In this document: piece after piece, positions 1 through 60,810 of the stretch
Position numbering within the stretch: position 1 is the stretch's first letter
Layout of the letters: each line of letters starts with the position of its first letter
NCBI RefSeq assembly: GCF_900103085.1
Contig: NZ_FMWR01000018.1
Coordinates: 1-60,810, forward strand
Origin: Gilliamella mensalis
Lineage (GTDB): Bacteria; Pseudomonadota; Gammaproteobacteria; Enterobacterales; Orbaceae
Length of the DNA stretch: 60,810 nt
Direction of reading: 5' to 3'
Notes under the pieces: model-generated
The model's input: the letters and a program-made list of their open reading frames with translations, nothing else
Databases searched by the model: none
What the model was told of the DNA's origin: nothing
Translations under genes and position numbers: made by a program

Positions 1-10
1 TGTTTTCCAT
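1..10 (-). CDS. Start of an unknown gene leaving the left edge (partial)
   Basis: Only the first three codons (Met-Glu-Asn) are inside the window, so the protein cannot be identified. The call rests on comparison with the right edge: reverse-complemented bases 1-21 are identical to 60376-60396, which hold the Shine-Dalgarno AGGAG and the first codons of the gene starting at 60387. About 165 nt upstream are also similar. The two are probably paralogous genes in opposite orientation. Confidence 0.5.
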
Positions 11-165
11 ATTGTTCTCCTCAATTCCTTATAATTCATGCAGGCTATTTTTAGTTATGTTATTTGTGCATCGTTATGCATCTGATTATGGTGCTAAGCA
101 CAAACGATTATGCAAGCAGAGTATAAACTATTAGCATGAGAAATTTAATGGTTTTTTAGTTAATT
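1..165 (-). repeat. Left copy of a ~165-nt gene-start/upstream block, inverted with respect to 60230-60396
   Basis: Read on the minus strand this block aligns to 60230-60396 with about two net gaps. Identical segments are 21 nt over the ribosome binding site and start codon, 13 nt at 48-60 (right copy 60336-60348), and 17 nt at 117-133 (right copy 60262-60278). The 17-nt segment contains TATACT, a good -10 candidate. The stretches between are diverged but alignable. This looks like an old duplication that included the promoter and leader. Confidence 0.75.
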
Positions 166-362
166 TATTGGGTTGATATGAATAAGTTCTATTAGTTAAA
201 CCAGTAAGTAATAACTACTTAACGTCTTTGTTGAACAAGCGATTTAAGCAACCTGATGCGTTATCAATCAGATTTGTTAACTTATTAAATTTAATATAAT
301 TTAGCGCTGAAACGGTATAGATTCCTGAATGTTTTTAACAAAAATCACTCTATTTTTTAACC
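166..362. other. Intergenic stretch without a recognisable gene
   Basis: No open frame with family character is visible. The stretch separates the upstream region of the left-edge gene from the transposase remnant. It contains a TATAAT-like hexamer near 293-298, but nothing intact is positioned to use it. Confidence 0.4.
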
Positions 363-623
363 AATAAAAAAATAGGTAGTAATCCTTATATAAATGAAAA
401 ATTCATTCAACCTAACTGCACTCAATCGAAGGGGAAAACAGAAAGAGTAATACGTCTATTAATGGTGGTATGGCATCATCTGCAAATATTTAGCGATTCA
501 AAAGATAGAAAGCTGAAAATGAATTGCTTGATTAATCATTGTTATACGGTTAAACCACATAAAGCGATTTTCGATAAAATGCCTTATGTGGTTTTAGCTG
601 ATTGTTTTAATCATAAAGAATAA
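363..623 (+). pseudogene. C-terminal remnant of a DDE integrase-type transposase (IS481-like)
   Basis: One frame stays open to the TAA at 621-623 and reads like the end of an integrase-core transposase: PNCTQSKGKTERVIR, then a WHH-type segment, then YTVKPHKAIFDKMPY and VLADCF. The TQ..GKTERVIR signature and the 'YTVKPHK..' tail are typical of IS481-like transposases. There is no start codon, no N-terminal helix-turn-helix, no first Asp of the DDE triad and no visible terminal inverted repeat. It is a decayed fragment and not a functional element. The family assignment is from memory of the motif. Confidence 0.6.
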
Positions 624-727
624 ACAATTCGGTGTTTTTCTACACATGAGTCAATATTTTTATTTTTTGTGCTTTAAGTATATACTTTGGCAAAATTGAT
701 TTTTGAATAAATTGAGTAATAGATCTT

Positions 728-2170
728 ATGCCATTATCGACATTAATTGTTTTACCCCTTTTTATTATTACGATTGTTTTTGCCTCATTTTTTAAACAGA
801 AAAAATGGCAACTTTTAGTCATAACTTTGCTGACGGTATTTATCGTAATGGAGCTCACTTCTATCTACTTTAGTGGTGGCTTTATTGATTATCAGTTTTA
901 TGTGAATTTAAACGTTAATGACATTATTGAAGGGCTATTTATTTTTAAATTACAAGCTGCTTTGGTTATTGTTGTCTTTTTTACCCTTATTTTTTTGCTA
1001 TCAAAACTAGCGAATTGGTGCAAACGCAAATGCCCTTTAATTGTTCGTTTATTATTAGCCGTTGTAGCAATTGTATCAATTAGTTATCACAATGGACCAT
1101 TAAGCCGTTTATACGAAATCTATCAAGTGACAAGTGCCCCTCGTAAGCCATTTGATCAAGCGTTACAATCACTCAATATGACTAACTATACTAATAAAAA
1201 TCAGCTTGTTAGCCATAAGGGGAAAAATATTATTGTGCTATCTTTAGAGTCGTTTGAACAAGGCTTTTTCGATTTTGACAACATAACGCCTAATTTACAA
1301 CAACTTCGCCAAGATTATACCTTTTTTGCCAATATGCCAATGAGCCCTGGTAGCAGTTGGACTACCGCATCAATGTATACTTATATGACTGGGATGCCTT
1401 TTTTAATTGGCGGCTACACCACATCACCATTAATGCGTGCAGATAAAACAAACTTAGTCAGTTTGGGGGATGTGCTTAAACAAGCGGGGTATAAAACCCG
1501 TTATGTAATGCCAAGCCCTGATTTTGCTGGCATTGGCCATACTGCGGAACTATTTGGTATGCAAGTTATTTCCGAAAAAAACTATGTTGGGCAATATCCA
1601 CCAGCACCTTTTGGATTGTATGACAAAGATATTTTTGATGTTGCGCAAAAACAAATTAGCGAAATGCGCCAAGCAAACAAACCTTTTGCTTTGTTTGTTT
1701 CAACTGTATCAACCCATGCACCAAATGGTTTTGATGATGAAAGAATGCGATCGGTTATTTCACCCAAAGCAGATAACATGTCGTTTGTTGCAGCATCGTT
1801 AGATCATAACTTAGGACTTTTCATCCAACATTTAAAAGATGCAGGTATTTTAGAAGATACGGTATTTTACATTTTTCCAGATCATTTAATGATGGGTTCT
1901 GGCACACCAACAATTAATCGTCTTTCACAAAAAGAGCGCAAACTTTATTTATTAACAAATGCACGCACACAAGATCTACAAAAAAAGCCTGATCAGGCCA
2001 TTTATCAAATAGATTTGCCGCGTTTAATTTTAAACGGCGCACAAATTGAAAGTAATGCCAAATTTTTGACTGACTATTTAACCAAGCCTAATTTTGATAA
2101 AAAACAGTTTATTGAACAAAATAAATCCAATATTGCAACGATCAATAATTCAGCACAAGTGTTCAAATAG
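728..2170 (+). CDS. LTA synthase-like sulfatase-fold membrane phosphotransferase
   Basis: The 480-residue inner-membrane protein has four N-terminal hydrophobic segments (about residues 4-20, 28-50, 74-98 and 105-123) followed by an extracytoplasmic alkaline-phosphatase/sulfatase-fold domain. Catalytic features of the LtaS/OpgB-like group are present: E174 in VLSLESFE, a probable Thr nucleophile at T212 in SSWTTASM, and D385-H386 in FPDHLM. Such enzymes transfer phosphoglycerol or related groups to envelope glycans or lipids. The actual substrate cannot be read from sequence, and classical lipoteichoic acid is not expected in a Gram-negative. The next gene starts 9 nt downstream, so the two are probably co-transcribed. 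Confidence 0.75.
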   Translation: MPLSTLIVLPLFIITIVFASFFKQKKWQLLVITLLTVFIVMELTSIYFSGGFIDYQFYVNLNVNDIIEGLFIFKLQAALVIVVFFTLIFLLSKLANWCKRKCPLIVRLLLAVVAIVSISYHNGPLSRLYEIYQVTSAPRKPFDQALQSLNMTNYTNKNQLVSHKGKNIIVLSLESFEQGFFDFDNITPNLQQLRQDYTFFANMPMSPGSSWTTASMYTYMTGMPFLIGGYTTSPLMRADKTNLVSLGDVLKQAGYKTRYVMPSPDFAGIGHTAELFGMQVISEKNYVGQYPPAPFGLYDKDIFDVAQKQISEMRQANKPFALFVSTVSTHAPNGFDDERMRSVISPKADNMSFVAASLDHNLGLFIQHLKDAGILEDTVFYIFPDHLMMGSGTPTINRLSQKERKLYLLTNARTQDLQKKPDQAIYQIDLPRLILNGAQIESNAKFLTDYLTKPNFDKKQFIEQNKSNIATINNSAQVFK

Positions 2171-2179
2171 GCGTACAAA

Positions 2180-2803
2180 ATGGCTTTTGATACATTAATT
2201 TTAGTCTCTACGATTAGTTTTCTAGGTATGATATCGCCTGGTCCTGATTTCTTTTTGGTGTTAAAAAACAGCTTGAGTTATAACCGCAAAATGGCATTGC
2301 TCACCTGTTTAGGCGTAATTATAGCCATCTTGGTTCATATGAGCTATTGTATTGCAGGCATTGCAGTGCTTATCACCACCACACCACTACTTTATAATGC
2401 TTTACGTTACGCCGGTGCCACTTACCTAATATGGCTTGGTATAAAGGCACTAATTGCCCCAAAACCAAATACAATCTATATAGGTAAGCAACAGACCCAA
2501 AAGTTAATTTCAGAAAAATCAGCCTTTATGCAAGGATTTTTATGTAATTTACTAAATCCTAAAGCAACGTTATTTTTTCTAGCAATTTTTACTCAAGTAC
2601 TTGATGCTGAATCATCAATGACTGATAAACTTATCGTCGCAGTTGTTATATGGATTGAAGCCATTTTTTGGTGGCCTTTTGTAGTAGTTATTTTACAAAC
2701 ACAAAGCGTGCAACGGCGTTATTTTAAAATTCAATTTATAATTGATAAATTACTAGGTATAATTTTAATTACACTAGGAATTAAAGTTGCTTTGGGGATT
2801 TAA
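2180..2803 (+). CDS. LysE/RhtB-family amino-acid exporter
   Basis: This 207-residue polytopic protein has the family's usual length, about six hydrophobic segments and the N-terminal signature SPGPDFFLVLKNSL at about residues 19-32. Members export amino acids such as lysine, homoserine, threonine or leucine; the substrate cannot be predicted here. The NLLNPKATLFF segment near residues 114-124 is also typical. The start lies 9 nt after the sulfatase-like gene. A copy of the dispersed 42-nt repeat begins 26 nt after its stop codon. Confidence 0.85.
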   Translation: MAFDTLILVSTISFLGMISPGPDFFLVLKNSLSYNRKMALLTCLGVIIAILVHMSYCIAGIAVLITTTPLLYNALRYAGATYLIWLGIKALIAPKPNTIYIGKQQTQKLISEKSAFMQGFLCNLLNPKATLFFLAIFTQVLDAESSMTDKLIVAVVIWIEAIFWWPFVVVILQTQSVQRRYFKIQFIIDKLLGIILITLGIKVALGI

Positions 2804-2828
2804 ATTGTTAACGTTTTGTAAGTAAATA

Positions 2829-2870
2829 TTTATACTAAAATGTATACTTTCCTGAAAGTTTTTTACAAAT
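2829..2870 (+). repeat. Dispersed 42-nt intergenic repeat, copy A
   Basis: The copy begins TTTATACTAAAA, has CCTGAAA in the middle and ends TTTTTTACAAA. It matches copy B (50321-50362) at about 35 of 42 positions counted by eye. It lies between the LysE-type gene and kdsD, in the same orientation as kdsD. In this copy TATAC and GTATA form a short inverted repeat. Confidence 0.7.
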
Positions 2871-3004
2871 AGATGTTCTTCTTTGAATATTCAAACTTTA
2901 ATTGCTAGACTAATAACAATGTAGTCGTTTTTATAATTGTTCCATCTTGGTTTACCGATTATAAATCCACCGATCACTCATTTTTATTCAATAGGCTAAT
3001 TGAA

Positions 3005-3967
3005 ATGGATAAATTATTACAATATGGTCGAGAGCTTCTTGAATTAGAGATACACGAAGCGCAAAAATTACCTGATCGACTAGGCAACGATTTTGTTAAT
3101 GCATGTCAACTTATTTTAAACACCAAAGGTAAAGTGGTTGTTTCAGGTATTGGAAAGTCTGGTCACATAGGTAAAAAAATTGCCGCTTCATTAGCAAGTA
3201 CCGGTAGTCCAGCTTTTTTTATGCATCCATCGGAAGCCTTACATGGCGATTTAGGGATGGTTACACCAAACGATGTAGCTATTTTAATTTCTTACTCGGG
3301 CCGAGCCAAGGAATTTAATTTAATTTTACCTATTCTTGCCGAAATGAATGTACCGGTTATTGCTATTACTGGCGGATTAGATTCGCCACTAGCAAAATCA
3401 GCTCAAGCCATTGTTGATATTTCAATTGAAAAAGAAGCTTGCCCAATGGGACTTGCGCCAACATCAAGTTCAACCAATACATTATTAATGGGCGATGCAC
3501 TTGCGATCGCTGTAATGCGCGCACGGGGCTTTAAAGAGGAAGATTTTGCTCGCTCTCATCCTGCTGGTAGCTTAGGTGCTAAATTACTTAATCACGTGAG
3601 AGATGTAATGCGAACCGGCGATCGAATTCCTAAAATTTCACAAACTGCAACGGTATTTGATGCTATGCTAGAATTAAGCCGTACCGGTGTGGGGTTAGTT
3701 GCAATTTGTCAAGATAACAATAAAATAATTGGCGTATTTACCGATGGTGATTTGCGTCGATTATTATTAAAAAATGGTACATTACAAGATAGTATTATGG
3801 ACGTTATGACCAGCCCAGGGCATCGCATCCCTGAAAATTGGAAAGCCGTTGAAGCATTAAAATCGTTTAATGATCATAACATTACCGCAGCTCCCGTTGT
3901 TAATAGCGAAGGTAAATTAATTGGTGCATTAAACATCCATGATTTGCATCAAGCGGGTATTAGCTAA
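3005..3967 (+). CDS. kdsD: Arabinose-5-phosphate isomerase
   Basis: The 320-residue protein has a SIS sugar-isomerase domain (about residues 35-170) followed by two CBS domains (about 205-320), the KdsD/GutQ architecture and length. Characteristic stretches are GIGKSGHIGKKIAASLAST, HPSEALHGDLGM and RSHPAGSLGAKLL. It interconverts ribulose-5-phosphate and arabinose-5-phosphate, the first step towards Kdo of lipopolysaccharide. In E. coli kdsD sits with kdsC and the lpt genes; here it stands alone. GutQ is a close paralogue, but with no glucitol genes nearby KdsD is the better name. Confidence 0.9.
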   Translation: MDKLLQYGRELLELEIHEAQKLPDRLGNDFVNACQLILNTKGKVVVSGIGKSGHIGKKIAASLASTGSPAFFMHPSEALHGDLGMVTPNDVAILISYSGRAKEFNLILPILAEMNVPVIAITGGLDSPLAKSAQAIVDISIEKEACPMGLAPTSSSTNTLLMGDALAIAVMRARGFKEEDFARSHPAGSLGAKLLNHVRDVMRTGDRIPKISQTATVFDAMLELSRTGVGLVAICQDNNKIIGVFTDGDLRRLLLKNGTLQDSIMDVMTSPGHRIPENWKAVEALKSFNDHNITAAPVVNSEGKLIGALNIHDLHQAGIS

Positions 3968-4152
3968 AACTATTGATAAATACCTATTGCCAAAAGGTAC
4001 TATCTATTGAGATAATTACCGACCTAAATTTTTGTCGTTAGACGGAGATCCAAGAAAAGTTACACAGTGATAATGCAAATGATTCTATAAATCATAGCAA
4101 GTTGATATTGTGTTGTATATTTTAACCAAAATTAATAGATGATGAAACTACA

Positions 4153-4674
4153 ATGGCAGAAAAGCGAAATATCTTTCTAATTGGCCCAATGGGGGCAGGA
4201 AAAAGCACAATAGGCCGACAAATTGCACAACAGTTAGGCATGGATTTTTTTGACTCAGATCAAGAGATTGAAAAACGTACTGGTGCCGATATTGCATGGA
4301 TTTTTGACCTAGAAGGGGAAGACGGATTCCGTGCCAGAGAAGAAAAAGTCATTAATGAGTTGACTGAAAAACAAGGCGTCGTTCTTGCAACTGGTGGCGG
4401 GTCTGTCTTATCTAAAGAGACACGCAATAGATTGTCCGCTCGAGGAATTGTTGTCTATCTTGAAACAACCATTGAAAAGCAAATGGCAAGAACACAAAAA
4501 GATAAACGACGCCCATTACTACAAGGTGGTAACACTCCCCGTGAGCTTTACGAAGAACTTGCCGGCGAGCGTGAACCTCTTTACCAAGAAATTGCCGATA
4601 TTACAATTAAAACTGATGAACAAAGTGCTAAAGGTGTTGCGAGTTATATTATTGATAAAATAGAGCAAATTTAG
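4153..4674 (+). CDS. aroK: Shikimate kinase I
   Basis: The 173-residue cytoplasmic kinase phosphorylates shikimate at the 3-hydroxyl in aromatic amino-acid synthesis. It shows the P-loop [11 protein letters not shown] near residue 11, the [13 protein letters not shown] substrate region, the ATGGGS loop near residue 79 and the RRPLLQGG lid arginines near residue 117. Length matches E. coli AroK. It opens the cluster that in E. coli reads aroK-aroB-damX-dam. Here damX follows after only 69 nt, with no aroB. Confidence 0.95.
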
Positions 4675-4716
4675 ACCATTTATTGACTTATGACGGCAAA
4701 TTATTGCAAAGCGATA

Positions 4717-4732
4717 AACCTATTAATAGGTT
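4717..4732. promoter_or_regulatory. Perfect 16-nt palindrome just upstream of the damX ribosome binding site
   Basis: AACCTATTAATAGGTT is a perfect inverted repeat. It abuts the AAGGAG Shine-Dalgarno (4733-4738) of the damX-like gene in the short aroK-damX gap. It could be a protein-binding site or a small hairpin affecting initiation. No regulator is identifiable. Confidence 0.35.
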
Positions 4733-4743
4733 AAGGAGTAAAA

Positions 4744-5544
4744 ATGCGTGTTGATAGAGATGATCGTTATTTATCTGAACAACCTAATAAAGGCGCTATA
4801 CTCTCATTAAAAGTACCAAAAATGTTGCTAGACTTTTTTAAAAAAAAGTCAATAATTTTTGGTCTAGCAGTTATCATCACTCTGCTATTTTTTAGCTTGA
4901 TTTTGTTTCCCACTTCAAACAAAAATCAACCAACACCATTAACACCACCGAATATTAATGATGTTGCAACATCGCAAATGCCGAATAATGCAGTTACGCA
5001 GGGACAAGATGCTTTGACAATAAATGCGAGGCAAACCAGTTCAGGGCAAAATAGTGTGCCAAACGAACAGGTTGGCCAAACAAGTAACCAACAACCTGAA
5101 ATAACCTCTAATCTGGCTAAGCCATTAACACCACTAAATGTTAATGACGTTTCAGGTTCGAATAACGTTACAACACATGTGAATTCAACAAAGGCTAGCA
5201 TAACTAAAGATACTGTTGGTAAAAAGATACCTCATCATAAATCTGGTGAAAACAGTGGATTAGAAAATAATTTAACGCTAGCTAAAAATAGCTATAGCAT
5301 TCAACTTACCGCATCTAAATCAGTTGATGGCCTAAAAAAGTTTGTTGATCAACATAAGATTACTAATTATCAAATTTATGAAACTAAACGCAATAATGAA
5401 AAATGGTATATCTTAATTAAAGGTAATTACTCATCATCTGAAGAAGCACATAAAGCAATCAAGTCTTTACCAAGTGCACTACAAAAAGACAAACCATGGG
5501 TTAAATCTAGTGCAACGATTAATAAAGAAAAAGCAGCAAAATAA
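4744..5544 (+). CDS. damX: DamX-like cell-division protein with C-terminal SPOR domain
   Basis: The 266-residue protein has a short cytoplasmic N-terminus, one membrane segment at about residues 36-56, a low-complexity periplasmic linker rich in Asn/Gln/Thr/Pro, and a C-terminal SPOR domain (about 181-258, starting NSYSIQLTASKS and including KWYILIKGNYSSSEEA). SPOR domains bind denuded peptidoglycan at the division septum. Position between aroK and dam identifies it as DamX, although it is much shorter than the roughly 430 residues in E. coli, mainly in the linker. The linker repeats a PLTPxNxNDV motif twice. A strong AAGGAG ribosome binding site precedes the ATG. Confidence 0.8.
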   Translation: MRVDRDDRYLSEQPNKGAILSLKVPKMLLDFFKKKSIIFGLAVIITLLFFSLILFPTSNKNQPTPLTPPNINDVATSQMPNNAVTQGQDALTINARQTSSGQNSVPNEQVGQTSNQQPEITSNLAKPLTPLNVNDVSGSNNVTTHVNSTKASITKDTVGKKIPHHKSGENSGLENNLTLAKNSYSIQLTASKSVDGLKKFVDQHKITNYQIYETKRNNEKWYILIKGNYSSSEEAHKAIKSLPSALQKDKPWVKSSATINKEKAAK

Positions 5545-5592
5545 TCAAGGATATCGTTTATTTATCCGAGCAAAGACAAACAGGAGTATCCG

Positions 5593-6414
5593 TTGAAGAA
5601 GCGACGAGCCTTTTTAAAATGGGCTGGAGGAAAATATGAGCTTGTAGACACAATAAAACGGTATCTACCAGAAGGCGATCAGTTGATTGAACCTTTTGTC
5701 GGCGCTGGTTCAGTATTTTTAAATACCAACTACAAAAGTTATATTTTAGCGGATATCAATCATGACTTAATTTCATTATTTACATTGTTAAAATCAAGTC
5801 CTGATCAATTTATCCGTGATCTGAGATTGCTATTTGTTGCTCAAAATAATCAACCTGATGCATTTTATCAGCTTCGAGATTTATTTAATCGTAGTAAAGA
5901 CCAGTATTTTAGATCACTATTGTTTGTCTATCTAAATAGGCATGGCTATAACGGCTTATGTCGTTATAATAACAGTGGACTATTTAACGTACCATTTGGG
6001 CGTTATAAAACAATTTATTTCCCAGAAAAAGAGCTATACTTTTTTGCAGAAAAAGCACAAAAGGCACAGTTTATTTGCGCTCCTTATCACGAAGTAATGA
6101 AGAAAGCGAAACAAAATTCGGTAATTTATTGTGATCCACCTTATATATCACCGAATAACTCAGCTGGATTTACAGCTTATTATTCAAATATTTTTGGGTT
6201 TGAAGAGCACAAAAACTTGTCACAATTGGCTGAAGCTATGGCATATAAAAAAGATATACCGGTGCTGGTGTCTAATCATTACACTGATTACACAATGACC
6301 CTATATAGTAAAGCAAGTCATCTTTATCGAGCTGAAATGCGACGATCTATTAGTTGTGCAGGCGAAGGACGTAAAAAAATCGACGAGATTTTAGCCTTAT
6401 ATAAAAAGTCATAA
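5593..6414 (+). CDS. dam: DNA adenine methylase (GATC)
   Basis: The 273-residue enzyme methylates adenine in GATC, serving mismatch repair, replication control and gene regulation. Motifs are KWAGGKYEL (target/SAM entry), EPFVGAGSVF near residue 36 (SAM-binding FxGxG) and the catalytic DPPY in YCDPPYISPNN near residue 181. Length is close to E. coli Dam (278). The start is TTG, chosen because it precedes the conserved KKRRAFLKWAGGK and follows CAGGAG (5581-5586) at good spacing. It lies 48 nt after damX and 38 nt before rpe. Confidence 0.95.
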   Translation: MKKRRAFLKWAGGKYELVDTIKRYLPEGDQLIEPFVGAGSVFLNTNYKSYILADINHDLISLFTLLKSSPDQFIRDLRLLFVAQNNQPDAFYQLRDLFNRSKDQYFRSLLFVYLNRHGYNGLCRYNNSGLFNVPFGRYKTIYFPEKELYFFAEKAQKAQFICAPYHEVMKKAKQNSVIYCDPPYISPNNSAGFTAYYSNIFGFEEHKNLSQLAEAMAYKKDIPVLVSNHYTDYTMTLYSKASHLYRAEMRRSISCAGEGRKKIDEILALYKKS

Positions 6415-6452
6415 AAAGACTTCAATTTAAGGTGAGTTATTAGAGGTAAGTT

Positions 6453-7130
6453 ATGAAAGAATACTTAATTGCTCCATCAATATTATCAGCTGATTTTGCT
6501 CGTCTTGGTGAAGATACTCAAAAAGTTCTTGATGCTGGCGCTGATGTTATCCATTTTGATGTTATGGATAACCATTTTGTACCTAATCTCACCATGGGGG
6601 CAATGTTTTGTAAAGCACTGCGAAACTATGGCATCAAAGCCCCTATTGATGTGCATTTAATGGTATCACCTGTTGAAGAGTTAATAGTCTCATTTGCCAA
6701 AGCTGGTGCAACCAATATCTCTATCCACCCAGAAGCGACTGTTCATTTGGATCGTTCTTTACAGTTAATTAAAGATCATGGTTGCACTGCAGGTATTGTA
6801 CTTAATCCAGCTACACCACTTGATTATTTAGATTATATTATTGATAAAGTTGATATTATTCTATTAATGAGTGTTAATCCTGGTTTTGGCGGACAATCTT
6901 TTATATCTTCCACTATTAAGAAATTACAACAAACCAAACAACGCATTATTGAATCTGGGCGCGATATTCGTTTAGAAATTGATGGTGGCGTAAAAGTAGA
7001 AAATATCGCAGAAATTGCCAAAGCAGGGGCTGATATGTTTGTTGCGGGCTCAGCTATATTTAGCCAACCTGATTATAAAGCCGTTATTGATGCCATGCGT
7101 AAAGAGTTAGCAGGAGTTATATATGAATAA
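6453..7130 (+). CDS. rpe: Ribulose-phosphate 3-epimerase
   Basis: The 225-residue TIM-barrel enzyme interconverts ribulose-5-phosphate and xylulose-5-phosphate in the pentose phosphate pathway. Family motifs are [14 protein letters not shown] at the N-terminus, [16 protein letters not shown] with metal-binding His and Asp, [16 protein letters not shown] and EIDGGV near the C-terminus. Length matches E. coli Rpe (225). The 3' end overlaps the gph start by 8 nt, which suggests translational coupling within the dam cluster. Confidence 0.97.
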
Positions 7131-7818
7131 ATTAGAAAATATTCAAGCAATAGCATTTGATTTAGATGGTACATTGGTTGATAGTGTGCCGGGGCTGGCA
7201 CTAGCTACACAAAATATGTTAGCAGAGTTGAATCTACCGACAATTAGCAATGAACAAGTCAAAAATTTTGTCGGTAATGGTATTAATATCATGTTAGAAC
7301 GAGTGTTCAAAGCAATTGAAGTTGATCCATCAACAGAGCTATTTGCAAAAGCTAAGGAGCTATTTAACCAGCATTATGACAAGGTCATTGATGCTGAAAC
7401 GAAACTATTTCCCAATGTTAAAGAGACCTTAAAAGTGCTTTATGATAATGATTATCCACTGGCATTAGTGACCAATAAACCTGCACAATTTTTGCCCGCC
7501 TTGCTGACTTCTTTAGGGATAAAAGAGTATTTTTCGTTAGTACTTGGTGGGGGTGATGTAATTAAATTAAAACCACATCCAGCACCGTTGTATCAAGTAA
7601 TGGCTACATTTGGATTATTTAGTGATCAGTTACTTTTCGTTGGCGATTCTAAAAATGATATTACCGCAGCGCAAAATGCCAACTGTCCAACCGTTGCATT
7701 AAGCTATGGCTATAACTATGGTATTTCAATTGCTACTAGCAATCCTGATTTTCTAGTAGATGATTTTAAAGACATATTAACATTATTACCTCAGCCAAAA
7801 GCTGATGCAAAAAAATAA
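7123..7818 (+). CDS. gph: Phosphoglycolate phosphatase
   Basis: This 231-residue HAD-superfamily hydrolase dephosphorylates 2-phosphoglycolate arising from oxidative DNA damage repair. HAD motif I is [10 protein letters not shown] near residue 13, with nucleophile and acid/base Asp. The conserved Lys is in KLKPHPAP, and motif IV is GDSKNDI near residue 168. Its start overlaps rpe by 8 nt and trpS follows after 23 nt, the same order as in E. coli. Confidence 0.93.
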
Positions 7819-7841
7819 TTAGTATAAATTAGGAATAAATT

Positions 7842-8837
7842 ATGAGTAAACCGATTGTATTTAGTGGCGCTCAGCCTTCAGGAGAATTAACACTTGGCAA
7901 CTACTTAGGTGCGTTAAAAAATTGGGTAGCTCTGCAAGGCGAATATGATTGCGTTTATTGTATTGTCAATCAACATGCCATTACCGTACGCCAAGATCCA
8001 AATAAATTACGTAAAGCCACATTAGATACACTGGCCCTTTATTTGGCTTGTGGTATCGATCCGCAAAAAAGCACTATTTTTGTACAGTCACAAGTACCTG
8101 CGCATGCAGAACTGGGCTGGGCATTAAATTGTTACACCTATTTTGGTGAACTTAGTCGTATGACTCAATTTAAAGATAAATCAACTCGTCATTCTCAAAA
8201 CATCAATGCTGGTTTGTTTGACTACCCTGTGTTGATGGCTGCAGATATTTTGCTCTACCAAGCAAACTTAGTGCCTGTGGGTGACGATCAAAAACAACAC
8301 CTTGAATTATCACGCGATATTGCGATGCGGTTTAATGCGCTTTATGGCGATATTTTTACTATTCCAGAACCTTTTATTGCCAAAGTAGGTGCACGCGTTA
8401 TGTCATTGCAAGAACCAACAAAAAAAATGTCTAAATCAGACGAAAACCGCAATAACGTCATTGGTTTACTTGAAAATCCTAAAGAAATCGAAAAGAAAAT
8501 CAAACGTGCAATGACCGATTCTGATGAACCGCCAGTAGTACGTTATGATTTAAAAAATAAAGCTGGCGTTTCAAACCTACTTGATATTTTAACTGGTGTG
8601 ACAGGTAAGCCCATTGCCGACCTTGAAAAAGAATTTGAAGGCAAAATGTATGGTCATCTCAAAAATGAAGTTGCAACGCAAGTCATTGACATGCTAAGTG
8701 CTTTGCAAGCCAAGTATCATCAATACCGAGATGATGAAAGTTATCTATTGTCAATCATGCAAGAAGGAGCTGAAAAAGCACGCTCAAAAGCCGAACCAAC
8801 TTTGAAAAAAGTTTATGATGCAATCGGCTTTGTATAA
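7842..8837 (+). CDS. trpS: Tryptophanyl-tRNA synthetase
   Basis: The 331-residue class I aminoacyl-tRNA synthetase charges tRNA-Trp. The HIGH-equivalent motif is in [12 protein letters not shown] near residue 13 and the KMSKS motif is in [10 protein letters not shown] near residue 195. [15 protein letters not shown] matches the tryptophan/ATP pocket region. Length is close to E. coli TrpS (334). It ends the dam-rpe-gph-trpS run; a 12-bp inverted repeat follows before trkA. Confidence 0.97.
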
Positions 8838-8885
8838 TAATGGGCAAATCAATAACTGATTATTACTACAAATAAAACAGTATGC

Positions 8886-8930
8886 AATGGCTTTAATAGA
8901 CTAAGTAACTTGGCAACAATTAAAGCCATT
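8886..8930. terminator. Stem-loop between trpS and trkA
   Basis: AATGGCTTTAAT (8886-8897) and ATTAAAGCCATT (8919-8930) form a perfect 12-bp stem with a 21-nt loop. There is no T-run after it, so it is not a classical intrinsic terminator. It could mark the 3' end of the trpS message or be a binding site. Confidence 0.4.
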
Positions 8931-8948
8931 TAACAATACGGGTTAGTT

Positions 8949-10310
8949 ATGAAGATTATTATTCTTGGTGCAGGACAAACAGGTAGTGCACTTGCTGAAT
9001 ATCTCGTTACCGAAAAACAAAACGATGTGACTGTGATTGATGAAAATCATGACAAATTACAATCACTACAAGAACGTTTTGATTTACAGGTGATTTGTGG
9101 GAAATCATCCTATCCTCAAGTTTTAGAAAGTGCAGGCGCGGAATCAGCTGATATGCTTGTTGCTGTAACTAATTCTGATGAAGTCAACATGATGGCATGC
9201 CAAATTGGTCATGTCATGTTTGACATTCCACAAAAGGTCGCTCGCATTAGAGCACCTGAATACAATGACGAACATTACCCTTTGTTCAATAAAAATTGTA
9301 TTAATATTGATCATATCATTGCCCCAGAAAACCTTATTACTAACCATATTAGTCAATTAGTACAATATCCTGGTTCGTTACAATTTGCGTCTTTTTATGA
9401 CAATCGAGTCTGTTTGGTGGCTGTTACCGCCTATTATGGTGGTGCTTTAGTTGGCAGTGAACTTTCTGGGCTTAAAGAGCACTTACCCCATGTTGAAGCT
9501 CGGGTTGTCGCAATTTATCGTAAAAATCGCTTTATACGTCCACTAGCATCAACCCTAATTGAAGCCGGTGATATGGTTTATTTCATCACCCCACCAGTTA
9601 ATATCAAAGCTGTGACCAGTGAGTTACAACGGTTAGAAAAGCCTTATAAACGAATCATCATTAGTGGCGGTGGTGGCGTAGCTGTCACTTTAGCAAAGCG
9701 TTTAGAAAATGACTATCAAGTAAAATTAATCGAACGCAATGCCGAACGTGCCGAATTAATTGCTGAGCAACTTACTAATACCACAGTTCTGCACGGAGAA
9801 TCATCGGATCAAGAATTGCTCTCACAAGAACAAGTTGAACTTACGGATCTGTTTATTGCTGTCACCGGTGATGATGAGTCCAATATCATGTCCTCTATGC
9901 TAGCCAAAAGAATGGGGGCTAAAAAAGTGATTGTATCAATTCAACGCCAAGCCTATCTTGAACTAATTAATGATAGTGTGATTGATATTGCAATTTCACC
10001 ACAACATGCCACCATTTCAGAGCTTCTAAGTCATGTAAGACAAACAGGCGTTGTTAAAGTCGTTTCACTAAGACAAGGTGAATCTGAAATTGTCGAAATT
10101 GTTGCCAATGGTAGTAGTGAAACATCAAGACTGGTTGGCAAAAATATTAATGGCTTAAAACTACCTTCGGGCGCAACCATTGGCGCTGTAGTGCGTGGTG
10201 AAGATGTTATTATTGTTAATACTGATTTAACTATAGAAGAGAATGATCATCTAATCATCTTTTTACCAGATAGAAAGGCAATTACCGATATTGAAAAATT
10301 ATTACAATAA
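8949..10310 (+). CDS. trkA: Trk potassium uptake NAD-binding regulatory subunit
   Basis: The 453-residue peripheral membrane protein gates the TrkH/TrkG potassium channel. It consists of two tandem RCK units. The first Rossmann motif, GAGQTGSALAEYL, starts near residue 7, and the second, SGGGGVAVTLAKRL, near residue 239. Each is followed by an RCK_C regulatory domain. Length is close to E. coli TrkA (458). In E. coli trkA follows the rsmB/sun genes; here it stands between trpS and the thiamine operon. Confidence 0.95.
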   Translation: MKIIILGAGQTGSALAEYLVTEKQNDVTVIDENHDKLQSLQERFDLQVICGKSSYPQVLESAGAESADMLVAVTNSDEVNMMACQIGHVMFDIPQKVARIRAPEYNDEHYPLFNKNCINIDHIIAPENLITNHISQLVQYPGSLQFASFYDNRVCLVAVTAYYGGALVGSELSGLKEHLPHVEARVVAIYRKNRFIRPLASTLIEAGDMVYFITPPVNIKAVTSELQRLEKPYKRIIISGGGGVAVTLAKRLENDYQVKLIERNAERAELIAEQLTNTTVLHGESSDQELLSQEQVELTDLFIAVTGDDESNIMSSMLAKRMGAKKVIVSIQRQAYLELINDSVIDIAISPQHATISELLSHVRQTGVVKVVSLRQGESEIVEIVANGSSETSRLVGKNINGLKLPSGATIGAVVRGEDVIIVNTDLTIEENDHLIIFLPDRKAITDIEKLLQ

Positions 10311-10355
10311 CTTGTTAAAAATAGATAGTCAGTTCATACTAACCCAATAAATTTT

Positions 10356-10438
10356 GACTCGGGGTGTTTTTTGTTTTAACAAAAAACTGAGATTTTACCC
10401 GTTGAACCTGATCTGGATTATGCCAGCGTAGGGAAGTC
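10356..10438 (+). promoter_or_regulatory. TPP (thi-box) riboswitch
   Basis: The conserved thi-box elements appear in order: GACTCGGGGTG, a short variable P3 hairpin of T/A runs, CTGAGA, ACCCGTTGAACCTGATCTGG, and ATGCCAGCGTAGGGAAGTC. The P1 stem is GACT (10356-10359) with AGTC (10435-10438). It lies 69 nt upstream of the thiM start codon. Downstream, CTTCC (within TTCTTCCCC) can pair either with GGGAAG at the aptamer's end or with GGAAG in the thiM Shine-Dalgarno. A translational off-switch as in E. coli thiM is therefore likely, though inferred. Confidence 0.95.
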
Positions 10439-10507
10439 TAAGCCATAAAGGCACTAAATTGGCCAATTCTTCCCCTCATATGTATAAATAATAAGGAAGG
10501 GAGAGAT

Positions 10508-11293
10508 ATGCCTATCAGCAAATCATTTCAAACCAAGCAGGCGACCTGTTTTATCCATCATATTAAACAACAACGCCCACTTGTGCATTGCATAACTAAT
10601 GATGTAGTCCAAAATTTTACCGCCAATGTACTACTTGCCATTGGCGCATCACCGGCAATGGTTGTTGCCGAGCAAGAAGTTGCTGCATTTGTTTCCATTG
10701 CCGATAGTTTATTGATTAATATTGGTACCATTCACAGCAACATAGCCACAAGTATGTTATTAGCAGCAGCTAAAGCGCAGCAAACACAAACACCATGGGT
10801 ACTCGATCCCGTCGCGGTAGGACCTGCACTTAATTATCGTACTGAAATTGCATATCAATTATTATCATTAAAACCAACGGTAATACGTGGTAATGCCTCA
10901 GAAATATTAACACTAAATGGTCAAAACGCATCGGCAAAAGGACCTGACGGTCAAAACTCAACCCAATCAGCTTTAAACGCTGCCAGAGAAATTGCACAAA
11001 AATATCAAACAATCGTTGCAGTGACAGGTGATATCGACTATATCACTAATGGTAACAACGTATATAGCATAACTGGGGGCGATATTGCTTTAACTAAAGT
11101 GACGGGAACAGGATGTTCATTATCCGCCATGGTAGCAGCTTTTATAGCCAATTCACCTGACCCTTTATCTGCTACCGCCTCGGCATGTTTTATGATGAAA
11201 AAATCCGCTGAACTTGCCAATAAACAGCAAGGGTTAGGTACCTTCTCGGTATCCCTATTAGATCAACTCTCACTATTTAACCCATCGCTTTAA
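10508..11293 (+). CDS. thiM: Hydroxyethylthiazole kinase
   Basis: The 261-residue ribokinase-fold enzyme phosphorylates 4-methyl-5-(2-hydroxyethyl)thiazole in thiamine salvage. Recognisable stretches are PLVHCITNDVVQNFTAN near residue 24, the glycine-rich segment with GTIHS, DPVAVGP, RGNASE, and the anion-hole motif VTGTGCSLSAMVAAF near residue 197, including the catalytic Cys of this family. It is the first gene behind the TPP riboswitch and is followed after 12 nt by thiE. Confidence 0.95.
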   Translation: MPISKSFQTKQATCFIHHIKQQRPLVHCITNDVVQNFTANVLLAIGASPAMVVAEQEVAAFVSIADSLLINIGTIHSNIATSMLLAAAKAQQTQTPWVLDPVAVGPALNYRTEIAYQLLSLKPTVIRGNASEILTLNGQNASAKGPDGQNSTQSALNAAREIAQKYQTIVAVTGDIDYITNGNNVYSITGGDIALTKVTGTGCSLSAMVAAFIANSPDPLSATASACFMMKKSAELANKQQGLGTFSVSLLDQLSLFNPSL

Positions 11294-11305
11294 TAAGGAT
11301 ATAAG

Positions 11306-11947
11306 ATGAAAAAACAACTGGATTTAAGCCTTTATTTAGTGCTCGATCCACTACTCTGCGGTGGCATTAGTGGTATGGTCAATACAACTAAAATTGCTGT
11401 CAAAAACGGCGTAACCGCTATACAGTTAAGATCAGAAAAAGAAATGGCAGGTAAACAATGGTATCAAGCCGCATTAGCATTGAAAGAAGCGTTAAGTGAT
11501 ACAGCTGTCCCATTATTTATAAATGATCATGTGGATATTGCTTTAGCAGTTAATGCCGATGGCGTACATATTGGACAAAGTGATTTACCTGCCGATGTCA
11601 CTCGCCAACTCATAGGCAAAGATAAATTGTTAGGGCTTTCAATATCTAATCGCCAACAACTTGATACTACTCCTTGGCAACTGATTGATTATATTGGTAT
11701 TGGTCCTATCTTTCCAACAACAACCAAAAAAGATGCAACGGCCGCACTGGGAACCGAACAGTTAACCAAGTTAGTAGAACTAAAGCTGTGCCCTGCTGTT
11801 GCCATTGGTGGTATTGATGAAAACAATGTAACTAATGTCATCCAAACAGGCATTGACGGTATTGCAGTGGTTTCGGCTATTTGTGGCAAAAAAGATATTC
11901 AACAAGCAACGTTATCGCTTATTAACAAAATCAAACAAGCTAAATAG
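11306..11947 (+). CDS. thiE: Thiamine-phosphate synthase
   Basis: The 213-residue TIM-barrel enzyme joins hydroxymethylpyrimidine pyrophosphate and thiazole phosphate to thiamine phosphate. It shows the pyrophosphate-binding QLRSEKE segment near residue 35, INDHVDIALAVNADGVHIGQ (Mg and substrate site), GPIFPTTTKKDA and the C-terminal VAIGGID phosphate loop. It sits between thiM and thiD with 12-nt and 11-nt gaps, forming one operon. Confidence 0.95.
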   Translation: MKKQLDLSLYLVLDPLLCGGISGMVNTTKIAVKNGVTAIQLRSEKEMAGKQWYQAALALKEALSDTAVPLFINDHVDIALAVNADGVHIGQSDLPADVTRQLIGKDKLLGLSISNRQQLDTTPWQLIDYIGIGPIFPTTTKKDATAALGTEQLTKLVELKLCPAVAIGGIDENNVTNVIQTGIDGIAVVSAICGKKDIQQATLSLINKIKQAK

Positions 11948-11958
11948 GAAATACTATT

Positions 11959-12756
11959 ATGACAACAATTGCATTAACCATTGCTGGATCTGACCCTAGC
12001 GGTGGCGCAGGTATTCAAGCCGATTTAAAAACCTTTTCTGCACTCGGCGCTTATGGCATGTCAGTCATTACGGCCTTAACGGCACAAAGCACACAAGGGG
12101 TTGATGAGGTATTAGCGATCTCACCAGAATTTATTGAAGCCCAATTTAATACGCTTTATCAAGATATTCCAATTGATAGTGTAAAAATGGGCATGCTGAT
12201 GAATAAAGAGATAGTCACAACCGTCCACCATCTACTAAAAAGTAACCCAATCCCGATCATCGTATTAGACACCGTCATGGTCGCCAAAGGGGGACATTCG
12301 CTCCTAAAACCTGACGCCATCACAGCCATTGGCGAACTTTTACTGCCCCTAGCAACCATCATCACGCCCAACTTACCAGAAGCAGCTGCACTACTTAATT
12401 GTAACGAAGCCAAAACCGAAGATGATATGCAAAAACAAGGATATGAGTTACTCAAGTTAGGCTGTAAAGCAGTATTAATGAAAGGAGGACATTTGCCCAG
12501 CAATGAAAGCCCTGATTATTTGATAACTCAAAATAATGTTATAAGAATGGCTTTTCCAAGAGTTAAAACTAAAAATACCCACGGAACAGGTTGCACACTA
12601 TCTGCCGCAATTGCAGCATTATTACCAAAATATAACAATTTAGAACAGACCATTAAGCAGGCTAAAAACTATTTACAAGGAGCTATTAGCCATGCTGACG
12701 ATTTAGCCATTGGTAATGGCATTGGTCCTACTCATCATTTTTATCAATGGTGGTAA
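11959..12756 (+). CDS. thiD: Hydroxymethylpyrimidine/phosphomethylpyrimidine kinase
   Basis: The 265-residue ribokinase-fold enzyme phosphorylates HMP twice to HMP-PP. Motifs are IAGSDPSGGAGIQADLKTF at the N-terminus, KMGML near residue 76, and the anion hole with catalytic Cys in THGTGCTLSAAIAA near residue 209. It completes a thiMED operon that covers salvage of both thiamine moieties. None of the de novo genes (thiC, thiG, thiH, thiS) lies in the window. Confidence 0.95.
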   Translation: MTTIALTIAGSDPSGGAGIQADLKTFSALGAYGMSVITALTAQSTQGVDEVLAISPEFIEAQFNTLYQDIPIDSVKMGMLMNKEIVTTVHHLLKSNPIPIIVLDTVMVAKGGHSLLKPDAITAIGELLLPLATIITPNLPEAAALLNCNEAKTEDDMQKQGYELLKLGCKAVLMKGGHLPSNESPDYLITQNNVIRMAFPRVKTKNTHGTGCTLSAAIAALLPKYNNLEQTIKQAKNYLQGAISHADDLAIGNGIGPTHHFYQWW

Positions 12757-12925
12757 TAAGTAAATAAATAGACTTAAATTGATTTTAGTCGATTTATAAT
12801 TTCTATGGAAAATATCACTAAAGGATAAAAATTAAATTAATGCATTGAAAAATGTACTGTCACACTAAATGTTAGTGGGATTTGAGCTATCTGCTAATGC
12901 ATGTAATAAAAATCCCATACCTTAA

Positions 12926-13381
12926 CTAATGCAGATTCTTTGCTTCACTTGTGCTACAAGTAAGTGTCCCTTTTTTTCCTTGTTCATTTTTAGAGTAGTC
13001 AGCCCAACAACTTTTCATTGATAAATCAATTTTTTTTATTAACTCAATTCTGCTTGTACTGTAAGCGCAACTAACATAATAAGGTTCAACGTCTGTATAG
13101 TGATTAACTTCCCATATTAACTCATGTTTCTTACCATCAACCGTTCCTTTTGCTGGTTTTAAAACCGCCATTCTAGAAGGATGATCATAATAAACAATCA
13201 TGCTATGAAAAGCGCTACTCAGACTATCTTTCTCAAAAAACTCCCATCCTTCGCGCATGTTTTCTACTTTTTCTTTAACGTCAATTTTTTGTGGGCACTC
13301 AATCTGATAAGCATTAACAAAAAACACAGCACCAAACCAAGCCATAATAGCCATCGTAATGCTCAACATTTTACCTTTCAT
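12926..13381 (-). CDS. Small secreted protein, STY0301-like
   Basis: The 151-residue protein has an N-terminal signal segment (about residues 1-24, ending VFFVNAYQIECP) and four Cys in the mature part (IECPQ, VSCAY, KSCWAD, LTCST). These could make two periplasmic disulfides. The Cys pattern with GW near residue 46 and WEVN...CAYSTSRIELIKK resembles the STY0301 family of periplasmic proteins. The family match is from memory and its function is not established. It is a single gene converging on thiD, and no partner gene is nearby. Confidence 0.65.
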   Translation of the reverse strand: MKGKMLSITMAIMAWFGAVFFVNAYQIECPQKIDVKEKVENMREGWEFFEKDSLSSAFHSMIVYYDHPSRMAVLKPAKGTVDGKKHELIWEVNHYTDVEPYYVSCAYSTSRIELIKKIDLSMKSCWADYSKNEQGKKGTLTCSTSEAKNLH

Positions 13382-13527
13382 ATTATATGTCCATCTAAAT
13401 ACTACCTATCAATAAAAAGATAGAAGTATTCTAATATTTCAAACAATTATGCTAATACTATAAAATAGTACTAATCACAGGGAGATTTAAAGCAAAATAC
13501 CCTAGAGATACAAAATATAGGATGTAG

Positions 13528-13731
13528 TTAGTACGCAATCTCAACAAATTCATAACCAGCCTCATTAATAGCAGTAATTGCGGCTTCTTGCGAGATAATA
13601 CTACTTTCAATATCAACTTCATGCTTAGCTAAATCAACGGTCACTTTTGCCTGTGGATCAATATTATTAATCGCATTTATTATTGTTGTCACGCAATGCT
13701 GACAACTCATATTATCGACTATTAATTTCAT
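13528..13731 (-). CDS. Heavy-metal-associated (HMA) domain protein, CopZ-like
   Basis: The 67-residue protein is a single HMA ferredoxin-like domain. The metal-binding loop is MSCQHCVTTI with Cys10 and Cys13. Length and sequence fit copper chaperones of the CopZ/Atx1 type. No copper ATPase or regulator is adjacent, so the metal is unproven. It is divergent from the lipoprotein gene at 13868, which starts 136 nt away. Confidence 0.85.
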   Translation of the reverse strand: MKLIVDNMSCQHCVTTIINAINNIDPQAKVTVDLAKHEVDIESSIISQEAAITAINEAGYEFVEIAY

Positions 13732-13867
13732 AAAAACCCCTTTATTACTAATGCATATTTAATAAATAAGATATCTATTTATAACACTAATTTTATCTGC
13801 TTACATTTAATTTTTTTTCACAAATATGGTAGTATTTGTTTTCTTTTTATACTTATAACAAAATATT

Positions 13868-14803
13868 ATGATGAAAAAAATAAAATATTCTTTACTGTTG
13901 GTTTGTGGCTTAACGCTTGTCGGCTGTTCTGAGCCTAGTTCTATTGAGCGTTGGATCGACAATCCTACTAACAACGAAATCAAAGTTACCATTGATGGTA
14001 ATGAAGTAACCATTCCAGCAAAATCAGGCGTTAATTATACGTTTGAATATGGCAAGCATACCTTGTCGTATAATAATGATTCATTTGATTTTATTGTAAA
14101 GCCAGCTAAATTCGCTGAGTCAGGTTTTATTAACCCAACACAAAGCAATTATTTGTTACACACAGTGGTATATACAACCTCTAATATGGATAATAAAGAA
14201 TATGATAAAGTAATAGAAAAAGAGCTAAATCGTATTCCTGTTATTATTAACGGCCAAGCATCGGAAATAGAACTTCCTGTAAAAATAATCAATGATGTAT
14301 TTATTGAAAGGAGCAATTATCGGTGGAGTTACTCTGTCGATCAACCTTTTCCAGAAGAAATAACACAAAATCTAAATTTAAAAAAACACCAAACTTATTA
14401 CGAGCGATTTAAAAAATTATACCGCGAAAGTGATTTTATTGACTATTTAAAACAAGATGAAGTGCAAGAAGAAATTAGCTTCCCATCTCATCCTAAAAAG
14501 TTCATAGACATTACCCAATATGTTATTCCAAATATTGATTTAAATAGCATCAAATGTGAGGAAGGTCGCCAATATATGAAAAAACTGTTAGATGATTGGA
14601 ATCATCTTTATACATTAAAAGGAAGCGATTTTGTAAAATCATTTAATAAGCTAGGCACCGATGATGCGGTTGTTCAAGGCTACGCTTCAGAAAAGAAATG
14701 TACTAACGACAATGATCCCGATCGAAGTTATCATAAAACATTAGGACAATTTCTAAATGCCATCCGAGATGCTCGCGACGTCAACTTTTATGTGATCAAA
14801 TAA
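13868..14803 (+). CDS. Lipoprotein of unknown function
   Basis: The 311-residue protein has a lipoprotein signal with lipobox LVGC (Cys20), preceded by MMKKIKYSLLL. Ser/Glu after the Cys do not suggest inner-membrane retention. The N-terminal part (about residues 28-80: RWIDNPTNNEIKVTIDG, VTIPAKSGVNY, GKHTLSYNND) looks like a small beta domain. The remainder is charged and mostly helical, with two Cys (near residues 231 and 278). I do not recognise a characterised family. A strong intrinsic terminator follows. Either of the first two Met codons could be the start. Confidence 0.8.
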   Translation: MMKKIKYSLLLVCGLTLVGCSEPSSIERWIDNPTNNEIKVTIDGNEVTIPAKSGVNYTFEYGKHTLSYNNDSFDFIVKPAKFAESGFINPTQSNYLLHTVVYTTSNMDNKEYDKVIEKELNRIPVIINGQASEIELPVKIINDVFIERSNYRWSYSVDQPFPEEITQNLNLKKHQTYYERFKKLYRESDFIDYLKQDEVQEEISFPSHPKKFIDITQYVIPNIDLNSIKCEEGRQYMKKLLDDWNHLYTLKGSDFVKSFNKLGTDDAVVQGYASEKKCTNDNDPDRSYHKTLGQFLNAIRDARDVNFYVIK

Positions 14804-14831
14804 TCATCCTTAATCATTTTCAAAAAATAGA

Positions 14832-14858
14832 AAAAGAGGTTGTTAAACAACCTCTTTT
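14832..14858 (+). terminator. Intrinsic terminator after the 13868-14803 lipoprotein gene
   Basis: AAAAGAGGTTG pairs with CAACCTCTTTT around a 5-nt loop, giving an 11-bp stem flanked by A and T tracts, 29 nt after the stop codon. It could act in both directions. Confidence 0.85.
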
Positions 14859-15279
14859 AAAAGGAATAAAAAAAATCAAATTTATTTTATGCCTAAACAG
14901 CTCATCAAACAGGCTGTCCTCTCACCTTAGCTTCAATTCATTCAGCTGATCTCTGGTAGCCAATTAGCATATGCCCAATGTTTAAAGACAGCTTTATATT
15001 GTTAGTAAATATGGCTTTAAATTAACCATCCGATTTATTGTCATCAAATATAGGTTAATTCGAAATCGCATTGAGTGATAAACGCAATATTTTATAAAAA
15101 CTAAAGGGGGAAATCATCCATTTTATCGCATAACAAGCTCTTCTAATAAGGATGACCTATTTAACTAATAGCAAAAAGCGGACGAACAATTAACCATCTG
15201 CTATAATCCTATCAATTTTTCACCTTTACCTATGTCTATTTTAAAATAACATATTGTTTATTAAAGGAAATTATTTATC
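14859..15279. other. Long intergenic region without an intact gene
   Basis: About 420 nt separate the terminator from the permease gene. The minus strand near 14890-14960 shows a short stop-interrupted stretch reading like protein (LATRDQLNELKLR, a stop, then EDSLFDELFRHK). It may be a gene remnant, but I could not assign it. The last 80 nt hold the likely promoter of the permease gene. Confidence 0.4.
15199..15207 (+). promoter_or_regulatory. Extended -10 promoter candidate for the AI-2E permease
   Basis: TGCTATAAT is a perfect -10 hexamer with the TGn extension, 73 nt before the start codon of the permease gene. The corresponding -35 region is weak, which is usual for extended -10 promoters. 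Confidence 0.5.
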
Positions 15280-16311
15280 ATGTTACTTAGTAATAATCAG
15301 AAATTAGGTCTATTTTGCCTCACGCTATTTTCCGTTTTTTTTATTATTTTAATGCAAGTGCATTTAATGCCAGCTGTGATTGCTGGTTTATTAACCTATA
15401 CATTAACACAGAAATTAGATGCTTTTTTATCACGAAAAATGGTACGTTTTAGCCATCAGTCAAAATTAATTTCGGTATTAGTACTAACGACGCTGATTAT
15501 GAGTATTCTTATTAGTGGCTTTTGGTATTTATTTGCTTGGTTTGTTGATATGGCCAAGCATCCTACCGAAACGTTAATGAATTTGAAATTAGTGGTCAAT
15601 AATGTAATAAACAGCTTACCGTCGAATATTACTCACTATTTACCTGATGATCTAGATGTAGTTAAATCCACTATAATGGTTTATCTTAAAGATCATATAT
15701 TTTATCTACAATCTATCATCAAAAAAGTATTTCATGATTTAGTCATATTAATTGTAGGAATGATTATTGGATTAATCTTAGGCTATAAAGAAAATCAACG
15801 TATTAGCGATGATAACCAAATAAAACCAAGAGCATTAACTAAAGCGTTAAAAACCAGTTTAAACCGATTAGTCGTGGTATTTCAATATGTTGCTATATCA
15901 CAAGTTGTGATTGCATTATTTAATACCATAATGACCGCTATTTTGCTATTTATTATTTTGCCTGCGTTTGGTGTTCATTTACCGTTTAGTAAAAGTTTAG
16001 TACTAGCAACATTTATTTTTGGCCTTATTCCAATTATTGGTAACCTGATTGTTAATGGATTAATCTTTTTTGTTGCATTCACCGTATCATTCACCGTCGC
16101 AATGGTGATTATTGTTTATTTAATCTTAATTCATAAAATGGAATATGTACTTAATGCAAAAATAGTCGGGACAAAAATTCATGCTGGTATCTGTGAATTG
16201 TTAATTGCAATGCTCTTTTTAGAAACTGTTTTTGGCATCATTGGTTTAATTTTTGCACCTGTTTTTTATGCATTTATTAAATTATCATTAAAAGAACTAA
16301 GAATTATTTAA
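15280..16311 (+). CDS. AI-2E family (PerM/TqsA/YdiK-type) membrane protein
   Basis: The 343-residue polytopic inner-membrane protein has about eight hydrophobic segments in the family's usual layout: two near residues 8-40, one at 60-85, a soluble region (about 90-145), then a cluster from 150 to the C-terminus. The conserved region around FGLIPIIGNLI fits the AI-2E exporter family. Roles in the family include autoinducer-2 export and small-solute or Na+/H+ transport, so the substrate is open. The region behind it is convergent with mnmE. Confidence 0.75.
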   Translation: MLLSNNQKLGLFCLTLFSVFFIILMQVHLMPAVIAGLLTYTLTQKLDAFLSRKMVRFSHQSKLISVLVLTTLIMSILISGFWYLFAWFVDMAKHPTETLMNLKLVVNNVINSLPSNITHYLPDDLDVVKSTIMVYLKDHIFYLQSIIKKVFHDLVILIVGMIIGLILGYKENQRISDDNQIKPRALTKALKTSLNRLVVVFQYVAISQVVIALFNTIMTAILLFIILPAFGVHLPFSKSLVLATFIFGLIPIIGNLIVNGLIFFVAFTVSFTVAMVIIVYLILIHKMEYVLNAKIVGTKIHAGICELLIAMLFLETVFGIIGLIFAPVFYAFIKLSLKELRII

Positions 16312-16418
16312 ATCTAATCATTGATTCATCATGTTACCATTATCATGATTTGTGCTATTAAGAATCGATTGTTTATTGATGATCAATCAGCAAGCTAAAT
16401 GTTGAACAATGGAATATC

Positions 16419-16474
16419 GACAAGCCAGCTATAGCGCAATTTATAGCGACGGTAACACGATGGGCTAGCTTGTC
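16419..16474 (-). repeat. Imperfect inverted repeat / stem-loop
   Basis: GACAAGCCAGC (16419-16429) pairs with GCTAGCTTGTC (16464-16474) with one mismatch, leaving a 34-nt loop that contains TATAGCG twice. Read on the minus strand it starts at the stop codon of the 18-residue ORF. There is no T-run, so termination is doubtful. Confidence 0.4.
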
Positions 16475-16529
16475 ATTCCTCTTTCCGCATTTTCCGTGCC
16501 TTAGTAGGTGCTATAGCTTTTTTTATCAT
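16473..16529 (-). CDS. Candidate 18-residue basic peptide ORF
   Basis: The minus strand has AGAGG, 5 nt of spacing, ATG and then 18 codons reading MIKKAIAPTKARKMRKEE followed by TGA. Seven of the 18 residues are Lys or Arg. The ribosome binding site is better than chance, but a frame this short can arise randomly and I know no homologue. It is a hypothetical small protein or leader. Confidence 0.25.
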   Translation of the reverse strand: MIKKAIAPTKARKMRKEE

Positions 16530-16666
16530 TACATCCTCTTTTACTTTTATGAAAAAATAGTTTTCAACTTTTGGTTGTACTATTTTAGGATAGTAACAGT
16601 GGTTGTTAAAAAAACAAAAAATAAAATTAATTCAACATCTTTTTTGAAACATTTTATAAAATGTGT

Positions 16667-18028
16667 TTACTTACCTATGCAAAACGAACTAAATATGCGA
16701 CCTAACAAATCATCAGAGGTAAATTGCCCTGTGATTTCACTTAATGCTTCTTGCGCTAGCCTTAGTTCTTCGGCAAGCAATTCACCAGCATGGAATGTGA
16801 TAAGTTGGTGCTTACCATTGTTTAAGTGATCTGCCGCTTTTTCGAGTGCTTGTAAGTGGCGACGTCGGGCTAAGAATCCACCTTCAGTACTACTGGTAAA
16901 GCCCATGGCCTGTTTTAGATGTTCTCTTAGTAAGGCAATACCTTCACCTGTTCGAGCCGAAAGTTGAATAAGCGAGTAGCCGTTTACCTCACTGTATTCT
17001 AGTGCTTCGCCAGTTAAATCGGCTTTATTTCGAATCACGGTGACTGGCATATTTTTAGGTAAGCGCTGAATAAATTCTGGCCATAGCTGTTCTGGATTGG
17101 TTTCGTTGGTGGTTGTGCTGTCAACCATAAATAATACGCGATCAGCTTGTTCAATTTCTTGCCAAGCGCGTTCAATGCCAATCCGTTCCACTTCGTCACT
17201 CGCTTCACGTAGTCCGGCTGTGTCGATAATATGTAGTGGCATGCCGTCGATATGGATATGCTCACGTAAAACATCTCGGGTTGTGCCTGCTATATCAGTC
17301 ACAATAGCAGCATCACGACCAGCTAAGGCATTAAGTAAGCTTGATTTACCGGCATTAGGGCGCCCTGCTATAACGACTTTCATACCTTCTCTTAATAGCG
17401 TTCCTTGCTTTGCCTCTTGACGAACTTCGCTTAAACGAGTTATGACTTCGTTTAGCTGAGCTTCAATTTTACCATCTGATAGAAAGTCAATCTCTTCTTC
17501 GGGAAAGTCAATCGCCGCTTCAGTAAAAATACGTAAATGGATTAATGACTCAACCAGTGCATTTATTTTTTTAGAAAAGATACCTTGTAGTGATGATATT
17601 GCAGATTTTGCCGCTTGCTCAGAACTAGCGTCGATTAAATCAGCAATCGCTTCAGCTTGGGCTAAATCTAATTTATCATTTAAAAATGCCCGTTCTGAAA
17701 ATTCACCTGGACGAGCAATACGGACATTTGGAACTTCAAGAACACGTTTTAACAGTAAATCTAAAATAACAGGTCCACCATGTCCTTGTAGTTCCAGCAC
17801 ATCTTCGCCAGTAAATGAATGCGGATTTGGGAAAAATAAGGCAATACCTTCATCTAGAGTGGTGCCATCCGATGCTAAAAACGGTAAATAATCGGCATAA
17901 CGCGGTTTGGGCAATCTGCCCAATACAGCTTGGGCAACCGCTTGCGCTTTGGGACCTGAAATACGTAAAATACCTACCCCTCCACGACCGGGTGGGGTTG
18001 CTTGTGCGACAATAGTATCTGAATTCAT
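16667..18028 (-). CDS. mnmE: tRNA modification GTPase MnmE
   Basis: With MnmG, this protein installs the cmnm5/mnm5 group on the wobble uridine of several tRNAs. The 453-residue product begins [17 protein letters not shown], matching the family N-terminus. A longer frame would need a TTG three codons upstream, so the ATG at 18028 is preferred. The G domain shows [14 protein letters not shown] (G1), DIAGTTRD (G2/K-loop), DTAGLRE (G3) and NKADL (G4). The C-terminus ends CIGK with the catalytic Cys. It is not next to yidC as in E. coli. A promoter was not obvious. Confidence 0.96.
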
Positions 18029-18208
18029 ATATATCAATTTCTAAATTAAACAGCAATACGTCATGATATCATGGACAAGACGCAAAAACAGCTATTGACC
18101 ATTTATCAATGATGACAAAAATAAGCTATTAAAAAAATAATATAGTTTAATCAGTAGCTACAAAGCAATTATTTCTATTTTTAGAAAATGGTGGATTTTA
18201 TAAACAAG

Positions 18209-18769
18209 TCAACATTCTTTTTTAAAGCAATCATCGAAATGATCATTAACTAGTCCCATTGATTGCATAAATGCGTAACAAATCGTTGAGCCAACAAAAC
18301 TAAAGCCCCTCTTTTTTAACGCCTTTGACATTTTGTCAGATAGTTCGGTGCAAACTGGTACTTCACTTTGCTTTTTATAGTGGTTAATAACCGGTTTACC
18401 CTCTACAAAAGACCAGATAAATTGTGAAAAATCTTCACCCTCTTTTTGCATAGCTAAATAAGCTTGTGCATTTTTTACAATACTATTAAGTTTTAATCGA
18501 TTACGAATTAATCCTTTATTTTCAAGTAATTTTTCGATATCTTCAGGTGATAATTTTATAATTTTTTGAGGATCAAAATTGAAAAAACAACGCCGATACT
18601 CATCTCGCTTTTTTAATACGGTAATCCACGACAAGCCGGCTTGTTGCCCTTCTAAACAAATTTTTTCAAATAGCTTAAGACTATCATATTGGGCAATGCC
18701 CCATTCCTTATCATGGTAACTAATATATAATGGGTCACTTGAAACCCAACTACAGCGTATTTTTCCCAT
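18209..18769 (-). CDS. tag: DNA-3-methyladenine glycosylase I
   Basis: The 186-residue base-excision repair enzyme removes 3-methyladenine from alkylated DNA. The N-terminal RCSWVSSDPLYISYHDKEWG and C-terminal VNDHFDDCF carry the zinc ligands expected for Tag (Cys6, His19, His177, Cys181). GLSWITVLKKRDEYRRCF is the conserved base-recognition region. Length matches E. coli Tag (187). It is a single gene on the minus strand, divergent from the transporter at 19028. Confidence 0.95.
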   Translation of the reverse strand: MGKIRCSWVSSDPLYISYHDKEWGIAQYDSLKLFEKICLEGQQAGLSWITVLKKRDEYRRCFFNFDPQKIIKLSPEDIEKLLENKGLIRNRLKLNSIVKNAQAYLAMQKEGEDFSQFIWSFVEGKPVINHYKKQSEVPVCTELSDKMSKALKKRGFSFVGSTICYAFMQSMGLVNDHFDDCFKKEC

Positions 18770-19027
18770 GTTTTTTTACGTAGTTAGATGATTAATATTA
18801 CTAGAGATAATAACGTACAATTATTTTTATTTCATTAAAAAATAATAAAACTATCATTGATAATATTAATTCAACCTTTAGTTTTAGATCATTCATTAAA
18901 TTTTTTTATGATGAAAAATAAAACCATTTTTTATGGCAGAATGTGTTTTCTAAATATAAGGTCCAGTCAAAAAAATAAATTTTCTTGATTTGCTATCTCA
19001 ATTACATAATAAGAATAAGGTTAGTTC

Positions 19028-20380
19028 ATGAATCAATCCGAAACCAATGTACAGTGGCAACCTGCCGCTCGACCATTAAATAGTAAAGATTTAAAAACGT
19101 TAGTTTTATCTTCTTTAGGTGGTACATTAGAGTTCTATGATTTTGTTATCTATGCACTTTACATTGATACCATCGTCAAACCACTGTTTTTACCACATAC
19201 ACTTTCACCTTTAACATTAGATCTGTTTGCTTGGGGAATTTTTGCCGCTGGTTATTTAGTGCGTCCTATTGGTGGCATTATTATGGCGCATTTTGGCGAT
19301 AAGGTGGGGCGTAAAAAGATGTTTACCCTCAGTGTCGCAATGATGGCACTACCAACCTTTATCATTGGGGTTTTACCTACTTACGAAATGATAGGCATTT
19401 TTGCGCCATTGTTACTTTTGGTCATGCGTATATTGCAAGGCGCCGCTATTGGCGGTGAAATGCCAGGTGCATGGGTATTTATTGCTGAGCATGTACCCAA
19501 GCAACGCTATGGACTCGGCGTTGGTACATTAACTTCTGGTATTACTGGCGGGATTTTGCTTGGTTTTATTGTCACAATTATTATTGATATCTGTTTTACC
19601 ACACAAAATATTTTAGATTATGCATGGCGTATCCCGTTTATTATTGGCGGTATTTTTGGGGTTATTTCAGTTTATTTGCGCCGTTTTTTATCTGAAACAC
19701 CTATTTTTAAGGAGTTAGCGGCACGTAAAGCAATTGAAAAAAATATCCCTATTGTTACTGTGCTTCAAAAACACAAAACAGCGTGTTTAATTGTTGCATT
19801 GTTAACTTGGTCATTGTCTACTGCAATTATGGTGGGAATTTTAATCACGCCAGGTCGTATTGTGGGCGCAATGTATCATTTTGCTAACCTTGATTGGCGG
19901 ATCGGTGGTTGTATTGCGGCTTTAACTTTAACACTAGGTTGTATTATTTTTGGTTGGTTAGATGATAAGCTGGGCTCAACTAAAACCGTGATGATTTGTT
20001 GGGGAGGCCTTGCTGTTTCTAGTCTCTATTTTTATAGTTCATTATCACCTGATATGTCGCTAACTAAGCTTTATTTAATTTGGGCTATTTTTGGGCTTTT
20101 CATTGGCTCTGTTGCCATGACACCGATAATTGGGACAAGGACGTTTCCACCTGCAATTCGTTATTCAGGCTTATCGTTTTCTTATAATTTAGCCTATGCG
20201 TTATTTAGTGCATTTACACCAACATTAACCATTTATCTATTAAGTCCTGAACATTTATTAGGGGAATATAGTTATTTGGGTGCGGGTATTTATATCTCTT
20301 TTGTGGCATTAATTGCAATTGGAGTTGGTTTCTATCCTTTAGCAAAAAAGGGCTGGAGCAGTAACTCAACTAATTATTAG
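19028..20380 (+). CDS. MFS metabolite:H+ symporter (MHS family, ProP/ShiA/YhjE-like)
   Basis: The 450-residue inner-membrane protein has about twelve hydrophobic segments. MHS signatures are SSLGGTLEFYDFVIYALY near residue 28, RPIGGIIMAHFGDKVGRKK near residue 79 and GAAIGGEMPGAWVFIAEH near residue 139. The family imports organic acids, osmolytes or shikimate by proton symport, and the substrate is not predictable here. It lacks the C-terminal coiled coil of ProP. It is monocistronic, with a bidirectional terminator shared with gor. Confidence 0.85.
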   Translation: MNQSETNVQWQPAARPLNSKDLKTLVLSSLGGTLEFYDFVIYALYIDTIVKPLFLPHTLSPLTLDLFAWGIFAAGYLVRPIGGIIMAHFGDKVGRKKMFTLSVAMMALPTFIIGVLPTYEMIGIFAPLLLLVMRILQGAAIGGEMPGAWVFIAEHVPKQRYGLGVGTLTSGITGGILLGFIVTIIIDICFTTQNILDYAWRIPFIIGGIFGVISVYLRRFLSETPIFKELAARKAIEKNIPIVTVLQKHKTACLIVALLTWSLSTAIMVGILITPGRIVGAMYHFANLDWRIGGCIAALTLTLGCIIFGWLDDKLGSTKTVMICWGGLAVSSLYFYSSLSPDMSLTKLYLIWAIFGLFIGSVAMTPIIGTRTFPPAIRYSGLSFSYNLAYALFSAFTPTLTIYLLSPEHLLGEYSYLGAGIYISFVALIAIGVGFYPLAKKGWSSNSTNY

Positions 20381-20400
20381 CCAGTAATGATTTTAGCAAT

Positions 20401-20432
20401 AACAAAGCGGGGGGCGAGTTCCCTGCTTTGTT
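20401..20432. terminator. Bidirectional intrinsic terminator between the MHS transporter and gor
   Basis: AACAAAGC and GCTTTGTT arms plus inner GGG/CCC pairs form a strong hairpin between two convergent genes, 21 nt after the transporter stop codon. T-rich sequence follows on the plus strand and an A-rich stretch precedes it. Confidence 0.8.
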
Positions 20433-20481
20433 ATTTAACTTTTGTGCTATATACTAATGTGATATACAAATAGCTATCATA

Positions 20482-21834
20482 TTAACGCATGGTAACAAAC
20501 TCTTCAGCTGCTGTTGGATGAATAGCAACTGTATTGTCGAAGTCTTTTTTGGTAGCACCCATTTTCAGTGCGACAGCAAAGCCTTGTAACATTTCGTCCA
20601 TACCATATCCAATACCATGAATACCCACAATTTTTTCATCTTTACCAGCGCACACTAACTTCATACGACACGGTTGACGATGTTGCGTAACTGCAGTGTA
20701 CATGGCCGTAAAGGTGGATTTATAGACTTTGACGTTTTCTTCACCATATTGCAGTATCGCTTCTGGCTCAGTTAAGCCTACTGTACCAATTGCTGGGTGT
20801 GTAAAGACGACGGTTGGAATATTACTATAATCTAAATGTTCATCAGGTTTATTGTTAAAAAGCCTTTCTGATAAGCGACGACCAGCTGCAACCGCAACCG
20901 GCGTTAATGCCATGGCGCCTGTATCATCACCGACTGAATAAATACCCTGTACATTGGTATTTTGATATTTATCCACTATCACAAAGCCTTTATTATCAAT
21001 GTCAATACCTGCTGCCTGTAAATTCATTTCATTTGTAGCAGGTTCACGACCAATTGCCCAAATTAAACAATCGACAGTATAACTTTCGCCATTTTCTAAT
21101 GTTAAAGTTAATGACTCATCACTATTTTTAGTGACGGATTTTGGCACCGCAAAAGTGTGAAGGTGTTGTCCTTCTGTTTTTATCACTTCCATTAAGGTTT
21201 CAACAATTAATGGATCAAAAGTGCGTAATGGTGTGGCATTGCGAACAAATTGATGAGTTTGTGCGCCAAGTGCATGTAATACACTTGCGATTTCGCAAGC
21301 AATATAACCAGCGCCGACAACTGCCACACGCTTAGGTAAGGCTTTTAGCGCAAAAAATCCATCAGATGTGATACCATATTGCGCACCTGGGATATTCGGA
21401 ATCGTTGGTTTTCCTCCAACAGCTATCAGAATATGATCGGCACTATAATGCTCACCATTTACCTCAACTGTATGAGAATCAACAAACTTAGCATATCCAT
21501 GAATCACATCAACGTTGTTATTATTCAAGACCCGATCATAAGATTGATGGATTCGATCAATATAAGCGCTTCGGCTAGCAATTAATTTATCCCAACTGAA
21601 TTGATTAATGGTGGTATCAAAACCGTAATCGGGACCATAGTGATTAATGGCTTCAGCAATTTGTGCACCATACCACATCACTTTTTTAGGCACACAACCA
21701 ACATTCACACAGGTTCCACCTAATAATTTCGCTTCAATAATGGCACACTTTTTTCCATAGGACGCAGCTCGGTTGACTGATGCTATCCCACCACTACCGC
21801 CACCAATGGCAATATAATCATAATGTTTGGTCAT
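20482..21834 (-). CDS. gor: Glutathione reductase
   Basis: The 450-residue flavoprotein reduces glutathione disulfide with NADPH. It shows the FAD motif [14 protein letters not shown] near residue 11, the redox-active disulfide Cys42/Cys47 in [13 protein letters not shown], an NADPH-binding [10 protein letters not shown] segment near residue 175, and the C-terminal catalytic [12 protein letters not shown]. Length equals E. coli Gor. It is a single-gene unit. Confidence 0.95.
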
Positions 21835-22141
21835 AAAATATCCTTAATACTCTTTTTCATAATTTGGTCATTAGCTTTGCATAAAGCGCGTAATAAAAAA
21901 AGTATTAATTTTGAAATTTAATAATAGTTATTAACGATTAATCATTATAATAAATAGCCCATTATTATTTTCTATAATGTAATTTCACAGAATAAATACA
22001 ATATAATTTTGATTCTATAAATGGAGAGTTGAAACATAAAGGGGATTATTTATATAACCCCCCTCAATTGGTTTTATGATTTACATCAATCTACCTTATA
22101 ATCATGATTCAATATAACGGCAGTTCACTACTTTTATATCT
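21835..22141. other. Intergenic region between gor and the lipoprotein pair
   Basis: The 307 nt contain no gene I can support. The only structured element is a GGGG...CCCC hairpin at 22041-22062, placed as a possible terminator for the minus-strand lipoproteins. The part near 21850-21960 is the upstream region of gor. Confidence 0.5.
22041..22062 (-). terminator. Possible terminator of the lipoprotein gene pair
   Basis: On the minus strand GGGGTTAT and ATAATCCCC pair with one bulge around ATAA, followed by TTTA. It lies about 80 nt after the stop codon of the second lipoprotein. The T-run is short, so efficiency is uncertain. Confidence 0.45.
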
Positions 22142-22627
22142 TTATTTAGTACATTTATTTTTAATTTTAACCCGCACTGGTTGAGAAGTCTCTTTATCGA
22201 GAATTTCCAGATCGCAATATTTATTTTCTAGCTTAAAATTAACTTTATAAGTTTTACCCTTTTCAGCTATAAATTGTTTAGTTTCTGCATAACAAGACGC
22301 TTGATTACCTATATTATAATGGCTTTCTATAGCAACAGGCTTATTAGCGGGGATTTTTGCACTTAATTCTAAATTAGCTTTAGCCAAAATAAAAATGCTA
22401 CTTTCTGGGTAATAATAACCAATGTCATTAAAATCACTACAATAATTTGCTTCAGGATTATCAATATTTAAACTAAAGTCAACTGGTAAACTAGTTTCAT
22501 CACCGAAATCAGTCGAGAATTCTAATTGTGGATCATCTTCCATTGCTACGTAGTGATATTCCGATTTTGAAGAGCTACAACCTACAACAAAAGAGGCAAT
22601 TGATAATAATATGAGTTTCTTTTTCAT
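22142..22627 (-). CDS. Small lipoprotein, unknown function
   Basis: The 161-residue protein has the lipoprotein signal KKKLILLSIASFVVGC, then a Ser-rich tether. The mature part has about four further Cys, is probably beta-rich, and contains the pattern LELSAKIPANKPVAIES, but I recognise no known family. Its ATG overlaps the TAA of the upstream lipoprotein gene by one base (TAATG), so the two are translationally coupled and their products probably act in the same place. Confidence 0.75.
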   Translation of the reverse strand: MKKKLILLSIASFVVGCSSSKSEYHYVAMEDDPQLEFSTDFGDETSLPVDFSLNIDNPEANYCSDFNDIGYYYPESSIFILAKANLELSAKIPANKPVAIESHYNIGNQASCYAETKQFIAEKGKTYKVNFKLENKYCDLEILDKETSQPVRVKIKNKCTK

Positions 22628-23109
22628 TAGTTATTCTCTTTATCTAATTTAACGTTAAATAATCGATCCAATAATTCGTTAATTTTTGTATCTGTACTAG
22701 TGAAGGTTGAAGAGTTAAGATGTATTAATCCCCCTTCAGTAGTATGACTATATTTTAAAGTACCAACGGAATATCCTTCATGATCATCAACTTGTACATG
22801 CATAATAGATAAATAAGTGGGTACCGCAATTGCTCTTCTAACGTCATAATATAATGTGTAAGAACAATCATTTAATTTGTCTTTACTCGTTAGTTTATTG
22901 GTAATATTTAAGGTATTAAGCTTTTCAGCTATGATTTCGCCTGCTTTATTATAAGAGCGAATAGTACTTACATTTTGATAAATACATACGTTGTTTAACT
23001 TAGTCGTATCTGAGATAGGTTTTATCTTTTCTCCTGGTTTTTCAAATGAAACACTACAACCCGTTAACAACATAGACACTATTGCAATTGCAACAAAATT
23101 TTTCTTCAC
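22627..23109 (-). CDS. Small lipoprotein, Sbal_3080-like
   Basis: The 160-residue protein has the signal KKNFVAIAIVSMLLTGC with lipobox LTGC. The mature part (VCIYQNVSTIRSYNK, CSYTLYYDVRR, VGTLKYSHT) resembles the Sbal_3080 group of small enteric lipoproteins of unknown function. That link is from memory and tentative. It is the first gene of a two-gene unit, with its stop overlapping the next start. It lies 175 nt behind hldE, separated from it by a strong terminator. Confidence 0.7.
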   Translation of the reverse strand: MKKNFVAIAIVSMLLTGCSVSFEKPGEKIKPISDTTKLNNVCIYQNVSTIRSYNKAGEIIAEKLNTLNITNKLTSKDKLNDCSYTLYYDVRRAIAVPTYLSIMHVQVDDHEGYSVGTLKYSHTTEGGLIHLNSSTFTSTDTKINELLDRLFNVKLDKENN

Positions 23110-23250
23110 TATTTATATTCCTTATAAAAATTAAAATTTATCAACAGTAATTTCTCATAATAAAATAAAAAAATTTCATTGTAAAATAAGAAAAAATTAT
23201 AAAAATATTTAAAAAAGTAAAAAAATAAAATTAGTTTGCCATTAGAAAAA

Positions 23251-23270
23251 AGCCACTTATTTAAGTGGCT
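23251..23270 (-). terminator. Intrinsic terminator of the hldE transcript
   Basis: AGCCACTTA and TAAGTGGCT form a 9-bp stem flanked by A6 and T6, starting 14 nt beyond the hldE stop codon. It closes the long minus-strand block and isolates the lipoprotein pair. Confidence 0.9.
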
Positions 23271-23284
23271 TTTTTAGCTAAATT

Positions 23285-24709
23285 TTAGCGATTTTTTATT
23301 GCATTAATAATATTAGTTGTGGAACAACCATCTTCAAAGTTAAGCACTTTAACCGTTCCACCTGCGGCAATTACTTCCTTTCCACCGGCAATATCCTCAG
23401 GTTTATAATCGCCACCTTTGACTAAGACATCGGGCAAGACATTAGCAATGAGTCGTTGAGGGGTTTCTTCTTCAAATGGCACAACCCAATCAACCGAATC
23501 AAGCGCGCCTAGTACAATCATTCGTTGCATAAGTGGGTTTATTGGTCTTGATTCGCCTTTTAGTTTTTTTACCGAGGCATCGCTGTTCACAGCAACAATT
23601 AGGCGATCGCCAAGTTTCCGAGCATTTGCCAAATAAGAAACATGCCCTGCATGTAAAATATCAAAACAGCCATTGGTCATGACAATTTTTTCACCACGCA
23701 TGCGCGCCTTTCGGACCTCTTCTTTTAGTTCGTCTTCGCTCATGACGCCAAAACCATCATCAGCACGTGCACGTATGGCGTTTTCTAGTTCGACTTGTGA
23801 AACGGTCGATGTACCTAGTTTGCCAACAACCACACCAGCTGCAGCATTGGCTAAAAAGCAGCTTTCTTCTAAAGATTGTCCAGCAGCTAAAGAAGCGGCT
23901 AATGTCGCAATTACAGTATCGCCTGCGCCGGTGACATCAAAGACTTCTTTGGCTTGGGTTGGCAGATGGTAAATTGGTTTGTCTAATTGTAGTAGTGTCA
24001 TACCTTTTTCACTACGCGTGACCAGCAGGGCTTTAAGATCATACTTTTTGATAAGCTGATAACCTTTTTCGACAATGTCTTCTTCGTTTTGGCAGTGTCC
24101 AACCACGGCTTCAAATTCAGTCATATTTGGCGTCAATAATGTTGCACCACGATAACGCTCAAAATCCGTACCTTTGGGATCAACTAAAATCGGTACATTA
24201 GCTTGATTAGCAAGTTTAATCATTGCTTGAACTGCCGATAATGCGCCCTTAGCATAGTCCGATAGAACCAACACTTTATGAGTCGTTAATGCTATTTGAA
24301 TTCGTTCAAGAATAGGGGTTGCATCAATATTACCAAATCCTTCTTCAAAATCGATACGAATTAATTGTTGATTGCGTGATAGAACTCGCAATTTGGTGAT
24401 AGTTGGGTGCGTTGAAACGGATACAAAATCACATTGAACGTTATGTTTACTAAGTTGTTTATCAAGAATTTTGGCTGGCTCATCAATGCCTGTTAATCCA
24501 ATAAGTCGTGCATTACCACAAAGTGAAGTAATATTCATCGCAACATTGGCTGCACCACCAGGTCTTTCTTCTAAAGAGTCAATTTTCACGACGGGTACAG
24601 GGGCTTCAGGTGATATGCGATTAGTTCCCCCATACCAGTAGCGATCTAACATAATATCGCCCACAACTAATACATTGGCACAATTAAAATCAGGTAATGA
24701 TGTTTTCAT
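23285..24709 (-). CDS. hldE: Bifunctional heptose-7-phosphate kinase / heptose-1-phosphate adenylyltransferase
   Basis: The 474-residue cytoplasmic enzyme makes ADP-heptose for the LPS inner core. The N-terminal ribokinase-type domain (to about residue 315) shows [25 protein letters not shown] and [11 protein letters not shown]. The C-terminal cytidylyltransferase-fold domain shows [13 protein letters not shown] near residue 344 and [12 protein letters not shown]. Length fits E. coli HldE (477). It is downstream of tatC by 54 nt, and gmhA of the same pathway is at 31976. Confidence 0.96.
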
Positions 24710-24763
24710 TATGACAGGTTATCCTTACTTGTTCAGTTTAATTCATTGGTTATCTGTTTATGT

Positions 24764-25525
24764 CTATTGTTCAGACTCTTGGCTCTCATCTTCTATATTG
24801 TCATGTTGACGCGGTTGGTAAAAACGGGCAAAAAAGGTGCCAATTTCAAACAGTAAACAGATAGGTACAGCTAATAATATTTGTGAAAAAACATCTGGTG
24901 GTGTAACAAACATTGCAACGGCAAACACACCAACAATAATATAAGGGCGTTTGTTGCGTAGGCTTTTGGGTGTGGTGATTCCAGTCCAGCAGAGCAAAAT
25001 AATTGCCACAGGCACTTCAAAAGCAAAACCAAATACTACAAAAAGGGTCATGACAAAATCGAGGTATTTGGTAATGTCAGTGTTGATTGCAACATCAACC
25101 GGTGCCGTATGAATAAAAAAGTAAAACGCTAATGGAAACACCACAAAATAAGCAAACGCTATCCCCATATAAAATAGGATTGTGCTTGATACGATTAAAG
25201 GCATCACCAAACGTCTTTCGTGTTGGTATAGTGCTGGCGCAATAAAGCCCCAAACTTGGTATAACACATACGGAATAGAGATGAATATCGCTACCACCGC
25301 AGTCAGTTTAATCGGTGTAAAAAATGGCGCGGCAATATCGGTTGCTATCATGCTACTACCTTGAGGTAATTGGCTGATGAGCGGATTTGCTACAATATGA
25401 TAAATATCATTAGAAAAATAAAATAAACAAATTAATACCAATAAAATACAGATAATACAACGTAAAAGCCGTGTTCTGAGTTCAACAAGATGTCCAATTA
25501 ATGGTTGAGTAGCATCGTCTGTCAT
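24764..25525 (-). CDS. tatC: Sec-independent protein translocase TatC
   Basis: The 253-residue inner-membrane protein is the twin-arginine receptor. It has six hydrophobic segments and the conserved [18 protein letters not shown]-terminus, a [16 protein letters not shown] loop near residue 88, FGFAFEVPV near residue 165 and a [14 protein letters not shown] region near residue 208. Its ATG overlaps the tatB stop by 4 nt. With tatA and tatB it forms a complete minimal Tat system. tatD does not follow; hldE does. Confidence 0.96.
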
Positions 25526-25860
25526 GATTTTTTATCTGAATGTGTTTGTGGATCGATTTGCGTTGCTGAGTCGATTTCGTTTTGTAATGATTCAGTTACA
25601 CGCTTTAAGTCGTCAATAGATTCTTGAATTTCAGGCGTAAGAGTTGTTAAACCACTTTTTTCAGCCTTTTTTAAACTGTCTTGTAATTCTTGCAGTTTAA
25701 GTTCTTTATTTAACTCTAACTGTACAGTGGCTGACATTCGGCGTAGTACCTTTATCCACCCTGCAACTGTTTTTATCGCAATAGGTAACCGTTCTGGCCC
25801 TAATACCACCAGACCAATAATTAATACTAATAATAATTGACCAAAGCTGATATCAAACAC
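25522..25860 (-). CDS. tatB: Sec-independent protein translocase TatB
   Basis: The 112-residue protein has one N-terminal membrane helix ([20 protein letters not shown]), the [15 protein letters not shown] amphipathic helix with the conserved Glu and Gly-Pro hinge, and a charged helical tail. It works with TatC in signal-peptide recognition. It is shorter than E. coli TatB (171), mainly in the variable tail. It starts 3 nt after tatA and overlaps tatC by 4 nt. Confidence 0.93.
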
Positions 25861-25863
25861 GGG

Positions 25864-26085
25864 TTACTCTTTCTTGTCATTATTGGTGTTAGTATCAGAT
25901 GAATCGGTATTTTCGATTTTTTGTGAATTATTGCTATCTTTTTTACCGTCATCATCGTTCATTGCTTTTTTAAAGCCTTTAATTGACTCACCAAGATCTG
26001 AACCCAATGAACGTAATTTTTTTGTTCCAAATAATAGTACAACAACAGCAATTAAGATGAGAAGTTGAGGCAAGCTTGGCATCAT
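25864..26085 (-). CDS. tatA: Sec-independent protein translocase TatA
   Basis: The 73-residue protein has one N-terminal membrane helix ([20 protein letters not shown]), the [20 protein letters not shown] amphipathic region and an acidic Asp/Asn-rich tail. It forms the translocation assembly. The [16 protein letters not shown] signature separates it from TatB. It is the first tat gene, 86 nt behind ubiB. Confidence 0.93.
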
Positions 26086-26171
26086 GATAATTATCTCCAG
26101 TGGGGGTTGTTAATAGCAAAATTATACACGCAAATTATAATATCCTAAATAACTAGCTTTATGCACGATCT

Positions 26172-27713
26172 TTAATGCACAATCAATATAATAATACATA
26201 AAGCACAAAATAGACCAAGCATTGCGTATAGATTTCGCTCACGCTTTTTACTACGCTTTAGTTCTTGATTGATTTGTTTTAATTGAACATTGATCTGTTT
26301 GGTGATTCGCTCATAATCATTTAATTTTTCAGGTAATTGTGGCAACATGACTCTCCACTCCGGCAATGATGCCCAAGCTTGTTGCAGTATTTTTTTAGCA
26401 CTATATTTATCTTGATACCATTTTTCTAAAAACGGTTTGGCAGTTTGCCATAAATCAAGTTCAGGATAAAGCTGACGGCCAAGTCCTTCAATATAAAATA
26501 GTGTTTTTTCAAGAAGAGTTAGTTGTGGTTGAATATTCATTTCAAATTGACGTGCAACTTGAAATAATTGCAGTAAAATCTGTGAAAATGAGATTTCAGC
26601 AAGTGGTTTTTCAAATGCTGGCTCACACACATTGCGCATTGCCATTTCAAGTGCTATAGCATCAGTATTTTCAGGCACCCAACCTGATGCGATATAAATT
26701 TCAGCGATTTTCCGATAATCTCGATTAAAAAATGCCAAGAAATTTTCGGCAAGGTAACGCTGATCATCATCACTTAATATGCCAACAATGGCACAATCAA
26801 TACCAATATAACGCGGGTTTTGTGGTTCGGTAATATCGACAAAAATATTACCCGGATGCATATCAGCATGAAAAAAGTTATCACGAAATACTTGAGTAAA
26901 AAAGGCTTGAACACCGCGCTCTGCAAGTAATTTCATGTTGACATTGTTCTGCTTGAGTTGCTCGATATCTGAGATGGGAATGCCTTTAATACGCTCTTCA
27001 ACAATTACATTTTTTCGACAAAGATCTTGATAAACATAAGGGATATATAAAGTATCACTATTGATAAAGTTATCACGCAATCTAACAGTATTATAAGCCT
27101 CTTTTTGTAAATCTAACTCTTTTAATAGCGTCATTTCATAATCGCACACTATTTCAACAGCTCGTAGTTTTTCACCTGATTTGATACGTTTAGTAAATTG
27201 TTTAGCCACCCAATACATTAACCCTATATCAGCTTGAATAACCGGTAGAATATTTGGTCTTAAAACTTTTATGACAACTTCGGCTTGGCTATGTTTTAAT
27301 ACCGCAGTATGAACCTGCGCAATTGATGCTGATGCTAATGGTTTTTCGTCAAAATTTGCAAAATAATAATCAATTGGTTGTTCTAACGCTGCTTCAATCA
27401 GTTGTTTAGCTATTTTACCATCAAAAGGAATAACTTGATTTTGTAATTTAGCTAAAGCATCAGCTATGTGTTTTGGTAAAACATCACGCCGAGTTGAGAT
27501 CATTTGTCCAAACTTGATCCAAACTGGACCTAATTCTTGCAGAGCTTGTTGTAGACGTTCGCCTATTTCTTGATGTTTTGCCTTAGGTCTAACCCAAAAA
27601 AAACAGAATAATAAAGTGCGAAGCCATTTGGATGAACGATGTTTCGGCAATAGTTCATTCAACTGGTAGGCTCGAAATACAGTTAAGATTTTAAACAGTC
27701 TAAAAAATGTCAT
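26172..27713 (-). CDS. ubiB: Ubiquinone biosynthesis ABC1-kinase-like protein UbiB
   Basis: The 513-residue protein carries the atypical kinase fold: the GPVWIKFGQMISTRRDVLP KxGQ segment near residue 95, the Ala-rich loop PLASASIAQVHTA near residue 125, and FFHADMHPGN near residue 282. C-terminal hydrophobic residues form a membrane anchor. It is an ATPase needed for aerobic ubiquinone synthesis. It is somewhat shorter than E. coli UbiB (546). It lies 14 nt behind ubiE with no room for ubiJ. Confidence 0.94.
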   Translation of the reverse strand: MTFFRLFKILTVFRAYQLNELLPKHRSSKWLRTLLFCFFWVRPKAKHQEIGERLQQALQELGPVWIKFGQMISTRRDVLPKHIADALAKLQNQVIPFDGKIAKQLIEAALEQPIDYYFANFDEKPLASASIAQVHTAVLKHSQAEVVIKVLRPNILPVIQADIGLMYWVAKQFTKRIKSGEKLRAVEIVCDYEMTLLKELDLQKEAYNTVRLRDNFINSDTLYIPYVYQDLCRKNVIVEERIKGIPISDIEQLKQNNVNMKLLAERGVQAFFTQVFRDNFFHADMHPGNIFVDITEPQNPRYIGIDCAIVGILSDDDQRYLAENFLAFFNRDYRKIAEIYIASGWVPENTDAIALEMAMRNVCEPAFEKPLAEISFSQILLQLFQVARQFEMNIQPQLTLLEKTLFYIEGLGRQLYPELDLWQTAKPFLEKWYQDKYSAKKILQQAWASLPEWRVMLPQLPEKLNDYERITKQINVQLKQINQELKRSKKRERNLYAMLGLFCALCIIILIVH

Positions 27714-27727
27714 TATTATTCATCACA

Positions 27728-28504
27728 TCAAAATTTAAAGCCAATATGTAACGCAACAATACCACCGGTCATATTGTGATATTTCACATCAACAAATCCT
27801 GCATCTTGCATCATTTTTTTCAATGTGTTTTGATCGGGATGCATACGAATTGATTCGGCTAAATAACGATAACTTTCAGAATCATTTGCCACAATTTTTC
27901 CCATTAATGGTAACATGGAAAATGAATACAAATCATACGCTTTATTTAGTATTTGATATTGTGGTTTAGAAAACTCAAGAATTAATAAGCGTCCACCTGG
28001 TTTCAGTACCCGCCACATGGATCGTAAAGCCTTTTCTTTATCGGTGACATTGCGTAAACCAAATGAGATAGTAATACAATCAAAATAGTTATCAGCAAAA
28101 GGTAATTCTTCTGCATTGGCTTGTACATATTCGATATTCTTAAATAAGCCTTTATCACGGAGTTTATCTCGTCCAACTTTTAACATTGATTCGTTAATGT
28201 CAGCTAAAACAACTAATCCATTATCACCAACCAGTTGTGAGAATTTTGCAGTTAAGTCACCTGTTCCTCCAGCAAGATCTAGAACTTTTTGGCCTTTACG
28301 TACACTGCTATATTCAATAGTGATTTTTTTCCAAATACGATGAATACCAAATGACATAAGATCATTCATAACATCATATTTATCAGCAACAGAGTGAAAG
28401 ACTTCGGCAACACGTTTGACTTTTTCTTGTTTTGGAACTTGTCTGTAACCAAAATCAATTTTTTCTTGATTTGTATTGTCTTTATTATCAAAAGATTGAG
28501 ACAT
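27728..28504 (-). CDS. ubiE: Ubiquinone/menaquinone C-methyltransferase
   Basis: The 258-residue class I SAM-dependent methyltransferase C-methylates the quinone ring in both the ubiquinone and menaquinone pathways. Motifs are [16 protein letters not shown] near residue 73 (SAM motif I), [31 protein letters not shown] and [15 protein letters not shown] near residue 167. Length is close to E. coli UbiE (251). It starts the ubiE-ubiB-tatABC run. Confidence 0.96.
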
Positions 28505-28565
28505 AAAATTTACCTATCACAAAGATTTGCCTTATTTTAACATAAGCCATAATAAATGTGATGAA

Positions 28566-29501
28566 CTAAATCAATAATGCTTCAACCTTCTTTGAAACAG
28601 TTTCAAAATATTCAAGTTGAGAGCGTTGTGGTTTTAAGTCTTTTTCGTGAATGACTAAATCAAACTGGTAACTGTCTTTAAAGGCTTTTAAAACATCATT
28701 ATCTTTTTGGAAAATTTGCTTGTAATACTGCATTAGTGTTGCAAAATCAATGGAAGTAAAAACAAGTTTATTAGCATTTTCAACAGCTTTTGAAACTCGT
28801 TCAACATGTAACATCGCAATTTTAATATAATCAGATTCACTTAAATAGTTATGATGGGTCGAGATTTCTCGCTCGATATAATTAATATAGCCATTAGGCA
28901 CATATTGTGTATTATAAATATTAGCCAGCTGAATAGGTAATTCACAAAATCTACCTTGACCAATAATAGCCACTTTTTTAACAAAAAAAGGTTTTGCTGC
29001 TTGCGCAATAAAAGACCAGTTTTTATAAGGGTTTTCGCGGATTTGTGTGGCACTGATGTTCATAAAATGTCGATCAGCATCAACAATGGCAACCGAACAA
29101 CCGAAATAGTGCTCATGATTTTTGACATCTTGAGGTTCACTGGTAAAAACAACATTTGGGATAATTTTATGCTCAGCAAGGAGCTGCTTAACACGATCAC
29201 TCCAATCTTGCCAACCGTTAGGATAAAACTCAATACCTGCTTCATTAAGTACATGGATATGAATATTATGGCGATCTTTAAACGTCTCTTTTAACCACGA
29301 AAAACGGTCGCTTACTTGAGGTTGTTTTGGTAGATGGCTTTTATCAAATAGTTGCTTATCGCGTGAGGCTTCACAACCAAGAAAAATATGTAATTGATCA
29401 ACTTGGCTTATGGCTTTTTCAATCAAATAAATGTGACCACAATGTAAAGGATAAAACTTCCCGAAAATTAAACCAACTTTATGCTTAAAAGCCATAACCA
29501 T
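28566..29501 (-). CDS. nadR: NadR-like NMN adenylyltransferase with degenerate ribosylnicotinamide kinase domain
   Basis: The product (about 311 residues from the ATG at 29501; the ATG at 29495 is also possible) corresponds to the NadR NMN adenylyltransferase and kinase regions, without the N-terminal helix-turn-helix of the enteric repressor. The adenylyltransferase half is intact: GKFYPLHCGHIYLIEKA with HxGH at about residues 20-23, and ISATQIRENP near 149. The C-terminal half aligns with the nicotinamide riboside kinase region, but the P-loop reads VAIIGQGRFCELPIQLA instead of a GGESSGKS-type sequence. The Walker B-like FIDTDF is FTSIDF, and the C-terminus is short. I infer that NMN to NAD activity is kept and riboside kinase activity is lost. 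Confidence 0.85.
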   Translation of the reverse strand: MVMAFKHKVGLIFGKFYPLHCGHIYLIEKAISQVDQLHIFLGCEASRDKQLFDKSHLPKQPQVSDRFSWLKETFKDRHNIHIHVLNEAGIEFYPNGWQDWSDRVKQLLAEHKIIPNVVFTSEPQDVKNHEHYFGCSVAIVDADRHFMNISATQIRENPYKNWSFIAQAAKPFFVKKVAIIGQGRFCELPIQLANIYNTQYVPNGYINYIEREISTHHNYLSESDYIKIAMLHVERVSKAVENANKLVFTSIDFATLMQYYKQIFQKDNDVLKAFKDSYQFDLVIHEKDLKPQRSQLEYFETVSKKVEALLI

Positions 29502-29609
29502 TACCAAAATACACGAATATTAATAATAATTTACAGAAAAAAAAAGCAATTTCTAATCAAATTATGCTTTATCATCTAACTTATTAATAATAAATAAAAT
29601 AATATGTAA

Positions 29610-30665
29610 TTATTTTTGTAAGTTAGATAATAAAATACCTGTTGCGACCGAAATATTCAATGCAGGCATGTTATCGTTGCCTTTTAAATGCACAACAACA
29701 TTAGCACAGTTGATAAGTTTCATATTAATTTGTTGGAATATGACTAACGCTACTTTTTTATTAAAACGAATTTTATGCAATTCACTTGAAGCAATGGACT
29801 TTGCTTGGCAAGGTAATAGTGCGACAACTTGGTAACCGCGTTGTTTAAGCATATCAAGTGAAGCAACAAAATCATCACTTTTAATTGCTGCAACAGCTTC
29901 AATACCACCTTCTGCTACTCGCATAGCTGCGCCACTATCGAGTAAATTTGATTGGCGCAACATCACCCCATTAACGCCATAAAATGCAGCACTACGTATT
30001 AATCCACCTAGATTATGAGGATTGTTAACATCGTCAATTGCTAACACACAATCATGATCTCTATCATTTTGCTCTTCTAAATAATCTAATAAGGTGAGCG
30101 GAACACGCTTTTTAACAATTAAACAGACGCCACCATGATGTTGAGTTTGGGTTATTTTGCTAATTTGTTCACTAGAGACAACGTCATAGCCTAAGCGCTG
30201 TTTAACTAACCAGTCGATTAAATCTTTGAACTGATAAGCTACTTCTTCGGTAATAAATAGTTTGACAATGGCTGTGCGTCGATGTTTAAAAACAGCCTTA
30301 CAACTATTTTCACTATAAACTAAAGTTTCTTCTTTACGTTGACGATATTCATCATAACCAAATGTAGGTGTTTGTTGATTAGTGCGGACTTTTTTTTGCC
30401 ATGGTGAATCGTTATCAATGAAAGATTGAGATTGATTAATTTCAACACTAAACTTATTTTTTACAAAATCAGATTTATCATTTCGAGGTTTGAATGTTTC
30501 TATACGGTCATGGCGATCGCGTTTAGGTTTCGGCTGAAATGAATCATCTTTACGTTTACCTTTCCACCCGGTAGACTTTTCAGTAGCTGAGTGAGAATGC
30601 TTCTTAGGTTCACTATTTTTGGCGTAAAAAATAGTCGGTTTGTTTTTTTCAGTATTGTCGTTCAT
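29610..30665 (-). CDS. SpoU/TrmH-family RNA methyltransferase-like protein (YfiF-like), motif 2 degenerate
   Basis: The roughly 351-residue protein has a basic, low-complexity N-terminus (about residues 1-100), an RNA-binding SpoU_sub_bind region (LVYSENSCKAVFKHRR) and a C-terminal SPOUT domain with NPHNLGGLIRSAAFYG (motif 1) and NISVATGILL (motif 3). This is the E. coli YfiF layout. Motif 2, usually with a GxExxG core, reads LVIFQQINMKLI, so both Gly and the Glu are replaced. The frame continues into motif 3, so this is not a frameshift. The ATG at 30665 matches the YfiF start; a TTG six codons upstream is less likely. Confidence 0.8.
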   Translation of the reverse strand: MNDNTEKNKPTIFYAKNSEPKKHSHSATEKSTGWKGKRKDDSFQPKPKRDRHDRIETFKPRNDKSDFVKNKFSVEINQSQSFIDNDSPWQKKVRTNQQTPTFGYDEYRQRKEETLVYSENSCKAVFKHRRTAIVKLFITEEVAYQFKDLIDWLVKQRLGYDVVSSEQISKITQTQHHGGVCLIVKKRVPLTLLDYLEEQNDRDHDCVLAIDDVNNPHNLGGLIRSAAFYGVNGVMLRQSNLLDSGAAMRVAEGGIEAVAAIKSDDFVASLDMLKQRGYQVVALLPCQAKSIASSELHKIRFNKKVALVIFQQINMKLINCANVVVHLKGNDNMPALNISVATGILLSNLQK

Positions 30666-30686
30666 ATCAATCTCACAATTCAACAG

Positions 30687-31106
30687 TTAGCGCGTACGAA
30701 TGGTTGGGGCTATTTTATCTAATACACCATTAACAAATTTATGGCTGTCAGCAGCACCAAATGTTTTAGTTAACTCAATGGCTTCATTAATGACCACTTT
30801 ATAAGGTACATCTTGACGTTTCATTAATTCATATAGTGCGATTCGCAGTACCGCTAATTCAATTTGCCCCAATTCATCAACAGAGCGTTCAGTGAGATAC
30901 GGTGCCATTTTATCATCTAATTCGGCGGTATTTTTTGCAACTCCGTTAAATAATTCACGAAAATACTTAGCATCAACGCCTTTCATATCTTGTTCTGCAA
31001 TAAAACTTGACTCAACATCAGCAAGATCGTTTCTGGAAACTTGCCAAGAGTAAATGGCTTGCACCGCACATTCTCTTGCTCGACGACGAGGATTAACTAA
31101 TGCCAC
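30687..31106 (-). CDS. nusB: Transcription antitermination factor NusB
   Basis: The 139-residue all-helical RNA-binding protein works with NusE (S10) at boxA in rRNA antitermination. It has the typical [16 protein letters not shown] start, [14 protein letters not shown] and the [29 protein letters not shown]-terminal region, of which the first part is [13 protein letters not shown]. Length equals E. coli NusB (139). It lies 4 nt behind ribE, as in most enterics. Confidence 0.97.
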
Positions 31107-31110
31107 TAAA

Positions 31111-31581
31111 TTACTCCTTAATTGCTTTAATAATATTTAGCATTTCCAGCGCAGTTAATGCAGCTTCAGCACCTTTATTGCCAGCCTTAGTGCCTGCACG
31201 TTCAATAGCTTGTTCTATACTTTCAGTAGTTAAAATACCAAATCCGACAGGAATGGTATTATCTAGGCTTGCGCTTAATAAGCCAGAGCTTGATTCACCA
31301 GCTACAAAATCAAAATGCGCCGTACTTCCCCGAATGACAGTACCTAACGCTACAATTGCATCATATTTTTTCGACTGTGCTGCAACTTTGGCCGCAAGTG
31401 GAATTTCATAAGCACCTGGAACCCAAATAACCGTGATATTTTTATCATCAACTTGTCCAATGCGTGTTAATGCGTCAATTGCACCATTTACTAGGCTATC
31501 ATTAATAAAATGATTAAAACGTGCCACCACAATTGCAACTTTAGCTTTTGGCGCAGCAACTTTACCTTCAATTGTTTGCAT
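31111..31581 (-). CDS. ribE: 6,7-dimethyl-8-ribityllumazine synthase
   Basis: The 156-residue enzyme condenses the ribityl-uracil and butanone phosphate precursors in riboflavin synthesis. Motifs are [16 protein letters not shown] near residue 20, [12 protein letters not shown] near residue 53, [17 protein letters not shown] near residue 82 with the catalytic His, and [11 protein letters not shown]. Length equals the E. coli protein, where the gene is also called ribH. It precedes nusB by 4 nt. No FMN riboswitch was seen upstream. Confidence 0.97.
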
Positions 31582-31975
31582 ATAAATTCCTTATCAATTC
31601 TATTTTAAATGCTATTTCACTCTCTTTTAAGTGAAAAAATATTTAATAAATTGTATCACGAATGAAAGACTTATCCTATTAGCAAATAACGTTACGAACA
31701 AGTTCTATCCAAGATATTAATTAAAAAAAATGCAAAGAATTTCACTATTGTAAATATATTACTCGTTAATATTAAAATTAATTTAAATTTTGTTGTTATT
31801 TTATTTCTTGCTACCAGTAATGATTTTAATTCATTTTCATTTCGATGTTTATTTTTATACTAGAACGCACTCTTGCCTGACAATATTGGTCAAAATTGGG
31901 AATTTTATTTTTATCACTTGCAAGCTATTTGGAACGAATTAAAATGGTATATAAATTTATTAAGGAGAAATAGTA
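31582..31975. other. Divergent intergenic region between ribE and gmhA
   Basis: The 394 nt between two divergent genes contain no gene I can support. Near ribE there is a small TTTCAC...GTGAAA hairpin (31615-31636) in what would be its leader. Nearer gmhA is dispersed-repeat copy D (31854-31895). Confidence 0.5.
31854..31895 (+). repeat. Dispersed 42-nt intergenic repeat, copy D
   Basis: It begins TTTATACTAGAACGCA, has CCTGA in the middle and ends TTGGTCAAAA. It matches copy B at about 32 of 42 positions by eye. It is in the same orientation as gmhA, 80 nt before its start codon. Confidence 0.65.
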
Positions 31976-32554
31976 GTGTACATTAACAATATTCGTGATG
32001 AGTTAAATCAAGCCGTTGACGTATTAACCAAATTTGTTTCAGACGATAAAAACCTTGAACGAATTCAACAAGCCGCAATTTTAATTGCTAATTCGTTTAA
32101 ACAAGGAGGCAAAGTTTTATCATGTGGTAATGGTGGTTCTCATTGTGATGCGATGCATTTTGCTGAAGAATTAACTGGGCGTTATCGTGACAATCGTCCG
32201 GCTTACCCTGCAATAGCAATATCTGATGTAAGTCATATTTCTTGTGTTGGTAACGATTATGGATTTGATTATATTTTTTCTCGTTATATTGAAGGTGTTG
32301 GACAAAAAGGTGATGTGCTTTTAGGTATTTCAACTTCAGGCAATTCAGCTAATGTGCTGAAAGCAATTGAAGCAGCAAAACAAAAAGGCATGAAAGTCAT
32401 TACATTAACAGGTAAAGATGGCGGTAAGATGAATGGACTTGCTGATGTTGATATTCGTGTTCCACACTTTGGTTATGCCGATCGCGTACAAGAAATCCAC
32501 ATTAAAGTTATTCATATTCTTATGCTACTGATTGAAAAAGAGATGGTCAAATAA
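31976..32554 (+). CDS. gmhA: Phosphoheptose isomerase
   Basis: The 192-residue SIS-domain enzyme converts sedoheptulose-7-phosphate to D-glycero-D-manno-heptose-7-phosphate, the first step to LPS heptose. It shows [20 protein letters not shown] near residue 50, [19 protein letters not shown] near residue 118 and the C-terminal [16 protein letters not shown], where Gln and His bind zinc in the family. Length equals E. coli GmhA. The start is GTG, giving the conserved [13 protein letters not shown] and preceded by AAGGAG. The gene is followed directly by yafJ, as in E. coli. Confidence 0.96.
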
Positions 32555-32555
32555 T

Positions 32556-33335
32556 ATGTGTGAATTATTGGGTATGAGCGCAAATGTGCCAACCGATATC
32601 TGCTTTAGTTTTACCAGCCTAGTTAAACGAGGTGGGGACAAAGGTCCCCACAAAGATGGCTGGGGAATTACGTTTTATGAAGGCAAAGGCTGCCGAACAT
32701 TTAAAGATCCCGAGCCATGCAGTTATTCACCTATTGCTAAAATGGTGAAAGAATATCCCATCAAATCTAAAGCCGTAATTGCCCATATTCGACAAGCAAA
32801 TCGAGGCGGTGTCGCCCTAGAAAATACCCATCCATTTACCCGTGAACTGTGGGGTAAAAACTGGACTTTTGCGCACAATGGACAATTAACCAATTACCAG
32901 AATTTAGATACAGGACTTTTTCAACCTATTGGAGAAACCGATAGCGAATATGCTTTCTGTTATTTAATAAATCAACTACATCAAAAGTATTTACACAAAC
33001 CTTTTGATGTTCTTGAGCTGTTTAATTTTATTAAACAATGTGCCAATCAATTAAGCCAACTCGGCATATTTAACATGCTACTGTCTGATGGGCAATATGT
33101 ATTTGCTTACTGCACAACTAACTTACATTGGATAACCCGCAAAGCGCCATTTGGCAAAGCAAAATTGCTAGATGAAGATGTAGAAATTGACTTTCAAAAA
33201 CATACAACACCGAATGATGTCGTTACCATTATTTCTACATTACCATTAACCTCAAATGAAACATGGCATAAGCTTAATACTGGCGAGGCTATTTTATTTA
33301 AAGATGGTGAAATTAGCCAATCTTCCTCATTTTAA
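32556..33335 (+). CDS. yafJ: Class II glutamine amidotransferase domain protein YafJ
   Basis: The 259-residue protein is a stand-alone Ntn-type glutamine amidotransferase. The start is the ATG at 32556, one base after the gmhA stop. It gives [14 protein letters not shown], in which Cys2 becomes the N-terminal nucleophile; a longer frame starting at 32532 would bury it. [27 protein letters not shown] and [10 protein letters not shown] are typical. The physiological substrate is unknown. Its last 23 nt overlap the 3' end of the convergent mdtH. Confidence 0.93.
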
Positions 33336-34524
33336 CACATGGCATTGTTGACTCATTTTTAAATTGATATTGTAGATAGCTTAAAGTTAATAGCCCAATT
33401 GTGGTCAACACTATCCATGGAAGATGTAAAAAACCCATTTGCATAGCAATATCATATAACCAACCAGCACCGGTATAACCAATAAATCCGCCTAGAGCAA
33501 GACCTAAACGACTAAATCCCATGTAACTACCTTTTGCCTTAGGATTACTCAGTACTGTTGATAAAGTTTCACGCGCGGGTTCGGCAATAATAGCCCCTAA
33601 ATAAAATAATGCAATTAGTGATAATAATGCAGTTAATTGTGATGTAAAACCTATAATAACAAAAGCACATGACATTAAAAATAGACCAAACTTAAGACGC
33701 TGATCTAATCTAAAATATTTTTCACTCCAACGAGCTAGTGGATAAAGCAGTACCAGTGAAATACCTGCTTGAATAGCATACATCCATTTCACATAACTTG
33801 GGCTACCTGATACGCTAGTGATGGTTAAAGGTAGCATCAACATAATTTGTACCCATAGTACATAATAACCGGTTAATGTAAGCACATAGCGTGTGAATTT
33901 TTTATCTTTTATAACCATTTTCATGCCATTAATAATAGGCGCTTTACCAATGGCAATGTGGTAAGCCGGTAGGAAAAAAATATTAAAAATCCCACATAAG
34001 AAAAAAATAAAAGCACCACACCAACACACTAGATGGAAGTCATAATCAATTAAAACTCCACCAATAAGAGCACCAATTACGGCGCCAGCATTATCTTGTA
34101 TCATTAACAGTGATATAAACTTACCTCGCTCATGTGGACGGGTAAATTTAATAGTTAGTCCCATTCGGGGCGGATCAAACAATAATCCCCCTAACGCTGA
34201 AAGTAAGCAAGAAAGTAATAATAACCAAGGCTCACTTGCAATAGCCATGCAGATAAAACCAATACAGCGTAAAAACATACCGGCGACAATCATAGGTTTC
34301 GCACCAAATCGATCGGCAATAGCACCACCAATAATGCCAAAGCCCTGTTGAACAAATTGCCGAAATCCTAGCGCAAAACCAACAAATAGTGCGCTCCAAC
34401 CCACTTGACTAACAAAGTGGGTTGAAACCAGTGGAAACACAATATAAAAACCTAAAACAATAAATAGATTATCAAGCAACAGTATTTGCCGACCCATTTT
34501 ACGAATTTGGGATGGTATTGGCAT
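33313..34524 (-). CDS. mdtH: MFS multidrug efflux protein MdtH
   Basis: The 403-residue protein has about twelve membrane segments. It closely resembles E. coli MdtH (402 residues), with shared stretches such as [50 protein letters not shown] and AEPARETLS. In E. coli it contributes to fluoroquinolone tolerance when overexpressed. Its start follows the mgsA stop directly, suggesting one transcript. Its 3' end overlaps yafJ by 23 nt in a tail-to-tail arrangement. Confidence 0.92.
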
Positions 34525-34983
34525 TTATTTGACTCTTTGCGCTAAATAGTTTTGATAATCAGGAATTTCAATATCAACTTCTTGCGTAAAAATAGAAGAC
34601 TGAATCAATGCATTGGCTGTTGCTTGATTAGTTGCAACTGGAATATTCCAAACCGTAGATAACCGTAATAACGCTTTGACATCGGGATCATGAGGTACTG
34701 CATTAAGTGGATCCCAAAAAAAGATTAAAATATCAATTTTACCTTCCGCAATTAATGCACCAATTTGCTGATCGCCGCCCATAGGACCACTTAGCATTGG
34801 TGTAATATTGAGTCCAGTTTCTTGTTTTATTAATGTGCCTGTTGTCCCTGTACCACATAAATTATGTCTAGAAAGCTCCTCACGATTTTTTTTACACCAA
34901 TTTAATAAGGAATCTTTTAAGTGATCGTGAGCAACTAAAGCAATATTTTTTTTAGCCATTAATTTACGTGTAGTATAAAGCAT
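34525..34983 (-). CDS. mgsA: Methylglyoxal synthase
   Basis: The 152-residue enzyme turns dihydroxyacetone phosphate into methylglyoxal, relieving sugar-phosphate stress. It shows [12 protein letters not shown] near residue 13, GTTGTLI, the catalytic [16 protein letters not shown] and [18 protein letters not shown]. Length equals E. coli MgsA (152). Two consecutive Met codons occur at the start, and the second (34983) matches the family start better. It abuts mdtH without a gap. Confidence 0.96.
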
Positions 34984-35074
34984 CATTGTTATCCTAATAT
35001 ATTATTAGATTTATAGATTTTTAACAGAGTATTAATTAAAGTGCAAGGGATATTTAATCAGTAACGAATAATAA

Positions 35075-35096
35075 AAAAGGCACCGAAGTGCCTTTT
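35075..35096 (-). terminator. Intrinsic terminator of the first porin gene
   Basis: AAAAGGCAC, a CGAA tetraloop and GTGCCTTTT form a 9-bp stem flanked by A and T tracts, about 22 nt after the stop codon of the porin gene. The same hairpin follows the second porin gene. Confidence 0.9.
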
Positions 35097-35117
35097 AAAA
35101 ATACAAAGATACACCAA

Positions 35118-36260
35118 TTAGAATTGGTAAATTAAACCAAGCGCGACTGTGTCTTTAGTTGTACCATTGATTTGTGATTGAGTAAATGAAGCATCTTTAT
35201 ATAATGCACGACGTGCACCAATGTCATCTTTATCTAATAAATTGATTTTATAATCGATAATAGCTTTTAGATTTTTATTAAAATCATAAGTTAAACCAAC
35301 ATCAACATATTTAGCTAAATCATTACTTTTAAGCCCTGCATCATTTGAATAATGAGATGCATCTTTAACTTTATGTTGAATATAAGCAACAGATGGGGTT
35401 AAACGACCCACTTCAAAGTCAATGCCGTATTGCGCAACAAGTTCATAGCCTTTGGTTTTTAAATCATCAGCGCGGTGAGTCGTTGATGCATTATCCCAAC
35501 CATATTTTTGTTTGCCTTGGATATATAACGCAGCTAAATAAAGGTTGTCATTATCATATTTGATACCTGCTGACCATGTTTTGGCATCTTTATGACCACC
35601 GGTTTGTGCATAACCAGCACCAACAGATAAACCAGTATCAAGTACATCCCAATCAACAACAGAACCCCATGCTTCAGCGCTATCATTTTTTTCATTATTA
35701 GCCTGTTTTTTGAAATGGCTTGTTGAACTGTTATCGCCGTTATCCGCATATTGAGCTGCAAAACGTAGACCATTTACTAAGCCGAAGAAATCTGAGTTAC
35801 GATAAGTAGCAACGGCTTTTGTACGAGCTGTTAATGCATAAAGATTATTATTTGAAGCATCACCACCAAATTCGGGTAAAACATCAGTATAAGACGTTAA
35901 CGTTTTTAATACACCATCATTGCGACCATAGTCGAATGAACCAAAATCACCAAAGTTTAAACCAGCAAAGGCATAACGCGTTTCGTTATTTGCATTTTTA
36001 CCTGTATTTGCTTCGTACTCCCAACGACCATAACCAGTTACGCTGTCTGTCACTTGTGTTTGACCTGACATGCCTAGACGTGCTGTAGTTTTGTCGCCTT
36101 CACCTGTTTGATTATCGCGATCAGTAATATAGTTTAATGCATAAACTCGACCATAAAGATCCACTTTATTACCGTCTTTATTCCACACTTCGATAGAAGC
36201 GTTTGCTGTACCTGCAATTAAAAGCGCAGGAATAGCGATTGCTAATAGATTACGTTTCAT
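35118..36260 (-). CDS. OmpF/OmpC-type general porin (first paralogue)
   Basis: The 380-residue outer-membrane protein is a trimeric 16-strand barrel of the enteric general porin family. A signal peptide (MKRNLLAIAIPALLIAGTANA) precedes the mature start SIEVWNKDGNKVDLYGRV. The constriction loop L3 carries YTDVLPEFGGD with the conserved Glu, and the chain ends in LGLIYQF with terminal Phe. It is adjacent to a second porin and then asnS-pncB-pepN, so it is positionally orthologous to E. coli OmpF. It ends at an intrinsic terminator. Confidence 0.93.
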   Translation of the reverse strand: MKRNLLAIAIPALLIAGTANASIEVWNKDGNKVDLYGRVYALNYITDRDNQTGEGDKTTARLGMSGQTQVTDSVTGYGRWEYEANTGKNANNETRYAFAGLNFGDFGSFDYGRNDGVLKTLTSYTDVLPEFGGDASNNNLYALTARTKAVATYRNSDFFGLVNGLRFAAQYADNGDNSSTSHFKKQANNEKNDSAEAWGSVVDWDVLDTGLSVGAGYAQTGGHKDAKTWSAGIKYDNDNLYLAALYIQGKQKYGWDNASTTHRADDLKTKGYELVAQYGIDFEVGRLTPSVAYIQHKVKDASHYSNDAGLKSNDLAKYVDVGLTYDFNKNLKAIIDYKINLLDKDDIGARRALYKDASFTQSQINGTTKDTVALGLIYQF

Positions 36261-36561
36261 TTTGTTACCCTCGTAGGTATATTATTAAAGATGCAAATTA
36301 TATTTTGCTTTTCGTTTAATAAATAATTGCCAATAAATAACAATTATATTATTACTGTGATATCTATTTTTTAGATAGCAAATAGATTTTATTGTATTTA
36401 TTATCTATTTAGCAACGTTAATTAGATGAATTCTGCGAATTTACAATATTTTAATACTTAATGTGATTTTTTTTAGGCATAAAATGTGTTTTTAAATAGA
36501 AAAGTCTTTAGTTAACAAAAAAGGCACCGAAGTGCCTTTTTATAAGATATATCAAAAGATA
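36261..36561. other. Region between the two porin genes
   Basis: The 301 nt contain the terminator of the second porin gene (36517-36540) and the upstream region of the first. It is very AT-rich. I could not identify operator sites for OmpR or other regulators with confidence. Confidence 0.5.
36517..36540 (-). terminator. Intrinsic terminator of the second porin gene
   Basis: It has the same stem as the terminator at 35075-35096 (GGCAC, CGAA, GTGCC inside A and T tracts), about 22 nt after the stop codon. The shared hairpin suggests that the whole porin unit was duplicated. Confidence 0.9.
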
Positions 36562-37710
36562 TTAGAATTGGTAAATTAAACCAACACCTAACACATCTTT
36601 AGTACCTGGTTTAGTATCGTGACCACGTGAATTTTTGGTGTTTTGCGCAGCACCAACATCATCGCGATCAAGTAAGTTAAATTTATATTCAACAATTGCA
36701 CTGAAGTTTTTGTTTAGATCGTAAGTTGCACCTAGAGATACATATTTAGCTACAGGTGAAGTAAATCCATAACCGCGATAATGGATATTATCTTCGGTGA
36801 AACGAACTGAATCAGCTTTAACTTTATGTTGAACGTAAGCTAAAGATGGAGTGATACGACCTACTTCTAAATCAATACCATACTGAGCTACTAATTCAAA
36901 ACCTCTAACTTTACCATCAGCAGTTTTGTAATTATCGTTATGCGTCGGTCCATATACCACTATATCTTTGAATTTAGTTTGGAAATAGTTAGCACCTAAA
37001 TATAAATTCTCGTTATCATACTTAAGACCAGTTGCCCAAGTACTTTGACGATTATCGCTATTTGAAGTTTGAGCATAACCCGCTCCAGCAGTTAAACCAG
37101 TGTCAAAAATGTTCCATTGAACATTAGCACCCCAAGCTTCACGAGACTCACCTCTAATACGATCTGTTTTAAATGTATTGGAATTATCGCCATTATCAGC
37201 ATATTGTAATGCAAAGCTTAAGTCATCAAATAAACCAAAGAAGTTGTTGTTACGATAAGTTGCAACTGCTTTAGCACGAGATGAAAGCACGTTCCAATCG
37301 TTGTTTGCAGCGTCGCCACCAAATTGTGGTAATACATCGGTATAAGCTGTAATTGCTTTTAACACACCGTCGTTACGACCATAATCGACTGAACCAAAAT
37401 CACCAAAATTCAAACCAGCAAACGCATAACGAACTTCGTTATTAGAGTTTTTACCTGCTTTCGCTTCATATTCCCAACGACCGTAACCAGTTACGCTGTC
37501 AGTAATTTGAGTTTGACCAGACATACCTAAACGAGCAGAAGTATCATCACCTTCACCATTCTGACCACGGTCAGTGATGTTGTTAGCTGCTTTTACTCGA
37601 CCGTAAAAGTCAACTTTATTACCATCTTTGTTCCAAACTTCAATAGATGCATTTGCGCCCGCTGCTACTAAAAGCGCAGGAATAGCGATTGCTAATAGAT
37701 TACGTTTCAT
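36562..37710 (-). CDS. OmpF/OmpC-type general porin (second paralogue)
   Basis: The 382-residue paralogue has the same signal peptide type (MKRNLLAIAIPALLVAAGANA) and the mature start SIEVWNKDGNKVDFYGRV. It has a 16-strand barrel pattern and the C-terminal LGVGLIYQF. The L3 loop reads YTDVLPQFGGD: Gln replaces the constriction Glu present in the first porin. Surface loops near residues 140-200 and 245-300 differ most between the two. The last 37 nt of sequence at the 5' coding end are the same in both genes. It lies 276 nt from asnS. Confidence 0.93.
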   Translation of the reverse strand: MKRNLLAIAIPALLVAAGANASIEVWNKDGNKVDFYGRVKAANNITDRGQNGEGDDTSARLGMSGQTQITDSVTGYGRWEYEAKAGKNSNNEVRYAFAGLNFGDFGSVDYGRNDGVLKAITAYTDVLPQFGGDAANNDWNVLSSRAKAVATYRNNNFFGLFDDLSFALQYADNGDNSNTFKTDRIRGESREAWGANVQWNIFDTGLTAGAGYAQTSNSDNRQSTWATGLKYDNENLYLGANYFQTKFKDIVVYGPTHNDNYKTADGKVRGFELVAQYGIDLEVGRITPSLAYVQHKVKADSVRFTEDNIHYRGYGFTSPVAKYVSLGATYDLNKNFSAIVEYKFNLLDRDDVGAAQNTKNSRGHDTKPGTKDVLGVGLIYQF

Positions 37711-37734
37711 TGTTTACCCTCATGGTTATTTTCT

Positions 37735-37769
37735 AAAATGACACTTTCCATAAGTTTTAGTGTCATTTT
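37735..37769 (-). promoter_or_regulatory. Stem-loop in the probable 5' leader of the second porin gene
   Basis: AAAATGACACT and AGTGTCATTTT form a perfect 11-bp stem with a 13-nt loop, ending 24 nt before the porin start codon on the minus strand. It may stabilise or regulate the porin mRNA, or be a terminator hairpin acting on upstream transcription. The first porin gene lacks it. Confidence 0.5.
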
Positions 37770-37986
37770 TGCTTAATAATTGTTAATTCAAAAAATAATA
37801 TTTTTATCTATTATTTTTACCTACTTTTTACAGTAATGTAAATTATGTATAAATTTTTTTTAAAATCAAGTGAACTTTTCATTAAACCTGAGGTCTAAAG
37901 CTAATATTTGCTCTGTTTGTCTGTTTTTTGCTCAATTTAAAGTTTTTTAACTCTCCACCGAAAAAATTTCTTGTCATTTATTCAAT

Positions 37987-39390
37987 TTAAAAGTTTGCAT
38001 TGCGCGGCGTCCTTGGAAATGGAATCACATCGCGCACATTTTGAACACCTGTGACATACACAATTAAGCGTTCAAAACCAAGTCCAAAGCCCGAATGTGG
38101 CACTGTGCCATATCGACGTAAATCACGATACCACCAATAATCTTCTTTATTCAGTCCCATCTCTTCCATACGTTTATCCAACATATCTAAACGCTCTTCA
38201 CGCTGTGAACCACCAATAATTTCACCAATCCCTGGCGCTAAAACGTCCATTGCTGCAACTGTTTTACCATCATCATTCATACGCATATAAAATGCTTTAA
38301 TGTCTTTTGGATAGTTTTTGACAACCACTGGCGCTTTAAAATGTTGTTCGGCTAAGTAACGTTCATGCTCTGAGGCTAAATCGATTCCCCAACTGACAGG
38401 GTTTTCAAACTGAGCATCACAGTTTTGCAAAATAGTTATAGCATCGGTGTAATCAACTTGCGCAAAATCAGCATTAATAAAGTTTTCAAGACGTTTAATT
38501 GCTTCTTTATCAACATGCTGGGCAAAAAATTGCATATCATCAGCTCGTTTTTCTAATACGGCTTTAAACACATATTTCAACATGTCTTCGGCAAGCTTAG
38601 CATTGTCGTTAAGATCAGCAAACGCCACTTCAGGCTCCATCATCCAAAACTCAGCTAAATGACGAGTTGTATTTGAGTTTTCAGCTCTAAATGTTGGACC
38701 AAAAGTATAAACTTTAGAAAGTGCACAAGCATAAGTTTCGGCATTTAATTGCCCAGAAACAGTTAAAAATGCTTCTTTACCAAAAAAGTCTTTATCAAAA
38801 TCGACCTTACCACTATCCGATTTAGGCAGATTTAAGATATCTAGAGTCGAGACACGGAACATTTCGCCCGCTCCTTCGGTATCTGATGCAGTAATAATAG
38901 GTGTTGATAACCAATAAAAACCACGCTCATCAAAAAATTGGTGAATGGCTTGTGCAAGCGTATGGCGTACACGCGTTATCGCACCAACAATATTGGTTCT
39001 TGCTCGTAAATGAGCCACTTCTCGCAAATATTCAATAGAGTGACGTTTAGCTGCCATTGGGTAAGTTTCAGGATCGTCAACAAAGCCATATACTTCAACT
39101 TGTGTTGCTTGTAATTCATATTTCTGACCTTGACCTGGTGATTCTACTACTTTACCAGTAACTTTAACCGAACAACCAGCTGTTAAACGTAAGATCTCTT
39201 GTTCATAATTAGGTAAATTCTTTTCAATAACCGCTTGAATAGGATCAAAGCAAGAGCCATCATAAACGGCTAAAAATGAAATGCCGGCTTTAGAATCACG
39301 CCGCGTTCTTACCCAACCTTGAACAGAAATTGTGCTACCAACAGCAATTTTGCCTTGTAACACATCAACAATAGGTGCAACTGAAGTCAT
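37987..39390 (-). CDS. asnS: Asparaginyl-tRNA synthetase
   Basis: The 467-residue class IIb synthetase has an N-terminal OB-fold anticodon-binding domain (about residues 18-100, [20 protein letters not shown]) and a catalytic domain with class II motif 2 near [17 protein letters not shown] and motif 3 in [15 protein letters not shown] near the C-terminus. Length is close to E. coli AsnRS (466). It lies between the porins and pncB, as in E. coli. Confidence 0.97.
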
Positions 39391-39460
39391 TTTAATTATC
39401 CATCTCTACATTAATTTGTTTAAGTGATATTTGAAGTAATACAGATCTATTCTAACGGTT

Positions 39461-39480
39461 ATTCCATAGCAAAATGGAAT
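39461..39480. terminator. Small hairpin between pncB and asnS
   Basis: ATTCCAT and ATGGAAT form a 7-bp stem around AGCAAA. A T-run follows only on the plus strand, whereas both flanking genes are on the minus strand. Its role as a terminator for pncB is doubtful. Confidence 0.3.
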
Positions 39481-39552
39481 TTTTAAATAATAAAATCTTG
39501 ATTACTGATCTCTATTTTCTAATATGAACGATAGGTTAAATATGAATTATTA

Positions 39553-40746
39553 TCAAATTTTAACACTAAAAGTTCGTTTTAATTCATCAATAAAATCTAA
39601 ATCCTGAGATATCGTTTTCCCTGGACTATCTGATAGTTTTGCAACGGATTGATCATTGCATTCCGTTAATTTAAGTACAATATTTAAAGCCTTAGTATTA
39701 GCCTCTTTAGAAGGAATATCGCAAGCTAAAAAACCACCTACGCCAAAAGATAATTTTACGCGATGGTTAAAATGATGATAAATATTAAGTGCCTTATCAA
39801 AATTTAAACTGTCTGAAAATACCAATAACTTTGTTTTAGGATCAATGCCTAACTGCTGGTAATGCGCGATAGCTTTTTCGCCCCACTCAATTGAATCGCC
39901 CGAATCATGGCGAAGTCCTTGATAGTGAGACGCAAAGTGCAGGTCAAAATCACGTAAAAACGCATCCATTGTAATACAATCGGTCAATGCCACGCCCAAG
40001 TCATGAGGATATTCATCTAACCAAACCTGAAGCGCATTTGTTTGACAATCCTGAAGATTATGGCTTAAACGCTGATGAGCTTGAAACCACTCATGTGCTT
40101 GCGTTCCAACAGGCGTAAGCCCTAAACGATAGGCAAGTAAATAATTACTAGTACTGTGAAAGTTATTAAAATGCGTTTTCAAATAACTAACGACAGCCTC
40201 TTGTACCGCAAACGAATAACGCCTACGAGTACCAAAATCCATTAAATTAAAACCCGACATATCCATATTAGCTGTTTTTTCATTAAACAAGGCTAATTTA
40301 TCTTTTAGCCTTGCCAATGCTTCATTAACGCCAATATTTGGTGAACGGTCTTTATGGACAATCTCACTAATAACAGCAAGTAATGGTACTTCCCATAAAA
40401 TGACATCTAACCATTTTCCTTTAATGGTAATGGAAAGCTTCCCATCTTCATTTTTAATAGTAAGCAAATTACTATTAAAACGCCATTTTTTAAGCCAATT
40501 TAAATAGTCAGATTTAAAAAAGGAGATATTTGACAAATAGTTAAATTCATCATCAGACAAAACTAATGATTCCATTAATTTTACTTGATATATTATTTCA
40601 TCAGCATATTGCCCTAGTAAATCATCACTACGACAACGAAACTGCGCAACCACGGTTGCTTCAGGATAGCGATGAAATACAGCCTGCTGCATATGCAACT
40701 TATAAGCATCAGTATCTAATATTGATGTAATGATTGCTGGTAACAT
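39553..40746 (-). CDS. pncB: Nicotinate phosphoribosyltransferase
   Basis: The 397-residue enzyme makes nicotinate mononucleotide from nicotinate and PRPP in NAD salvage. It shows [20 protein letters not shown] near the N-terminus, [11 protein letters not shown] near residue 169, the [13 protein letters not shown] phosphoribosyl-binding region near residue 280 and SFGVGGFL. Length is close to E. coli PncB (400). It is divergent from pepN, as in E. coli. Confidence 0.97.
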
Positions 40747-40846
40747 GTAAATTTAGTGTTATTACTTTAAATAAAATTCCGAAGATTATAGCAGAATAAT
40801 AATGAAGATATAGATTAATTATGTAATAAGATTGTTTTTAATCAGC

Positions 40847-40852
40847 TATAAT
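40847..40852 (+). promoter_or_regulatory. -10 promoter candidate for pepN
   Basis: A perfect TATAAT lies 51 nt upstream of the pepN start codon in the divergent pncB-pepN gap. No clear -35 hexamer is at the ideal distance, so this is a partial promoter call. Confidence 0.4.
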
Positions 40853-40903
40853 ATTTGTTAGCACAACGTATAAATTGAGTCTAAACCCAAAGGTCATAAC
40901 AAC

Positions 40904-43537
40904 ATGAATACAAAAACACCTGAATCGCAACCTATTGCAAAAAACCGTCTTGATTATAAAGCGCCTAATTTTACTATTACCGACATTGATCTTGATTTTG
41001 ATTTAGCGCCCGAAATAACAACAGTAACAGCTCGTAGCCGCGTCGTTCAAAAAAACCAGCAAGCGAGCGATTTAATTTTAGATGGCGAAGACCTTAAATT
41101 GATCTCCATTAATATCGACGAGCAACCATGGCATGATTATCAAATCACAAAAACAGGAATAATTATTCACAACGTGCCTACCGAGTTTACTTTAACGATT
41201 GTTAACGAAATCAAACCAATTAATAATACAGCACTGGAAGGATTATACGTATCAGGCGAAGCGCTTTGTACGCAATGTGAAGCGGAAGGATTCCGACATA
41301 TCACCTATTATCTTGACAGACCCGATGTACTTGCACGTTTTTCGACACGCATCACTGCGAATAAACAACGCTATCCTTACCTACTTTCGAATGGTAATCG
41401 CATCGCACAAGGAGAACTTGCTGATGGACGTCATTGGGTACAATGGCAAGATCCTTTTCCTAAACCAGCCTACTTATTTGCCTTAGTTGCTGGTGATTTT
41501 GATATTTTAAAAGATCAGTTTATCACGCAATCCAAACGTAAAGTTGATTTAGAAATTTATGTTGATAAAGGTAATTTAGATCGTTCGCACTGGGCAATGA
41601 CAAGCTTGAAAAATGCCATGCGTTGGGACGAAACACGTTTTGGACTTGAATACGACTTAGATATTTTTATGATCGTTGCGGTTGATTTTTTCAATATGGG
41701 GGCAATGGAAAACAAAGGATTAAATATCTTTAATTCAAAATATGTGCTGGCCAAACCACAAACAGCGACAGATGATGACTACTTAGGTATTGAAGGGGTA
41801 ATTGGTCATGAATATTTTCACAACTGGACAGGTAATCGAGTCACCTGTCGTGACTGGTTCCAACTCAGTTTAAAAGAAGGGTTAACAGTATTTCGTGATC
41901 AGGAATTTAGCGCCGATATGGGATCTCGTGCAGTCAAACGGATTGAAGATGTAAAACTTTTGCGTACCGTTCAATTTGCCGAAGATGCCAGCCCAATGTC
42001 TCACCCTATTCGCCCAGAACAAGTTATTGAAATGAATAACTTTTATACAGTAACCGTATACGAAAAAGGAGCTGAAGTTATTCGTATGATGCATACTTTG
42101 TTAGGTGAAGATAAATTCCAAGCAGGCATGAAACTCTATTTCAAACGCCATGATGGCAGTGCCGCAACGTGTGATGATTTTGTTGCTGCCATGCAAGATG
42201 CCTCTGGCATCGATTTAACTCAGTTTAAATTATGGTATAGTCAATCAGGTACACCGGAACTAACCGTTACCGATAAGTACGATACAACAAATCAACAATA
42301 TATTTTAACAGTGGAACAATATACGCCACCGACACAAGATCAAAATCAAAAACAGGCATTACATATCCCGCTTGATATTGAATTATATCAACCTAACGGC
42401 GAAGTCATTACACTGCAATACCAAGGCAAAGCTATTCACCATGTGTTAAATTTAACGCAGAGTAAACAACAATTTATCTTCGATAAGGTAACTGAAAAGC
42501 CGATCATTTCATTATTACGTGATTTTTCAGCCCCCGTTAAGTTAACTTATGATTATCAAGATAATGATCTCATTTTCCTAATGCAATACGCAACTAACGC
42601 ATTTAGCCGCTACGATGCAGCACAAATGCTATTGGCGAAATATGTTCGTTTAAATGTAAAAAATCATCAAGAAAATCAAAAATTAATATTACCTGATTCA
42701 GTATTAGATGCATTTAGAGCGGTATTGTTATCAGAAAATACAGATCCTTCCCTTATCGCGCAAATATTGACCTTGCCATCTGAAAACGAATTAGCTAATT
42801 TATTTACTGTGGTTGATCCAATTGCTATTCATGAAGTACGTCTATTTTTATTAACTCAATTTGCTAACGAACTTTATGATGAATTATTAGCTGTTTATCA
42901 CTACAATAACACTTCACAATATCAAATTAAACATAATGATATTGCTAAGCGATCACTTAAAAACTGCTGTTTAACTTTATTAGCTTATGCTGATGACAAT
43001 TCGCGCGCCAATACATTAGTGAGCCAACAATATCATCAAGCCAATAATATGACTGATTGTTTAGCCGCCTTGAATGTAGCGGTAAAAGCTGAACTTGATT
43101 GTCGAACAGAGCTATTAGTAGACTTTGATGATAAATGGCATCAAGATGGACTGGTTATGGACAAATGGTTAGCATTAAACGCAACAAGCCCAGATAAGAA
43201 CGCCCTTGCTACAGTGAAAAAATTATTAACTCACCGCTCATTTACGCTCAGTAATCCAAATCGCATCCGGGCATTAATTGGTGCCTTTGTAAATAATAAC
43301 CCTGTGGCATTTCATGCTAAAGATGGTAGTGGTTATCAATTCTTAGTTGAAATCCTCACTGAGTTAAACCAAAAAAATCCGCAAGTTGCCGCAAGACTCA
43401 TCGATCCGCTGATTCGATTAAAACGTTATGACGAAAAACGTCAACAACAGATGCGAAAAGCACTTGAAGATTTGTTAAAAATTGACAATTTATCTAAAGA
43501 TTTATTTGAAAAAATTAGCAAAGCATTAGAAGCATAA
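40904..43537 (+). CDS. pepN: Aminopeptidase N (M1 family)
   Basis: The 877-residue cytosolic zinc aminopeptidase removes N-terminal residues from peptides. It has the substrate-binding GAMENKGLNIF, the zinc motif with H302, E303 and H306 in GHEYFHNWTGNRV, and the third ligand Glu in LSLKEGLT. Domains follow the E. coli PepN pattern: N-terminal beta domain, thermolysin-like catalytic domain, small beta domain and a large helical C-terminal domain. Length is close to E. coli PepN (870). A 13-bp hairpin follows the stop codon. Confidence 0.97.
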   Translation: MNTKTPESQPIAKNRLDYKAPNFTITDIDLDFDLAPEITTVTARSRVVQKNQQASDLILDGEDLKLISINIDEQPWHDYQITKTGIIIHNVPTEFTLTIVNEIKPINNTALEGLYVSGEALCTQCEAEGFRHITYYLDRPDVLARFSTRITANKQRYPYLLSNGNRIAQGELADGRHWVQWQDPFPKPAYLFALVAGDFDILKDQFITQSKRKVDLEIYVDKGNLDRSHWAMTSLKNAMRWDETRFGLEYDLDIFMIVAVDFFNMGAMENKGLNIFNSKYVLAKPQTATDDDYLGIEGVIGHEYFHNWTGNRVTCRDWFQLSLKEGLTVFRDQEFSADMGSRAVKRIEDVKLLRTVQFAEDASPMSHPIRPEQVIEMNNFYTVTVYEKGAEVIRMMHTLLGEDKFQAGMKLYFKRHDGSAATCDDFVAAMQDASGIDLTQFKLWYSQSGTPELTVTDKYDTTNQQYILTVEQYTPPTQDQNQKQALHIPLDIELYQPNGEVITLQYQGKAIHHVLNLTQSKQQFIFDKVTEKPIISLLRDFSAPVKLTYDYQDNDLIFLMQYATNAFSRYDAAQMLLAKYVRLNVKNHQENQKLILPDSVLDAFRAVLLSENTDPSLIAQILTLPSENELANLFTVVDPIAIHEVRLFLLTQFANELYDELLAVYHYNNTSQYQIKHNDIAKRSLKNCCLTLLAYADDNSRANTLVSQQYHQANNMTDCLAALNVAVKAELDCRTELLVDFDDKWHQDGLVMDKWLALNATSPDKNALATVKKLLTHRSFTLSNPNRIRALIGAFVNNNPVAFHAKDGSGYQFLVEILTELNQKNPQVAARLIDPLIRLKRYDEKRQQQMRKALEDLLKIDNLSKDLFEKISKALEA

Positions 43538-43550
43538 ATAGCAAAAATAT

Positions 43551-43581
43551 TATCATCCTGTAATATTCTTACAGGATGATA
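43551..43581 (+). terminator. Strong hairpin after pepN
   Basis: TATCATCCTGTAA and TTACAGGATGATA form a perfect 13-bp stem with a 5-nt loop, 13 nt after the pepN stop codon. There is no T-run, but placement suggests a transcript end or mRNA-stabilising structure. Confidence 0.6.
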
Positions 43582-43604
43582 TTACATAAATGAAAAATTG
43601 AAGC

Positions 43605-43646
43605 TTGATACTAAAAAACATCTCTAGCTAAAATTTTTTGACAATT
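43605..43646 (+). repeat. Dispersed 42-nt intergenic repeat, copy E
   Basis: It contains GATACTAAAA, CTAAAAT in place of CCTGAAAC, and TTTTTTGACAA. It matches copy B at about 31 of 42 positions by eye. It lies between pepN and the rhodanese gene in the same orientation, ending 20 nt before the rhodanese start codon. Confidence 0.6.
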
Positions 43647-43666
43647 ATTCTCATGAGTTTTAAATA

Positions 43667-43996
43667 ATGACAATAAAAGAAATCACACCAACAGAACTGG
43701 CAAAAAAACTAAACCAGTTTGATAACATTTTCTTACTTGATGTACGCGAAGCTAACGAGGTCGCTATTTGCAACATTAATGGAGCAACGCATATTCCAAT
43801 GAACCTAATTCCACTGTATTTAGACAAAATCCCTGATGAAACCGATATTATTATTTACTGTCATCACGGCATAAGAAGTCTTAATGTCGCTAACTATTTA
43901 GCTGAAAATGGTTTTGATACCGATAACCTTTACAACCTTACAGGGGGAATTGATGCTTGGGCATGCATAATTGATAAACAAATGTCAAGATATTAA
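43667..43996 (+). CDS. Single-domain rhodanese-like sulfurtransferase
   Basis: The 109-residue cytoplasmic protein is a single rhodanese domain. LLDVREANEVAICNINGATHI is typical, beginning with LLDVREANEV. The active-site loop is YCHHGIRS with Cys65. GIDAWACIIDK near the C-terminus replaces the usual 'GG..AW' ending. Such proteins move sulfane sulfur between carriers. The specific partner is unknown, and the neighbours (pepN, metQ) give no firm clue. A terminator follows 4 nt after the stop. Confidence 0.85.
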   Translation: MTIKEITPTELAKKLNQFDNIFLLDVREANEVAICNINGATHIPMNLIPLYLDKIPDETDIIIYCHHGIRSLNVANYLAENGFDTDNLYNLTGGIDAWACIIDKQMSRY

Positions 43997-44000
43997 AATA

Positions 44001-44016
44001 CCCGTTATCAAACGGG
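44001..44016. terminator. Bidirectional intrinsic terminator between the rhodanese gene and metQ
   Basis: CCCGTT and AACGGG around ATCA, followed by CTTTATTTTTT on the plus strand and TATTTTA on the minus strand, lie between the two convergent genes. Confidence 0.75.
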
Positions 44017-44032
44017 CTTTATTTTTTCTCGT

Positions 44033-44881
44033 TTATTCTTTAGGCATTACCCAATAGCCATTTTGATTATGTGCTTTCATATAATCCTTAAACTGTTGGG
44101 ACTGATAAATGCGTTTAATATCTTGTGCCCATTGGCTGTTTTCATTTCCCTCATTTACTACTACCATAATTTCTAAGTCAGGAATAATAGTTTCTGAAAG
44201 TAATGCTTTTGTTGCATCGATATTAGCCGAATAGACAATACTACCAGGGATCACCGCAAAATCTAAATCATTTAATACGCGAGGAATATTTGCTGAATCC
44301 ATTTCAATAATTTCAATGCCAGCAATATTGTTAGCAATATCATTTTTACTAGCAAGAATTGGATTAGTATTTTCCTTTAATTTTATCCAACCTGCTTTTT
44401 CTAACAAATTGTATGAGCGAGCAGCGTTAGATGCATCTTGAGGAATTGCCACTTTAGCGCCAGAAAAAACTTGCTTTAATGAGGTATATTTATTTGAAAA
44501 TATCGCTGCTGGCACTGATGGTACATGAACAACTGACTTTAAATGTGCATTACGTTGCTCGTTAAAAACATTCATATAAGCGGTATGTTGTGCAACGGTT
44601 AAATCTATACTGCCTTCTGTTAATGCAATGTCAGATTCAAGCAGATGAGGAAAGTTAACGAGTTTAACCTTATAACCTTCAGATTCCAGTATTGGTTTTA
44701 CTGCATCATTAAAAAGATCATTATAAGGACCTGGTGATACGCCCATACTGATCGCTTTTTTGGTTTGATTATTAACATGTTTTGACGAATTATCGCAAGC
44801 ATTAATTAAAAACGTTGAACTGATAACCAACGCTACTGCAAGATACCTAAAAAATTTTTGTTCAGTAAATAATGTTTTCAT
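44033..44881 (-). CDS. metQ: MetQ/NlpA-family methionine-binding lipoprotein
   Basis: The 282-residue lipoprotein has the lipobox LINAC (Cys29) and the NlpA/MetQ periplasmic-binding fold. Family segments are ISMGVSPGPYND near residue 44, VDLTVAQHTAYMN near residue 100, AKVAIPQDASNAARSYNLLEKAGWI near the middle (starting AKVAIPQDASNAARS), and the C-terminal MKAHNQNGYWVMPKE. It delivers D/L-methionine or related substrates to MetNI. Unlike E. coli metNIQ it is transcribed away from metNI, from the same 267-nt gap. Confidence 0.88.
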   Translation of the reverse strand: MKTLFTEQKFFRYLAVALVISSTFLINACDNSSKHVNNQTKKAISMGVSPGPYNDLFNDAVKPILESEGYKVKLVNFPHLLESDIALTEGSIDLTVAQHTAYMNVFNEQRNAHLKSVVHVPSVPAAIFSNKYTSLKQVFSGAKVAIPQDASNAARSYNLLEKAGWIKLKENTNPILASKNDIANNIAGIEIIEMDSANIPRVLNDLDFAVIPGSIVYSANIDATKALLSETIIPDLEIMVVVNEGNENSQWAQDIKRIYQSQQFKDYMKAHNQNGYWVMPKE

Positions 44882-45148
44882 AAAAAAATCTCAATAGGTT
44901 ATAAGAACTAAACACTGTAGCACAAAAAAAAGCGTTCATTTATTCCAAGTGATTCTATCTTATAACTTTAAGGAATAAGTTATAAAAAACGATTATTAGA
45001 GCAGAAAACTAACCTATGCTAACGTTAAATACATTATAAGTTGTCATCATTGGAAATGAATCTAAAGTTTGACATCAATCATGACATGATAATGCCGATA
45101 GCCAATTATTTATCCAAATATTAAACTAGAATAAATAGGTTACAAATA

Positions 45149-46192
45149 ATGATTAAATTTGAAAATGTATCAAAACAATACGAGCGGAATGGCATCATCA
45201 CACAAGCATTGCACAATGTTAACTTAACCATCGACAAAGGAGATATTTATGGCATCATTGGTTATAGTGGTGCCGGGAAAAGTACATTGGTTCGGTTAAT
45301 TAATTATCTAGAACAACCAACACAAGGTCATGTAATTATTCAAAATCAAGATCTAAATCAATTATCAAATAATGAATTGCGACATATTAGACAAAAAATC
45401 GGCATGATTTTTCAGCATTTTAATTTGTTACAAACCAAAACTGTATTCGAAAATATAGCAATACCTTTAATTTTACTTAAAGAAAAAAAGCAAATTATTC
45501 AAAAAAGAGTCTATGAACTTCTTGAATTTGTTGGGTTGGGTGATAAAGCACACAGTTATCCTAAAGAGTTATCAGGAGGACAAAAACAACGAATAGGTAT
45601 TGCTCGAGCTTTAGCCAATAATCCAGATATTTTGCTGTGTGATGAGGCAACATCAGCCCTTGATCCACAAACAACCCAATCCATTTTAGATCTAATTAAA
45701 AAAATTAATGAACAGTATCAAATTACGGTTGTATTAATTACTCACGAAATGCATGTTATTGAGCAAATTTGCCATAAAGTGGCTGTCATGGAAAAAGGTA
45801 AAATTATTGAATGTGGTAATGTCATTGATGTTTTTGGTCATCCTAAACATCAAACAACAAAAAATTTTGTTAGCACCGTAATTAATGATCAAATTCCCAT
45901 TGGCGTTGTTGAAAATCTATTAGAAATAGAAGGAAAAAAAGATAACATCAGATTATTCAAACTTGAATTTTTGGGACGTTCAGCATCACAGCCTGTCGTG
46001 AATGAGTTAATTTTGCAAAGAAAAGTCATCGTCAATATTTTATTTGCTCATATGTCCGAAATTCAAAAAAATGTACTGGGCAGTATGTTTATACAATTAA
46101 AAGGGCGTGAAGATAATATCAATGATTCAATACATTATCTACGTGAACATGGGGTTCAAGTCACTGAAATTAATCATAGTGAGATCAACTAA
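45149..46192 (+). CDS. metN: Methionine ABC transporter ATP-binding protein
   Basis: The 347-residue ATPase shows Walker A GYSGAGKSTLVR near residue 38, Q-loop MIFQHFNLL, signature LSGGQKQRIGIARAL near residue 140 and Walker B ILLCDEATSALD. The C-terminal NIL/ACT-like domain (about residues 270-347) allosterically senses methionine in E. coli MetN. It is followed by metI after one base. Together with the divergent metQ it makes a complete importer. Confidence 0.93.
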   Translation: MIKFENVSKQYERNGIITQALHNVNLTIDKGDIYGIIGYSGAGKSTLVRLINYLEQPTQGHVIIQNQDLNQLSNNELRHIRQKIGMIFQHFNLLQTKTVFENIAIPLILLKEKKQIIQKRVYELLEFVGLGDKAHSYPKELSGGQKQRIGIARALANNPDILLCDEATSALDPQTTQSILDLIKKINEQYQITVVLITHEMHVIEQICHKVAVMEKGKIIECGNVIDVFGHPKHQTTKNFVSTVINDQIPIGVVENLLEIEGKKDNIRLFKLEFLGRSASQPVVNELILQRKVIVNILFAHMSEIQKNVLGSMFIQLKGREDNINDSIHYLREHGVQVTEINHSEIN

Positions 46193-46193
46193 A

Positions 46194-46892
46194 ATGGAAA
46201 CAATAAAAAATATTTTTAACTATTTAGCATCTTCATTTTCAACAACTCTAACAACAGAGCAGTTTGTTCAAGCATCTTATGAAACATTAATTATGGTATT
46301 TTTTTCCTTAGTAATTGGTGCATTAATTGGAATTCCCCTTGGTATCTGTTTAGTCACAACTAAACAGTCAGGATTATTAGAAAATCCACTAATTTATCGC
46401 ATATTAAATCCAATTATAAATACTGTTAGATCACTTCCTTTTATTATTTTATTAGTCGCTATTTTGCCATTAACTAAACTAATTGTTGGCCAATCATTTG
46501 GCACAACAGCAGCAATTGTGCCTTTGACAATTTATGTTGCACCTTATATTGCCCGATTAGTTGAGAATTCACTGCTTGATGTTGACAGTGGTATTATTGA
46601 AGCTGCCAAATCAATGGGCGCAACGCCATTACAAATTATTTGGTATTTTATGTTACCTGAAGCATTTAGCTCATTAATTTTAACTTTAACCACTGCGACT
46701 ATAGGCTTAATTGGGGCAACGGCTATGGCTGGTGCGGTTGGCGCTGGTGGCATTGGCGATTTAGCCATTTCATATGGTTATCAACGCTTTGATACTACTG
46801 TTACTATTATAACTGTAATTATCCTTATCATTGCTGTACAATTTGTTCAAAGCATGGGGAATTATTTAGCCAAAAAAGCAAGACATGAATAA
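46194..46892 (+). CDS. metI: Methionine ABC transporter permease
   Basis: The 232-residue permease has about five hydrophobic segments and the cytoplasmic EAA loop ENSLLDVDSGIIEAAKSMGA near residue 118. The ATG at 46194, right after the metN stop, gives METIKNIFNYLASS. A frame extended upstream to 46107 would overlap metN by 86 nt and is unlikely. AGAVGAGGIGDLAISYGYQR near the C-terminus is typical of MetI. Confidence 0.92.
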   Translation: METIKNIFNYLASSFSTTLTTEQFVQASYETLIMVFFSLVIGALIGIPLGICLVTTKQSGLLENPLIYRILNPIINTVRSLPFIILLVAILPLTKLIVGQSFGTTAAIVPLTIYVAPYIARLVENSLLDVDSGIIEAAKSMGATPLQIIWYFMLPEAFSSLILTLTTATIGLIGATAMAGAVGAGGIGDLAISYGYQRFDTTVTIITVIILIIAVQFVQSMGNYLAKKARHE

Positions 46893-47183
46893 CCATGAAC
46901 TTAATAGCACTCATAGTCAAGTACGATAATTAAAAGGCAACCAAATGTTTTACTCGAAGAGTTTTGATTCTTATTGATATTAAGCACGATCCCCAGTTTG
47001 ATATTAAAAATTCACCATTTGTTGACCAAAATTTTAGAAAATTATTATACATTTTAGTATAAAACATTAGGGCACAAACTATTTAATTGTAAATTAGCAT
47101 TAAACAATAAATTTAATCCATTTCCTTTATCCTAAATTATCAAGTAAAATATTCACAACTTAACATAATTAGTATAGGAAATA
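46893..47183. other. Intergenic region between metI and mlaF
   Basis: The 291 nt hold dispersed-repeat copy C on the minus strand (47022-47063) and the AT-rich upstream region of the mla operon. No gene and no clear intrinsic terminator for metNI were seen. Confidence 0.5.
47022..47063 (-). repeat. Dispersed 42-nt intergenic repeat, copy C
   Basis: Read on the minus strand it begins TTTATACTAAAATGTATA, identical to copy A for 18 nt. After about two inserted bases it continues with a diverged middle and ends TTTTGGTCAA, like copy D. It is the only copy opposite in orientation to the gene that follows on the plus strand. Confidence 0.6.
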
Positions 47184-48002
47184 ATGGTGGAAGAGGCATT
47201 ACAGCAAAATTTGGTTGAAATCCATGATATGTCTTTTTATCGTGGAACAAGACCTATTTATAAAAATATGAGTCTGAATGTCCCAAAAGGAAAAGTCACG
47301 GCAATTATGGGACCTTCTGGTATTGGTAAAACCACCTTATTACGTCTGATTGGTGGACAATTAAAACCGCAATCAGGAAAAATTTTATTTGATGGTGAAG
47401 ATATACCCAGCATGTCGCGTTCAAGATTGTATGAAGTACGTAAACGCATGAGCATGTTATTTCAATCAGGTGCCTTATTTACTGATCTAACGGTATTTGA
47501 CAATGTGGCCTATCCATTACGCGAACACCTAAACTTACCTGAACCTATATTGCACAATTTAGTGCTAATGAAATTACAAGCGGTTGGCTTACGTGGCGCA
47601 GCTCAAATGATGCCTTCTGAATTATCTGGTGGTATGGCAAGACGCGCCGCTTTAGCTAGAGCTATAGCGCTGGATCCCGATTTAATCATGTTTGACGAAC
47701 CGTTTGCTGGGCAAGATCCTATCTCAATGGGCGTGATTGTTAAACTGATATCTGAAATTAACCAATCATTAGGATTAACTTGCATTGTTGTCAGCCATGA
47801 TGTGAGTGAAGTACTCAGTATTGCAGACTATGCTTATATTGTAGCTGAACAACATATTATTGCAGGTGGTACACCGCAGCAATTGCGTGATAATGACGAT
47901 TCACGGGTTAAACAGTTCCTTGACGGTTTGGCTGATGGACCAGTCCCTTTTCATTATCCTGCTGATGATTATAAATTAGACCTAAGCAGAGGTATAAAAT
48001 AA
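47184..48002 (+). CDS. mlaF: Phospholipid transport ATP-binding protein MlaF
   Basis: The 272-residue ABC ATPase powers retrograde phospholipid traffic that keeps outer-membrane lipid asymmetry. Walker A is [12 protein letters not shown] near residue 43, signature [15 protein letters not shown] near residue 148 and Walker [13 protein letters not shown]. The start [16 protein letters not shown] fits MlaF. It shares its stop/start junction with mlaE (47998-48004 region) and heads the mlaFEDCB operon. Confidence 0.95.
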
Positions 48003-48781
48003 TGTTAAATTTATTGGCAAAATTAGGGCAATGGTTTATCAAAATCATTGCAATGATTGGCCGTTCCGGTGTTATGCTGTTTGGAGCATTAATTGGTAAG
48101 CCGCAGTTTAACAAACAATGTCCATTACTCATTAAGCAATTTTATTTTGTTGGAGTTCAATCTCTCACTATTATTATTGTTTCTGGTCTTTTTATAGGCA
48201 TGGTTTTGGCTCTACAAGGTTATTTTATTCTAACCACTTTTGGTGCCGAAGCAAGCCTTGGAATGATGGTCGCGCTAGCCCTACTTCGCGAATTAGGGCC
48301 TGTTGTCGCAGGTCTACTGTTTGCTGGACGTGCAGGCTCTGCTTTAACAGCCGAAATCGGCTTAATGAAAGCAACTGAACAGTTATCAAGTATGGAAATG
48401 ATGGCAATTGATCCACTACGACGTATTATCGCTCCGCGTTTTTGGGCTGGATTTTTTAGTATGCCGTTTTTAACAGCAATTTTTGTTACTGTTGGCATTT
48501 TAGGTGGTGCGCTTGTTGGCGTTGATTGGAAAGGTATTGATGCAGGTTTTTTTTGGTCATCTATTCAAAGTAATGTTGATTGGTGGCATGATTTAGGAAA
48601 CTGTTTTGTCAAAAGCTTTGCATTTGCCATCGCCAGCACTTGGATTGCACTTTTTAATGGTTATGATTGTGTGCCAACATCAGAAGGAATCAGTCGGGCA
48701 ACAACAAACACTGTTGTTTATTCATCATTAGTTATTTTGGGGTTAGATTTTATTTTAACCGCATTAATGTTTAGTCATTGA
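48002..48781 (+). CDS. mlaE: Phospholipid transport permease MlaE
   Basis: The 259-residue inner-membrane permease has about five to six hydrophobic segments and the MlaE-family core: [35 protein letters not shown] near residue 96, and [20 protein letters not shown], the coupling region to MlaF. Length matches E. coli MlaE (260). Its ATG overlaps the mlaF stop by one base. Confidence 0.95.
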
Positions 48782-48792
48782 GGTCATTAAAC

Positions 48793-49377
48793 ATGAGTCG
48801 TAAAATCGAAATTACAGTAGGATTATTGATGGTACTGGTCATTTGTTCAGTACTATTTTTATGTTTTAGAGTTGCCGATCCAACATCGTTTGCTAGTCAT
48901 AACTCTTATCGAGTTTATGCTGTATTTGATAACATCGGTGGACTAAAAGTACGATCACCTATCAAAATTGGTGGGGTAGTCATTGGTCGTGTCAGTAATA
49001 TTTCGCTAAACTCTTCAAATGGCGATGAATACAAACCTTATGTCACAATGGATATTGATGCGCAATATAATAAAATTCCAAGTTCAAGTTCACTTTCAAT
49101 TAAAACTTCAGGATTGTTAGGTGAGCAATTTATAGACATTAATTTTGGATTAGATCAAAATACTGAATTCGAGCTTGATGCATTAGAAGCTGGTGATGCA
49201 GCTTATGCAGCCCAGAAAAAAAATGATAAACCAACTTATTTTCACGATGGCTTTGTGGTAACCAATACCAAACCAGCTATGGTGATAGAGGATTTAATAG
49301 GTCAATTTCTTTATAGCGCTGGTGGTTCATCAGATAAAGATAATAAACAAAATAAACAAGATACAAACGAAAAGTAA
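48793..49377 (+). CDS. mlaD: Phospholipid transport substrate-binding protein MlaD (MCE domain)
   Basis: The 194-residue protein has one N-terminal membrane anchor (IEITVGLLMVLVICSVLFLC) and a periplasmic MCE domain (about residues 38-120: VYAVFDNIGGLKVRSPIKIG, KTSGLLGEQFIDI) that forms a hexameric lipid channel. The ATG at 48793 follows GAGG at good spacing. The frame also extends to a TTG at 48778 overlapping mlaE, which I do not favour. The C-terminal tail is rich in Lys and Asn. Confidence 0.94.
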   Translation: MSRKIEITVGLLMVLVICSVLFLCFRVADPTSFASHNSYRVYAVFDNIGGLKVRSPIKIGGVVIGRVSNISLNSSNGDEYKPYVTMDIDAQYNKIPSSSSLSIKTSGLLGEQFIDINFGLDQNTEFELDALEAGDAAYAAQKKNDKPTYFHDGFVVTNTKPAMVIEDLIGQFLYSAGGSSDKDNKQNKQDTNEK

Positions 49378-49380
49378 GGA

Positions 49381-50031
49381 GTGACTATGTTAACCAAATT
49401 CAAACAAGCCGTTTTTTTAGTATTAGCTTTAATATTTAGTGCTACAGCATTTGCTGAAAATGATCCCTATAAACAGATGCAAGTTGCAGCTGATAAAATT
49501 TTTAGCACCATGAATGCACAATCCGCAGCATTAAAATCAAACCCTAACAAACTAAAAGAGATTGTAAGATCGGATTTATTGCCTTATGTACAAGTCAAAT
49601 ATGCTGGCGCATTAATTCTAGGTAACTATTATAAAAGTGCGACAGAAGCACAACGCACAGCTTATTTTGCGGCTTTTGAAAACTATCTGGTACAAGCTTT
49701 CGCTCAAGCATTATCTATGTATAATGGACAAACTTATCAAGTTGAATCGCCTAAAGATTTAACTGGTAAAACACTTATTTCTATTCGTGTTTTATTAAAT
49801 CAACCAGATAAAAATCAACAACCATTGCGTATTGATTTTCAATGGCGTAAAAACTCTGTCACTGGTGAATGGAAAGCTTATGATTTAGTTGCTGAAGGTG
49901 TAAGCATGATCACAACAAAACAAAATGAGTGGTCAACCATTTTACGTCAAAACGGTATTGATGCATTAACTAAACAATTAACTGATCTTTCAAACCGCAA
50001 TATTGATCCAAATGCAAAACAAAAGGGTTAG
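49381..50031 (+). CDS. mlaC: Phospholipid-binding periplasmic protein MlaC
   Basis: The 216-residue periplasmic shuttle carries phospholipid between MlaA and MlaFEDB. A signal peptide (KQAVFLVLALIFSATAFA) precedes the mature start ENDPYKQM. The helical Tol-Ttg2-type region and LLPYVQVKYAGALILGNYYK near residue 64, then AEGVSMITTKQNEW near the C-terminus, are typical. It lies 3 nt behind mlaD and 6 nt before mlaB. Confidence 0.94.
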   Translation: MTMLTKFKQAVFLVLALIFSATAFAENDPYKQMQVAADKIFSTMNAQSAALKSNPNKLKEIVRSDLLPYVQVKYAGALILGNYYKSATEAQRTAYFAAFENYLVQAFAQALSMYNGQTYQVESPKDLTGKTLISIRVLLNQPDKNQQPLRIDFQWRKNSVTGEWKAYDLVAEGVSMITTKQNEWSTILRQNGIDALTKQLTDLSNRNIDPNAKQKG

Positions 50032-50037
50032 TCGATA

Positions 50038-50310
50038 ATGTCGCGAATCAAAACAGAACAACAACAAGATGTATTGTGTCTATTGGGTGAGCTTGATATT
50101 TACTCTTTAAACGATTTATGGTCAACACAAAGTTCCCTTTTAAACGGTGTAAAATCCATTGATGTAGAACAACTTACTCGGGTTGATTCTTCAGGTCTCG
50201 CGACTTTAATTTATTTTTGCAATAAATATGATGTAAAGCTTAAAGGTATTAATCCTCAGCTACAAACATTAATTACCTTGTATGATTTACAACCTGTTAT
50301 CAATATTTAA
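50038..50310 (+). CDS. mlaB: STAS-domain protein MlaB
   Basis: The 90-residue cytoplasmic STAS-domain subunit stabilises the MlaFE complex. The conserved VDSSGLATLIYF near residue 45 carries the STAS Ser. It is the last mla gene, 6 nt behind mlaC. Dispersed-repeat copy B begins 10 nt after its stop codon and separates it from ibaG. Confidence 0.9.
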   Translation: MSRIKTEQQQDVLCLLGELDIYSLNDLWSTQSSLLNGVKSIDVEQLTRVDSSGLATLIYFCNKYDVKLKGINPQLQTLITLYDLQPVINI

Positions 50311-50320
50311 AAAGTCAAAT

Positions 50321-50362
50321 TTTATACTAAAACGCATAGTTACCTGAAACTTTTTGACAAAA
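50321..50362 (+). repeat. Dispersed 42-nt intergenic repeat, copy B
   Basis: It begins TTTATACTAAAACGCATA, has CCTGAAAC in the middle and ends TTTTTGACAAAA. It is the best reference copy, matching A, D and E at 31-35 of 42 positions by eye. It lies between mlaB and ibaG, and its end supplies a TTGACA hexamer. Confidence 0.7.
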
Positions 50363-50382
50363 CATAATACCCATAATTTATA
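50354..50382 (+). promoter_or_regulatory. Promoter candidate for ibaG, using the end of repeat copy B
   Basis: TTGACA (50354-50359), a 17-nt spacer and TTTATA (50377-50382) lie 20 nt before the ibaG start codon. The -35 is perfect and the -10 matches four of six. If real, the repeat supplies the promoter of ibaG apart from the mla operon. Confidence 0.4.
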
Positions 50383-50402
50383 TTAATAATGAGTAATAAA
50401 TA

Positions 50403-50660
50403 ATGAATAAACAAGAAATTATAGATAAATTAAACAGTTCACTTAAACTTGATGATTTACATGTACTGACTGATGATGGCAGCCATTTTCAAATTATTGC
50501 CGTTGGTGAATTATTTGCCGATTTAAATCGAGTAAAAAAACAACAAGCGATCTACGCCCCTTTGGCAGAATTTATTCATGATAACCGCATCCATGCACTT
50601 TCGATAAAAACCTATACTCCCTCTGAATGGCAACGCGAACGCAAATTAATGGGATTATAA
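50403..50660 (+). CDS. ibaG: BolA-family protein IbaG
   Basis: The 85-residue BolA-like protein is also known as YrbA. In E. coli, IbaG is acid-responsive and interacts with monothiol glutaredoxins in Fe-S handling. The C-terminal region with [18 protein letters not shown] is typical, and the conserved His is in DNRIHALS. It follows mlaB as in E. coli, but the next gene here is prlC and not murA. Confidence 0.9.
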
Positions 50661-50755
50661 TGCTTCGCAAGTATGACATTCTCTTGAATTAACTGAATTT
50701 GTCACCATATTATGTTCTATCAATAGACAACCCATGTGTATAAAGGTATCGCTAC

Positions 50756-52783
50756 ATGACTAATCCATTATTAACAGATGCATCATTACCACTCTTTTCA
50801 CAAATTAAGCCCGAGCATGTCTTACCTGCTATACAAGAGACATTAACAAACTGCAGAAAAACAATTGAAACAGTATTAAAGCAAAATAGCCAATATACTT
50901 GGGATAATTTAATCCAACCAATTGATGAAATGGACGAAAAATTTAGTCGAGCTTGGTCTCCGATTAGCCATCTTAATTCAGTTAAAAATAGCCCAGAACT
51001 ACGCGAAGCTTATGAAGCGTGTCTGCCGTTACTATCTGAGTACAGCACATGGGTTGGGCAACATAAACCTTTATATCAAGCCTATAAACAACTCAAAGAA
51101 AGTGAACAATACGCTACGTTAAGCAAAGCGCAAAAAAAAGTTGTTGATAATGCACTCCGTGATTTTGAATTATCCGGAATTGGTTTACCTGATGATCAAC
51201 AAAAACGCTACGGTGAAATTGTCGCAAAACTATCAGAATTATCATCAAAATATAGCAATAATGTACTTGATGCGACTATGGGTTGGTCAAAATTAATTAC
51301 CGATATCAAAGAACTCTCTGGCATGCCTGAAAGTGCGCTTGCTGCCGCAAAAGAACAAGCCAACATAAAAGGTAAAGAGGGTTGGTTGCTCACCTTAGAT
51401 ATGCCAAGTTATCTTCCAGTCATGACTTATTGTGATAATCGTGATTTACGTTTTGAACTTTATCAAGCCTATACTACTCGTGCATCAGATCAAGGCCCTC
51501 ATGCAGGTAAGTGGGATAATACAGAAATCATCAAACAAATCTTAACGCTACGTAATGAGCTTGCACAATTACTAGGCTTCAATACCTATGCAGAGAAATC
51601 ACTTGCAACAAAAATGGCTGAGTCCACCTCGCAAGTCATCGAGTTTTTAACTAATTTAGCAATTAAAGCTAAACCTCAAGGTGAAAAAGAGCTAGCTGAA
51701 CTTAAACGTTATGCTTATGAGTTTTTTGGCGCTAGTGATATCAAACCATGGGATGTTGCATATTATAGTGAAAAACAAAAGCAATATTTATACAGCATTA
51801 ACGATGAAGAGTTGCGTCCTTATTTTCCTCAGCAACGAGTGATTAATGGCTTATTTGAGGTGGTACACCGTATCTTTGGTATTACAGCCAAAGAGCGACA
51901 AGGCATTGAAGTTTGGGATCCCGAAGTGAAATTTTATGATCTATTTGCTGCTAACGGTGAATTAAAAGGTAGCTTCTATCTTGATTTATATGCGCGCGAA
52001 CACAAGCGTGGTGGCGCTTGGATGGATGATTGTATTGGTCGTATGCGTTTTGCTGACGGTCATGTACAAAAACCGGTTGCCTATTTAACCTGTAACTTTA
52101 ATCGCCCTGTTGGCGACAAACCAGCGCTATTTACGCATGATGAAGTCACCACCCTATTCCATGAGTTTGGTCATGGTTTACACCACATGCTAACCGAAAT
52201 TGATACTTCATCTGTCGCAGGTATTAATGGTGTACCTTGGGATGCGGTTGAATTACCTAGTCAATTCTTAGAAAACTGGTGTTGGCAACCCGAAGCACTT
52301 GCATTTATATCAGGACATTATCAAACTGGCGAACCACTGCCGGCAGAAATGTTAGAAAAGATGTTAGATGCTAAAAACTACCAAGCCGCGCTATTTATTT
52401 TACGCCAATTGGAATTTGGTCTATTTGACTTTAAATTACATACACAAAAAGATCCTGATATTTTAAACACATTAGCCGAAGTAAGACAGCAAGTCGCTGT
52501 TGTGCCTACCGTTGAATGGGGTCGATTCCCACATGCATTTAGTCATATTTTTGCTGGAGGTTATGCTGCTGGTTATTACAGCTATTTATGGGCAGAAGTA
52601 TTATCCGCTGATGCATTTTCACGTTTTGAAGAAGAAGGCATCTTCAACGCTAAAACCGGTAATGCCTTTCTTGATAATATCTTGTCGCAAGGCGGTAGCG
52701 ATGAACCAATGACACTATTTAAAAACTTCCGAGGTCGCGAACCTCAACTTGAAGCATTACTTCGACATTATGGCATCCACTAG
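50756..52783 (+). CDS. prlC: Oligopeptidase A
   Basis: The 675-residue M3-family zinc metallopeptidase degrades oligopeptides and cleaved signal peptides in the cytosol. The zinc motif is [12 protein letters not shown] (H469, E470, H473). The third ligand lies in the following helix near [14 protein letters not shown]. The N-terminal [20 protein letters not shown] and C-terminal [17 protein letters not shown] match E. coli PrlC (680). Its 3' end overlaps rsmJ by 14 nt, so the pair is co-translated as in E. coli. Confidence 0.96.
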
Positions 52784-53501
52784 TCCTAACTTAGCTCAGC
52801 TAAAATTATTAGCTGAGCAGTGGTTATCGGCAAATGCCGATCTACCGTTCACTCTGGTTACCCAAAACAATCAACTTGAGTTACAAAAGACAGACGAACC
52901 AAAATTAGGTTCGATATGTGTTAATTTCGTTTCAGGAACAATGGCTCATCGTCGTCAATTTGGTGGTGGTCGCGGCGAAGCGATTGCGAAAGCGGTCGGT
53001 GTAAAAGGTGATTATTTACCTACCGTTGTTGATACCACAGCAGGGCTTGGTCGAGATGCCTTTGTTTTAGCATCTATCGGCTGTCATGTTACTATGTTTG
53101 AGCGGCACCCTGTTGTTGCCGCATTATTAGAAGATGGTTTACAGCGTGCCTATCAAGATCCCCATATTGGTAGTTGGCTTGAGCAACATTTACGTTTGAT
53201 TTATCATTCAAGCATTGAGGGATTGAGTACTTATCCAGATAAACCCGATGTGGTTTATCTCGACCCCATGTTTCCACATCGTCAAAAAAGTGCACTTGTC
53301 AAAAAAGAGATGCGCATTTTCCAACAACTAGTTGGTAGTGATAATGATGCTGATAGTTTATTAGAACCAGCAAGAAAATTAGCAAAAAAACGAGTGGTAG
53401 TAAAAAGGCCAGATTATGCGCCGTTTTTAGCCAATCAAAAACCGACGGCCGAAATTAAAACAAAAAATCACCGTTTTGATATATATACACCTTTAAAGTA
53501 A
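52770..53501 (+). CDS. rsmJ: 16S rRNA (guanine1516-N2)-methyltransferase
   Basis: The 243-residue methyltransferase modifies G1516 of 16S rRNA. Highly conserved segments are [37 protein letters not shown] (SAM motif), [20 protein letters not shown] and [13 protein letters not shown]. The ATG at 52770 overlaps the prlC 3' end. A frame seven codons longer is open but deeper inside prlC. Length is close to E. coli RsmJ (250). Confidence 0.94.
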
Positions 53502-53522
53502 TACAGGAACACATTTTAAATT

Positions 53523-54212
53523 ATGCGATTAGATAAATTTCTTGCTCATCACTTAGGCGCCAGTCGCACGATTGTCACCAAAGAACTCAAAGCTAAAAAA
53601 GTGACTGTCGATGGTGAGATTATAAAGTCAGGCGCTTATCAATTATCGCCAAAACAGATTGTTCATTATGATGGTTATCAAATCGAACAAGTTACCAGCC
53701 AGCGCTATTTCATGCTCAATAAGCCTCAAGGCTATGTTTGTTCAACCGATGATCCTGACCATCCCACTATTCTTTATTTTATTGATGAGCCGATGCCTGA
53801 AAAATTACATGCAGCTGGTAGGCTTGATCTTGATACGACTGGGCTGGTATTGCTGACCGATGATGGTAAATGGTCACACCGAATTACATCACCCAAGCAT
53901 CATTGTGAAAAAGTCTATGCCGTGACGGTTGAACAACCATTAGGCATTGAACTGATTGATATATTTAACAATGGCATCCAATTAAAAAGTGAGAAATCAC
54001 TCACTAAACCAGCTAAATTACATATTATCGATGATTTTCACGCTGAACTAACCATTAGTGAAGGGCGATATCATCAAGTTAAACGCATGTTTGCTGCAGT
54101 CAATAATCATGTTGTTGCGTTGCATCGCAAACAAATCGGCAAAGTAATCCTTGATATACCTGAAGGGGAATATCGACCACTTACACAAGATGAAATAGAC
54201 TCGTTTAATTGA
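53523..54212 (+). CDS. rsuA: 16S rRNA pseudouridine-516 synthase
   Basis: The 229-residue RsuA-family enzyme makes pseudouridine at 16S position 516. An N-terminal S4 domain ([18 protein letters not shown]) precedes the catalytic domain with [17 protein letters not shown] (catalytic Asp) and the [18 protein letters not shown] and [18 protein letters not shown] motifs. Length is close to E. coli RsuA (231). It is followed by bcr as in E. coli. Confidence 0.95.
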
Positions 54213-54345
54213 TACGTACAATTTATAGAGCTCTCAACCACAACTTTCCATTTAAATAAGTAAGAATTTTTTAAATGATTTTGTGTCATTTATTGTCGCG
54301 CATTTTGTGATGCCCATCTTAAATAAAATTTGAAGGAAGTAAGAC

Positions 54346-55587
54346 GTGCCAACTCAAAATACTTTAGTTGATCTTAAAATTTCTAAACAAGCACTGATTT
54401 TTATTCTTGGATTACTCTCTATGCTAATGCCGCTATCGATAGATATGTATTTACCAAGTATGCCAACTATTGCTCGTGATTTTAATGTAGCCGATTCGGC
54501 TGTACAATTAACCATTAGCTGCTATTTATTAGGATTTTCTGTTGGTCAACTTTTATTTGGACCGCTCACTGACAGTTATGGGCGGCGTAACATCCTAATT
54601 TTTGGTCTAATTATTTTTATAGTTGCAGCGTTAAACTGTGGTATTGCAGCCAATATTAATCAATTAATCACCGCTCGCTTTTTTCATGGCATTGCGGCGG
54701 CAGCAACAACAATTGTGATTAATGCGTTAATGAAAGATATTTATCGTGACCGTGATGAATTTTCTAAAATGATGTCATTTGTAATGCTGATATCCAATGT
54801 TGCACCATTACTAGCGCCAATTATTGGTGGGTTTATTTTATATTGGTTTAATTGGCAAGCCAATTTCTACACTATAGGCCTAATTGCTTTGGTCTGCTTC
54901 GGTCTAGTTATCACCTTTATTCCTGAAACATTAGCTAAATCAAAACGAGACCAATTCAGTTTAATGCGTATATTAAGTAATTTCATTACACTATTTCGCC
55001 ATAGGCAAGTATTAACTTATATGATGATAGGTGCATTTTCTGGTGCAGGATTATTTTCATTTTTAAGCTTAGGACCTTTTGTTTATATGAACCTGCACGG
55101 TGTTGCATCAATTAATTTTGGTTACTACTTTGCGTTCAATATCATAGTTATGGTCCTAATGAATACATTAAATAGCCGTTTTGTTAAACATGTTGGCGCG
55201 ATAAAAATGATGCGGTTTGGTCTTTTGCTCCAATTTATTATGGCAATAGCACTAATGCTTGTCACAGTATTTAATTTTGGATTTGCCTATCTTGTTGCCT
55301 GTGTTGCAGGTTATATCGGTTGTATGTCAACTATTGGTGGCAATAGTATGGCAGTTGTTTTAGATTTTTACCCCCATATTGCTGGCACAGCGTCTTCTCT
55401 TGCCGGCACAATTCGATTCGCAATCGCTGGTGCATTAGGTATATTATTATCAATATTAGTCTCAACGCATACTGCTGCAACTATAACGATCGACAATACA
55501 ACAGAATGGCTAATGGTTGGCTCTATGGTGTTATGTAATTTCCTTTCTGTTAGCTTATTTTTGAGTATCAAAAAAATCAAAAGGTGA
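54346..55587 (+). CDS. bcr: MFS drug-resistance transporter Bcr
   Basis: The 413-residue protein has about twelve membrane segments and belongs to the Bcr/CflA family. Typical stretches are SMLMPLSIDMYLPSMPTIA near the N-terminus, GPLTDSYGRRNILIFG, RFFHGIAAAATTIVINALMK and HIAGTASSLAGTIRFAIAG. In E. coli Bcr exports bicyclomycin and sulfonamide. The start is GTG after a GAAGGAAG ribosome binding site. Its 3' end reaches the next gene. Confidence 0.93.
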   Translation: MPTQNTLVDLKISKQALIFILGLLSMLMPLSIDMYLPSMPTIARDFNVADSAVQLTISCYLLGFSVGQLLFGPLTDSYGRRNILIFGLIIFIVAALNCGIAANINQLITARFFHGIAAAATTIVINALMKDIYRDRDEFSKMMSFVMLISNVAPLLAPIIGGFILYWFNWQANFYTIGLIALVCFGLVITFIPETLAKSKRDQFSLMRILSNFITLFRHRQVLTYMMIGAFSGAGLFSFLSLGPFVYMNLHGVASINFGYYFAFNIIVMVLMNTLNSRFVKHVGAIKMMRFGLLLQFIMAIALMLVTVFNFGFAYLVACVAGYIGCMSTIGGNSMAVVLDFYPHIAGTASSLAGTIRFAIAGALGILLSILVSTHTAATITIDNTTEWLMVGSMVLCNFLSVSLFLSIKKIKR

Positions 55588-55592
55588 TCATT

Positions 55593-56114
55593 ATGATTTA
55601 TCAACTAGGCGATTTATATCCACAAATTCATCCAAATTGTTTTATTGCAAAATCTGCCGATATCATTGGTGATGTTGATTTACAAGAAGGGGTTTCTATT
55701 TGGTTTAATGCTGTTTTACGCGCTGATATTGCCCCCATACGTATAGGAAAAAATAGTAACGTACAAGATAACTGCACAATCCATCTTGAAACCGACATCC
55801 CTTGCATTGTTGGCGAAAACGTCACTATCGGTCACAATGTCATTCTTCATAGCTGTACAATTGAAGATAATGTGCTAATTGGCATGGGCAGTACAATTCT
55901 CAATAACGCCAGAATCGCAAAAAACTGCTTAGTAGGGGCTAACTCACTAGTTACCCATTCGCTTCCTTATGAAGAAGGATGTCTTATTATGGGATCACCC
56001 GCTAAAATTATTCGCAAATTGACCGAGACTGAAATTACTGCCAATATTACTAATGCACAACGATATGTACAAAATGGTATCAGATTTAATACGACCCTAT
56101 TTCCCATTACATAA
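55593..56114 (+). CDS. Gamma-class carbonic anhydrase-like protein (YrdA family)
   Basis: The 173-residue left-handed parallel beta-helix protein has hexapeptide repeats. Candidate metal-ligand His residues are in TIHLE, GHNVILH and the second His of that motif. ENVTIGHNVILHSCTIEDN and VLIGMGSTILNNARI are characteristic. YrdA-type proteins bind zinc, but carbonic anhydrase activity is not established for most. The ATG at 55593 lies 5 nt after the bcr stop; an upstream GTG at 55584 would overlap bcr and is less likely. Confidence 0.88.
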   Translation: MIYQLGDLYPQIHPNCFIAKSADIIGDVDLQEGVSIWFNAVLRADIAPIRIGKNSNVQDNCTIHLETDIPCIVGENVTIGHNVILHSCTIEDNVLIGMGSTILNNARIAKNCLVGANSLVTHSLPYEEGCLIMGSPAKIIRKLTETEITANITNAQRYVQNGIRFNTTLFPIT

Positions 56115-56146
56115 TAACCCAACAATAAATTGTGTTTTAGATAGTA

Positions 56147-56176
56147 TTGGCTCTGTGAGTAGGCACAATTTATGAT
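56147..56176 (+). promoter_or_regulatory. Promoter candidate for ftsK
   Basis: TTGGCT (56147-56152), an 18-nt spacer and TATGAT (56171-56176) lie 43 nt upstream of the ftsK start. The -10 matches five of six consensus positions and the -35 four of six. Confidence 0.45.
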
Positions 56177-56219
56177 AAAATGCCAGAAATTTAAATTACA
56201 ATAGTTTTTAGGTACTTGT

Positions 56220-59165
56220 TTGAAAAAGCCCAAAATGACAAGAAAACAGATTATTAATCAATTTATTCTACTTATAATAATCGGTTTATCTGTTTGTTTA
56301 TTTTTATCACAGTTCAGTTACGATCCGTCTGATCCTGGTTGGTCTCGCACTGCTTGGCACTCTCCTATTCGTAATTTTGGTGGTTATATTGGCGCCTATA
56401 CCTGCGATATTCTTTTTCAATTTTTAGGTTTTATTGCTTATAGCCTACCTTTTATCACTATTTTTATCTGTTTACAGTCAATCGTCTATTTTTATAAGCA
56501 TGCAAATAATCCTATTAACTACTTTACTCTTTCATTTCGGATTATTGGTATTTTAGCGTTTATATTTAGTGCAACTGGATTTTTTGCTTTAAACATTCGT
56601 GATTCTGAACAATTTGAAGCGGGTGGTTATCTGGGTGCGACAGTGATTGAAAGCCTTTTACCGGTTATAAATAACGTTGCTTTATCATTAATTTTTCTTG
56701 CAACTTGCCTAGCCTGTGTCACGTTATTAACTGGATTATCATGGCTCACCCTAATTGAAAAATTAGGTGCTTTTGTCATGACCCTACTGCTACCAATTAA
56801 ATCGTTAATTAAATCTCGCATAACAAATAAACTTCAACAGCCTGATGAGGAAACTAAAAAACCTCAATTTACTATGCCTCTTAAAACAAAAAATGATCAT
56901 AACCATGTCATTCAAACATCGAACGCTAGCGCTAGTAATGACAGTTCTCAAGAGTGCTCTTCAAATACTACCGCGGAATTAATCGGATCATCTCGCGAAG
57001 ATGCTCAATTGCCATCGTCAACCATAACCTCGCAAACAATTGATAATCCGCCAAGGAAAGAACTAGACCCCGACGAAATTTTATCTCGCCTTGAATCGAT
57101 TATTCAAAACATGAATAGAAGCAATGCTACACCAGATCAAGAGCAAGCGTTGTCCTCATCAATGGAGCAAATAAAACAGGTAATACAAACGCAAAAATCA
57201 GTAGAAAAATTATCATTTGAAGAGTCAGATAAATACACCATTTCAGATGCGCCAAGTAAACCCTTGTTTACCTCGGTACATAATGACCCTGAAATAAAAT
57301 TCACTCACGAACAAACACCCTTGGAACCAGCTATAGACGTTGCAAAAATTGAAATAATTGAATCTAAGCAGTCATTTATCCAAGAGCCGGAGATTATTAC
57401 AGACACAGAAAGCCTAGCTGACATTGCAAACATAGCTGATACAGAAACAGAAACAGAAACAGAAACAGAAACAGAAACAAAAGTAAAAGTAGCAGATATA
57501 GAACAGTTAGAATATATTGATACTGAAGCGCTAAAAAAAGCCAATCCAATCATTGACGATATCTATCCTGAAGAAGATCGCCTTGAAGATGTACAAAACT
57601 ACCATTCCAATGAAAGCGACGAAGAAAGCTTAATTCATCCATTATTACGACGTAATGATAAACCATTACCTAAACCAACTACACCTTTGCCGTCGCTAAA
57701 CTTGCTAACCGCGCCACCGACAGCGCGAATCGAAGTCGATCATGCTGCCTTAAATGCGAGATCTGAACTAATTGAAAAAAGTTTATCAGATTACCGAGTT
57801 AAAGCAAAAGTAGTTGATTATTTACCCGGACCTGTGATTACTCGTTTTGAAATCGAACTGGCACCGGGCATTAAAGCCGCACGAATCTCAACGCTAGACC
57901 GTGATTTAGCGCGTTCACTATCCATGCCATCGGTACGTGTGGTTGAAGTTATTCCAGGTAAACCTTATGTTGGCATTGAATTACCTAATAAGAACCGGCA
58001 AACGGTCTATTTTAGGGAGGTTTTAGATAGTCCTCAGTTTAAAGATGCGCAATCACCACTGACGATAGTATTAGGGAAAGATATCTCTGGACAATCGGTG
58101 GTTGCTGATTTGGCGAAGATGCCGCATCTATTAGTTGCCGGTACGACAGGTTCAGGTAAATCTGTCGGCGTTAATGCAATGATTTTAAGTATTTTATATA
58201 AATCGCAACCTGAAGATGTCAGGTTTATTATGATTGATCCGAAAATGCTTGAGTTATCTATTTATGAAGGGATTCCACACTTATTAACCCAAGTAGTAAC
58301 CGATATGAAAGATGCCGCCAATGCGCTTAATTGGTGTGTTAACGAAATGGAACGACGCTATCGGCTCATGTCGGCATTAGGTGTACGTAATATTGCCGGT
58401 TATAACGAAAAAATCAAACTGGCAGAACAAATGGGACGACCGATTCCCGATCCGCTATGGAAACCAACCGATAGCATGGATCTTAACATGCCGACACTAG
58501 AAAAATTACCATACATTGTAGTTATGGTTGATGAGTTTGCCGATCTTATTATGGCAGTCGGTAAAAAAGTAGAAGAGTTAATTGCACGACTTGCTCAAAA
58601 AGCACGGGCGGCTGGTATTCACTTGGTATTAGCAACCCAGCGCCCCTCAGTTGATGTCATTACTGGCTTAATCAAAGCAAATATTCCAACACGCATTGCC
58701 TTTACAGTATCAAGTAAAATTGACTCGCGTACCATTTTAGATCAAATGGGCGCTGAATCACTACTTGGTATGGGGGATATGCTTTATTTAGCCCCTAATA
58801 GTTCCATTCCAATTCGCGTTCACGGCGCTTTTGTCCGTGATGAAGAAGTGCACGCTGTTGTACAAGATTGGAAAGCACGTGGCACACCAAAATATATCGA
58901 AAATGTCACTGTAGCAACCGACGAAAGTGAAAACGGTAACGCAGATACGTTAGGTGAAGAGCTCGATCCATTATTCGATCAAGTTGTCGCTTTTGTTATA
59001 GAAACGCGAAGAGCATCTATTTCTAGCGTACAACGCAAATTTAGAATTGGCTATAATCGAGCAGCCCGCATTGTAGAACAAATGGAAGTAGAAGGCATTA
59101 TTAGCGCCCCAAGCCACAACGGTAATCGGGAAGTACTCGCGGTATCTACACATAGCGATTATTAA
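56220..59165 (+). CDS. ftsK: DNA translocase FtsK
   Basis: The 981-residue protein couples division and chromosome dimer resolution. It has four N-terminal membrane segments (within about residues 10-190), a long acidic linker (about 200-500) and a RecA-type motor with Walker [17 protein letters not shown] (K647) and Walker [16 protein letters not shown]-terminal winged-helix gamma domain ([20 protein letters not shown]) recognises KOPS and XerD. The linker holds a (Thr-Glu)6 run. It is shorter than E. coli FtsK (1329), mainly in the linker. The start is TTG after TTTAGG; an ATG at codon 5 is an alternative. Confidence 0.95.
57441..57479 (+). repeat. In-frame hexanucleotide tandem repeat inside ftsK
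   Basis: Six exact copies of ACAGAA (57441-57476) plus ACA encode a run of Thr-Glu pairs (residues 408-420) in the linker. Unit length is a multiple of three, so changes in copy number would leave the reading frame intact. Confidence 0.95.
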
Positions 59166-59170
59166 TTATT

Positions 59171-59212
59171 GTCATAAGCCAATCAATTTTAATCGATAGA
59201 TTGGTTTATGAC
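59171..59212 (+). terminator. Stem-loop after ftsK
   Basis: GTCATAAGCCAATC (59171-59184) pairs with GATTGGTTTATGAC (59199-59212) through 14 positions with one G-U pair, beginning 5 nt after the stop codon. There is no T-run, so termination is plausible but not certain. Confidence 0.55.
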
Positions 59213-59266
59213 ACACTAGCATCACACAACATGATAATTATCATCCCCAATAGGTAATCAATAATA

Positions 59267-60169
59267 ATGAACAATTATTATCAACAAATCGCATTATTAG
59301 AATTAAAACTCAATAATGACTCCAATCAATGCTTACCTGCACAATTAGCAACCCAAGCATTAATTAAAGAAATTTGCCTATCACCTAAGCCCGGATTAGT
59401 TGACATGAATAACAGTGGTGCCCACCGCGACATGAATTTTCAAACCTTTGTCCACAGCATCAGCGCTATTAGCAACTGGTTTGAACGTTTTTATCAATAT
59501 GGCAAAGCATCCGCTTTACACGATAACAAACTATTTTTAGCAGGAATTAGACCGATTGGTATTGAGTGTGAACAAGCCATGTTCCAAGCCACCAACCAAG
59601 TCAACACCCATAAAGGCGGCATATTTGCTTTTGGATTGCTATTGGGTGCAATTGGACGATTAGAACAACTTGGCTTACCCACCCATGCACAAAGCATCTG
59701 TGACCTAGTTTCAGCCATTTGCCAAGGTATAGTTCAAAGAGAACTACAGCAAAATAACCAAACTAATTCAATAGGCGAAAAGCTATTTAAACGTCATCAC
59801 TTATCTGGCGCACGTGGCGAAGCAGAATCAGGTTATGCAACAGTTCGAAACATTTCACTTCCTATCTATCAAGAAATGCAAAACAGTGGCTATGATGAAG
59901 AAACTTGCTTATTACAGGCGATGTTATATTTACTTGCTTTTAATCAAGATACTAATTTGGTTTCACGAGGCGGCCTTGATGGCTTGGCTTTTGTGCAAGA
60001 ACAAGCCAAGAAACTGATTAAACAAGGTGGCGTTACACATCCCGATGGTCGGCACAATCTATATCAACTTGACACCGAATTAATAAAACGCAATTTAAGC
60101 CCCGGTGGTTCGGCCGATTTAATTGCGATTACTTGGTTTTTGTCTCAGTATAACAAATCAACTTTTTGA
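59267..60169 (+). CDS. citG: Triphosphoribosyl-dephospho-CoA synthase (CitG-like)
   Basis: The 300-residue protein belongs to the CitG/MdcB family, which makes the precursor of the prosthetic group of citrate lyase or malonate decarboxylase. Signature stretches are SPKPGLVDMNNSGAHRDMN near residue 43, NTHKGGIFAFGLLLGAIG near residue 111, GARGEAESGY near residue 182 and SRGGLDGL near residue 233. No citrate lyase or malonate decarboxylase gene is in the window, so which enzyme it serves cannot be decided. Confidence 0.88.
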   Translation: MNNYYQQIALLELKLNNDSNQCLPAQLATQALIKEICLSPKPGLVDMNNSGAHRDMNFQTFVHSISAISNWFERFYQYGKASALHDNKLFLAGIRPIGIECEQAMFQATNQVNTHKGGIFAFGLLLGAIGRLEQLGLPTHAQSICDLVSAICQGIVQRELQQNNQTNSIGEKLFKRHHLSGARGEAESGYATVRNISLPIYQEMQNSGYDEETCLLQAMLYLLAFNQDTNLVSRGGLDGLAFVQEQAKKLIKQGGVTHPDGRHNLYQLDTELIKRNLSPGGSADLIAITWFLSQYNKSTF

Positions 60170-60229
60170 AAAATTAATTACCAGGTCTTCACCATCAAAT
60201 TTTTATTCAATAATATATTGAACAATATA

Positions 60230-60396
60230 GATTAATTAAAAAATCATAAAATTTCTTCCGATAATAGTTTATACTCTGTTCAAATTATCACTTATACTTA
60301 AAACAATAATAATATGAATAACAAATGTGCAAATTACATAACTAAAAAGACCATGCACAGATTTTAGGGAAAATTAGGAGAACAATATGGAAAACA
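60230..60396 (+). repeat. Right copy of the ~165-nt gene-start/upstream block (inverted match to 1-165)
   Basis: It aligns along its length to the reverse complement of bases 1-165. The conserved islands are 60262-60278 (17 nt, with TATACT), 60336-60348 (13 nt) and 60376-60396 (21 nt over AGGAG, spacer, ATG and codons 2-3). The TATACT could be the -10 of a shared promoter about 115 nt before the start codon. Confidence 0.75.
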
Positions 60397-60810
60397 GGCT
60401 TAATGACCTAATCGGTCAATTAGGTGAAGCACACTATCAGGTGGTATTATCCTCACTAGCTAGGCTCGCACTGGATCATAACTATGCCATTTTTCGACAT
60501 CAAAGTGAGGTCAATATCAAATATTTTTGGTCAAAGCGCTCTATTTGTGTTTATATTGTCAATGACCTTAAACTATCGATATTGGCAAAACAGCTAATTA
60601 ATATTGGTAATAACATCGCTAAAATATTACATCAACCTTATTATCCTTTCTTTGAACCGTTTCACATGCAATTTTTGTACGAAGTTACTACCAACCAAGA
60701 CACCGCATGGCTAAAATCGCAATTTGCCCAAATTGAAAACTATTATTATCCGTCGATTTATGCTGGGAAATTTATCCGTTTCACCATCAATATTAACCTT
60801 GAAAGCCCAT
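60387..60810 (+). CDS. Unknown protein running off the right edge (partial)
   Basis: An open frame starts at ATG 60387 after a good AGGAG ribosome binding site and stays open for 141 codons to the window end. It begins MENRLNDLIGQLGEAHYQVV and has no signal peptide or membrane segment. The composition is that of a soluble mixed alpha/beta protein (LSSLARLALDHNYAIF, LAKQLINIGNNIAKIL, FHMQFLYEVTT). I do not recognise the family. Its start region and upstream sequence are duplicated in inverted orientation at the left window edge. Confidence 0.75.
   Translation, partial: MENRLNDLIGQLGEAHYQVVLSSLARLALDHNYAIFRHQSEVNIKYFWSKRSICVYIVNDLKLSILAKQLINIGNNIAKILHQPYYPFFEPFHMQFLYEVTTNQDTAWLKSQFAQIENYYYPSIYAGKFIRFTININLESP

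Follow-up and report, generated by a model that had tools for sequence, protein, structure and literature searches.

Satellite vgrG loci of the type VI secretion system (T6SS) have been surveyed in the Orbaceae (PMC8125069; mSystems 2021), where, in the parts of that study cited here, VgrG fragments are far commoner and the truncated copies of Gilliamella VgrG clusters 12 and 13 were ascribed to pseudogenisation. For these two clusters the survey names nonsense mutations and mobile elements, with degradation or illegitimate recombination invoked in more general terms, and it set aside 179 VgrG proteins that lay at contig ends. Vibrio cholerae carries a satellite composed of vgrG-2, vasW, vasX, and tsiV2 (PMC3857813, PMC8668125), and its orphan immunity arrays are attributed, in the portion of the article cited, to effector displacement (PMC5361080). 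Satellite vgrG loci and vgrG pseudogenes are already known in Gilliamella; frame-preserving fusions of the kind reported here are the one unusual feature. Among open-licence PMC papers, we found none on fusion or deletion relics of vgrG.

The window analysed here—60,810 nt of Gilliamella mensalis—is the whole of contig C41 (G000:C41:1-60810) from an assembly of 44 contigs and 2.28 Mb. An earlier note on this DNA had read both window edges as the start of the same unknown gene family in opposite orientation. The inverted block is real, whereas the edges are contig ends, and the two blocks lie 60 kb apart and opposed because the assembly broke there. We consider it highly probable that both edges are 5′ ends of a repeated satellite vgrG of the Gilliamella T6SS, the right one being the remnant of a decayed operon beside citG. 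What appeared to be an unknown gene family is a known, repeated weapon gene seen at the edges of an assembly contig. The edge features are:

1–168, minus strand: start of a satellite vgrG truncated at the contig end, with promoter/leader, ribosome-binding site and its first three codons (ATG at 10–8; the last 132 nt match contig C19 exactly)
59267–60169, plus strand: citG (triphosphoribosyl-dephospho-CoA synthase; Pfam PF01874, E 3.8e-83), left neighbour of the island
60227–60386, plus strand: second copy of the vgrG-type promoter and leader, 77% identical to the left-edge copy
60270–60275, plus strand: TATACT, candidate –10 hexamer (leader alignment)
60376–60380, plus strand: AGGAG ribosome-binding site, within a 21-nt identical island

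The reverse complement of 1–168 matches 60227–60396 in a single alignment of 124 bits and 77% identity, compared with at most 23.8 bits for 200 segments of 181 nt drawn at random from the window, plus strand only. The arms 73–168/60227–60322, 25–71/60325–60371, and 1–26/60371–60396 are among 23 listed inverted pairs, the first being the longest of these. All three exact islands noted previously are there: 21 nt (AGGAGAACAATATGGAAAACA, from 60376), 17 nt (TAATAGTTTATACTCTG, from 60262), and 13 nt (ACATAACTAAAAA, from 60336). The 16-mer AATAGTTTATACTCTG, picked from the block itself, occurs exactly twice, once per edge block, and none of 100 shuffles gave two matches with at most two mismatches. 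The candidate promoter hexamer TATACT is likewise present, one position downstream of where it had been placed (60270–60275 instead of 60269–60274), and is invariant in an alignment of the five leader copies of this genome with five of the nine from the relative G022 (C24, C35, and C2 being among those left out). A promoter scan returned three sites against 2.7 expected from shuffles, TATACT at 60270 not among them, and an Rfam search of 60150–60810 gave a single microRNA match, far under its gathering score.

Searching the genome with the block uncovered further copies besides those at the edges: at least five leader copies exist here—one at each end of C41, one where C19 starts, one where C42 ends, and one within C25 (best 40 of 51 candidates)—and at least nine of ≥124 nt, plus one of 53 nt, in G022 (best 22 of 51 candidates). 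This bears out the proposal of a multi-copy family with a common promoter and leader, and the shared promoter makes common control of the copies plausible. Inside C25 (L036:9154-9500), what follows the leader is a stretch of vgrG (residues 52–125), heavily decayed and containing a stop. A search of 35 genomes from the genus gave leader-length matches in this genome and in G022, with one of 83 nt in G018; among the matches scored, all others except the 53-nt one in G022 stayed below 45 nt. Mostly the best 22 of 40–84 candidates per genome were taken, so that these counts are lower bounds and do not imply absence elsewhere. By eye, the leader alignment reveals the promoter core in G018 and G034 too, whereas none is visible in G012, G001, G007, or the vgrG of C22, which is without this leader. 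Nor does a leader precede the left-edge neighbour gene (728–2170) in four relatives, within the fetched stretch. A T6SS is present in this genome, with VipB on C22, a contig that itself begins inside a vgrG.

The block comprises the start of vgrG, the T6SS spike gene, together with its ribosome-binding site, leader, and promoter. Its several copies per genome might also be expected of a general dispersed repeat—a mobile element end or an intergenic repeat—unconnected to gene starts, but vgrG begins at the block end, at VgrG residue 1, in eight of the nine leader-length G022 copies (the ninth leaves its contig), and the C25 copy here likewise precedes a vgrG piece, rendering such a repeat exceedingly improbable. 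The left edge displays only three codons; on C19, the frame extends into a VgrG N-terminus that shares 73% identity with residues 1–51 of a relative's VgrG, and from the 132 nt common to both contigs we infer that the left-edge frame is VgrG as well. The open stretch at 402–622 adjoining the left-edge leader, whose second frame contains KPHKAIFDKMPY, resembles what we take to be the end of an IS3-type integrase.

The 132-nt identity with C19 emerged from a comparison of contig ends. The near-identity of repeated vgrG 5′ regions probably explains the contig breaks, as demonstrated by this overlap for the left edge only. At the right end, neither a DNA search (best 40 of 51 candidates) nor a comparison of ten contig ends detected a long repeat shared with the rest of the assembly, a point against our overall reading. 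Loci matched by the right-edge protein were all from Gilliamella (6/6).

The undeleted counterpart of the right-edge operon is found in G034, where Pfam assigns the order vgrG, a ~309-aa gene (without family), a VasX_N effector, and DUF6708 genes; by eye, G018, G012, G001, and G007 have the identical order. The G034 vgrG (817 aa) belongs to Phage_GPD, Phage_base_V, T6SS_Vgr, and DUF2345 (PF05954, PF04717, PF13296, and PF10106), and the effector matches VasX_N (PF20249, E 3.7e-20) as well as NF041559 at 147.6 bits, slightly under the cut-off of 150. Lying behind vgrG and directly ahead of the VasX-type effector, the ~309-aa gene occupies the adaptor position. Three of its homologues gave no match to Pfam DUF4123 (PF13503) at E ≤ 5, and the gene was unlisted in a PF13503 search of 35 genomes; other vgrG copies are followed, at this position, by a different gene of ~317 aa that matches DUF4123 below cut-off (E 1.9e-4 and 0.0025). 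Comparison of the ~309-aa gene with DUF4123-type satellite adaptors by hhalign yielded a probability of 15–25% (E 0.0017 to 1.5e-4) for a single pair, and hmmsearch returned no match; the profile–profile link may be taken as suggestive only. AlphaFold modelled the adaptor-position protein with a mean pLDDT of 37.8 (4-sequence alignment). Behind another vgrG–adaptor–effector set, at L085 (C16):5446-9330, lie four consecutive genes of 316–319 aa with common first residues, an arrangement that resembles a tandem immunity array.

Compared with this operon, the right-hand frame of the window is a mosaic. It is open for 141 codons, from 60387 to the contig end, as had been noted, and it had been taken to belong to no recognisable family; DNA and protein Blast resolved it into a remnant in which vgrG is fused to the adjacent gene, vgrG being the family in question:

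60387–60809, plus strand: mosaic open frame P0001, a vgrG::adaptor relic of 141 codons cut by the contig end (Blast pieces)
60387–60425, plus strand: piece 1, VgrG residues 1–13 (MENRLNDLIGQLGE versus MENKLNHLMGQLGE of C19, E 0.005)
60411–60511, plus strand: piece 2, internal vgrG, VgrG residues ~127–158 (76% nucleotide identity to G034 vgrG)
60508–60784, plus strand: piece 3, central part of the adaptor-position gene, residues ~91–182 of 309 (85–87% nucleotide identity to G010, G034, G020, and G018)
60788–60810, plus strand: piece 4, 3′-terminal codons of that adaptor-position gene, in frame with piece 3 (22/23 nt)

The reading frame is kept across all three large joins and across a 3-nt deletion inside piece 2. 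Joins fall at short or imperfect homology: piece 2 overlaps piece 1 through such a stretch, and the parent sites of the last join are alike, by eye, over ~20 nt. VgrG accounts for only residues 1–13 and ~14–44 of the mosaic which, with no Pfam family at E ≤ 5, is not a VgrG; scans of the 141-aa frame against Pfam and NCBIfam together found no credible family. The lyase model TIGR03645 (E 0.042; 13.8 bits against a cut-off of 262) was dismissed as chance, being weakly matched by an intact adaptor too. Adaptor residues 21–72 were not found in this assembly at E ≤ 1e-6, while the same query found them in seven relatives.

Conceivably, the mosaic is a chimera of unrelated T6SS repeats stitched together by the assembler at a contig end. 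Its position, the fragmented assembly, the vgrG copies that end at contig edges, and the occurrence of the exact mosaic in 0/59 other genomes, where matches span either the vgrG or the adaptor part, all point in that direction. Yet the adaptor piece has no second copy in this assembly, a DNA search with the whole block gave only leader/start matches elsewhere (best 40 of 51 candidates), the joins bear short or imperfect homology rather than k-mer-sized repeats, and comparable fusions in G022 sit inside contigs. An assembly chimera is very unlikely in our judgement.

On the far likelier reading, in which the right edge is the relic of a decayed vgrG operon, the ancestor beside citG would have read vgrG, adaptor, VasX-type effector, DUF6708. 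Deletions between short or imperfect repeats would have taken out the bulk of both vgrG and the adaptor gene, possibly by recombination at these very repeats, leaving an in-frame mosaic beneath an intact promoter, leader, and start codon that would no longer encode a functional spike.

Independent fusions of the same two genes exist in G022. On its contigs C46 (L100:4167-4688) and C35 (L077), VgrG residues 1–125 are fused in frame to adaptor residues 21–72, giving 173 aa, and effector sequence follows; a third copy, on C2 of G022, is cut off by the contig end before the join. Of note, VgrG breakpoints lie near each other in the G022 fusions (~125), at the start of piece 2 of the window mosaic (~127), and at the end of the C25 relic match (125). 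The two fused frames differ by nine nonsynonymous and three synonymous codons and thus show no sign of protein-level constraint; this count weakens the case for protein-level selection on the fused frame.

For the window mosaic, dN/dS of the adaptor piece against eight intact homologues was 0.11–0.22, compared with 0.05–0.20 among the intact ones (one identical pair being without a value). The mosaic alters 4 of 55 residues that are invariant in seven distinct intact adaptors (G020 was dropped as identical to G034 in the segment), whereas each intact one, left out in turn, alters 0–3. With dN/dS this close to the intact range, any relaxation would be recent or weak; both measures fit this, and neither proves loss of function. 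If the joins are independent, plain decay would produce three large in-frame joins in about 1 of 27 cases, which is somewhat unlikely.

What once lay downstream may be preserved on another contig. We used citG as a synteny anchor and compared the fetched stretches downstream of it in 16 relatives. In 10 of the 16, one or more genes behind citG match genes of C27 (by eye, terminal residues), which there lie behind the 3′ part of an effector, three DUF6708 frames, and two effector tips. These shared genes presumably encode a glnH-like protein, an acetyltransferase-like protein, ABC components, a response regulator, and a kinase. At its citG site, G022 has citG, the leader, and a vgrG that changes frame near residue 242; the leader block is absent from the fetched citG stretch of the other 15 relatives. 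By synteny, C27 probably faces the right end of C41 across a gap, with the operon continuing there. The link is imperfect because a two-gene pair that directly follows citG in several relatives was seen neither on the C41 end nor in the first 12 kb of C27.

At L095 (C27):2-4018, the effector 3′ part is followed by three DUF6708 genes interleaved with two effector C-terminal tips (~77–82 aa), as in a displacement-type array. In this genome, the effector is represented by a part covering residues 995–1316 and the two tips, all on C27; its VasX_N part was not found in the genome. DUF6708 (PF20455) is matched above cut-off by the three C27 genes and by one on C23, and these would be putative immunity genes. 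Effector 3′ part, DUF6708 genes, and tips on C27 would all belong to the same island as the mosaic, across the gap.

Deletions that preserve the frame could serve to sustain expression of the immunity genes downstream. Selection might maintain the fused frame because its translation and promoter sustain the DUF6708 genes after loss of the weapon, turning a weapon operon into a shield. In keeping with this idea, all three large joins and the 3-nt deletion preserve the frame, the leader, ribosome-binding site, and start are intact, the three DUF6708 frames on C27 have retained 274–275 aa, the length seen in G034, and a vgrG::adaptor frame recurs at two G022 loci. The nine-to-three ratio of nonsynonymous to synonymous differences between those G022 copies argues against it, however, as does the fact that the G022 fusion precedes effector sequence and not immunity genes alone. 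Moreover, the C41–C27 gap is unsequenced, and tsiV2 of V. cholerae can, according to the relevant part of PMC3857813, be expressed from a promoter inside vasX, so that a translated front may be unnecessary. We deem such selection unlikely at this locus. The broader proposition—that Gilliamella satellite T6SS operons repeatedly turned from weapon to shield through frame-preserving vgrG-start::adaptor deletions, the spike being lost and the vgrG promoter and start driving a stub ahead of retained DUF6708 immunity genes—is unlikely; if the shield reading were true, it would connect the decay of genomes with the retention of defence in bee gut bacteria.

Read as the remnant of a decayed satellite operon, the right edge offers a concrete case of T6SS satellite decay through fusion deletions, not through stop codons or insertions. 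It shares with the satellite loci described earlier the genus, the presence of several vgrG copies outside the T6SS core, and truncated copies; section 10 of that survey describes, unlike here, neither vgrG fused in frame to the gene that follows nor a shared leader (PMC8125069). Like the vasW satellite of V. cholerae, as presented in the cited parts of PMC3857813 and PMC8668125, the undeleted Gilliamella operon has an accessory gene directly upstream of a VasX-type effector, a next gene in the immunity position, and vgrG in the cluster; it differs in that the ~309-aa gene is without a DUF4123 match and that a DUF6708 gene follows the effector. The closest parallel to C27 in the passages cited from PMC5361080 is the orphan immunity array of V. 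cholerae, with an effector 3′ end followed by DUF6708 genes and effector C-terminal tips between them on the Gilliamella side; here, in contrast to those arrays, the three DUF6708 genes are similar to one another, and the vgrG and adaptor gene at the front have been reduced as well.
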